Shown here piece by piece: positions 1-64,000 of a stretch of DNA of 64,000 nt. The stretch's first letter is position 1. Each line of letters starts with the position of its first letter. The translations under genes and the position numbers were made by a program. The notes under the pieces are model-generated. The model made no database searches, was not told the DNA's origin, and saw nothing but the letters and a program-made list of their open reading frames with translations. The DNA is taken from NCBI RefSeq assembly GCF_024713945.1, contig NC_134684.1:1159001-1223000 (forward strand), read 5' to 3'. This DNA is from Dermatophagoides farinae. Taxonomy: Eukaryota; Arthropoda; Arachnida; Sarcoptiformes; Pyroglyphidae.

Positions 1-435
1 GAAAAATGTAAAAAATGACAATCATTCATTTAAATATGGAAATTTATAGATAACACGTGCACCAACCAACCAATCAGCCAACCGAAAAGGAATTTTTTTT
101 TTAGAAAAAAAAACAATAGACCAATTGATCTATCATATTTTGAATGGATGCTACTCATTCTATTGTTGTTTGGATTTGAATGATTTTTGATGTGTAAAAA
201 TAAATAATTCCTAGCAAATTATAATTCTAATAATTTATCATGACAAAGGCATGATTGACATATGCTTCAACTGTGGCACACTGTGTGTGTGTATATGTGT
301 CTATAGGTAACGATTCATTCAACCATCACATTTTCTAATTCTATTAATAAAACACAAACAATAATGATAATGGTTTGGATGAATTTGAATTATGATCAAC
401 AAATGAGTTTCAGTTATTGTTGTTGTTGTTGATGT
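1..435. other. Intergenic or intron sequence left of CLASP
   Basis: AT-rich sequence with no supported exon on either strand. If the CLASP gene uses the splice donor at 499, this stretch is part of its next intron. Otherwise it is 3' flank. It holds a short (GT)n tract near 282-300 and (GTT)n at about 416-431. Confidence 0.5.
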
Positions 436-1615
436 TTAATTGTTTTCATTGTCATGATTGGTTAATGTATTAATTTTGCTATCGTTGTTGAATACATACT
501 TTTGTGCAGGCATTTGATTCGAATATTTCCGTAATATTTCATTTCTTAATCGATCACCAACATGTTTATATACAGAAACCAATGTTGTCATCGATGTATC
601 ACGTACTTGAGAATTTGGATCAGACATTAAATTTATTAATGGTGAAATAAATTTTGACACATATAATTGGCCATTTGTAGATCCAAACACACCATAACGT
701 AGTAAACATTCTTGAAAAAATAGACAAATTTCTTCACGAACTTTATAATTTTTATGCGTGAATGCTGGCATTAATTTTTCCAATATTATCTATAGATATC
801 CACAACAAAAAAAAAAAAAAAAATAGAATGAATCATTAAAACAAACGAAAAAAAACATCAAAATTCTTGACATACCTGTGGTGTTGAAACAAAACTCATC
901 AATTTAATGAGCAATGTTTTGGCTTGTTCACGTACACATTCTTTTGAATCACCAAGACGATCTATAGTCGGTCCAAGAACTACAACAAAAAAAACCGTTG
1001 TGTAAATTCATAATAATAATAATGAACAAAAATCACTTACTTGATGATAAATATGGTTTTAAATCTTCTTTCATACGAATGGCTAAATGTGCCAAGATTT
1101 CTAAACCACTTTGGGCAACCTATTTTGAATTATTAAAAAAAAAAGAATTAGAAATAAAAAACAAAATATCAAGAATCGATCAAAATAGTAGCAAAGTAAT
1201 AAACAACAGAGTATGGGTAGTTTTGATTATGAATTTATAAATAACCCTTACTACAGAAGGTTAGTGTAATGAATGCAAGTATGATGAATCAGAAAAAAAT
1301 AAAGGATTTAGTTGGCTGAGTGAGCAAGAATAATAATTAAAGAATCTGCACACACACAAACAACTCAAATCAAGCAGAAATGAAAAAAAAGGTCAATTTT
1401 TGTTTTCAAACACAAACCTTAAAATTACTATTATTTAACCAATGAATGATTGAATCAATAAATGCACCAATATGTTCACATTCAATTGTATTGTCTTCAA
1501 TGTTTAAATAATTTAATAAATCGATACCAATTTGTAATTTTTTCTTTGTATCTTGACTTGAAAGTAATGGTAGATAATTGTCAAGAGTTGTGGGTGGCGT
1601 CGACGATGAGGCCAT
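436..1615 (-). CDS. CLASP: CLASP (CLIP-associating protein), N-terminal TOG domain, 4 exons
   Basis: Microtubule plus-end regulator; its TOG domains bind tubulin. Exons on the minus strand are 1615-1418, 1119-1041, 979-876 and 789-436, all with GT..AG ends and continuous phase, giving 244 aa. The start is the ATG at 1615 (MASSS). HEAT-like repeats match the first CLASP TOG domain: VAQSGLEILAHLA, LGDSKECVREQAKTLL, HKNYKVREEICLFF and SQVRDTSMTTLVSVYKHVG, the last close to CLASP SQVRDxAxxxLVEIYRHVG. Full CLASPs exceed 1000 aa, so this is either an unusually short TOG-only protein or the 5' end of a longer gene. A good donor (AAAA then GTATGT) lies inside the last exon at 499, so residues after NQMPAQK may be intron read-through and the gene may continue beyond the left edge. 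Family assignment is firm; the C-terminus is not. Confidence 0.82.
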
Positions 1616-4600
1616 TTTTTTTTGTTTGTTTTGTTTTTCGTGATTATTCGTTGATGATTGTCGTTTGTTGAAATATATTCAGGATCACAATTTTTTTTTG
1701 AACACTTTATTTCGAACAAAAAAAAATGTCCAAATAAATAAATTGTTTTAATACCAAGAAGAAAATGATAGTCGAATCAAAAAATTAGCACTTGTGGATA
1801 CATGTTCTTAATGAAATATCGAATTCATCGATGATGATGATGATGATGATGATGACAATTCGAACAAAATCGAATCATTGAATTTTGTATTTGTTGTTGA
1901 TGATTTTTTGTTGGAATTTTTTTTTTGTTCATTCAAATCAAGAAAATTTTTTTTTTTTTTGGGTTTATCTCAACAAAATCACAAAGATACACCACACAAT
2001 TAGACAGGCCAAAAAAAAAAATGTATACACCAAAATGGTATTTGTGTATGTGCTTATAGCACTACTATATTATTGATGTGTGTGTGTGATGAATGCAGCA
2101 AAAAAAAAAAAAAATGATATTTTGGCTGATTTGGTGTGTGTTTGTGTGTGTGTGTGTGTGTATATTTGGAAAACGGCTGAAAATGATGGGAGCATTGCGA
2201 AAAAAAAGCTCGTATAAATGTGTGAGCAGTAGAAGCAGCAGCAGCAAGAAGAAATGAATGAAACACTCGCACACACACACACAAAAAGGAACTGTGCTTC
2301 TCATGCATTAATTCTGAAAAATGAATGCAACACATGCAAAACACACATATAAAAAAAAACATCACCATTCATAGATGAGGTTACATGTGATATAATAATG
2401 GTGATTACCTCTTTTTTTGTGATATCTTTTTATTTTCAATTTTTTGATGATGATGATATTCGATGATATGATTGAAGAATGGATATTATTTGAATAATGT
2501 TCATGTGAATTTGTGGATAAAAATCTTTCTGTAAGAATAATTATAGGGTAGACAAAAAAAATTTTTTTTTTTCATAGAATTGAAAAGCGCCAAAATCAAC
2601 AAACCCACAATTCAACGATAATGATGACGATGACGGATGGATGATGACGGATGGATGGTGAGAATATAGATTGATTCAAATTGAATCAAAGCTGTGAACG
2701 AGATATATTAGATGTTTATGATTATAATTGCCACACATTGCCAATAAAATTTTGATCAGATCAAAATGAACGGAAACAATGCCACAGAACAAAAACAAAA
2801 ACAAAAAAAAAGAAAAATTTGATTCAGGCCACATAAACACGAATAATATAAACACCACACCTTTTAAAAATAGGATCCAATCTTGGAATACTGTTGCTGC
2901 TGTTGTTGTTGTTGTATGTTTTTACAACAGTCCATTTAGGGACATTGAAACTTTCTTTTTTTCTTTGCTGCACAAAATCAATTGATATTCGAGTTATTTG
3001 ATATACGATATGTGAGCCATTTGAACTTGTTCATTTTCATGCTCTTTTCTTTTGTATTTCAAACACAAAAATTTTGTTCAATCGAAACAAAACAAAAAAA
3101 AACATGAGAATTTATTCAGTATTCACGATCAAGAATTTATACGAAAGTTGCAAAATATTTCGGATGTAGTAACCGAAAATTAATCTTTCCAATAATCCAA
3201 TCATCATTTTAATGTTTTAGAATCGACGATTCAATCAATCAACAACGACGACGACGGCGACGAGTATAATGTTTCGACAAGATGATATGAAATGATAACC
3301 GCGTGACATTTAAAGATGTTGGTAGCTGTTTCTCTCTCCTTCTCTCTCTAGTAGCTGAATTTAACGACAAAAAAAAAATAAATAAACGTCGAACTAATCA
3401 TTCATTTATTTTTGCATTCCACCAACGCAAGGTCAGATTGTGTTGTTTTCGAATAAAAAATCTAAAAAAAAAAATTCTGGTCATTCAAAATGATTATTCA
3501 CGTGACTCACGAAATATCATTCGACACACACACACATCGATATACAAACATTTTATATTTACATACACACACACACACACGTTTTATACGGTTTTATTAA
3601 TTTTTTTTTCTTTTTTGTTAATTGACATCATCATCATCTTTATCATCATCAAGAAAAGAACGACCATACAGACAACCAATTTATTCAAGAAAAAAAAATT
3701 CAATTGAATTAGAAATAAACAACAACAACAACAACAAAAAAAATCGAGGATTGGCCAAGAAAAAACACCTGCTGCTTTAGACAAAAAAAAAGATCCACTT
3801 CGAAAAAAAAAAATTTTTTTTTCTCTGTTTTTTTTTCATTTCGAACGAAACAAAGTTTCGAATTTTTTTTCTTTCTCTCTCTCTCTCTCTCTCTCGACAA
3901 TCGATCGATCAATAGAATCTCCTAGGTTCCTGAATCCTGAATGTTGTAGTGGTGGTATCTCTCTGTGCGTGTGTGAGTGAGTGTGTGTCATAGTGAAAAC
4001 ATCGCCGATTGAGGAAGAGAAAAAAAAATTCTTATTTTCCGCATCTTTTTTTTTTGCGCGTCGATTCTATATGATGATGATCAGGATGCAACACTGGAAC
4101 ATCATCATCTATATATATTCCACATATATGGACATGAGCATAAGGACATAAAAAAATAACTATAACCTACTAACCCAATGTTGTGTGTGTTGGTTTAACT
4201 TTTTTTTTCTTCTTCTTTATTTACGACCGTCGGTCGATATAATATCGGTCGGTCGGTCGGTTGGAACATTATTTTGCACACACACACACACACACACACA
4301 CAGAATACGAGATTTTTTTTATTCGATAAAAAAAAATATTAAAGCATACGGAACATACACACACACACACACGTACTGAATATACATTTTTGTTTTGCCT
4401 TTGATTTTATCATCATTCAATTTGTGAATTCAGTTTTTTTTTGCATTTTCATTTTCTTTAGTTCAGAATATTCTGGTCATTTTCATGAGAAAAAAAATTG
4501 TTGAGATATGTAGATTGATTACATGCACACATTCCAAAATCCAGAGCCAAAGTTAATATCAGTCAAAAACAAAACAAAAAAAATCTGACCAATTTGCTCA

Positions 4601-4765
4601 AAATCATTGAATATTTATTAAATCTAGTTGTGCATTGCCTTTTTTTTAAAAAAAATTTCAATTTCAATTATCCTACTGCCTAAAAAAATCACAAGATGAT
4701 ATAATATGAAAATCAAATCAATCAATTATTGTGATTGATTTGATTCAAAATTTTATTGATTTGAA
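1616..4765. other. Intergenic region between CLASP and myosin, repeat-rich
   Basis: About 3.1 kb without a recognisable gene. It carries (GAT)n at 1830-1853, (GT)n near 2145-2161, (CA)n near 2270-2282, 3560-3580, 4277-4302 and 4355-4373, (CT)n near 3873-3894, (AAC)n near 3718-3736 and a GGTC-rich patch at 4228-4262. Open frames here are made of these repeats. Promoters and 5' exons of the divergent CLASP and myosin genes probably lie here, but none can be assigned from sequence alone. Confidence 0.6.
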
Positions 4766-4832
4766 ATGTCATTAAAGCTGATCAAAATTGATCAACAACG
4801 AAATCATTCAAATCAACCATTACAAAAGATAA

Positions 4833-4870
4833 TTATTATACCTGAACGAACATCATCAACTACTAGTCGT

Positions 4871-4909
<39 letters not shown>

Positions 4910-7900
4910 GAATCAACATCAACAACAACAACAACAACAACGGTCATCAAGCCGTTGTAGTAGTAGCAATAATAGCCTATTATTTGGCAATGAAATTGGT
5001 TATCCAGATGCAACAAAATTAGATGATTTTATCAGCAATGATTCATTTCTACAGAATCTTAAAGTTCGTTTTTTAAATAAAAAAATCTATGTAAGTCATT
5101 TATTGATTTGATTGAAAAAAAAATAAAAACATCCATTTATCCATCATCAATCTATTTAAAACGATAATCAAAATTTCCATAATCATCACCACCAATAGAC
5201 ATGCATCGAATCAACTGTGATAGCAATCAATCCATATGAATCACTGCCATTATATTCGGCTGAAGTGATTGCCGCATATGAACATCATAACATATTGTCA
5301 CTGCCTCCACACATGTAAGTAGAAATAGATCAAATCGAATGTTTTTTTATCGATATATATTCAATAACCATATAATAGTGGGCATTATTATAAAATTCTG
5401 AAAAAGAGAGAGAGATATGAGATAATAACCAGTTTTTTTTATCTTTCTTTATATTCACAATAAATTGAATTTGAAATGTGCAAAATTCTCAACTGATTTT
5501 TGTTTTCAAACATAGCTATGCATTATGTGAATTTGTTCTACACTGTCTCAAAGAACGTAACACTGATCAATGTATAATTTGTTCGGGTGGTAAGTTTGTT
5601 GTTGTTGTTGTTGTTGTTGTTTGACCGATCGACGGCCATTCCACATTTTTTTTATATTCGAATTTTTTTCCGATTTAATGTGAGCATCTTTTTTTCCCTA
5701 TACATTCCTTTTTTTTACATTGCATTTGCTTGGTATAACGTTTTCACCTTTTTAACCTGTTATAGTATCCGGATCTGGAAAGACAGGTTCGTTGTTGTTG
5801 CTGTTGTTGTTTAAATTTACCTGTGTTTTCAGGTTTCTCTCATTTCATTTCATTTTTCTTTTCTTTTTTTTAATGTTCCCACATATATGCACACAAACAG
5901 AATCTTTCAAGTTGGCATTAAATTATTTTATCAATGGTTCAAGTGAACGTTCAGAATTGAATCAAATCAAAACACGATTCAATTCGATTCCAATTATTCT
6001 TGAAGGTTTGTATATTTGAATCACAAACGCCATCTATTGGTAAAAATGTGTGTTTTTTTAAATTTTTCATTGATTTTCATTAGCATTTGGAAATGCCAAT
6101 ACTGAAAACAATAGCAATTCAACTCGTTTGGTAAGTTTGATTGATTTGAAATTTAATTCTTCAAATTCTCATCTGCATTTTTTTCAATTTCATTAGTTTT
6201 ATACACTTGAAGTTGATTTCGATTTCTTGGGCGATCCATTAGGCGGACAAATAGACGATTGTAAGTGAATATTGACATAATTTACATTCGATAATCTGAT
6301 TTTTTTTTCGTGTAGATTTTATTGAAAAAACACGTGTAGCTAAACATGAAATTTATGGCTATAATTTTCATATATTTTACCAATTGATTGGAGGTGCCGG
6401 ATCGAATCTTTTAAGTAAGAAAATGTTGTTGTTGTTTATTGTAACTCATTTGCATTTATTTTTCAAGAATTCCTTAAATTAAAACGAAACATTGAAACTT
6501 ATCATCTACTCAAAGATCGACCATCGGATCAACACGTGAACAATGGTCAAAATCATGTTAATGAATTCCAAAAGACCAAAGTAAGTTAAAACCATTAATT
6601 AAAACATAAATTGACCATTAACCTATAATGAACAAAAATCACAAGTCAACACTACAAGTGCTCGGATTCACTGCCAATGAAATTATTGAAATTTTACAAG
6701 TACTAGCATTCATATTGAAACTTGGAAATGTTCAATTTTTACGAAAAGCCAACATTGACAGTACAGAAGGCTGTACCATCTTCAATGATTATGGTAATAT
6801 ATCATCATGAAACAAAAAATCTCAGAATTTACCATAATTGAAATTTTATTTCAGAAATCCATGAAATATGTGATATGTTCAATTTGGATTCGGCCATATT
6901 TCTTAAATCATTCACACATAAAATGGTTAAAGATCAATCCGAAGTGTTCATCACTGAATTATCGGCTGATTCAGCAACTAAAATTCGAAATACATTATGT
7001 AAAGCCCTATATTTTCGTTTATTCACATGGATCATTGAAAAGATTAATGAATCTATCAAGGTATAAATATTGATTGATTGTGGTGATATTTATAAAGTAA
7101 ATTTTTTTTTGATCCATTTGAATAGACTAAACCATCATTGAATCTAACACGAAATAATCTGTCTTTGTATGATTTTTTTGGTTTCGAAAATTATTATGTA
7201 AGTGTATGGCTTGAAAATTTTTACTAATCACTAATACGATTATATATCATCGCAGATTAATTTTTTCGAACAATTACTAGTGAATTATTTGGATGAAAAA
7301 ATTGTTCAAATCTTTATCGATACTAATTTTCGTCAAAAACAAGAAGAATATCTACGTGAAGATATTGGCTGGACTAAATTGGATCTTTCAACCAATGATC
7401 CAATCTGTCGTTTTATTGATCGAGTAATTATTATTATTATACAGTGTATATAGAGAGACTAATGAATTATTCTTTTTTATTCAAAGCCACGAACAGGAAT
7501 ATTTTCCATATTGAATAAAGCATCATCAAAATCAATTTATTTTCGTGAAGAAATTTTTATTAAAGAATTGAATGAACAATGTAGTGAAGATTTACATTAT
7601 ATACAGATCAATAATCCGGTACATTTGGATGATGATGGTAATGGATATTTTCTTCATAGTCTTCCATTTCGTCGTCGTGTTTCTACCGGTGATATTTCAG
7701 CTCAATCCGTTCCTCAGCTTTGTTTTGGTATTCATCATTTCAATGAAAATGTTTGTATATCAAAAAAAAAAATTGATTATTTTCCTATCGTAATAATAAT
7801 TCTTTGTAGACTGTGTACAGTATAAATGGTTTTATCGAAAAGAATGCCGAACATTTAAATCGAAATTGGTCACAATTTTTCTTCAAATCTAATCATCAAA

Positions 7901-9691
7901 TGTTACAGAAATTATTTCCTGAAGGCAATCCATTGAAAAAAAGCCTACGAAAACCGATAACTTTGGCCAATCAATTTTCCATTGCAATCGAATCAATGAT
8001 TGCTAAACTAAATAATAAAGAAATCCATTATGTAATGTGCATTAAACCTAATCGATTGAAGATGCCCAATATATTCGATGATGAATATGTTTACAAACAA
8101 TTGTCTAGTCATTTCATTATTGAACATGGTGAATTTTTACGTCGTGGTTATGTTTATAGTGAAAAATATGGCCCATTCTTCAAACGTTTTCGAATACTTT
8201 CTCCAATGACTTGGCCTTATTGGAAAGGATCCATTGTCAATGGTGTTGTCACGCTTATTAAACATAATACTTCCCTTAAAACAAATAGCCTAAATGATTT
8301 TAATTTTGGTAAAACGAAAATTTTTATCAAACATCTGAAAACGGTAAGTTATTGCACATTTATAATGTCTATATTGAAATGGAAATGATAACATTCATGA
8401 TTGCATGTAGTTTGTTGAACTTGAAGAACTTCGAATCATCAAACTAGATGAGATAGCAGTGATTATACAGAAAAATGTTCGAAAATGGTTACAGAAAAGA
8501 AAATATTATCGTATGATTGTTGGCCAAATTAAGATATCACGATGTTTCCGAAATTGGAAGGTAGGTAACACATTGCTGCTATTGCAAACGATTACGATTT
8601 AAATTCTCTTGTATCATGAATTAGCGTCGACGTTATTTACTTTGGCTTTATCGACATTTGCCTTCACCATCACCGATCAATCATGAATGGCCACCTGCAC
8701 CAAGATCGATGCGACATACATCTGAAATGCTCAGAAAATTGTACCATAGATGGAGGGTGAGAGATAGCGATTTTCAAATGAATTTTTTTTTTTTTGAATA
8801 ATTTAACTTGAAATTATTATTATAACATTTCAGTGTCAACGATATCGACGTTGTTTCGATCAAATCAATCGAAATAGAATGCGTGAAAAAGTCACGGCAA
8901 TGATGTTGTTCAAGAATCGAAAAGCATCATATTTAAGTTCAGTTTCACATCCATTTCGTGGTGATTATATACGCTTAAGGCAAAATGTTAAATGGAAACG
9001 ATTACTACCAACATTGGGCGATGTATATGTTGTATTTGCCGATCTGGTCAGCAAGATAACTAAACGATGTGGAAAGGTAATATATTATCATGTGATCTTG
9101 AAATTAAAAAAAAACCAAGTTATTTTCACCATGCAAATAGGAACAATTCATTCAAAAAGTTGTGGTTATTACAACTACATCGTTTATCGTATTGGATGGT
9201 AAAACGATGCAAATCAATCAAAATGTTCGATTAAATTCAATATATAAGATATCAACCAGTCCGTATATGGATAATATACTTGTCATACACATTCTAACGG
9301 TAAGATAAACAAATAAAATTTAGATTTTTGTCAACAAATCAATAAGAAAAACATTGTTATTAAAATCACTAATCTATCATCTTAATAGGAACAACAACAA
9401 CAACAACAGCAACAACAAGTTCTTAATACTCGAGCATTGATATTTGAATCCGTACATTTAATCGAATTGATTACTAAACTATATTTGGTCATACAAAATA
9501 ATGTGACCAAAGGACCTATTGTAGAAATATCACCTGAATTTCAAATTTTTACGGGAAAAGAGACATTAGTTTTGGTATTTAAAAATCATAATGCATCAAC
9601 ATCACAACAACAGCAGCAACTTTTATCATCATCGACATCATCGCAAGTGAAAATTAGCCGAAAATCAAATCGAATGGAATTTACAATCTAA
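4833..9691 (+). CDS. Unconventional class I myosin heavy chain, divergent, about 20 exons
   Basis: Actin-based motor with membrane-binding tail. Exons: ?-5090, 5199-5314, 5516-5589, 5766-5786, 5901-6005, 6084-6130, 6197-6260, 6316-6414, 6468-6580, 6646-6793, 6855-7060, 7126-7197, 7256-7423, 7487-7750, 7810-8343, 8411-8560, 8625-8756, 8834-9076, 9141-9299, 9389-9691. Phases agree throughout; exon 2 onward gives 1005 aa. Motor signatures: P-loop GVSGSGKTE (usual GESGAGKTE), switch I NSNSTR, DFFGFE (switch II), FGIHHFNENVTVYSINGF, HYVMCIKPN. An IQ motif (IIQKNVRKWLQKRK, near 8460) and a weaker second precede a TH1 tail (HPFRGDYIRLRQNVKWKRLL, from about 8940), which defines class I. The start is unresolved: the motor frame is open only from 4833 (TAA at 4830) and has no ATG before 5090, while an ATG at 4766 is in another frame. 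Family call is firm; the exact subclass (1D/95E-like?) is not. Confidence 0.88.
5766..5786 (+). other. 21-nt microexon encoding the myosin P-loop
   Basis: The exon is flanked by AG at 5764-5765 and GT at 5787-5788. Together with one G from the previous exon it encodes V-S-G-S-G-K-T, the ATP-binding loop. Both flanking junctions have phase 1, so skipping it would keep the reading frame and remove the nucleotide-binding loop. Confidence 0.8.
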
Positions 9692-10142
9692 CAACAACGA
9701 TTGGCTTCAGCCAAAAAAAAAACAACAAAGTGCCAATACCAGAATCTATCTATCTATCTATATACAAACAGAATAGCATGAGATGTCTTTTTTTTTTTGC
9801 TCAAAACTCAAAATATGAAATATGCTCATCAATCGCTTACAACGAAAAAAAAAAATTTCAAATTTTAATGTCAATTATTATTATGATGGCTAATCGTTGT
9901 TATTATTGATTATTGATTATAATTATTATAATAATAAATGTTCTTTTTTTCTGTTGTTACAAAAATTAATCATCATTTAGATTACAAAATAGAAGTTGGA
10001 AAAAAAGATTTGTTTTTAAATTAAGCTAATACTAGATGATACACAAACACAAACACGCACACAGGTAATGATTGCCCATGATGATGTATTGCTGGTGCAT
10101 TTTCTTTTCATTTTTTGAAGGCAAATTATCTTCATTCCATTG
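9692..10142. other. Convergent 3' flanks of myosin and small membrane-protein gene
   Basis: AT-rich spacer with an AATAAA-like cluster around 9930-9940 (ataataataaatg), plausibly the poly(A) signal of the myosin transcript. Nothing else was recognised. Confidence 0.45.
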
Positions 10143-10433
10143 TCAATTCTGTTTCCATTGTTTATTTGTATTTAAGTAGAATGAATGTTTTCTTGAATTA
10201 TCAAGACGATGAAGACCAAATAATGATACACCAAATCCTGTGATGGTCAATATTATGGCTGATGGAATGAATACTCGATTAGAAGACGTTTTTGTTGTCT
10301 TGAATGAGAGAAAAAAAAATACCGGAATAATTTTAATTTGTTAATTAATTAAAAAAAAAATTTTCGAATGTATACTTACTTGTGTAGCAATCGAAGCTCG
10401 AAAAGCAACATTGCCGGCTCGGTTCAGAATCAT
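10143..10433 (-). CDS. Small single-span membrane protein, possibly mitochondrial, 69 aa, 2 exons
   Basis: Too short to appear as one long open frame. Exon 1 is 10433-10380 (ATG, 18 codons) and exon 2 is 10298-10143, joined by an 81-bp GT..AG intron in phase 0. The N-terminus (MILNRAGNVAFRASIATQ) is basic, rich in Ala/Ser/Arg and lacks acids, like a mitochondrial presequence. One hydrophobic span follows (FIPSAIILTITGFGVSLFGL, about residues 28-47), then a polar Lys/Asn-rich tail (LDNSRKHSFYLNTNKQWKQN). The plan of basic N-terminus, one span and short tail resembles small respiratory-chain subunits (COX7/COX8, NDUF or ATP synthase accessory subunits), but I cannot name a family. Gene structure is well supported; function is inference. 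Confidence 0.62.
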
Positions 10434-11476
10434 TTGGGATGGATTTTTGCACTATTTTTTTAAAATTAAAATTCCAATAGAAACAAAAAAAAACTTGGAA
10501 CAAAAAAAATGATGAAAACAAAAAAAAACGAGAGAATGCTCAAAATGTGTGGCAGAGAAATAAAAAAAAAATCGAACAGATCGTGATCGAGAGAATATGC
10601 TATCGAACCACCAAAATGATGATGATGATGATGCAAACTGAACTGAAAAAACACGAATATCGAATCTTTTTATATCATAAAAAAAAGTAAAAATAACAAA
10701 AAAAAAAATGTTGTTTTTCAATTTTTTCACTGGCTCAAAAAGCAAACATTTTAGCAAATTAATAATGTGAAAAAGAATGTACTATTTTTACATTTAACGC
10801 ACGCGTGCATTTTTCTCATATATACACTAAAAAGCTATAGCTCATCAAACAACTAAAAAAAAAAAAATGCCTCGTCTGGCGTGTATAAAAAGAGAAATAT
10901 ATTACAAAGGTCAACCACGACAGCCGCCACCATATGATTCAGATGATCGATATATAATTCATACAATCAATCTAATTTATTTGTTGTTGTCGATTGATTG
11001 ATTGATTGATTGATTTGAATGTGAAATATAAATATTGCATACATACCAATTTTTAGTCCGATATATATTAGTTCAGAGTATCTGGTTTTTTTTTAGCTAT
11101 ATTTGGATAATATTTTTGAAAATCGAACCAACCAGTTTTATCCGAATCTTATGATGTTTATTGGCAATTTTTTTTTTTTGACTTCTTCAGAAACTTGTCA
11201 TTATGACTTTTCATATGATTTGAAATTCTTCCGCAGATGACAAACAATGAAAACAATTTTTTATGAAATGAAAATTCTGGTGTGTGTAAAGTTCATGCAG
11301 ATGATATTTACGGATGTGTGTAAATTTTAGGACAAATGATATACATTATCTATGAACAAAGTCGAATCAAACACACATGCATGCATTCAATTGTTATTCG
11401 AATTTTTTTTTTCATTTAAATAAACAAAAAAAAAATATTGGAAAAACCATTTACGAAATCTTTTATTGTCAGACAA
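10434..11476. other. Divergent promoter region between small membrane-protein gene and WARS2
   Basis: About 1 kb, presumably holding both promoters. A 44-codon open frame starts at an ATG at 10867 and ends at 11001. Its middle, around 10907-10960, is less repetitive than its surroundings and could be a short coding exon, but nothing else supports it. (ATTG)n lies at 10992-11012. Confidence 0.4.
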
Positions 11477-12669
11477 ATGGTATGGAAATTATTATCGCGA
11501 CAACAATCATGGATAACTATGATAAATTTATTCAAAATTTCATCTATCCGACTGCATTATGATCATCGAATTTTATCCGGTATTCAGCCGACCGGTTCAA
11601 TTCATTTGGGTAATTATTTTGGTGCCATAAAACAATGGATCGATCTACAACAACCACAACCATTACCTTCTTTGATTGTACAAGAAAAACAAACGAATGA
11701 TGATAGTAATGAATATAAGCCAAAATATTTACCGCCAATATTTCAAATTGTCGATCTACATTCTTTGACAATGTCAAATGATCCGGATAAATTGCGACAT
11801 AACATATTTGAAATTACGGCCGTACTTATTGGATGCGGTATTGATCCAAATTGTTGTTTAATCTTCAAACAATCTTCTATTCCTTATCATGGATATCTAT
11901 GTTGGATTCTTACAACGTTGACTACATTGCCACAATTACATCGTTTTCCACAATTCAAAGTTAGTATTTAATTTTAGGATTTCAATTCAATAATTATTTT
12001 AATATTATTTAGGAAAAAAGTGCCAGCTTCAAAGATCCACCAACTGGCCTGTTTCTTTATCCAGTGTTACAAACGGCCGACATTCTTTTGTATAAAGGGA
12101 CACATATACCAGTCGGTGATGATCAATTGGCTCATATCAATCTAACAAAACATATAAGCGCCAAATTCAATAATACGTTCAAACGAAAAGTTTTCCCTAT
12201 TCCAGTGGAACTCATATCAAAAAGTGGTGCTGGACGTATCAAAAGTTTAAGAGCACCTGAACAAAAAATGTCCAAATCTGAGTTGGATACTAAATCTCGT
12301 ATTGATCTAACTGATACATCGGACGATATTGTTAGAAAAATCCGTAAATCTGTCACAGATATGAAATCCGAAGTAACATATGATCCTGAAAATAGACCCG
12401 GTGTCTCTAATCTTGTACAGATTTATTCTTTAATTAGTGATATGAACATTGAACAAGTATGTCAACATTTCGATGGAAAATCAACATTTGAATTTAAAAT
12501 TGAACTTGGTGATCGATTAGCCGAATACCTAAGGCCAATACGAACACGAATTATGGATTATAGAAACAATCGTGATCATCTAGAAATGGTGCTCAAAGAT
12601 GGCAGCTCAAAAGCTATTGAAATAGCTGAAAAAACTATTGACGAAGTGAAACAAATTATCGGATTATAG
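11477..12669 (+). CDS. WARS2: Tryptophanyl-tRNA synthetase, mitochondrial
   Basis: Class I aminoacyl-tRNA synthetase that charges mitochondrial tRNA-Trp. Exons are 11477-11959 and 12013-12669, separated by a 53-bp intron in phase 0, giving 379 aa (human WARS2 is about 360). The ATG at 11477 was chosen because the frame is open upstream but has no earlier ATG. The first 30 residues (MVWKLLSRQQSWITMINLFK and onward) are basic and hydroxylated, as in a mitochondrial targeting sequence. The catalytic Rossmann fold is marked by SGIQPTGSIHLGNYFGA (residues 34-50, the HIGH-equivalent region), VGDDQLAHI (about 195-203) and EQKMSKSE (KMSKS loop, 246-250). An insertion rich in Gln, Asn and Asp after residue about 58 is unusual for the family. 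The bacterial-type, short form separates it from cytosolic WARS1. Confidence 0.95.
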
Positions 12670-13683
12670 ATTTTTCTTCATCATAAGAAGAAAAAACTGA
12701 TTGATATTTTCATCATCATTTTTTTTAATGTACGAGGAAAACTGTCGTTAATCTAATCCATTGTTTTTTTATTATTATTCGAGATTATGCACCAAAAACG
12801 TGGCATTATCTTTGAAAAAAAAGGATATCCACCATTCAACCTTTTTATATATATATGTTCATATATTCAAATTATTTGCCATGTATGTTTTTTTGATAAA
12901 ACAAAACAAAAAAAAATTCCAAACAAAAAGGAAATGACATTGATCTGAAATAGCATTGGCCACCATTTAGAAAGTGCATACACATTTTTTATAAAATTGA
13001 AAAATAGCTACCTTATGATTATAATAATGTTGGCTGGTTGATGTGTGTTTGTGTTTGTGCTATACTTGATACACACATATTACAATACAATTACATTCAA
13101 ACGAAATACGTTTTCATTTCTTGATTTACATGAATTCAAAAGAGAAAGAAACAAAAAAAAAATTTTTTTTGTTTTTGTTTTCCAATTTACAAATCGAATG
13201 TTTTTTCCTTAATCAAAAAAAAAAAAAAAACATTCGAACCTGATGATGATGATGATGATGATGATGTGATCACCATCAGGTTGTGCGTGTGAGCATAATT
13301 TTATTGACGGTGACGACAAAATGGTTTTGTGAAAAAAAAAGAGAGAGAGACAACAAAAAAAAAACTCATCATTTTTTTCCACAAACACACACACACATAT
13401 TCAACATACGTATATATTCGGTCATATTGAATGAATGAAACAAAAACCAGTCTTGATGTGTTGATGTGATTATTATTCATCCGATGAACGTCATCATCAT
13501 TACAAAAAAAAAAAAAAAAATTCAATCATTCCATCCATCGTTATTTAACTGTGTGTATTTTGTTTCGTTGTACTCGATATAAAGTTTTTATTTTTATTTC
13601 CAATTTGTTTTTTTTTTGTATATACCATCCACTTCAAGAATATATACATTCAATCATTATCATCATCATCATTATCAACAATC
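12670..13683. other. Intergenic spacer with promoter of HSD17B12
   Basis: About 1 kb of AT-rich DNA between two genes on the same strand. It holds (GAT)n at 13241-13266, a (CA)n tract near 13386-13397 and long poly-A/T runs. No gene was seen. Confidence 0.5.
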
Positions 13684-14646
13684 ATGGCATCATTCTATGA
13701 AATGATTGGTTCAATTTCATTACTTATCATCATTTTATGGTTATTGTTCAAAATAATCAAAGGTATTTGGACATGTTGTCTTGGATCGGCATTTGGTTTT
13801 GGTGTTAAATGGTGTCCAGGGCCATCAACATGGGCTGTGATTACCGGCGCAACTGATGGTATTGGATTGGCATATGCAAAAGAATTTGCTCGTATGGGTT
13901 ATTCTGTATGTTTGATTAGCCGTAATAAAGAAAAATTGGATCGTACAAAAGAAGAGATTAAAAGTGAATCGCCTAAATGTTCAGAAATTCGAACCATTGC
14001 CGTTGATTTTGTTCGTACGGATATTTATGATGAAATTGAAAAACAAATCAATGAATTGGATGATATTCATATTCTGGTCAATAATGTCGGTATTTCATAT
14101 GAATATCCAGAATATTTTAACAAAATACCTGAAGCAAAAAAATTAATGAATTCAATTGTCAATTGTAATATAATGTCCGTTATGCGTATGGTGGAATTAG
14201 TATTGCCAAAAATGGAACGCCGTGGTCGTGGTGTTGTTATCAATCTTTCATCATATTCCGCTTCATATCCGATGCCATTGTTGTCGATTTATAATGCATC
14301 GAAAATTTTTGTCGATTTTCTTTCACGTGCATTACAATTCGAATACGCTGACAAAGGTATCACCATTCAAAGTGTATTACCAGCATATGTATCAACAAAA
14401 ATGAGTAAAATTCGACGAACATCATTAATGGTACCAAGTCCAAAAACATATGTACAACATGCCCTAAAAACGGTTGGCATTGAATCACGTACATACGGTT
14501 ATTGGGCTCATAAATTGCAAGGTTTCGCACAGGATTGTATTATTGCCAATATTTTGGGTGAAAATTTCAATTCAAAATTGGCATTCGATTCATTGAAAGA
14601 TGTACGACGAAGATATTATAAAAAACAAGGAACCAAAATGGAATGA
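13684..14646 (+). CDS. HSD17B12: Very-long-chain 3-oxoacyl-CoA reductase (HSD17B12 / let-767 type)
   Basis: Single-exon gene, 320 aa. NADPH-dependent short-chain dehydrogenase of the ER that performs the second step of very-long-chain fatty-acid elongation, reducing 3-ketoacyl-CoA to 3-hydroxyacyl-CoA. Family members can also reduce steroids. An N-terminal membrane span covers residues 8-30. The cofactor motif is GATDGIG (55-61), followed by NNVG (133-136), catalytic Ser190 in NLSSYSA and the YxxxK pair Tyr203/Lys207 in YNASK. Length matches the family (about 312 aa). The C-terminus KKQGTKME is not a canonical KKxx retrieval signal. A poly(A) signal AATAAA lies at 14779-14784. It converges on LSM2 with only 199 bp between stop codons. 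TECR, step 4 of the same cycle, lies about 11 kb away. Confidence 0.95.
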   Translation: MASFYEMIGSISLLIIILWLLFKIIKGIWTCCLGSAFGFGVKWCPGPSTWAVITGATDGIGLAYAKEFARMGYSVCLISRNKEKLDRTKEEIKSESPKCSEIRTIAVDFVRTDIYDEIEKQINELDDIHILVNNVGISYEYPEYFNKIPEAKKLMNSIVNCNIMSVMRMVELVLPKMERRGRGVVINLSSYSASYPMPLLSIYNASKIFVDFLSRALQFEYADKGITIQSVLPAYVSTKMSKIRRTSLMVPSPKTYVQHALKTVGIESRTYGYWAHKLQGFAQDCIIANILGENFNSKLAFDSLKDVRRRYYKKQGTKME

Positions 14647-14845
14647 AAAAAAAAAACAAATTTGATTTACCATTATATCTGGGAATAATTGTAAACACTA
14701 TATATTTTTATTTTTTTTTTATTTAAAAAAAATGAGCATGAATTTAACACGATGATGAGTAAAGAAAAATTTGATTTGAATAAAAAGTATAAATAGCCAA
14801 TATTGTTTACGAATGTTTCGATTACATTTGTTGTTGTTTTGTTTC

Positions 14846-15127
14846 TCATTTAGCCGAAGCTTCTTTACGCGTTGCATCCTGTAACAATGTTACATCAACA
14901 TCATCGGATGGTAGCTGAACATAACGTACTACTGATCCACGTATGAAACAATTCTTCACCGATATCATGTATGGATATTTTTGACTATCCAATACGGTTA
15001 TATCAGTCAATTTGAAATTAAGATATTGATCAACCGAATGTAATGTACCAGCGATGGCCAAATCATTTTTAAGTTCAACGACAACATCTTTACCAACTAA
15101 TGTTTTGAAGAATGAAAAGAATAACAT
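14846..15127 (-). CDS. LSM2: U6 snRNA-associated Sm-like protein LSm2
   Basis: Single-exon gene, 93 aa, almost colinear with human LSM2 (95 aa). LSm2 is part of the LSm2-8 ring that binds the U6 snRNA 3' end in the nucleus and of the LSm1-7 ring that promotes mRNA decapping in the cytoplasm. Sm1 motif: VGKDVVVELKNDLAIAGTLH. Sm2 motif: SVKNCFIRGSVVRYVQLP, with the typical I-R-G-S. The start MLFFSFFK is the family start. The downstream end faces HSD17B12; the gene lies 218 bp downstream of ZNF830 on the same strand, too far apart and too ordinary to argue for co-transcription. Confidence 0.97.
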   Translation of the reverse strand: MLFFSFFKTLVGKDVVVELKNDLAIAGTLHSVDQYLNFKLTDITVLDSQKYPYMISVKNCFIRGSVVRYVQLPSDDVDVTLLQDATRKEASAK

Positions 15128-15345
15128 CGTTATTTGGAGGAAAATTTCACGATTTCAATCAATCAAATTATTATTATCGATTTTGGAAATTTAATTTTGA
15201 CACAAATTCGTTACATGTGTTATGTTCCAATATACACAGCTGAAATTTTATCATGAGGAATTTTTTATCCAAAAGTAACGCCATCTATTTACATTTAGTC
15301 ATCCAAAAATTATATAAATTTTTTTATTTTACAAAATTCATCATT

Positions 15346-16291
15346 TCAACGGAATACATCTTTATTTCGCCAAAAATTCATATCGTTAAAATCGATTTCA
15401 CCATCATCAGCATCTTGGTTATCAGAATTGTCATCATTATCATTCATTTCCATGTTTTCATCATGTTTTTTATGAATCACTTCGATTTTCTTTTGAATTT
15501 CATCAACTTTGGCCCAATTTTCAATTTGTTCATCAATTTCTGTTAGTGCTTTTTCTTTTTCCAAATCTTCATATTCTTCGTCCATCAGATTCTGTGAAAC
15601 CAAAGATTGTTCGGCAATTTCTTTACGAAATAATTCAAATTGATTATCCAACGTTTCATCCAATGGTGTTTTTCGAACTTTACGTTCAATTTGTGGATCA
15701 TCAAAAAATCCTTTCGGTATCTGTGATGATAATAATTCATTGGTTTGTTTTTCTACAGGTTTTTCGTTGCCATTGTCGAAAAAATCTACTGGCAACGATG
15801 AATCCAATGTAACGACGTTTGAAGCTGCTTGAATTGATTTATTATCGCCGATATCTTCTTCTTTATTTTCAGATGATTTTCTTATTTTATTTGCTACAAT
15901 AGTTTCCATTTTTTCATCAACATTTAGAGATCTTTTTAGTGGACCACTCGATGATGGTAATGATTCTTTTGTCGTCAAAGATTTTGATTTTTGTTTCAAT
16001 TCTTCCACTTTCTAATGGGGTGAGGAGAAAAAAAATCATCAAATAAAATAAATTCCATGATAACATTATTTTGCAAACCTTTTTATGTGATTTTCCAATC
16101 AAATGAGTAGACCACAAAAGTTCATTATTAATAATCTGATTACAAATACGACACCAAAGTTGTCCACGTTCATCATATCTGGCCAATGGTGAATCAATTC
16201 TGGTACATTTTTTACTCTGTATTGTTTTTTCACGCATCAATTGTCGTAATTCTTGTTGTGATAATTTCATTTTCGATGATGATGTAGCCAT
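15346..16291 (-). CDS. ZNF830: Zinc finger protein ZNF830 (CCDC16/OMCG1)
   Basis: Nuclear protein linked to pre-mRNA splicing and genome stability in animals. Exon 1 is 16291-16079 and exon 2 is 16011-15346, joined across a 67-bp intron in phase 0, giving 292 aa. The ATG at 16291 (MATSSSKMKLSQQELRQLMR) is the first in frame. A single U1-type C2H2 finger has Cys47, Cys50, His63 and His69 (WCRICN ... STHLIGKSH). Family hallmarks follow: LPVDFFDNG, IPKGFFDD with a Lys/Arg-Val-Arg-Lys patch, an acidic coiled coil (NLMDEEYEDLEKEKALTEID) and a C-terminal WRNKDVFR. An AATAAA sits within the last codons before the stop (ARNKD-coding region), probably by chance of codon use. Length is shorter than the human protein (372 aa), mainly in the linker. 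Confidence 0.9.
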
Positions 16292-17148
16292 TTTGTTTGA
16301 TGAAATAAAAATAAAATTTAAATTCAAATTCAAATTGAAATCAAACAAAACAAAAACACATGGATTACATCATCTATGAGCATATTCAAAAAAAAAAAAA
16401 AAATTGAGCACACACAATTATAATGGAGCGAGATAGAGATGGATGGATTGTCTCAGAACACCATGGTATTGGTGAGTGCTATATATATATTATATATGAA
16501 TCCAGAAAACTAAATACACACAACAGACAGACAGACCGATAGATGGACAGACAGACAGACATACATACAAACAAACAAAAACAACTTATTGGAATTGATG
16601 GATATCTATTTGTTTTCTGATTTTTACCACAACAAATAAAACAATTTCCCAACAACAAAAAATAAAATAAAACGACGACTCAATTTTATTATCCACATTA
16701 TGAAATATAAAAAATGAATTTCAAAAATTCGAAAATCAAAAAAAAAAACACACACAGTGATGGATGATGAATTTTTTGGCCATAAATCATCATGAATGAT
16801 CGGATAATCGATTTGGCCATCAATTGATCAATTGATTTCCTATATATATATCCGTCATCATCAACAACATTATTGGAAATTGATTTTTGTCTACCTCTTT
16901 TTCTTTTATCTCTGGTTATCTTATTTATTTGTAGTGCTGGTTTTGTCAAATTATGATAATAATCAATGCACACCTGTACCAATTTGTGGTTGTTGCTGTT
17001 GTTGTTGTTGTTGTGTGTGTGTGTTTGTGCAAACAACAACAAAAAGCTTATTGAAAAAGCTAAATAAGTGAAATCAAATCTATCCAAATTCGACTGCCTT
17101 TTTCTCATCACCACCACCACCACCACCATCAATCATTATTGTTGTTCA
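16292..17148. other. Divergent promoter region between ZNF830 and AGAP
   Basis: Carries GACA-type repeats at about 16524-16562, an AT dinucleotide patch at 16480-16496, (GTT)n near 16986-17014 and (CAC)n at 17110-17128. The latter two produce spurious frames on both strands. The 5' UTR of AGAP must end at 17148. Confidence 0.5.
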
Positions 17149-23085
<5,937 letters not shown>

Positions 23086-23532
23086 AAATAGCCACATACA
23101 TACAAAAAAATGGGAACAATTTATTTCATTATTACAGAATCTATAATATGCACAAAATTCAATTTCAATTGACTGGGGCCATGATTAATCAACCAATATT
23201 CTGTGATATGGACAGATGTATGATGTTCAAGATTCCATTTTCACAGTTTCATAAATCAATCAACGACGACCACAAATTCAAACGTAATTTTGTAATATAT
23301 AGTAAATAGATTTCATCACTTTATGTATAAAAAAAAGAAATCATTCATTAACGATCTCATCAATCATCATCATCATATTGGTTATCAGAATATGAGAATA
23401 ATAAAATTTTTATTGCATTTATCAAAAAATAATAATGAATTTTAAAATTTTTCATATATAAATAATAATCTATATGTACATGTTGCGAAATTATTACCGA
23501 TTCGATTACATTATTTATCCACATTGCTATCA
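23086..23532. other. Convergent 3' flanks of AGAP and Jun
   Basis: AT-rich spacer. AATAAA at about 23399-23404 (gagaataataaaatttt) fits the AGAP transcript. No other feature. Confidence 0.5.
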
Positions 23533-24300
23533 TCATCTTAGATTACAACCTAGATCACGATGTTTTGTAATCTGTACGGACAATTGATTATTGACATCTT
23601 TCAATAAAGTTTCAAATCGTTGCAATGCATTGATCTTGTTATTATATTCATCCACTTTTTTCTGCAAACAATGTATACGTTCCAATTTTCGTTGTCGACA
23701 TTTCGATGCTGCAATTCGATTACGAAGTCGTTTTCTTTCCAATTTAGCTTGTTCCTGATCTTCCATGTTGATTGGTTGAAATCCTTTATTGTTTTTGGCA
23801 TTATTTTTACCAGCAGTTGATTCAGATTCTGTATGGAGAAATTAGTCCGAATTCTTCATCATCATATATTTAGTATTTACCTTTTTTTATATTTTTAGAT
23901 TTATGATCACTACCAATATTGGTTGCTGTGGACGTATTAGTTTCGATTTCATTATTTGTTGTAGCGAAATTCATTTGTGCTTGATTTGACCACATTTCTA
24001 ACATTCTTTGTTTCTCTTCATCATCAGCATTTACATTCCGTGTAAATGTTGGTAACGGTCCGATTGTTGGAATAGTTTTCAAATATTCAGCCATTTGAGG
24101 CGTTGACAGGGCTAATTTATCTAAATCTACAATAACAATATGAATAATAAATGAATGAATCATCATGGAACATTGAGACAATTATTTCACTTACCTGGTG
24201 TGGTCAATTGACATGCTTTCTGTTTTTTAGATGATCGTGGCTGATTAAAATCTAATGATAGTTTATTTTTTAAACGCCGTATATCTTCATTGCACGACAT
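23533..24300 (-). CDS. Jra: Jun, AP-1 bZIP transcription factor (short form)
   Basis: Exons 24300-24195, 24126-23881 and 23828-23533; introns of 68 and 52 bp; 215 aa. The basic region (ERKRLRNRIAASKCRQRKLE, 148-167) carries the Jun signature RNRxAASKCRxRKLERI that contacts TRE/AP-1 sites. The zipper has heptad residues Leu172, Tyr179, Leu186, Leu193 and Leu200; Tyr replaces the second Leu. The N-terminus keeps a delta-like, JNK-docking segment (RRLKNKLSLDFNQP, 8-21) and the motif LTTPDLDKLALSTP, which resembles the LTSPDxxLLKLxSP phosphorylation region of c-Jun, with Thr-Pro and Ser/Thr-Pro sites kept. The protein is shorter than Drosophila Jra (about 289 aa) because the region between transactivation domain and bZIP is very reduced. 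Likely partner is Fos; regulation by JNK is inferred from the docking motif. Confidence 0.93.
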
Positions 24301-24812
24301 TTTTAATCAATGTAAATCTAAATTGATTGATGATAACTTCTGAAATAATTGAAAAATTTTGGAAACAATTTAGGATTCAAATATGAAAATATATTATGTA
24401 TGTTAGTGTGTGTGTGCTTGTATCATTTTAAATGACGATGATGATGATTGAATGCAAACAAGGCAACACCAAATAAAAAGACATAAATAAATCGTTTGTA
24501 TGTTAATAATTTATTCGGATGACTCATCGTCTAATCAGCTGAAAAATTAATGCCTAGTTTATACACACAGTGTTAAATTAGTTATACTTGCATTGTGTAA
24601 AAGCGTTTTTTTTTCTCAAGTCGAATGTTTGAATGTATAAATTTTTAAAAAAAACGTAGCTTGACAAACTGATTGTCTATAAAGAGACATTGAATTTTCA
24701 ATTTTCAATATTGTCGACAATCAATTTTGAATCAATCGAATTTCATAACCGTAACTAAAATTTTCATCGCTCATAAATTTCTTGATCCTTTCTATTTTAT
24801 CATTTTTCAGAT
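24301..24812. other. Divergent promoter region between Jun and the zinc-finger-like gene
   Basis: About 510 bp. A TTTTTCAG sits 3 nt before the ATG at 24813, so the downstream gene may have a non-coding first exon here. No AP-1 site (TGAGTCA) was seen. Confidence 0.4.
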
Positions 24813-25375
24813 ATGACCAAGAAAAGCCAAATCGATTCGTTGCGGCGCAAGTTACAGAATTTGTTCGCATCGATCGACGCCGGATACGATTTGAATTTCA
24901 TCCGCAACTACGAAGAATATGTCGACAAACTTGTCAAATTTGTGGAGATGTATGGATCTTACTCAACGGAATGCGACAAGTTCAACGCCGTACAAAAAAG
25001 GTGAAAGCTTTGATCAACTCACCAGAAATTTCGTCACTGATCAAAGAACCGTTGAGATCCAAATTTGATCGTGCGAATGAATTTGCTGTGGGTTTTTCAG
25101 AGGTAAATGCTTCAAATTTCGATTATATGTCGCCAATTATAATTTTTCTTACTTAGTCAAAACTGAAAAGAAAATTGGACAAGAATAATGGCATTGTGAG
25201 ATCATTGCATGCCCTCAACAGTGGCGAAATTTCTTCGGCAAATTGCTGCAGCAATGAATTTCGCAGTCACACATCATTATATCGACATATCGTTGCTGTT
25301 CATCCGAATTTCTATGTCGACGACAGTATTACTCAGGATGAATCATCCGATTTATCACAGAGCCATGAAAAGTAA
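24813..25375 (+). CDS. Orphan gene with degenerate C2H2-like motif and an apparent 1-nt frameshift
   Basis: Not recognised. Exon 1 (24813-25102) starts MTKKSQIDSLRRKLQNLFAS and hits TGA at 25002-25004. Exon 2 (25157-25375) follows a 54-bp intron. The end of exon 1 is clearly coding in another frame (VKALINSPEISSLIKEPLRS) and is in phase with exon 2. One extra A in the A6 run at 24996-25001 would join both frames into about 169 aa. The C-terminal part holds CCSNEFRSHTSLYRHIVAVH, which has the F-x5-L-x2-H-x4-H half of a C2H2 finger, but the two Cys are adjacent, not spaced C-x2-C. Exon 1 is markedly GC-richer and uses codons such as CGC, GCC, GAC and TCG that are rare in neighbours. A poly(A) signal AATAAA lies at 25387-25392. 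It could be a gene with an assembly error or a young pseudogene. Confidence 0.55.
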
Positions 25376-25481
25376 AATTTTTTTTTAATAAAATTGTTCA
25401 TAATTATCAATGTATGGATTAAGTTTTTGTTTTTGTTTTTCTTGACAATAAAAAAAATTGTGCATACAACACATAATCAAT

Positions 25482-26678
25482 CTAGAGTAAAAATGGAACA
25501 ATCGCTTTACGACGTCGTGGATAGTTTGGAAATTCTTTTTTATAATTACGATGTTTGCCTAATGCCCAGATGGCCATTTGATAGAAACCAGCGACGGTAA
25601 ACATTGCGGCCGGAAGACATTGTGTCATAATGGAAAATGATGCCCATGCATACCATTCATAAGCATAATTTGGACAAGATACATAATTGAATAGAAATGT
25701 GAACGGATTCTTTGTAGGCAATGGAATTTTACGTTCAGTTGTACCGGGTGGTCGTAAATCACGAAGAGCACAATGTATAGAATAATTGCCATATTCGCTT
25801 AGCTGGAAAAACAATTGTGATTAGATTGATGATTAATAATAATCAAATTAAAATTCAATTCAATAAATAAATAAATTTACCAGAAACAAAATCAAACCAG
25901 TATACACTTGAATTGTACCAAATGATGGTTCAGTATACAATGGATGATTGACGTAATAACCAATAAAAAATGCAAAACCCCAATAGTAAGAACAATTTTT
26001 GAATAAATTCATAATCGGCATGGTTGAATGAGAGAATCGATGTACAAATATTGTCTCCAATAAACGTTTAACATAATGCAATGTCCAACAGAATGCAGCG
26101 ATTCTAAACAATTACAACGCATTTACAAATAAATTATCTTGTTATTATTTGATCGATTATTTACTTACTTAACAACATAACTCATAGGTAAATCAGCATT
26201 ATGACCATAAATCAAATATGGCCGAAAAAATGGAATCATATAACAGACCAATGGTCCAGCATATTCAGCCAAGAATACTGTTTTCCAACCAATTTGTGGT
26301 CCCAAATCTTTTAAATAAAGAACACGGCCACGATTCAAACTTAATGAATCAAGTGTAGCTTTATCATCCAAAGATTTTCCCTCTACACATGAAAAAGATT
26401 TAGTAGTAGTAAATACGGACAAACAAACAAACAAACAAAAACAGATAAAAACTCACTTGAATCCAATCGAAGTGATTGACGTTCCGGATACAATGATCGT
26501 TCTAAGCAAAAAAAAAATTGAAAAAAATGATCAATGACAAAACAAATAAATTATCTTCATTTTTCTTACTTTCACGATAGATTAATGATTTAATCTCTTT
26601 AATGGTTGCCGTAGCTTTTACATCTTTTAATGTCAATATTTTTGTTTCAGAACCAGGTTTAAGTATATCGATCTCCAT
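25482..26678 (-). CDS. TECR: Very-long-chain trans-2,3-enoyl-CoA reductase
   Basis: ER membrane enzyme of the final step of very-long-chain fatty-acid elongation: NADPH-dependent reduction of trans-2-enoyl-CoA. Five exons: 26678-26570, 26501-26457, 26382-26169, 26103-25881, 25802-25482; 303 aa against 308 in human. The N-terminus is ubiquitin-like ([20 protein letters not shown]). Next come [14 protein letters not shown] and [20 protein letters not shown]. The steroid 5-alpha-reductase-type membrane domain has [38 protein letters not shown] and, near the C-terminus, [20 protein letters not shown] and [20 protein letters not shown], ending PFLL as in other animals. Exon 2 is only 45 nt. The stop codon lies 106 bp from that of the facing zinc-finger-like gene, so 3' UTRs must overlap or be very short. 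HSD17B12 of the same pathway is at 13.7-14.6 kb. Confidence 0.96.
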
Positions 26679-28910
26679 TATTCTTTTTTTTTTTTGTCTT
26701 AATTCGAATTCAATTTTTTTTTGATCAAAATTCGAATAAATGAAATATAATTGTGGACACACACGCACACAGTGGTGGTTTATATTCAGGGTACACACAA
26801 ATGAATGGATGTATTACTTGCTATTATGGAAAGGAAAGGAAAAAAACCTGTATGAATTTATCATTGGAATAATATAATGAACACAAATTCACATCAGACT
26901 TGGTAAATAAATTTTGAAGAAAAAAAAATTGATGACGACAATGTTCATGTGTGTGTGTGTGTGTGTACGTGTGCCAATCAATATTTTGCCGTTGGCCAAC
27001 CAAAATATATTGTCGGTCGATATATGAGCATTCAATAATAATAATCATCGACAATAATATAGTGACGAGGAAAAAAAATTAAAAAAAAAACTCAAATTAC
27101 TGGTATATACGCTAATATTCATGTGTTTGTTATGGCTTCGGTGAGAGTTTTTTTGTTTGTTTGTTTGTTTGTTTGCATTATTAAATGTCGTGTTCAATTG
27201 AGTTGAGCAAACTCGTTCGTAATCATACACAATGATGACTATGTATCAGAGACAGACACACACACACAATGGTGTGTATATGCAGAAAATTATATGTCGC
27301 CCAATATCGTCCAATTTTATTCGAATCGAATGATGATGATGATGATGATTGACGAATCGGTGAAATGATTATGTATCTTTCTATGTGTGTACCTAATTTT
27401 TAGAAACAACAAAAATATCGACTGACAATATTTTTTTCCTCTTTTCTTTACAGTCAAAAAAAAAAAAATTAATAATCTAATCACATCATTGTCAATGTCG
27501 TCAATCGAATGATGGATGAACGAATGGTTTCTTTTTGTTTTGAAATGGATGTCAATTGAATTACATTCATTCTGATAAAGATTTCGTTACGGTGACCATA
27601 ATTAGACTATATCGAATGTTTTTTTGGATTCAACAATGAATTGGGGTTTTCAGAACCATTTTTGGTCAATTTAATGACGATGAATTATTAGAATTGCATA
27701 AAATGATTTTTTTTTTTTTTTGGGCATGGCAAGATTTGTTATTGCCTGTTCCATGAATCATTCATTCATTCATTCATTCATCTATCCTCAATAAGTCAAT
27801 CTAAATTAACTAATTTTGGGAACAGGTGTTACCACATATAACTCAAACTTTTGTTGTTGTTGTTGTTTACTAAACATTTTTATTTTGATGGCCAAAACAA
27901 TATAATGACACACAAACAGACACAAGTAGAAAGTGGGCGATTATTACATACAAAGAGGATGATACACAAGCAGTCCATTAATTTTTTTTTTGTTCAATAA
28001 ACATCATCATCATCATCATGTTGTATAATTGTGGTCCTATGAACTTTAATTTTTATTATCATTTGACAGATGATTTTTCATCACATTTTGTCTCTGTCTC
28101 TCTCTCTGTGTGTGCATTCACAAAAATTATTTCAGATTATTATACAGTAAACAAAATTGGTCGTTGTTCCAAGATTCATGATTCATTGGATGGATGGAAA
28201 TGGAATTGAATCTTTGATTTTGCTCGTTAAAAAATTAAAGACGCATGTCTTTAATTTTTGTCACTGTTGTTTTTTGTTTACAAATGAACGTTCGATTTTA
28301 TTTACACAAGTTTTGTAGCAACTACAGGAGAACTATACTATATTCTACTATTCAACACCAAAAAAAAAACTGGACACCCAATGAACCAAACCTTTTTTAA
28401 TGGATCAAACAACACCAAGAATCGATTCCATGGGTGTTGAATAATTTTCGGATTCCAATTTCAGAAAAAAACGATATCATCCATTTCTGTATGCAGTTTT
28501 GTAAAAAAAAAACTCAACCACACAAAATTGCAGAAATAAACAGAAACAAAAGATGTTTTAATCATCGAGCACCATTTTGTGATTGTATGTGTGTGTGTGT
28601 GTGTATGATCGTGGTGGTGGTGGTGGTGGTAGTTTTTTTTTAAAAATTCCTTTCATTTTTATTCATATATGTTTTGTGATTGATGTTCTTCTGGTCGATA
28701 TTTCGTCATCATCATCATCATCGTTTATAGCAAAAAAAAAAAAAAAAAAATGCGTTGTTGTTAGTAGTCTAGTCACTTTCAACCACAACCACCAACAATT
28801 ATCTTCTTCACTAAACACTGTTGTTGAATTCTACATCTTCATCAACAATTCCTTTGACTGCTTCTAGTTCTTTTTCTTTTTTTTCATTCAATGTCATCGT
28901 CATCAACTTG

Positions 28911-28920
28911 TGAATATTCT
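28911..28920. promoter_or_regulatory. Possible heat shock element upstream of DNAJB gene
   Basis: The 10-mer TGAATATTCT matches nGAAnnTTCn, followed by TA and TAAG, a third unit with one mismatch. It lies 266 bp upstream of the ATG of an Hsp40 gene, where HSF control is expected. Matches of this type occur by chance every few kb in DNA this AT-rich, so the call rests mainly on position. Confidence 0.3.
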
Positions 28921-29075
28921 ATAAGCCAAACGAGCAGCTATCTTATAACAAATTATGTCGGTTTCAATCTATGGTGTGTTTGTTTATTATTGAAATTCCA
29001 ATCCATTGTAAAAGATTTTATCAAACCAAACCTCGTGTTCCAACAACAATAACAACAACAACAATTGTTTTATTT

Positions 29076-29147
29076 GATTATTAGTTCGTGTGTGTTATTC
29101 GATTATTAGTTTGTGTGTGTTATTCGATTATTAGTTCGTGTGTGTGT
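29076..29147. repeat. 25-bp minisatellite, three copies, just upstream of DNAJB start
   Basis: Unit begins GATTATTAGTTCGTGTGTGT and starts at 29076, 29101 and 29126, an exact 25-bp period with one C/T difference in the middle copy and the last unit truncated. It ends 38 bp before the ATG at 29186, so it is in the 5' UTR or core promoter. Confidence 0.85.
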
Positions 29148-29185
29148 AGGTGTGTAAATCATCCATAATATCCCATTGAATAAAA

Positions 29186-31274
<2,089 letters not shown>

Positions 31275-32222
31275 AATGACAAAACAAAATTGGCAATGTG
31301 GCTTATATTTATATAGAAAAGAAAAGAAATGGCCTTTTTATTTGGAATCATCATTCATCAGCTCTCATCATCATAATCATAATCATAATCGTCATCATCA
31401 TCATTATTTTGAGCCTTAACCTTACATGCATTTTTTATGTCAACTCTTGTGTATCTCCATTGTCATTTTCAAAAAAAAACAAAACACATGCATCACCATT
31501 TCGAATACTAAAAAAAAACACCGTTTATTATTATTCTAATAATCTTTCTTTAATTATCCCCAATAAGTATCTGAAATTGTTTTTTTTTTTGCTGTTGTTG
31601 TTGTTGTCGTTGTTGTTGTATCCTTGTTTTGTTATACATTGTGTTGATTTTATATATGTGTGTGTGTCTTGTTTTGGTTATTATCATCATCATCATTACA
31701 GCACACAGCAACAACAATAACAAAGAAAGAAACAACAAAAAAAAATAACTTGATTGATAATCATTGATTTGATTTGATGGACTTTGATTATTATTGTGTT
31801 TTGGGCCCCGATTTACTAACACACACACACACACATACATGTGCAACAAGTTGCTTGTTATATTGTTTTGTTTTGATGTCCTAAAAGGGCCTGTTATCTG
31901 TTTTTGTTGTTGTTGATGGATGTACCTGGATTATTGTCTAATTGGTCAAAAAAAAAAATAAAACGATTTTTTTTTTGTTTTTGTTTTTTTGTTGTTGTTG
32001 CGAATGATTAGTGTTGTTGGGAATTTTCCTTTTGATGAAATGGAATAGCTGATTTGTGACTATCGCATTTTACTCTACTATACTGCTGTTTGTTTTGCAT
32101 CAGATTTGTCAATCAAACACTTGAAATCTGATCATTATAAATCAATCTAATTTTCGATCAAAATTTTACCATAATGAATACAGGATATCTGTATATTCCT
32201 CAATCATTGTTTTTTTTTTGTT
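31275..32222. other. 3' flank of DNAJB gene
   Basis: AT-rich with (ATC/ATA)n near 31366-31404, (GTT)n near 31594-31617 and (CA)n at 31819-31834. No gene was seen. Confidence 0.5.
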
Positions 32223-32402
32223 TCATTTGGCACCAATTGATTCACTCAATGTGTGTGTGTATTGTGTAGAATCATGCAAAATGGAATAATCCCATTTCTT
32301 ATAGATAATTTTTTTCCAGATTTTATCAACATTTTCGATAGATCTTGATTGATTGATGATATCGATGTCAAAATCAAGGTTTTTTTTGTTTTCATCTGTC
32401 AT
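32223..32402 (-). CDS. Possible small open frame or exon, 59 codons
   Basis: The frame starts at an ATG at 32402 (MTDENKKNLDFDIDIINQ) and ends at 32223. It is not built of simple repeats and has a balanced residue composition (for example VDKIWKKIIYKKWDYSILHD), which distinguishes it from the repeat frames nearby. No family is recognised and no splice sites were confirmed. It may be an exon of an unannotated gene or chance. Confidence 0.2.
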   Translation of the reverse strand: MTDENKKNLDFDIDIINQSRSIENVDKIWKKIIYKKWDYSILHDSTQYTHTLSESIGAK

Positions 32403-32553
32403 TTTCAAGTGTTCATTAAGTGTTTGCTTTAAAAACAGGTAAAATTATGATGTATAAATACAATATATACCATCTTAAGTTCTATTTGTGCTGTCATTGA
32501 GCAAAAGAATTATTAGTTAGTTAAAAGTGACAATTCTTATTACCAAATAACAA

Positions 32554-32935
32554 ATGTTTAAACATTATCGTTATTCATTATTCACCACACAGTGTCATAA
32601 ATTACTGTGTTTGGTCAACATTATTATCATATTGGTATTGTTAATCAATGTTCATACAAGCCATCAAGTTCCAATACAATCAGAATCTAAATCCATAATA
32701 AATTCTGAAACCAGTATAATAAAATTCGATAGTATGGATGATTTGAAAAAATATTGCCATTATATTTGCTGGAAACATCCATCATATGGTGGTGAAATTT
32801 GTCATTGTGATTCGGTAAGTACAATAAGTAGTGTTTGTTTGTTCGAAATCTCACGGAAATTTGTTTGTTTGTTTGTTTTTTTTCATTATCCACCCATAGT
32901 CACCAATGATAAAAGCTCATCATTCGTTAAACTGA
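32554..32935 (+). CDS. Small secreted peptide precursor with C-x3-C-x10-C-x-C motif, 98 aa
   Basis: Not recognised. Exon 1 is 32554-32814 (87 codons) and exon 2 is 32900-32935 (11 codons and stop), separated by an 85-bp GT..AG intron (GTAAGT, CCATAG) in phase 0. Without splicing the frame reads on to about 131 codons. Residues 18-36 (LLCLVNIIIILVLLINVHTS) form a signal peptide core after a basic N-terminus. A mature region follows with an acidic stretch (IIKFDSMDDLKKYCHYICWK) and four cysteines arranged C-x3-C-x10-C-x-C within YCHYICWKHPSYGGEICHCD. This is the layout of a small disulfide-bonded secreted peptide such as a neuropeptide, antimicrobial or cuticular-gland product. No Lys-Arg or Arg-Arg processing site flanks the motif. 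Function is unknown. Confidence 0.55.
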
Positions 32936-33958
32936 ATCCCAATAATTAAATGATGTTCTACAACAGACTGCATAATACATATACAAGATGAATGAAATTG
33001 ATTTGTTTTCATCATCATTTATTTTTTTTTTTAATGAATAAAGATTTTTTTTCGATCGAAAATGCCATTTTTTTCGATTGAGGTTCTCGTTGTTGTTGTT
33101 GTTGTTGTTGATGTTGTTCTTTGCCCTTAATGATGATGATTGATTGAAGTGAAAATTATTTTTAACCCTATATCATTATCGATAAATGATGGCCACCTCA
33201 TTTCTCATTGATGTACAATTACATTATTCGGATAATGAAGATGATGATGATGGTTACTATCCAAGTAACAAAAAAAAAAGAGAAAACTGGTCACTTTCGG
33301 CTATCTGGAAATTGTTTAGGTGGGCACTCTCGTTAGTCTTTAGCTGTACATGTTTTTTTTTTCTTACATTACCTGGAATAGTCGATTTTTTTCAAAAAAG
33401 AAATATTTAAGAGATAATGAATATGAATATAAATGTAATGGTGGTGGTGGTCGTCGTCGTCGTGGTCGTATAAACTCGAAATGATTGAACAAACAACAAA
33501 AAAAAAATATCCTGTCCAAAAGAGATGATATAAAGAGAAAAATGTTATTTTTTTTTATTCACCAGTCCAGTAGGTTTTTTCAACTCAAAATCTTCGGATC
33601 ACTAATTTCAATCACAATCAAAAGAAAAAAAAACATTGACAAAATTGTCTTCTAGTATCCAAGTTTCACAAAAGAATCACAAGAATTCACATTCGAAAAT
33701 AAAAAATTCATCGACAAACGCCATCTTGCGTTTAAATTAAAGTTTTGTTTTCATTGCGTTTTCATCCAAATCCATTTCATATGTTTGGTCTGTTTGTTTG
33801 TGTGAATAATTTTAGCCGGGTAAACTCTCTGTTCCATTGATTGTTGATGACGATGAAGTAAATCATTAAACCTGGTCATCTATTTTATTGATAATTTTTT
33901 TTGCGTTTGGAGAATATCAAGAAAAAATTCGCTCCATAATCATCATCATCATTGTAGA
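32936..33958. other. Spacer between secreted peptide gene and PDSS1
   Basis: About 1 kb. A 74-codon frame at 33186-33410 (starts MMATSFLIDVQLHYSDNEDD, then a hydrophobic segment WALSLVFSCTCFFFLTLPGI) is possible as a small membrane protein, but it has no recognised relatives and contains an acidic GAT repeat. It is left here as a note. (GTT)n lies at 33090-33110 and (GGT/GTC)n at 33437-33468. Confidence 0.35.
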
Positions 33959-35916
33959 ATGGCATTTCATTACCATCATCGTATTCATCAATATATGTGG
34001 CCAATATTATTAAAAACCATTCGATGTTCTCGAATAATTGGCCATTTGAATCGTCCATTTTCAACAATCACCACCACTAAACTACGATTAACCATCAATC
34101 ATTCGGTAAGTCTCATACCATTCGATTCTTTGAGACTTTTTAAATATTTTTTTTTTAAATGGAGTAAAATTAGAATTCTGAATTTGCTTTTGTACCAATC
34201 CATACTAATCATTGACAAATCAAATGAAATCAACATTTGGACATTAAGTTATATAACTTTTACCTGCATTTGTCGAACAAGTTTTCTGACATAGTTATGT
34301 TTTCTTTTTGTGTGTGTGTGTGTGTGCGTGAAACATTGTTGCCCGAAATCGCCATATCACCATCTTGGTATTATGATAATAGTTATGAGAAAAAAAGTAG
34401 TCGAACCGCTTTTTCCATTATCCAACTGTATATGACCATTATGTTTGATCGTTGATGATTACCTAAATTGCAATGACCCGAGGCATCAACCGAATCGATA
34501 GAGTTGTGTAAGAAAGGATGGAAGAAAAACTATGTCGGTCGGTCGGTCGCCCGATCAATCTTGATTAATATGATGACCAAAATTTATTCATTACATTCAA
34601 TTCATTTTTATTCTTTTTTAATTGGTTCAGAATTTATTATGTCATCATCATCATTATCATTATCATCATCATCAAAATGTACATCGAACCTTATTCACCA
34701 ATTGTATGCCATTATCATCACAACAGCAACAGCTAGATACTACTCAACAACAACAACAACAACAGCAACCTTTGGCCAATAGAAAAGTAGACCCATTCAA
34801 ATTGGTTCAAAATGATCTTGATAACCTATATACGGAAATTAAAAATGAATTAAAGAGTGAAATGCCAGAATTAGAACAAATATCTACTTATTATTTTGAT
34901 GGCCAAGGCAAAGCAATACGACCATTGATAGTTATATTGATTGCACGTGCAATGAATTTTCATATGACTAGTAATTCGGATCTGCTCAATTCACAAAAAC
35001 GAGTTGCTCTCATTATCGAAATGATACATACAGCTAGCTTAATACATGATGATGTTATCGATTCGGCTGATACCCGCCGTGGTAAACCATCGGTCAATGT
35101 ACTTTGGGGTCAGAAAAAATCAATTTTTGCCGGCGATTTTGTCATATCCAAAGGTTCACAAATGTTGGCTCGTTTGAATAGCCCAGTGCTTGTATCAATA
35201 TTGTCCGAGGTAAGTTTTTATTTTTAATTTTTTTTTTTTTTTGATTCTATTTTGACAATGGAAAATGATTCGTCCATATCCAAACATAGGCAATCATTGA
35301 CCTAGTTTTAGGTGAATTCATGCAAATGGGATCAAAAAAGGATGAAAAAGAACGTTTTTCACATTATATACAGAAAACATTCAAAAAGACTGCCAGTCTT
35401 ATTGCATACACCTGTAGAGCAGTGACCTATCTGGCTACAACCGATCATGGATTGCAGGAAGCAGCATTCGAATATGGCAAGAATCTTGGTATTGCATTCC
35501 AATTGGTCGATGATCTATTAGATTTTGTATCAAGCAAAGATGAATTAGGTAAACCGGCAGCAAATGATTTGAAACTTGGTCTGGCTACGGCACCGGTTTT
35601 ATTTGCATGTGAAAAATTTCCTGAACTAAATGAAATGATTATACGTCGATTTTCTGAACCAGGTGATGTTGAAAAAACATATGATGCTGTAATGAAGGTA
35701 ATACCGATTTTATTTCATTGTGTCTTTCTTTTCAATATTAATTAATTATATATCATCACTTATTTAAATAATTAGAGCGATGGTCTAAATCATACACGAA
35801 TGTTAGCACAACAACATGCCGATGAAGCTGCACGTCAAATATCCAATTTACGTGATACACCAGAAAAACAGGCATTGCTTACGTTATGCGATATGGTACT
35901 TAATCGAAAAAAATAA
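33959..35916 (+). CDS. PDSS1: All-trans-polyprenyl diphosphate synthase subunit 1 (ubiquinone side chain)
   Basis: Mitochondrial enzyme that elongates the isoprenoid tail of ubiquinone, normally with PDSS2. Exons 33959-34105, 34631-35209, 35290-35697, 35776-35916; 424 aa. The start ATG at 33959 gives MAFHYHHRIHQYMWPILLKT, a basic, acid-free presequence; the frame of exon 2 has no ATG at its beginning, so exon 1 is needed. Catalytic motifs: FDGQGKAIRPLI (138-149), first Asp-rich motif IHDDVIDSADTRRG with DDVID at 189-193, second motif DDLLDFVSSKDELGKP with DDLLD at 316-320, both binding Mg-diphosphate. The C-terminus SDGLNHTRMLAQQHADEAAR is typical. A His-rich then Gln-rich segment (50-96), encoded by CAT and CAA repeats, separates presequence from catalytic domain and is unusual. 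The stop converges on YME1L at 406 bp. Confidence 0.95.
34106..34630 (+). other. Intron 1 of PDSS1
   Basis: 525 bp, GTAAGT to GGTTCAG. It includes a (GT)n tract at 34311-34326. Nothing else was seen. Confidence 0.75.
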
Positions 35917-36322
35917 TTATACAAATATGTAAACTAAAATCACCACACAACTATAGAAAAAAAAATTTTTAATTCACAAGACCAAAAAAAAAAAAAACAA
36001 AACAAAACAAAAAAACTAACAATCAATCAAACGAGAACGTAAAAATTGTGATCAATTTGTTAAAAATTTTATTTCATTTCATTTCATTTTTTTATTATTA
36101 TAAATATCCTCATCATCAATCAATTATTGGAGCCCATAAAATTTTTCATCTTCCCTTCATTTTTTTTTTTATATCACAAAATTATACAATTTACACAATT
36201 TATTACTTGTGAAACAACATACATAAAGGAAATCAATCAAAATTGTGATTTGTTTTTTTTTTCTTCTATTGCTCCTTTTCCTTGCTATTATAATAATATT
36301 ATTATTATTAGAGATGAGACTT
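35917..36322. other. Convergent 3' flanks of PDSS1 and YME1L
   Basis: 406 bp, AT-rich, with poly-A runs at 35957-36013. Nothing else was seen. Confidence 0.5.
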
Positions 36323-38993
36323 TTAATTGGCCAATAATTGTTTAATTTCCTCTGCATTCAATGTTTCATGTTTTAACAGGGCTTCGGCTAATTTTGCATG
36401 TTGTTGACTATGAGATTTCAATATGTTCTTGGCTCGATCATATGATTCCTGTATTTTTTTTTTGGTAGATTTATATTATTATTATTATTATCATTATTAA
36501 ATCGAATGTATAATTTTTATTAAACTATAAAAAAAATTTAAACTTACCTGTAGAATTCGTTTGATTTCATTGTCAATCAGTTCAGATGTTAAATTAGATA
36601 ATTCATTGACAACCACCAATGAATTATGGTCATCATCAAAAGTACGTAATCCAACCTATATGGCAGCAATAGGAAAATAGGAATCTGAATTCAAAAGTTA
36701 TAAAAATTGATTGCCTTACCTTTTCGGACATTCCTAAATCTTTGACCATACTGGTTGCCATTTTGGTTGCCTTTTTCAAATCACTAGATGCACCTGTAGT
36801 GATACGATCTGGACCAAAAATCAGTTCTTCAGCCACACGACCACCCATTAATGTATCCATTGTGGCCAACATTTGATTTCGTGTTACATGATAGGATTCT
36901 TTCTCTGGAATATATGCTGTATGACCAAGCGATGGACCTCGAGGTATAATGGTCACTTTATGTAATGGATGTGAATCTTTAGTATAATAAGAAACAAGAG
37001 CATGACCGGCTTCATGATAAGCGGTTATTTTATTTGCTTCTTCGTCTGGAATTCGATGCTTCTTTTCTGGACCCATCAGAACTTTATCGCGAGAATTTTC
37101 AATATATTCCATGGGCACATCATTCAAACCATCGATAACTGCTCGCAATGCAGCTTGATTGATTAAATTTTCCAAATCAGCACCGGTAAAGCCAACAGTT
37201 CCACGAGCCAGTACGTCTAAATCGACATCCGAAGAATATTTGATTTTTCCCAAATACAATTGGATTATTTCTTTTCGTCCTTCAAAATCTGGCAAAGAAA
37301 CTTGAATCTCGACGTCGAAGCGACCAGGTCGAATAAGTGCTTTATCAAGATCATCACGACGATTTGTAGCGCCTAATACAATGACACCTTCGTTTTGTCG
37401 AAATCCATCCATTTCGGTCAACAACTGATTTATGGTCTGGTTAGCGTATGGATGCAACACTGAATTTGTACGTTTGGCGCCAACAGAATCTATTTCATCA
37501 ATAAAAATGACACACGGTGCTTTTTGTTTGGCTGTTGCAAACAAATCTCGTACACGTTTGGCACCTTGACCGACAAGTATCTCATCGAATTCTGGACCTG
37601 CAGCATGAAAAAATGGAACACCAGCTTCACCAGCTACTGCACGTGCAAGCAATGTTTTGCCAGTACCTGGTGGTCCAACTAACAAAACACCTTTTGGCAA
37701 TTTACCACCAAGAGATGAGAATTTTTCAGGATTCTTGAGAAATTCAACAATTTCTTGTAATTCTTGCTTAGCTTCATCGACACCTTTAACATCATTGAAT
37801 GTAACATCGATTTCTTCTTGTAAAACTTCATTGGTATCACCAAACAATACTCGACGAAACGTACCACCTATTATTTGAATGAGAAAGTCGAAATGTTAGA
37901 CATTGAGAAAAAAACCAAACGGTAAGTAAAACAAAACAAAACAAAAAGAGGAAAAAATAATAGCATGCGGCAACCAAACATAAATGAATACCGAATGTCT
38001 CACCCATAAATGATACAAGTATAGCCAATATGAGGATTATGCCCAATAAATCTCTGAATACATTGAAAACACGAAGTTTTCGTGATTGTGAATGTTTTGG
38101 ATCGGCAGCCGAATATCCTTCAGCAAATGCAATCTATGATTATGATTATCATCATCAATGTCTAAATAGTAAGCGATTTTCATATCGAACCAACCTTGAT
38201 ACGTTGTCGTTCTTCTTCGGTTAATTTTTCATCATTAAATAATGTTTTTAACTTTTCCGTTTCAAGTGGTACATCTTTTTTGAATATTGAGCCAAGTTTT
38301 AGATTAAAAGAATTTCTATTGTCCAAATATCTTCGATTGAGTGAGCTGCCAATTCCTGTATAACGATGTGAATGCGTTTTTGTATTGAAATATCGTCTTT
38401 GTTGTTGTTTACAATCAACATTATTGAGAATATCCACAGTCTGGCTAGCGAACAATTTGAATCGATGATTATTTATGCGTAGTGTATCTTTTTTTGAATT
38501 GTAAACTATCCTATATGGTTGTAACAATAAATGTTCCAATCCATTATGAGAATCGTTCGATGAAGATGATGAAAGCAAATTGGCTATGAAATCAATTTTA
38601 ACTCGATTACTTTTTGCATTGATTGATGGTTGGAAAAATTTTTCAATCACAAAATCAATTTGTTTTTCATCGATGATTTTCGCAATGACATCAGAAGCTC
38701 TTGTTGTTGTTGTTGACGTCGGTTTATCATTGGTTACCAAAATTGATTCACAGCTTGTAGATAATTTATTGCTATTTGTGGTTATAGCAATATTTTTCTG
38801 TTTTTGCGCACCTAATGGTGGTGATGATTGTATTTTACATTTCAATAAAGATGAAATGTGTGTAATCGACGGTAAAACCTGTAAATATTTCAAATTGAAT
38901 GAAAAAAATTGTTTGCTGAAAGGAAAAAATTTTCATAAATCTTACTTGTGAATTTAGATTCGTTAATGATGGAAATGCAACATTAAAACTCAT
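36323..38993 (-). CDS. YME1L: ATP-dependent zinc metalloprotease YME1L (i-AAA)
   Basis: Inner-membrane AAA protease with its active site in the mitochondrial intermembrane space; in animals it processes OPA1 and degrades proteins. Exons 38993-38946, 38878-38195, 38133-38004, 37867-36720, 36655-36548, 36448-36323; 747 aa. The acceptor at 38879 (TTTACAG) is needed to keep frame. N-terminal region is a long basic, Ser-rich mitochondrial segment. One membrane span ([16 protein letters not shown]) lies at about 273-287. AAA module: Walker A GPPGTGKT (352-359), Walker B VIFIDEID (407-414), second region of homology [18 protein letters not shown]. Protease: zinc site HEAGH (572-576) and ASSDLKKAT with the third ligand. 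The C-terminal helix is [21 protein letters not shown] single span and the motif set favour YME1L over AFG3L2, which has two. Confidence 0.96.
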
Positions 38994-41370
38994 ATTTTAA
39001 TCTATTTGATCATTTATATTGTAGAATAATCGAGTGTTGTATCTTAATCCGATGATTATGATGATGATGAGTGATGATGAAATGTGTGAGATTACAAAAA
39101 CCGACAATAATAATAAAAAAAGTTTGTCGCAAACAAACTCTCTTTATAAGATGTTAGACATTGTAAATGGATAAATAGGGAAAAATAATTTTGCTCCCAA
39201 ATTCCAAACAATAAACAAAGAAAATGATTAATTCAACTAATAATTATCATACATATGAATTGAATGAAATGAATTACTAAATCCAAAAACACATGAGGTC
39301 AGAATTTTTTTTTTTTTCATTTCTCTTTCGCTGAATAATTCTATCACTATTTGGGTGTAAATAGCCACATATTCAACTAATAATTCAAATTATCAAATTT
39401 TTTTACGATTTAAAATCCATAAATAAATGAAATTTTTTTCCGATATTAAAATTACCTGTATAACAAAGGTATGAATTTTTATGAAAAAAAAATTTAAAAT
39501 TTTCTTTTGAAAACAAAATTAAATTGAAATTTTTTTGTTCCAAAAAAATCAATACCGGCTTTATTATCTATGAATAATAATAGATGTCATTACTATCGAA
39601 AAAAAAATTCTCCATTTGGGTGAATATGGTGGTAGACACACACACAATTGACTACTACCATTACTACTACTACTACCACTGTTGTTGCTGTTGCTAACAA
39701 CAAACAATTAACGACAATTATACAAAAATGAAAGAACACGCCCTCTATCAAATATCGATATACTTATACCATTACTACTACTACTACTATTACGACTACC
39801 ACTACTACTTTGGCCACCTATTGACAAATCGAATGAATTAAAATCCTATATATCCTATTTTTCACTGTGTATATTTTCGGTGATTCGGTGTGTGTGTGTG
39901 TGTGTTTGTATGTGGAGTCGAAACTCTATTATCATGGCAGCGTTTTTCATTTGAGTTAATGGCGTTTTTTTTTTCTCTTGTTTGCTTACATACAGTGTTT
40001 ATTGTGCATTGAGATTTTTTTTTGTTTCTTCTCGTTCCCTATCGCTAGCGCGTCCATATTATTCATTCATTTTTGTCTGTAACAGTTCATCCCCCACCTC
40101 CATTTCATCAAAAAAAAAAATTTTTTTTTTCTTCTCATCTCGTCTCTTTTCTATTCGTTCAACATTATGGGCGATCATCATCATCATCGGTGTTTCATAT
40201 ATGAAACCATCATCAAACGATAATCGAGGATTCTAATGCTTCTTTTTTAAGTTTCGCTCACCAAAAAAAAAAACTTACTTTTTCTCCTAATACTATGTGT
40301 GTATGTGTGATGTGACGACAAAGAAAAGAAAAGAAAAGAAAAACTTTTTTTTTTTTTGGAAGAACAAGACACCACCAACCACACACACACACAAAAAAAA
40401 ATAACCAACACCAACAACGCCGCTTAAATTTTGGCCTATACGTTTCGGTTTAAGTTTTTTTTTTTGATTCCTTATACCCGTTTATCGTTTATTGTATCAC
40501 ATTTTTGTTTGTTGTAATAATAAATTTATTATCACGACTACCGTCAGTGTGTGTAAAAGAAAAATTAATGGTGAATATTATCATCGTTTATTTGCTGTTG
40601 AATTAATTGAATGGTTCGTTGGTGTATTATTTCATCATCATCATCATTTTTTTCATAAAAGTGTGGTTTCCTCTTCATAATTCCTGTCGATAATATCTTG
40701 ATTCTTTTTTCTTTTTTTTTTTGATTCAACGAATTTTGACAACGAATTGTTGCGTTTGTTTATATTGTGATCGTATAAAACCACCCCCTTCATTCGTGTA
40801 TTATATTAAAACCAGTATCCGCGTGTGTGTGTGTGGGTGGGTATGATTATGAAAAACAGCCCGTTCCAAACACGATTTCGTATTTCGTATATTCAATGAT
40901 TAGAATCATTGACAGAAATGTTATTTGCCGTTTAAATAATTCATTTTTCAATACTGATCATTCGAACACACTATTGCCTGTAATTTCATCATTTTATAGA
41001 ATTGATTTCATCATATTCATCATCATCTAATAATCGGAATAACCCTTTACTCTAGTCATCGTCATCATCATTTATGATGGTGATGATGATGATGGTGTTG
41101 TCAATTTATTTGGAATACATGCAAAAAAAATGCATGATTACTAAATTCCAATAATCCATCATTTAATGATGATGATGACCAATATATTGTCATGTCATAT
41201 TCTTTATCCATTTGGTGAGTTGTCTTGTTGATGATTAAGATTTTCTTTTCGATTCATTGATAAATTCTTTTTTTTTATTTGTTTTGACTTAATAAAAAAT
41301 GATGAAATACAGTAAATTTACATATATTGATTGATGAATATTGAAACATCAAAATATCAACATTGTTGCA
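38994..41370. other. Divergent intergenic region between YME1L and KANSL1
   Basis: About 2.4 kb containing both promoters. It holds (TAC)n clusters at 39660-39680 and 39770-39815, (GT)n at 39890-39905 and 40820-40835, AAAAG repeats at 40318-40342, (CA)n at 40380-40394 and (GAT)n around 41070-41097. Non-coding exons of KANSL1 may lie here. No coding exon was recognised. Confidence 0.5.
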
Positions 41371-44300
41371 ATGACGTGTTCGAGCGCAATTATATCATTC
41401 AATTTTCCTATTCAAAATCATGAATTATTGAATATAAACACTGTGGATAAAATAAAAGATAATACAACGACTACAACGAACACGTCAACCACATCATTTC
41501 TTCATCATTCACAAACGAAAATATCGCCCACAAATCAATCATTAACAAAATTAGATCAATCAAATAGCTGTGTAACATTGGTCGAAAATATTCAAATCTT
41601 CAAAAACGATTTGACAGTGACCAACAAGATCAATAAGGAAGCATCAGCATCGGATTCTTCTTCGATCCAAACATTGAGCAATCTAGGCACTAATATGAAT
41701 AACGGGCTTTCGAACGGTCACGATCATCGACTAAATCTTGACTTTGATCCAACAACGACAACATCAACAACAACAGCAACCAATACGTCTACAACGACTA
41801 CCGGTTTGCCGGTTATATCATCATCATCATCAACATCTTTGTCGACAACAGCAATGGGAATCCTAAGTAGCCCGGAAAATTCAAATTTTCTTCTATTTCC
41901 ACATGCACGTCGTGATGGATCATCAGATTTTAAGATTCTAGAGAATGGTGATGGTAGTGATGAAGTAGATTCGACAACATCCAGTCAACAAGATTGGACC
42001 AGTACGATGAATACTTTATCCGTTGATCAGTTATCAAATGATAAAAATTGTCCGAAATTGTCCAATCTAACCAACAGTGACAACAATGAAAGTCATACTC
42101 TACCTCAGATTACTACGACAATTTCGTTAACATCATCAACAACAACAACAACAACAGCAACAAATCATAAAACAATCGATAGTAACGCCTTAAGGACAGA
42201 CCAAATTCCTGCTACAAGTATGGAATCCATGACCACAACAAACAATTGTTTAACAATGATTAAATGCAACAACAATACTAATAATGAAAATAGTCTAGTT
42301 CAAAATTCTTGTGATTCGAAAATTCAATGTACATCATCATCGTCATCAGCATTATCTTCAAATCAGCCAACACAACAACAATCGATATCATGTTTTCCTA
42401 GTGCTGTTCTTGATGGTGACATAATGTCTATCGATAATGATGATCATCATCATAAGTCATCCAACAAATGTGATGTTGATGGTGATCATACAATCGAACT
42501 TTTGGGAACTACATTGGCTAATTCAGCTCCACCATCATCACCACAGTCATTATTGGACGATTTTGACATTAATTCTTCAAGCAATCATGTAATGTTGCCG
42601 ATAATTGTACAAAAGAAAGAAGAGGAAATAAAAGCACTTGAGCAACAACAATTTGAAAAACAAAAATCGATTTGTAATGATCTCTTGAGCAGACAGCAAA
42701 ATATGCAAAAAATCACTGCTGATATGAAACATAGAATCCGACGATTGCAATTACAATATACGCATAAAAATTTATCCAAACAAATGAAACAATTTATTGC
42801 TGAAAATCAACGATTAAACGCGGTCCATTGCCAACGATTTGAATTGGATTTCACTAATTTCATGAATCTTGATTATGGCATAGCTGGACCAACGACAATG
42901 TCGGGTGTTTTATCTTTAGATTCTCATCATAATCATCATCATCATCAACAACAACATCAATCGCCATTTATGCTGTCGCATCCATCGCAAAATGAACTGA
43001 AAATAAAATCAGATCATTTACCTATACAACCTTCCAAATCAGACCTAAAGCAAGCTGGTAGTAATCAAAATTTTTCCGATTCATCGTCTTTTCAACAAAC
43101 GACCATTAATAGACAAGCTAACCGATTGCAATCTGACCTCATCCTTTCCAATCAAGTATCGAATATTGATGTTCAACAGCAGCAGCAGCAACAACAAATG
43201 CATTTCCAGCCTAAAGAATCTTCATCGTCATCTAACTTGAGTCCACAGACAAGATCTCCACGATTAATTAGTCAGAATCGAGATAAACTATTAACGACAA
43301 TCGATTCTTGGCGTTACAATGTACGACATCTTGAATCAAAATATGATTCCGATGCGACAGAAAGTAGTTCGGGAGGTGAGAGCTGTGATGAATCGGAATC
43401 ATTTGATGATATTGTCATTGATAGTAAATCTATAATGGCAAATTCTACTTATTCAACAACGACGATTTTACCATCGCCTCTTTCGTCACATACGTGGCCG
43501 ACAATTCATCAACAACAATCTGCTGCTATTGCTAAACATCGAACTTCACTGTAAGTTGAATTCAATTTGGTGATTATGAATCATGGATCATCATCATTCT
43601 TTTTATTATTGACAGGCGTAATCGTTTGAGCTGGAAATGGTGCAATGAACGTAGCCAAATAGCATCACAATGGTCATGGCTACAAGCACATATATTGGAT
43701 CTGGAAACCAAATTAAGACAACAGACAGATCTGTTTCGTCATATTCGAACTACGAAAGGTACAATCAATTTCGGTGACAATGAAGTGGTTCAAAGGCAAT
43801 TGCCATCACCATCGCCATCGATCACAATTATCAATCATCATACAAGCCATCAGCAACAACCTGGACCTCAGAATTCACATTCTCATCATCATCATCATCA
43901 ACAGGGTTTATTATCATCTGTATCGGGGAGCAATTCATCATCGTCATCATCAATGAATCAAATCGGTTTAGATAGTCAAAAACATGAAGATATGACAAAA
44001 GATCTACAACAAACCAATTCAGAACCGGAACCTGAACAGTGTATGAGAACGATGCCATTCATCAGCATGAAACGGAGGAAATTGATATTTGCCGAACCAA
44101 ATTTGTCATTAGCATCGACAAAAAAGGCGGTTAAATATTCATCAGTTCAATGTTCATGTAATATTTATCCATCTCATGTGGCTTCTTGTGTCATTTGTAA
44201 TGGCCGATATAGCTATATGCATAGTATCGACACAGATTTGATGCCATATCATGAAAGAGTATCTTTACTTGATCCATCCTGTCATCCAAACCTATGTATA

Positions 44301-45992
44301 CCCAATGGTAATTATTTGATTTTATTTTTCTACAATTAATGGATTTGTTATTAATTATTATTATCTCTTAGATGTACCTCTTGGACTACATTTTGCAAAT
44401 TATCTAAAACGTGAAATATTCGACATAAACAAAACGGCATCGACAACTCGAAGCAAAAAGTAAATGGATAATTTTATTTTATTTTGAATTTAATTTTAAC
44501 ATTTCATTCATAATAGAAAAAAGACATCTACTGTAAGCAATGAACAACGATTGGAGAAATCAGGTAAAAAAATACCATCGAATACATCGTTATCAAGTAT
44601 GAAAATGAATTTTTAAATCAATATAGCAAAGTATTAAATTATTTTTTTTTTTTTTGATTATAGAATCCAAGAAACAACAAACAAAGATTAATAAAAGCAA
44701 GAAGCGACGATTAAGTACGGATTCAGTTAAACGATCCCATCAACGTGATCGTTTATCTAGTGGTTGTAGTTCACGTGCCGATTCACCTGTTCCTTCGCCA
44801 TCACCATCGGATGCTAGTGTCGGTTCAGTGTCCACACCAACGAATACATCGTATTCATCATCAATGACACAAATGAATCGTCGACGACGTAGTGAACAAC
44901 ATGCATTCGATATAAATAATATTGTCATACCATATAGTATTGCTGCGACCACTCGAGTTGAGCGGTTACAATACAAAGAGATTGTCACACCTAAATGGCG
45001 TTTGATTGAAGAATATGCCATACCACCACCGGAGAATGTAAAGCTTGAAAAATTGAACGTTCAAGAAAATGAAAACAAAAACGTTAACAATGGCCAAGCA
45101 AAAAATCCGATCGACGAAGATGTTTCTGATGCAGCGTTCCAAATTCGACATTTGAAATGTGAACAAACTGAACGTCAACGAATACTCAATTATTATGGTA
45201 AAAATCAAAAGAATCAAAGTATCCGAAATAAAGGTCCACAACGTGTACGATTTGAATCGAGTAGTAAATCTGATTCATTGGATCAGACAAGCCAGGATTC
45301 GTTTAACAACAATACAACAGCCACTACGACACATAACAACAGTAAATATAAATCAAAATCATCGGCATTGAATAATAATGATTATAGTGATTCATCATCA
45401 TCGGCACGTAAACGTCAGACTTCATTGTCGAAAAAATACAAGTCGAGATGAAGTTTCACCATTCGATTGGTGGGGTGAACAACAGGAAACCGTTTCCCCA
45501 TATGAACCTAGAAAATTTCCCCTTGCAGATTGGCTATATGAAAATATGGTCGAAGAAACCAATAAACAACAAAAGGAGATGGAAGAACAGCATCAACGTT
45601 CATCACGTTCGTCAGCAAAAATTGATGTCGATTATGATGATTCAATGGATGCTGATGATGATAAAATATCGCCACCAACTATTGAAGATGATGATGATGA
45701 TGCAGATGAAGAAATTGATGAGGAAGAATTAAATAATGATGATGACGACGATGATGACGATGACAATGATGTCGATGATGAAGAGGATAATGACGAATTG
45801 ATTACCACCCGTACGCCCACTAAAATTTCAAACTCAAATAAACGTAGTGGTCGAAATAGTTCGATTGTTGGTGGTGGTGTTACTAATACTGGTACTGGTA
45901 CTAATAGTCATCATCATCATCATCATCATAGCAGTGACATTGTGGCCAATGAAGATGATCCAGAATGGAAACCATCTCCAAAACTTAGCTAA
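41371..45992 (+). CDS. KANSL1: KANSL1 / NSL1-like subunit of the NSL histone acetyltransferase complex (PEHE domain), with a frame break
   Basis: Scaffold that binds the MYST acetyltransferase MOF/KAT8 through its PEHE domain. Exons 41371-43550, 43616-44307, 44372-44459, 44517-44563, 44664 onward. Start is the ATG at 41371 (in-frame TGA at 41335). The first exon codes mostly low-complexity Thr/Ser/Asn/Gln sequence. Conserved parts: [20 protein letters not shown] at the exon 1/2 junction with a coiled coil; [20 protein letters not shown]; and the PEHE region [20 protein letters not shown] ... [20 protein letters not shown]. The frame meets TGA at 45449-45451, but coding continues in another frame ([18 protein letters not shown], then acidic Asp/Glu, His-rich and [13 protein letters not shown]) to 45992. 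Removing one A from the A6 run at about 45430-45435 restores one frame of roughly 1,430 aa. A 40-nt intron (45409-45448) would also do so but would be shorter than any other here. Confidence 0.85.
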
Positions 45993-46647
45993 TATTTGCT
46001 TGTCATTTCTCTTTATATATTTTTAAAAAAAAAAACAAATTTTGTTTAGCTACTTTTTTCTCGGTCTCTGTCTCTCCCTAAATAACGATTGTTGTTTCAT
46101 ATATATTCATAAAATACATCATCATGTAGATAATAATCAATGAAATCATCATCATAATTATATAATATTATTCAGATTTAACGGAATAATTCTCATTATC
46201 GTCATCGTTCTTTTTCCATTATTTTCCTTCAGATTGACCATTGTCATCATTATCATCATCATCATCATCATTGCCAAGGCGAATTTTGCAAAGATAAAAT
46301 GTAACGCTTTTTATCATTAATTACTTTGCTTTTTTTCAAACATCAAAATATATAAATGTACAGAAGGCTCTCTAATAGTGTTTCTTTTTTTCATATTCTG
46401 AGAACGATGATGATGATGATGATCTTGATATTTGCATTTTTTTTGTGTATAGATTAAAATTTTTTTTAAAAGAAAAAAAATTGAAATTGAAAAAACATAA
46501 AAAACACATATAAATATAAAATTTCAAATTCTGTGGAATTATTATTATCATCATTATTATTATATTTGTTAAAGTTTTTTTCTTATAAAAAAAAAATTCA
46601 CAACTTCTAGATGCAAGCAAGAAAAAAAAGAACGAGATAAATTAAGA
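45993..46647. other. Convergent 3' flanks of KANSL1 and HAT1
   Basis: 655 bp, AT-rich, with (ATC)n near 46237-46270 and (GAT)n at 46408-46423. Nothing else was recognised. Confidence 0.5.
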
Positions 46648-48047
46648 TTAGCCTAATTTTTCTATAATTTGCAAATATTCTGATTCAATTTCTTCATATT
46701 GTTTGTTTAGATTTTTGATTCGATATTCTCTTGGTATTTGATTGGTTTTCATCAATAATGTATAATTGGTTTCACTGATTGCTTTACGTTGTCGTAAACG
46801 TTCAATATCATTGATTTGTTTTTTATATGGTGCATTCAATCGTTGTTTAATACCCATTCTATATTGGCGATATTGTTCAGGATCATTTCGATTGGTTAAT
46901 TTTAATTTAAGAATTTCGAAAACTCTTCGAGTTTGTTTGGGATTCAATTTAAATTTCATCTGTGCTTCACGTGCCATTTCGTTGGACCAAACGGTATTTG
47001 GTGCAAGTGTCTTATACCAGTTTAATTGAATGGATAATTTACAATCATATATGTCACGCATTCGTTGGAAATCATCGGATGGATCTTCCACAGTTATGTC
47101 AACAATTGATTTATTATTATAATTCGTATAGATTGATGCCAATAATTTACTGCCAAGACCAATTCTTTGAAATGATGGTAATATAAGAAATTGTGAGATT
47201 CGTGGTCGAACATTCTGTGGATAAGCATAATATCGATAGACTGTAGAATATCCAACAAAACAATATTGATATTCCTTCAACAATGGTTTCGACGATTGGG
47301 AGCCAATGAATGGGAGTTTCTCGTATAAAACAAAAAAATCCCAATGATCATCATCGATTTCAATATAGGAAGCGCCTTCAATGAACCACATTAAAAATGT
47401 TTGCATCCGTTCATGATAGGCAACAAAACCGGGTACCGAATTGTTAGCTTTAAATAGACAAAAATGTCGTTTCTGGGCTTGTTGATGATCATCGGTTGGT
47501 TTTGTTTCAATTTCAAATTCTTCCATCAATTCACCATATGGCATAAACGATTGTTCTTTCGATAAATTAGCACTGAATTCATTCAAATTATAGCATACTT
47601 TTGTTTCGTATTTGGATGCAATGATTTTCAATACATCATCCGGTTCTATACCATCTGTCTGTTGTTTTGTCAAACGATCAGCATATTTGAGACATAGATA
47701 AATGTTTAACTGTGCACATGAATAATAAACTTTAACGGTAAGATCTTTGTAGCCGAATATATTTTCATTTTCGCCAAAAAATTGATACGTCATGTCCGGC
47801 TTAAAAGGAGCTATACGACATGATGATGATACCAGTTTCTTTGATTCACCATCTTGTTTATGGCCCAAAACTTTAGTATCATCAAAATCTTCAATCAGAT
47901 CATCGATACAGGTGACCAATTTGAATCGGACACATTCATTCGAATCTGTTACATAATTTTCAAATGCATTAAATTCAAATGACACTGAAAATGAAAATTA
48001 AAAAAAATGAAAATTTCTCAATACAGATATTGATTCAAATACATACT
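46648..48047 (-). CDS. HAT1: Histone acetyltransferase type B catalytic subunit HAT1
   Basis: Acetylates newly made histone H4 at Lys5 and Lys12 before deposition, usually with the RbAp46/48 chaperone. The coding sequence is one long exon, 47984-46648, plus a single nucleotide A at 48047 from the upstream exon; total 445 aa. The start codon is split: A at 48047, then a 62-bp intron (GTATGT at 48046, TTTTCAG ending 47985), then TG at 47984. An in-frame TAA lies 9 nt before the A, so no longer start is possible by this splice. Family features: N-terminal CVRFKLVTCIDDL, FKPDMTYQFFGENENIFGYK, the GNAT core YSTVYRYYAYPQNVRPRISQ with acetyl-CoA loop Q-R-I-G-L-G-S at 273-279, and the catalytic-glutamate region DITVEDPSDDF (Glu301). 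The C-terminal half has NPKQTRRVFEILKLKLT as in other animals. Confidence 0.94.
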
Positions 48048-51000
48048 TTTCTTTTAGATTTGTATCGATAAAAATCGAATTTCAGGAAATATAAAATTTT
48101 AAAGATTTTAAAATTAAAAATCTAAAATAATAATAATGACGATTTGAGTGAAGCGAAAACAATGCCAGTAGCAGCAGCATGTATTAAACAACAAAGTGGA
48201 GGGAAAACATCATCATCGTTCACTGTGTGTCTCAACATTAATAAAGAAAAAAAAATGATCCATTCATAAACGTTATGATGATAATGACCAGTTACGTCAA
48301 CTGTCAAATAGATGGCGTCAGTGTTTTAGATTTTATTTTTTTTTCATGTGATTCGAAAAATTTTTTTTTTCAAAATTAAAATTTTTCATTTTTAATATTT
48401 TTTTTTTTTTGTTGTGTGTGTGTGTGTGTGTGTTTATTTACGATCATACCAAAAATGATAAAATGGTGGTCGTAACATTGAACGATTGAATGAATGATGA
48501 TGTGTAATCAAGATTATCAATATGATAAATGAGAAAGGCCACATCCCCCCTTTCCACACACACACACATTTATCATTCCAAATTGAATTTTGGCAATAAT
48601 AATCATCATCATTATCGGTTTGTATCCTTGAATTTTTCGTTTTTTTTTCATTTTACTAATATCATTCATAGCTTACTTCATCATTTCCACAATTTTTGTG
48701 TGTGTGTGTGTGGTTTCTTTACACTATAATTTATAGCATTTTTTTCTCTTCAAGATAAACATTACAAGGTGATTACATGGAAATGATGGTGATGTTTCGT
48801 AAAACACACAAAAAAAAACGAACTGGACGAAGAAAAAAAATGATCAAGAAAGGTAAGTGTCTACCCTCACAATATTTTGCATTCAAATGATTGATAATCG
48901 AAGAAGAATCGAATCCATTCCATAATTGTGTTAATGAAATTATTATTGTATATTGTATATATGATGGCAATGACCAGTATATAATCATACCATCATTATC
49001 TATTATATTATACCATTTTATCATTGAATCAACCAACAAACATTTTCGTATTGTGTTTGTTTTGTGTGTCCATTTTCGAACACGTGTAAAAATGCGTGTG
49101 TGTTTGTGTGTCATTGAACAACAAAAATTGTTTGATCATTGTGGTTATTGTGGTGTTGGTGGTGGTGGTGATGGTATTTGATGGTCATGTGTGTTTGCGT
49201 GTGTGTGTGTTTGTATTTTATTTTCCTAAATTTATCTTATTCAGAAAAAAACAGCATACTATGATGATTATTATACAAACGACCAAAATTCAAGGACCTT
49301 TGATTTTTATCAATTTACAGTGTGAATGAGATTGTAAAAAAGAGAAAGAGAAAAGGTCCACTATTTTGTTCATTGAATGTTTATTATCAATGCTATTTGA
49401 TTATTTTCAATGTTTCATCAATATCAATATAATAACGTTATCAAATTTGTATAGCAAAATAAGAATTATACGATCAATCTATCATATCCATATATTCATC
49501 ATATAATAATTTAATGATGACGATAATGTCCTCCTAAAAGGTTGCTATTTTTCTTTCTTTCTTTCTTTATTTTTTTTTAGGAAAAAAAAACAAGGAAGAT
49601 AGTTATAAATAAGAAAAATAAAAGTGTTCTGTATAGATGATCTTGAAGTAAAAAAAAATCACCAATGTGGTGGTCATTGATAATAATTGGTGTCTGCGTG
49701 TGTGTGTGTGAATTGATAAGAAACGATGAAGAAGAAGGAGAAGGTCGACAATCGGATAAATATTTCATTATAATTATCCATTCGAATAGAAGGATTTGCT
49801 GTTTTTTGTCTGTTTGTTTCACTGTTTGTTTTTTTTGTAGCTAAATAATGAATGAATAATTTTTTTTAACAAAAAAAAACCACTTGTTGATCATCATCAT
49901 TATTTGTCATTGAACCAGAAAAAAAATTTTCTTTCTAAATAATGATGATGATGATGATTATGATTAACCAGTGTGAATATTTTTCAATTAATTAAATTGA
50001 TGATTGAAAAATAGCAACAAGTATAATGGTAACCCAGAAAAAAAAAGAAATTGTAACAAAATTATCAACAGATATTGAAAATTTTAGATTTAGGTAAATC
50101 TAAATCGTTGATTAACTGTGTGTATGTATGTGTGTGTGTGTGTGCAGTACCAATGTTCTATTTGATCGTCATCATAATACATTGATAAATAATCACGTAA
50201 CACAAAATGCAATAACAAAAAAAAAAACACCACAAACTATTTTTTTACTGCCTAGGCTACCGATGATGTTGTTTGATGAATGATTTTGTACCATTTTTGT
50301 TTTCCTTACTGTATATGATGCTAATAATAGCTCATTAACCAGTTATATATATTATTGTTCAATATATACATTGATGATCACCAATTAAATTTAAAAAAAT
50401 TGTCATTATCCAATCGATGCACAAAAACATCGATCTATCGATCTATTGATAATCGATTGTCATCTTTTTTTTTATAGCTTCCGCGTTCAAGGACCTTTTT
50501 TGTAAGTTTTCCTTTTTTTTACTTTTGAGAATAAATTTTTTTTTTCAACGAACCGTTTGGATCCACAAACTTCCTCTCAAACATCTCGCACACACACACT
50601 TGAAGAATAAGAATTTCATTCATTCATTCATTTCCTTTTATGCGTTAATTTTTTTTTTTTTTGTTTCTCTTCTCTTTTCTTTTAATGAATGGAAAGTTTC
50701 TCTTTTTTTTCGTTTTATATTTTTATTAATGTGGTGGGAGTGTTTATGTGTGTATGGTAGTGTAATAATAATCATCATCTGTTCAGCATCATCATCATCA
50801 TCATCTTGACGCCAAAAACAGGCTTGTCTATCTGTCTGTCTGTATATATATAACCTTAACCGACTTAGCGATTTTTCCTCCCATGACCTCATTTTTTTTT
50901 CTATCCTTTCTCTTTTTTTTAGCATTTCCTATTAAAAGAAAAAAAAATTGCATTATCTCTTTCTCTCACTTTCACTTGTGTATTTTCTATATTTGTTGCA

Positions 51001-51930
51001 TGTTTGTTACACCGTTTTTTTTTTTTTTTTTTTGATTTCGGTTTGTTTGTTATGATAATAACAAGTACTTTTAAAATTGCTAGTAGTAGTTCCAAATAAA
51101 ATAGCTCAACGTTACTTATTTTTTTTTTTTTTTTGTACCGTATTCAATTGTATTTTGTTGTTGTACAATAGTAATTTTTCTATTTATTTAGGCGCGCAAG
51201 TTATGTATTTTTTTTTATATACATGCATCATGGTTTGAGTGAGAGAGAGAGAGATAGAGAGACAAGAATAGAGTTTTTCAGTTTTTTTTCCACATAAATA
51301 TATCTATTATATTTGGCCATCAAAATTGAGTAAGGATAAAATAATACTCCAAAATAGTAACAACATTTCAACAAGTCATAAATGTCCACGACCATCATCC
51401 ATGGACGTTTTTGAATCAAAAAAAAGGCCATGTGTGTGTGTCATGCAACAATGCCATTCAATATTCAATTCATTATCATCTATCTATTTATCGTTCTCCT
51501 TCGTTTTTTTGGAACACACACACAAATAGGAAGAAATTTAAAAAAAAGAGGAAGAGGAAGAAATCAAGTTCGCTCATGATGATGATAATGATGGCATGAT
51601 ATTGAAATTCAAAATGACTCTGAAAAAAAAATGATATAAACCATAATAATAGAAACTTGTTGAATGAAATGATAGGATGTCATAGGATGTGTGTATTATA
51701 TTATATTTTTATTATATGTGCAACATGTTTCATTTCATTTCATTTCATTTTTTTTTTACTCTTTGAAAGCAAATATTTTTTTTTATAAAGAAAAATAAAA
51801 AGAAAAAAAAATATTTGAGAATATAGATGGGAAGAATATATTGTTGTTATATACAAAGAAAAAAAAGTAAAAAAAAAATCCCATTTGTGTCACGTGTGTT
51901 TATGTTTTTTCGTCGTCGTCGTCGTCGTCG

Positions 51931-51962
<32 letters not shown>

Positions 51963-54900
51963 GACGATAATATTGATGATGGTGTTGTTGTTGTTGTTGT
52001 TGTTGTTGTTATTGTGGTTTTAATTTAGTTCTGTTTCAATATATGTCTGTATGGTTTGATGATATTTCCTTTTTGTTTTTTGTTTGCCATACTGGAGTCA
52101 CACTAAATTACCATTTACCACACATGACTATCGGCCAACAGCATCATTGTGTTTTTGTATGTGTGTGTGTGTGTGTGTGTATGATCCCTTTGTGTCATTT
52201 TCTTATTTGATCTCGTTCAGACAAAACGATCAAACATCTTGTAGCAGTTAAAGAATTAAAAAAAAAAATTTTACTTCCGGTTCTATTTTTTAAAAAAAAA
52301 ATTTAATGGGTATTACTAGGTTAGGTTTATTTGTTTCATGGTCATCCATTTCTTATTTTTTTTTCTTTTCTTATTAACCGTTTTCAACTGATTTACCCGA
52401 CTGATTTACATTGATGATTATCATCTTTTTTTTTTGTTTTGTTTTGTTTGTATGTAATCAGCATCCATGATCATCATGATCATGATCATCATAACACTAA
52501 AAATTAATCACTAAAAAAAAAAAAAAAAAAAAATTTTTCTATTCTAACACAACCACCAATTAGGTGAAACGCTATATATATGTTTGTGTGTGTGTGTATG
52601 TTTTCCATGTGTTTTTTTTCCGTGATTGATTATTATTTTTGATAATAATAAATATATATAAATCTCATCATCATCATCATCATCATATCCACAACAACAA
52701 CAACAACAACTATTTTAACACCAGACATTGAGCTTTTCACATTATCATCATCATCATTGTGGATAGTCAATACATAATTTTTTTTTTTACTTTCACTCAA
52801 TTTTCATTCGTTGTCAGTGATCATCATCATCATCATATGCATCACACACACACACACACACACACACCGCAACACCGCAACACCACCACCACCAAGCAAC
52901 ATCAATATCATCATCATAACGGTGATATTTAGGTCACAGTCACTTACACTCAAACCAACAAATAAACGAAAACACCGGTGTTTAGCAGTTTAAAAAAAAA
53001 ATTGTCGAAAAAAAAATAAAAATTATCATCGTAGAAAATAATAATACTCATCGATTATTATCATCATCATCATCAATGATATTTACCAACAAACAAAATC
53101 AAAATCAAAACCAAAAAAAAAAAAAACAGCAACAACAATATCTTCTTAACCATCAATTGATTTAGATGTTTATTATACAACAACAATATAATAGATTTTT
53201 TCGATTATTTTCAATAAATTCTTCTGGTTATTCCATAACGACAACAACCTCAATTTCGAATCTGGTGTATCATCGAATAAAATGATCATCCTGTGTTTTT
53301 TTTTCTTCTCATAATAATCCTGATTTGCGCAAGACACACGAATCCACATAATAGAATCCATCATATAGTGTGTGCGAAAAAAAAAATATGCCTGTGAAAA
53401 ACATTTCTGTTCGGTATTATCCAGTATTTCGGTGAACGAAGACAAAAAAAAACGAATTGCGATTCTTGTTTGCCGTTCTTTTGCTCTAATCTACTGACAC
53501 ACTTGTAGCGTGTTTGTGTGTGTGTGTGTTTGTGTGTCTGTATGCACCCGATGCCACCAGATGCCCAATAATCGAATTGGAAAGAAGAAGAAGAAGAAGA
53601 AAAAAAAAAACGTGACACTCATTTCTCGAACAATTCTTCGTGTGCAAAACAACAAGAAGTACACTTTTGAGTTTACTTTTTTGTTTCTATTTATTTATAT
53701 TCTTCATCATCATAACATCATTTCATCATCATCATCATCATAACATCTTTTATTTAGTGAGCCGTGCAATTCCGGCTATAATGATTATGATGATATGGCG
53801 CGCGATAATGTGTGGATATAGATATGTGGATGTTCGTCCTTGATAATATGCAATCTATAATGTGTTTTTTTTTTTGTTTTAATATACACACACACACAGC
53901 CAGGACACCCGAAAAACAAAAAACAAAATTGTTTATTTTGTCTTTCACCAATATATTGTTGTATGTAATATGTCGTTATTTTGGCATTGATGATGATAAT
54001 CTATCTAAATATATGTAATTCATTCATTTTGAAAGGTTCATAAAAAAAACCTCAACAAAATATCAAATGAATTTGATAATTTGATAATAATAATAATAAT
54101 AAAAAACTGGCCCCGAAAAAAAAATCATTGACGATAGCACGTTCCACATACCAGCCATCACTATAGTTTTTTGGCTTTTTTTTTGTTTCAAATCAACCAG
54201 AAATAAACCCTTTTTTATAATTATATATGTGTTATAACAAAATATCGATTATTATATATGTGTTTCTGATCATCATTATCACATTCATCATCATCATTTT
54301 TTTTATAAATGATTTATCCAAAAAAGAAATCTTCCAACAAAATAACATTTTTTTTTGATTTCGTTATCAGATTCGATATCTATCTATATATATATTGTGT
54401 GTGTGTGTATGTTTGTCTATGTCGTCTGTATTGTGTGTGTGTGTGTGTGTGACAAACTAAAAAAAAAATTGCCATTTCTTTTTTTATTTTGTGCAATTTT
54501 TTTTTTCTTATCGCAAGGTATTTGTATTTTCATTTTTTTTTTTTTTTTTTGAGAATATAACAATCAACCGCAATAAATTTCAAAAAAAAAAAAAATTCCT
54601 CATCGATTAACAATCAACAACAACAATAATCATTCATCAATAGACCATCATCAAAATATATTATACATTCATATATTCATTTTCATTATCAAAAATGCAA
54701 TATAAAAAGAGCTAATAACAAGTGTAAATTTTTTTTTTGAACCCATTTTTTTCCGTCATCATTTGCATCATCATCGAGAATAATAACGAAATTCATTCGG
54801 AATTGTTTCTCTTTGATTTGAATAACTTTCTTTGTGCAGCATTTTTTTTTCGTTGAGTATTATTTTGAATTATTCTTCAACAATTTTACCTTTCGTAAAT

Positions 54901-56353
54901 ATTTTTTTCATCACATTGATCATCTTGGGAACAATTGCATCTATTTTTTTCTTTTTATTTATTTGTGTATGTGCAATACAATTTGTTTTTCCAGTATTGA
55001 TTCTTTAGTAACAAAAAATTTTGATTCGGTGAGTTTTTTTCTATTCTCTCTCTTTCTCTCTCTCTCTCTCAATTCTTTGACCGAAATTCGGTGCTTTTTT
55101 TCTTGAATTAACAAACAAACAAACAAAAAAATGATCTAATTTATCCACGTACTGGGGAAAAAAAATCTCAATGATTTTATTTGAAAATAACATATGACCT
55201 GATTTAGTTTTTTTAGTTTATCTAAATAATTATCATTATCATCATCATCATCATTACCATCGCTAGTAGTGAATATTGTAAATCTAGAACTTTAGAATAA
55301 TAATAAATAAAAATAATATATGTTGATGATGATAATGCTAAATTCTGGATGATGACGGCAGAATTTTTTTTTTTTTTTAGTTATATGTTATATGATATAT
55401 GTTGTTGTTGTTGATGTCATTATCGCACAACATTACATTCTTTAACAACGACGACAATATGACGAAAAAAAAATTAAAATTATGCCATTCTGTGATATTA
55501 TTTTGTTTCTTTAATAAGATGCAACAATAACGAAAAAAAAACGGATGATGAAAATTAAATGGAAAAAAACTCATTCATTCAACATATCCTCATCATCACC
55601 ATCATCATCGACAAAATAATCATAACATGTGTGTGTATGTGTGTGTGTGAGTGTGTGTTTTAGTTAGAAATTAGCAAAAAAAAAAAAAAAAAAAAAATAG
55701 CACGCTCACATTGTACAAAAGACAGGCAAAAAAAAATTGAACGAAAAAAAAATTGCAAAAAAAAATCTATCCAAATCCAAGGTAAATCAGCAAACAAAAC
55801 AACTGCAAAAAAAATATATAGAACATGAAATGTTAAGAAAATAATATCAAAATATATATTAAAACAACATCAATGATGATGATGATGGAATGCATATGCA
55901 TATTTTTTTTTGTCTCATGTATTTTTGAATGAATTTGTAAAAAAAAATAGGAAACAAATAATCAACCACACCACTCTCAAGAAAAAAAAATGAAAATCAC
56001 CACACACCGATGTGTTCATCATTAATTCAATTTGAATCAACATGTGTACCTTTGCATTAATTTTTTTTAATTTTTTTTCATTTTTTTTCGATTTCCTTTT
56101 CGTTTCATTAGTTTTACCCCTTTTGTGCATGCACCATTTATATATATATTTGTTTTATAATTCTTAATGTTTCTTTTTTTTCAATCTTGTTTTCTTCATT
56201 ATTCAAATATAAGATTATTCATATTCAGATGTTGATGGTTTATATTTGTTTGTTTGTGTTTTGTAAGATATCTTCATAATAGTTTGATATCATCATCATC
56301 ATCATCATTAGTTATTTCATTGCCAAAATAATAATAATCCGAAAAACCAAACA
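48048..56353. other. Gene-poor, repeat-rich region upstream of vrille, 8.3 kb
   Basis: No coding exon recognised on either strand. The region holds (GT)n at 48413-48432, 48697-48711, 52157-52180 and 54441-54451, (CA)n at 52843-52866, (CGT)n then (GTT)n at 51911-51963, (GTT)n at 51981-52010, poly-A of 21-23 nt near 52513 and 55676, (CAT/ATC)n at many sites, and a 14-bp perfect palindrome at 52476-52489. Palindromic E-boxes CACGTG occur at 49081-49086 and 51891-51896. Most likely it contains HAT1's promoter at the left and vrille's promoter, 5' UTR exons and enhancers on the right. Confidence 0.5.
51911..52010. repeat. Compound trinucleotide repeat (CGT)n-(GTT)n
   Basis: A run of about seven CGT units passes directly into about twelve GTT units, and after a 20-bp gap into about nine more GTT units. 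It reads as CAA/ACG on the other strand. No open frame of biological character crosses it. Confidence 0.85.
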
Positions 56354-59300
56354 ATGGATATAACAATAAAAAATAATCGAAACAATAATAATAATAGCCC
56401 GGAACCGGAAGATAGTGGACAGGATGATACAGCTGAGACGATAATTAAAACGGAAACAGCAACAGCAACATCGGCAGCAGCAACATCATCAACATTATCA
56501 TCGATTGTGGCAACAGCAGCTAATAATAATAGACAAAGAAGTAATTCGGCAATTGCATTATCATTATTAAAATCGGCTGCTTCTTTTTCAAGCCGTTCCG
56601 GAATTGGATCTATTAATAATAATAATAATAATAATTCAACAACCATTACGTCATCATCATCGATAGTTGCACCGGTGGATTTAAGAATCGCAGCAAATAA
56701 TCTACTTGTAGAAGCAGCAACAACATTTTCATTATGTTCATCATCATCGTCATCATCAAATACAACAACAACAACAACGACGACGACGGCGACCAGTACC
56801 ACCACCACCACAACAACTAATCATCATCATCATCATCATAATAATCATAATCATCACCATCATAGTCATCATAATAATAATAATAATAATCATCATTTAT
56901 TAACCATGTCTACGACTAGCAATAATAATAGTATTGTACAGCCACAACAACAACAACAACAACAACAGCAGCAGCAGCATCAACAAACATCATCAACATC
57001 AATGCCAGCAGTATTTGCTAGCTCATTAACAACTAGTGGATTTATTAATTCTTCATTTGGTAAATTCTTATTGTTTATTTTGAAAAAAAAATTTTTCTAA
57101 AAAATCATCAAATCTTAATCTTAATCTTATTTCAGGTCCAACCAATCCATTAGCGGCCGTATCGGCTAATCAAATTTTAGTCACCAATTCAAGAAAACAA
57201 CGAGAATTTATTCCGGATTCAAAAAAAGATGAGTCATATTGGGATCGTCGAAAACGCAATAATGAAGCAGCTAAACGGTATGTTTGTTCATGTTTCTGTG
57301 TGTGTGTGTGTGTGTGTATATGTGTGAACAACATCATATTCTGTCACAAGTTTTTTTTTCACTTTCACGTCAATGATGATGATGATGATTTCCACTAAGT
57401 ATACAAATATTACACAAAAAAAATGAAAAAAATGTCTATGTATGTACTTTGTGTGTGCATTTATTACATACACACACACACATATCAGGATTTGTGTACG
57501 AGAAATCTTATGTAATTATTTTAGTTTTTTTTTTGCCAGGGTTACCACAATATATAGTAGAAATTGCAAGAGGAGCTATTTTTTTTTCTTTCTTTCTTTC
57601 TTTGAAATATATTACATTACATTATCATCATATTTATATATTTGTCAAGTTTATCAACAAATAGATTTTTTTTTTTTTTTTTGGTATATGTTATCACATG
57701 ACTCATTTTTTTGTTATCAACATCACCATCAGTAGTATATAGTATTATATATATCCGCAATAATAATTTTCGGGTGTATAATAATAATAATATTTTTTTG
57801 TGTGTTTGTATTTGACCACCATTATGATTATAGCATAAAAATTGGTTCATTGATTGCAATGTACTTGTGCATACATTTTTTGGTTTCATTCAGGAAACTA
57901 ATTTTCTTTTTTTTTCTCTATTTAAAAAAGGATAAAAAAAAATATATATCCACATTTCATATGGATGCAATAATCGAATCTGAGTGAGTGTGTGTGTGTG
58001 ATAACATTCGATTATTATTTCATGCAAGAGAAATGAAATAAAATCTTAAAAGATTTGTTGTTGAAAAAGATAGATTAGTCTTTCTATAATATGATTTTTT
58101 TTGCCTAAATAATGTTTTGGTTTCAATTTTTTTCCGATCATCATCATCATCATCATCATCATAATCGATTGTTGATTTTTTTTCTGGTTTCTAGGTTAGG
58201 TGCTTAAAACAGTTGTGTGTGATTTGTATTAAAATGTTGTTTGCTTTTCGGTTTTCATTTTGGTGCCATAGTCACCGACCTATTTTTTTTTTTTTTTTTT
58301 ATTTTAGTTTTTTTTCTGGTAACTTTTTTCATTTTGGATTTTTCTCTCTCTATATATTTGTTGTTGAATCCATTCTATTTTTTTTTCTCGATAGATAACG
58401 AATGATTTTTGGTTATATTTGATCAAAACCATAGAAAAAAAAATCAATTCCAGAAAAAACCTGGCCTGATTATGTTGTTTGTTATTGTTTAATTTTAAAT
58501 TCAATTTATTCTAATCTGGTTATGATGTTGTTGTTGTATGTGGCAACAAACAAGCATAACAACAACAACAACAACAACAAAAACGCTCATGACTTGTTGA
58601 TCATCATCATCATTATAATCATGGTCCCAATATTTTAGTAATGATTGTCATTGATTGTCATCATCATCATCATCATCATAACCTAAATTTGATTTAATAT
58701 GTTTTTTTGGGGCTTATCATAATCATAATTATCAATATATTTATATTCAATGTAGCACAATTATTGGAATTTATGAAAATTTCCCATATAATACTTTTGG
58801 AGAAAAAAAACCTATGAGTTTTAAAATTTACACATTGACTGGTTAATGATAGAATATAATCCTTATTATTATGATAAAATGATAATAATGGCGATTGATT
58901 CATTAATATCGTAGTGTTTTTTTTTTGATTCTTTTCCTTTCAATGAAAAAGAAAAAAAAACATTATGTACAATGCCGTTTTGACTTTTCTATTGAATTTG
59001 TGTGTGTGTGAGTGATACATAATGAATTGTCGTCGACCTCGGCGTGATATCGGTGTATGGTGCCCACTAATTTTTTCATCAATCGTCATTGTATTGTAGT
59101 ATTCATAATCGATTTGCAAATGTTTTGAAGGTTTTTTGCGTTTCGTTTTTTGTTTTTTTTTTGTTTTTTTTTTTTTTTTTTTGGTTATCCATTCATTGTC
59201 AAATATTTATCCTATCATCAAAAAATCAAGGTGCCATTTCAATCAAGAGCAAATAAAAAAAAATGTGTTTCATTGAAAGAATCAATGAATATGGAAATTT

Positions 59301-61891
59301 TCAAATGATATTTTTATCTTTTTTTTCTGAATATGATATGTAATGTAATTTATTTTATATTACCCCTTTTTTATTATAATTTATATTTTAATTTATTTAT
59401 ATTAATTAATTACCTAAATCATTCATATATTTTTTGTTTCTCATTCAGATCTCGAGAAAAACGACGTATTTCTGATTTGGTACTTGAAACACGTGTACTT
59501 GAATTAACACGTGAAAATAGCATTCTAAAAGCTGAATTATATGCCATAAAAGAAAAATTCGGAATATCTCAGAATCAAGTAAGTTTTTTTTCTTTAAAAA
59601 AAATTAAAAATTAAAAATATCATCATCTTTTACTAAAAGCAACAACAACAACAACAACAACATTGAATTAGTTATAAGCTACATTTATCTTGTTGCTAAT
59701 GTTAGAATAATTTGAATTTTATTTTTGGCGTCATTGATTCAAGACAAGGTTGTCATGATGATGATGATGATGATGGTGATGGCGATGGTGGATCGATAGA
59801 TAATAGTCGGCCTTTAAAAAACAACAACAACAACATACGCCATTGATCGACAAATGATGTACTCGACTCTGTGCATTGAGCATTGATAATAGTTAAAGGA
59901 AATGTTCATTACCACTAAACACAAACATACACACACACATACCATCATCATCGTCAAAACATAGGTGAACGGGATTTTGCTCTTGAATGAAAAGAAAAAA
60001 AAAATATATGCAGCTGTATGTACATGTTGTATGTCTTTATATGAATATAACACAAGCAATAAACATAAAAAATGTGATTATTTTATATAAAAACATTGGC
60101 CATCATCATCATCATCATCATATCATTATCAAATAACCACGGCCACAAATTCTTTTAAGCTTTATTTGAAAATTTCGAAGGAAATTGATGCAAGAAAAAA
60201 AAATAACAATGCTGTCGATGATAATGTGATGGTCATCATCATTATTATTATTATACGCATGCATATAATTGAATCGACAATGATGAAACATTGAAAAAAA
60301 GAGTAGTTTATGTGATGCTGCGGTTGTAATGATTTTAAGGATGATGTGATGATAATAGAATGTATTTGATTATAAGGAAATGGCAATGTACGCTTGATGA
60401 TGATGATGGTAAGATGGTAATATCAATGACGGTGGTTAGATTCGTGGATCAATGTTTTTTTTTGTCATGATGCTGAATATATATGAACACAGACACACAT
60501 TCCACCATACACTATTCGTTGGTGGCCTCGAATATTTTAACTGTTTGTTTATAATTGCTTTGTGAATGTGTACCATGCTGTTATATGATGCCACCACGAC
60601 CATGAGTTATTTAAATTATATTAACAAATTTATGGCCATGATCGCCATCACCTACACGTACGCGTACAATACAACACAACAGTAAGAACAATTTGTATAG
60701 GTATGAATGTTCATTTATGAACTTGTGTTTGTTGTGTGTGTGTGTGTGTGATTTGTCCATGGAACATCAAGGTGAAAGAGTTAATTTGTAATTTCATGAT
60801 GATCCAGGAAAAAAAACAAAATAAACAGCTGACTGACCAATATGATAAACTATTGAATGCATATTAATGGCTTCGTATACTTTTATTTACTTAGCATTTT
60901 ATTGATCCCGATTCTGTAACGATACCTTTGCCTGAAAATGCTACCAAAATTCGTCGATCAAGGATTTTTTCCTCCATATTGGGCGGCACATCTGTCAATC
61001 GTAAGTTATTATTATTATTTGAAATATCGATTTTTAAAAATCGATTTAATTAATTACCAGATTAATTAAACAGTGTTTTTGACAGGATCAGATTATACCT
61101 CAAATAATCATCATCAGGGATCGAATAACATATCCAGCCAATCTGCAAATACAGTATCGACATCATCATTTAATTATTCGTGTTCATTGTCACCCAATTC
61201 ACAGTCATCATCATCATCGGAAGTCCATGTATCTACATCTCCCACCTATCATGGTGCGACTGCCAATTCATCACCACCAAATGTTTGTCCATTATTGACC
61301 GGACAACCGACTAATTGTTTGGCTGGCCTAGCCACACCGATTTCCGTTTTAACAGGTAACAAAACAACATTGCCATTCAAACTCAGACACAAAGCACAAG
61401 GAAATTGTAGCTCAAATAATGTCAACTCAGTTGTAGCCCAAATTCGAAACCAAGAAACATCGAATATTGGAACACACAATGATAGTGATGCCAGTAGTGA
61501 TTCATCATCGGTTGCTCAATTGAGTAGTAGTGCTGAATCGACAGGCATATTTGGTGATCATCATCGTGACAGTGCTGGTTCACCTGATTCTTTATTGAAA
61601 ACAGAAAATTATGCACTCAAAAGTGAATTGCAGAGGCTAGCTTCTGAAGTGGCTACACTTAAAAATGTTCTGGTCTTGAATCAATCAATCAATGCTGTAA
61701 CTTCAGGTCCGGTTATTGGTGGCCATGCATCAAATTTCAATAAATCAAATAACGAAAGATGCAATCGTTTTCATCAAACTGTAAGTCCTATGGAAACTCA
61801 CTCACCTATACATTATAATGAAGATCTCGATAGCAAAGACTTGCTGAAAAATGTAATTCAATTCCAGAAATTGAATGATATTATCGTATAA
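56354..61891 (+). CDS. vri: vrille / NFIL3-type bZIP transcription factor
   Basis: bZIP repressor; in insects VRILLE is a clock-controlled factor acting on V/P-box sites and is needed for growth, in vertebrates NFIL3 (E4BP4) is the counterpart. Exons 56354-57059, 57136-57277, 59449-59578, 60895-61000 and 61086-61891; 629 aa. The diagnostic block spans exons 2-3: [20 protein letters not shown] (264-283), [20 protein letters not shown], then [20 protein letters not shown]. The long introns 57278-59448 and 59579-60894 split the bZIP: the first falls right after the basic-region AAKR. Exon 5 keeps the NFIL3/vrille LPFKLRHKA motif (about 462) and a second Leu-rich helix ([20 protein letters not shown]). 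The N-terminal 235 residues are almost all low-complexity Asn, Thr, Ser, His and Gln, encoded by trinucleotide repeats. NFIL3-family identity is firm; clock role is inference. Confidence 0.94.
57278..59448 (+). other. Intron 2 of vrille, 2.2 kb
   Basis: GTATGT to CATTCAG. Contains (GT)n at 57297-57319, (CA)n at 57470-57481, (CATC)n and (ATC)n at 58138-58160, (AAC)n at 58557-58580, and a TTATGTAA octamer at 57508-57515 that matches the core bound by VRILLE/PDP1-type bZIPs. No coding exon was recognised. Confidence 0.6.
59579..60894 (+). other. Intron 3 of vrille, 1.3 kb
   Basis: GTAAGT to TACTTAG. Contains (AAC)n at 59639-59659 and 59820-59835, (GAT)n at 59755-59776, (CAT)n at 60101-60119 and (GT)n at 60733-60751. 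No coding exon was recognised. Confidence 0.6.
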
Positions 61892-62693
61892 TATGATGGA
61901 TAATTTCAGATGAACCATCAACCAGCTCTTGATGATATTGTTGTCGATTATTCAGATATATATATGGACACACGTACACACAAACACACACACACAATTC
62001 AGTTCCATTTGTGACTTATTATTATTGCCTGAATGAATATACATCCACAGTAGCTACGAATATATCGATTGGTTTGTTCATCAACATCATAAAATTATTA
62101 TTATTTTATTTTGTTTGTTTGTTTGTTAATAATCGTTTACGAAATTTGATTTTCTTAAATGTTTATATTATATATTAATATATATTATATATGAAATCAT
62201 TTATTGAATATTTTGATTGATTTATTATTTTTCAGTTTTTTTTTCTCTGAATTAAATTCCAAAAAATGTGTTATATACAAATTTTATAAAAGTAAAAAGA
62301 TTTTTTTTTCTATATTTTTTCCCGGGAAACTTCAACACCACAAGTTTATAAAAGAAGGTGGTAGTTGATAGTAACGCCATCCATAAACGGAGAAAAAAAT
62401 TTCAAAAATTGTTCTATTTTAGTCTACAAGATGGCAACATCTGTTTCAAAACTGGACACGTCACACACCCATGTGCTTGATTTATATTTTTAAAAGCTTA
62501 CCTTTCCGTTTAATTAACAATTTTTTTTAAAAAATCAAATCAATAAATGTTTGATTGAAAATGGTAACTGTTCATTAAAAAATATTGCAATCAAATGATT
62601 GATGATTAATTTTAAGTGGCATTCCATCGATTGTATTTAAAAGAAGATCATCATAAATGGTGTTGTCATTAGATCATTTGACTGTGTTCCAAA
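61892..62693. other. vrille 3' UTR and upstream region of the RlpA-like gene
   Basis: Starts with AT-rich vrille 3' UTR containing (CA)n at 61979-61997, an AT palindrome around 62171-62199 and several ATTTA-like motifs near 62219-62230. The right 300 bp presumably hold the promoter of the RlpA-like gene. No other gene was seen. Confidence 0.5.
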
Positions 62694-63100
62694 ATGCATC
62701 GTATAACATTAATTTCGTTTTTAGTTTTGGCTACCACCGTTTCATTGGCTGGTAAGTCGATACCTTAATAATTTATTTACAATGCTGAATATTCTAAATA
62801 ATAATGCGTTTCCAATTGACAGTTTCCGAATCAGGCCTTTGTTCATGGTACAATGCCCGAAGAGGAGCCAAAACAGCCAATGGTGAAGGATTCGATCCGA
62901 ATGCCATGACTGCTGCACATAAAACCTTGCCATTCAACACTAAAGTTCGTGTGACCATTGGCAGTCGACATGCAGTAGTACGAATCAATGATCGTGGTCC
63001 ATTTGTTAAAGGAAGAATTTTGGATGTAACTCCTAAAGTTGCCGATATACTTAATCTGCGACAAAAAGGTGTTGCCCAATGTACTGTTGTCAGAGCTTGA
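62694..63100 (+). CDS. Secreted RlpA-like double-psi beta-barrel protein, apparent bacterial origin
   Basis: 111 aa. Exons 62694-62751 and 62823-63100 with a 71-bp GT..AG intron. Residues 1-19 (MHRITLISFLVLATTVSLA) are a typical signal peptide, so the product is secreted. The mature protein is a single RlpA/expansin-like domain: CSWYNARRGAKTANGEGFDP, NAMTAAHKTLPFNTKVRVTI, VVRINDRGPFVKGRILDVTP and a closing GVAQCTVVRA. RlpA of bacteria is a peptidoglycan lytic transglycosylase; its catalytic Glu, His and Asp (E120, H131 and D157 in Pseudomonas, from memory) align with Glu41, His52 and Asp76. Two Cys (26 and 106) bracket the domain and could form a disulfide. The SPOR domain and lipobox of bacterial RlpA are absent. 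AATAAA at 63115-63120 is the likely poly(A) signal. Intron, signal peptide and poly(A) signal show a nuclear gene, not contamination. Action on bacterial cell wall or on other glycans is inference. Confidence 0.9.
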
Positions 63101-64000
63101 ACAACAACAACAAAAATAAATTGATCAAATTTTGCAGATTTCTTAATTGATAACCAAGATCTTTTTTCTTGTTGAATGAAAAAAACAATGAATAAATTAC
63201 ATTGAAAATATTAATGTATTATGTTCTCTAGTGCAATTCAAATGTCACTGGAATAGCACTTTAATTTTATTTAGTTTTTTTTTGGTATCAATCATCATCA
63301 TCATCATTCGAAAAAAATACACAGTATTACTACGGAAAAAATATATAAATATATAATAAACAAACGCATCAAGATTTACAGACAAAAAAAAAGTTCGAGT
63401 CGATGGATGGATTCTGATTCTGAGACAACAGACGCATCTTGATCGTTTATTATTTTTTTTAGTGAGAGGGTTTGGCAAGATCAACAACGACAATAAAATT
63501 GTTCCGGTTATTAAAAGTGTTTTGGGGGGCAAAAAAAATGCTCCTACGTGTGTGTGTGTGTGTGTCTGTGTGTTGGGTGTTTGGGTGTGATTGCATATAT
63601 ATATAGATTTCGATCGATTTGATTGATCATATTGACTAATTAGTAATATATATATAGAAAACTATATTTAGAAAAATTGTTTGAAATGGCTCTATTATAA
63701 TTTTTATATATAATAATTATTAATAATATCATATATGGAACAGATAGAAAAGAAGAAGAGAAAAAAATTTGTGTTGATCATCATATCAATTGCAAATTGT
63801 TCCCAGCAAAGTGGATGGACCTTGGTGGTGGTGGATTGTTTTTGTTGCCACTGTTTGTTTCAATTTTCTGTGTTGTTGGTGTGTTTGTGTAACCAAATAA
63901 TTGGTGAAAATATACAATCGAAAAAAAAAGAATTTTTTTTTTTGGACAAAATTCAAAAAATCTTTTCTTGTTTTTTAAACATTTATATGAAGAGACTAGG
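63101..64000. other. 3' flank of the RlpA-like gene to the window edge
   Basis: AT-rich with (GT)n at 63547-63572, AT dinucleotides near 63593-63606 and 63642-63655 and GGT repeats near 63821-63835. No gene was recognised. Confidence 0.5.

Follow-up and report, generated by a model that had tools for sequence, protein, structure and literature searches.

The window analysed here, a stretch of 64,000 nucleotides (contig 8, 1159001-1223000) from the 62.4-Mb genome of the mite Dermatophagoides farinae, which is assembled in 22 contigs, carries on its plus strand (62694-63100) a gene of the bacterial RlpA type, whose two exons encode a protein of 111 residues when joined (Table 1). With moderate confidence, this gene is judged to derive from a transferred RlpA domain and to specify a secreted protein that is most likely a lytic transglycosylase acting on bacterial peptidoglycan. 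The gene structure, the family, the host context, the conservation of the putative active site and the predicted fold are read from the DNA or from a structure model, and the history that they suggest is as follows. A bacterial RlpA-type domain would have entered the nuclear genome of the mite by horizontal transfer and would there have acquired an intron, an exon for a signal peptide and a promoter of the host; after maturation, the protein would be secreted, perhaps held by a single disulfide, and would cut the glycan strands of peptidoglycan in the gut lumen or the faeces, thereby digesting or holding down bacteria that the mite ingests. Transcription, secretion, the disulfide, the activity and the site of action are what we infer from this arrangement.

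Table 1. Features of the RlpA-type gene and its upstream neighbour, in window positions; counts refer to 100 relatives.
Feature	Position	Strand	Remarks
Upstream neighbour, bZIP domain	57084..59614	+	open frames 57084-57398 and 59309-59614
Exon 1	62694..62751	+	ATG, signal-peptide-like leader MHRITLISFLVLATTVSLA, first base of codon 20
Intron, phase 1	62752..62822	+	71 bp, GTAAGT donor...GACAG; CAG acceptor
Rival unspliced frame	62804..63100	+	in-frame ATG within the intron; 98 aa, leaderless
Exon 2	62823..63100	+	remainder of codon 20, mature protein, TGA stop 63098-63100
RlpA-type double-psi beta-barrel	62831..63082	+	residues 23-106; DPBB_1, TIGR00413, model
Cys26, first strand (model strand 2-8)	62840..62842	+	Ala 93/100, Cys 0/100
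Glu41, putative catalytic acid	62885..62887	+	Glu 96/100
His52, putative active-site residue	62918..62920	+	His 100/100
Asp76, putative active-site residue	62990..62992	+	Asp 99/100
Cys106, last strand (model strand 83-90)	63080..63082	+	Val 87/100, Cys 4/100
Candidate polyadenylation signal AATAAA	63115..63120	+	shortly past the stop; weak evidence

The bacterial-type RlpA domain that an earlier note on this DNA had recognized is borne out by NCBIfam TIGR00413 rlpA (97.9 bits, cut-off 82.15) and by Pfam DPBB_1 (77.9 bits, cut-off 28.8); with the former above its cut-off and an E-value of 7.2e-22 for the latter, the match is not due to chance. DPBB_1 by itself would not tell RlpA from the N-domains of expansins (PMC3969231). 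The structure prediction and overlay that the earlier note had proposed yield a double-psi barrel (pLDDT 96.6), for which the best fit is PA4485 of Pseudomonas aeruginosa (PDB 4avr), a small bacterial RlpA-like protein that is the closest solved relative of the mite protein and is titled a hypothetical protein. Both the sequence and the predicted fold are far closer to PA4485 than to expansins, kiwellins and barwin-like proteins. Expansins, kiwellin, barwin-like proteins and cerato-platanin have the double-psi beta-barrel fold in common with the mite protein but are only 10-21% identical to it, with much lower Z, and a profile of alignment A1 found none of them in the PDB at up to E=10. The catalytic type of DPBB domain is shared with the RlpA of P. 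aeruginosa and E. coli (TIGR00413), which is a septal lytic transglycosylase. A C-terminal SPOR domain is absent, since the protein stops five residues past the Pfam match and has no SPOR match up to E 0.1, and by eye the leader, which reads TTVSLA-VSESG, is not that of a lipoprotein, where cleavage occurs at a cysteine; the first cysteine is residue 26. Without SPOR domain or lipobox, the mite protein is not a septal RlpA, but it may act like the catalytic part of one.

Glu41, His52 and Asp76, which we take to be the catalytic residues of RlpA (the role of Glu being assumed from the P. aeruginosa protein), are retained, as had been claimed, and nearly all of the relatives have the same residues, although the counts in Table 1 are inflated because most relatives were chosen via exact peptides of the query, among which AHKTLPFN includes His52 itself. 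The 100 relatives consist of 80 from a scan of species representatives, eight from a list of Bacteroidota and 12 from viral contigs. The two cysteines that bracket the barrel had been read as an adaptation to secretion: the pair is present, and the two occur together in none of the 100 sampled relatives (PA4485 has Ala and Val at these places), and both lie in strands of the model, where a disulfide between Cys26 and Cys106 would be plausible. A knottin (ICK) domain, which requires six cysteines, is absent next to the barrel in the 111-residue protein, which has two. The Micromonospora relatives (L010, L014: 1501-1770) have two cysteines of their own elsewhere in the barrel, in SGSCGAS or SSGTCGAS and in GRCLD; the DPBB domain has thus gained cysteines more than once. 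In alignment A1, which took in 42 of the 80 species-scan loci, 14 columns vary hardly at all, and the mite protein deviates at four of them (positions 6, 68, 69 and 72 of the mature protein); the 22 columns that are invariant among 43 sequences are kept in the mite protein by the definition of that list. Given these deviating columns and the long branch of the protein in the tree described below, its function could have changed.

Two further domains of wall enzymes are encoded on contig 3 of the same genome, each found once: an NlpC/P60 domain (484896-485222; L092:1408-1854; 57 bits) and an Amidase_2 match (4958786-4959175; L101:1414-2088), which is PGRP-like by eye and has the His, His and Cys that we take to be those of zinc amidases. 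No match to the GH25 and Hydrolase_2 wall-enzyme domains was found in this genome. The PGRP-like amidase is a possible partner that strips peptides from peptidoglycan; together with the NlpC/P60 endopeptidase, it could remove stem peptides and leave denuded glycan for the RlpA protein. A digestive or antibacterial wall-cutter is favoured because of these two candidate partners, because RlpA is described as having a catalytic DPBB domain that can cut denuded glycan (PMC6895207, PMC9116674), and because most transferred genes of the wall-lysis class in D. pteronyssinus are reported to fall in a juvenile-predominant cluster, which its authors consider compatible with digestion (PMC12105342). Cutting of peptidoglycan is opposed by a study of aphids which holds that the DPBB domain may not serve peptidoglycan metabolism (PMC9116674), by the inhibitory and non-enzymatic barrels of this fold, by the deviation at four of 14 columns, by the lack of SPOR or any other binding module, by the failure to find GH25 and Hydrolase_2, and by the hypothetical status of PA4485.

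An alternative is that the RlpA protein was transferred and is secreted but is an enzyme no more, serving as a peptidoglycan- or glycan-binding barrel or as a protease inhibitor. Proteins of the double-psi fold include a protease inhibitor as well as non-enzymatic proteins, a structurally related papain inhibitor of Streptomyces exists, and the mite is rich in cysteine proteases; loss of enzymatic function is possible but rather unlikely. Matches to Peptidase_C1 form tandem clusters on contigs 2, 3 and 6, some pieces of which contain stop codons, and the gene of Der f 1 is located on contig 2 (its product agrees with the PDB sequence of this protease at 79 of 79 residues). By analogy with aphids, the RlpA protein might alternatively be directed at a symbiont, its target being Cardinium rather than food bacteria. 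In bacteriocytes, the aphid RlpA genes are reported to be enriched by a factor of 10 to 154 (PMC2662799, PMC2829048), aphid RlpA4 is reported to be localised to Buchnera (PMC9116674), and Cardinium is reported from D. farinae (PMC10117132), but the mite protein is without the knottin domains of aphid RlpA, and a symbiont as the target is considered improbable.

Joining the exons again reproduces the reading frame, the motifs and the coordinates given in the earlier note, and both the signal-peptide-like leader and the 71-bp intron (GTAAGT...CAG) are present in the DNA. The leader (best 10-residue hydropathy 2.77) is followed by a mature protein of 92 residues, a basic, single-domain product of approximately 10 kDa with a computed pI of 10.6. 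When the 400 bases that precede exon 2 were shuffled 5000 times by dinucleotides, an ATG-started hydrophobic leader that runs into GTRAGT in the correct phase arose in 12 cases, and chance origin of the leader and splice donor is unlikely by this computation. The gene structure stands as it was given earlier, with the addition of an unspliced reading that had gone unmentioned, in which the intron is unused, translation starts at the in-frame ATG at 62804, and the locus either encodes a leaderless cytosolic protein of 98 residues or is a silent insertion. This reading is contradicted by the consensus splice sites combined with an in-phase hydrophobic leader, and a recent or dead insertion is contradicted by the intact frame, the host-like GC3 and the lack of any relative above 66% identity (best segment) among the loci returned; it is highly improbable on both counts. 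The AATAAA beyond the stop codon is present as noted but is weak evidence, because this hexamer occurs 112 times on the plus strand of the window (1.75 per kb). The number of sigma-70-type promoter-like sites upstream of the gene (four, versus 2.1 +/- 1.5 in shuffles) is uninformative.

The RlpA gene is located 1.22 Mb into a contig of 4.4 Mb, and one copy was found genome-wide by a search for the Pfam family and a protein search up to E=10. Its upstream neighbour, when the two pieces are joined by eye, matches bZIP_2 with an E-value of 4.6e-17 and is presumably vrille/NFIL3-like. The open frame nearest to the RlpA gene (61070-61891), of which the piece tested matches no Pfam family above the cut-off, may be the last exon of this bZIP gene. 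Thus, of the earlier placement of the gene beside vrille, the bZIP domain is confirmed, while the name is presumptive and the nearest frame is only possibly part of that gene. Approximately 2 kb downstream on the opposite strand, just beyond the edge of the window, are two C2H2 zinc-finger pieces, one of which exceeds the Pfam cut-off while the other is slightly below it. The composition of the coding sequence is host-like in GC3 (0.27 versus 0.22-0.26 in six host exons), but its overall GC is above that of the same exons (0.42 versus 0.32-0.39). Bacterial contamination or misassembly, with which the bacterial type of the domain and the slightly raised coding GC would agree, is very unlikely, because the gene sits deep in a 4.4-Mb contig between host neighbours (the bZIP gene and the C2H2 zinc fingers), has host-like GC3 and was found in a single place, and nothing near-identical to it is present among the best 80 species-scan loci, 106 plasmid records and 59 phage records.

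The source of the gene looks bacterial from the sequences compared. A pattern scan of 84,980 species representatives returned 441 stretches and 403 relatives, of which the best 80 were analysed; because a locus was selected only if it shared an exact 8-residue peptide with the query, these rows are biased. The best 80 of the 403 relatives belong to many bacterial phyla and are 47-66% identical to the mite protein (best segment), the top-ranked among them being from a Poribacteria MAG (58% identity, or 59% and 62% by other alignments). The Poribacteria relative (contig 235:1953-2495) is an open frame of 231 residues with a second, weaker domain match just upstream (E 2.7e-7), and is perhaps a tandem double barrel. 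Matches were found in 105 of 118 genomes of Bacteroidota, and because the best among the matches listed are only 54-56% identical, a Cardinium-like donor gains no support from these 118 genomes, of which Cardinium is not one. All matches in 106 plasmid records and 59 phage records are below 60% identity, and the 12 loci from viral contigs are 43-54% identical. A tree was built from 61 rows, 90 columns wide, with 52 of the 80 scan loci and eight Bacteroidota (one of the eight duplicating a row already present); in it, the window protein stands beside a Mariprofundaceae row (95/78, unstarred), and its branch is long, at 1.15 changes per column. When the window protein was instead grouped with each of six other groups, none of the six placements was rejected (p-AU 0.153-0.446), and therefore no donor is named; the authors of the aphid study, using 76 sites, likewise report that they could not settle the donor (PMC2662799). 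The identities and GC3 suggest that the transfer is not recent, and another eukaryotic source is disfavoured on the basis of searches made outside eukaryotic proteomes. The search and tree proposed in the earlier note have thus been carried through for bacterial, plasmid, phage and viral relatives with a long branch and an unstarred neighbour as their outcome, and its claim of acquisition from bacteria is partly supported, as to the bacterial family and the host locus.

That aphids acquired RlpA genes, which have a leader and introns and are expressed, was published in 2009 (PMC2662799), and transferred wall enzymes of mites have also been published; hence, the mite gene is a further instance of something already known. 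The literature searched yielded no mention of a mite RlpA, although the gene may already be listed in papers and gene lists that were beyond reach. For D. pteronyssinus, 48 genes are reported as putative transfers, some of them wall-lytic, with new transfers called at a bit score >100 (PMC12105342); because this cut-off is just above the best score of the D. farinae RlpA domain (99.4 bits, with other program settings), an orthologue of RlpA could have been missed there. If the RlpA protein is expressed and active, a cutter of glycan strands joins the known borrowed wall enzymes of dust mites, a second arthropod lineage possesses RlpA, and it can be asked whether the barrel alone, with neither SPOR nor knottin, is useful to animals. 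By way of speculation, the protein may also add fragments of microbial walls to house dust. A bolder proposal, offered tentatively and as rather doubtful, is that an arachnid took up RlpA independently of aphids and turned it, with a new disulfide, into a stand-alone secreted glycan-cutter that, along with the amidase and the NlpC/P60 enzyme, rebuilds a strip-then-cut pathway. If this is true, parts of mixed origin recreate a bacterial order of events, in which peptides are stripped off first and the denuded glycan is then cut, for digestive or antibacterial use.

Three further known systems are comparable to the mite gene. LytFM of Dermatophagoides, like the mite RlpA protein, is a small bacterial-type wall enzyme, a 14-kDa bacteriolytic protein of the NlpC/P60 family, but it is reported as an endopeptidase of another Pfam family, and the protein itself was isolated from the medium in which mites had grown (PMC5586350); this enzyme and the NlpC/P60 gene in the present genome substantiate the earlier statement that mites carry other bacterial-type wall enzymes. 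The cwh genes of ladybirds are described as transferred, intron-bearing genes of the lytic-transglycosylase type with an antibacterial effect in an arthropod, but they belong to the Hydrolase_2 family (PMC7807722), for which the genome of this mite gave no match. RlpA1-5 of Acyrthosiphon pisum and other aphids are, like the mite gene, bacterial DPBB domains in the nuclear genome of an arthropod (PMC2662799, PMC2829048, PMC9116674); they are described as having a signal peptide in four of the five cases, gained introns and no SPOR, and the mite gene too has a leader and an intron, as read from its DNA, and no SPOR. The aphid proteins are further described as having knottin (ICK) domains, as a family of five members in the pea aphid and as enriched in bacteriocytes, whereas the mite RlpA, by comparison with these descriptions rather than by sequence alignment, is set apart by one copy found, a bare domain and two cysteines. 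The mite acquisition is possibly independent of that of the aphids, whose genes are known here from their descriptions, and the architecture of the mite RlpA is simpler than that of the aphid RlpA.
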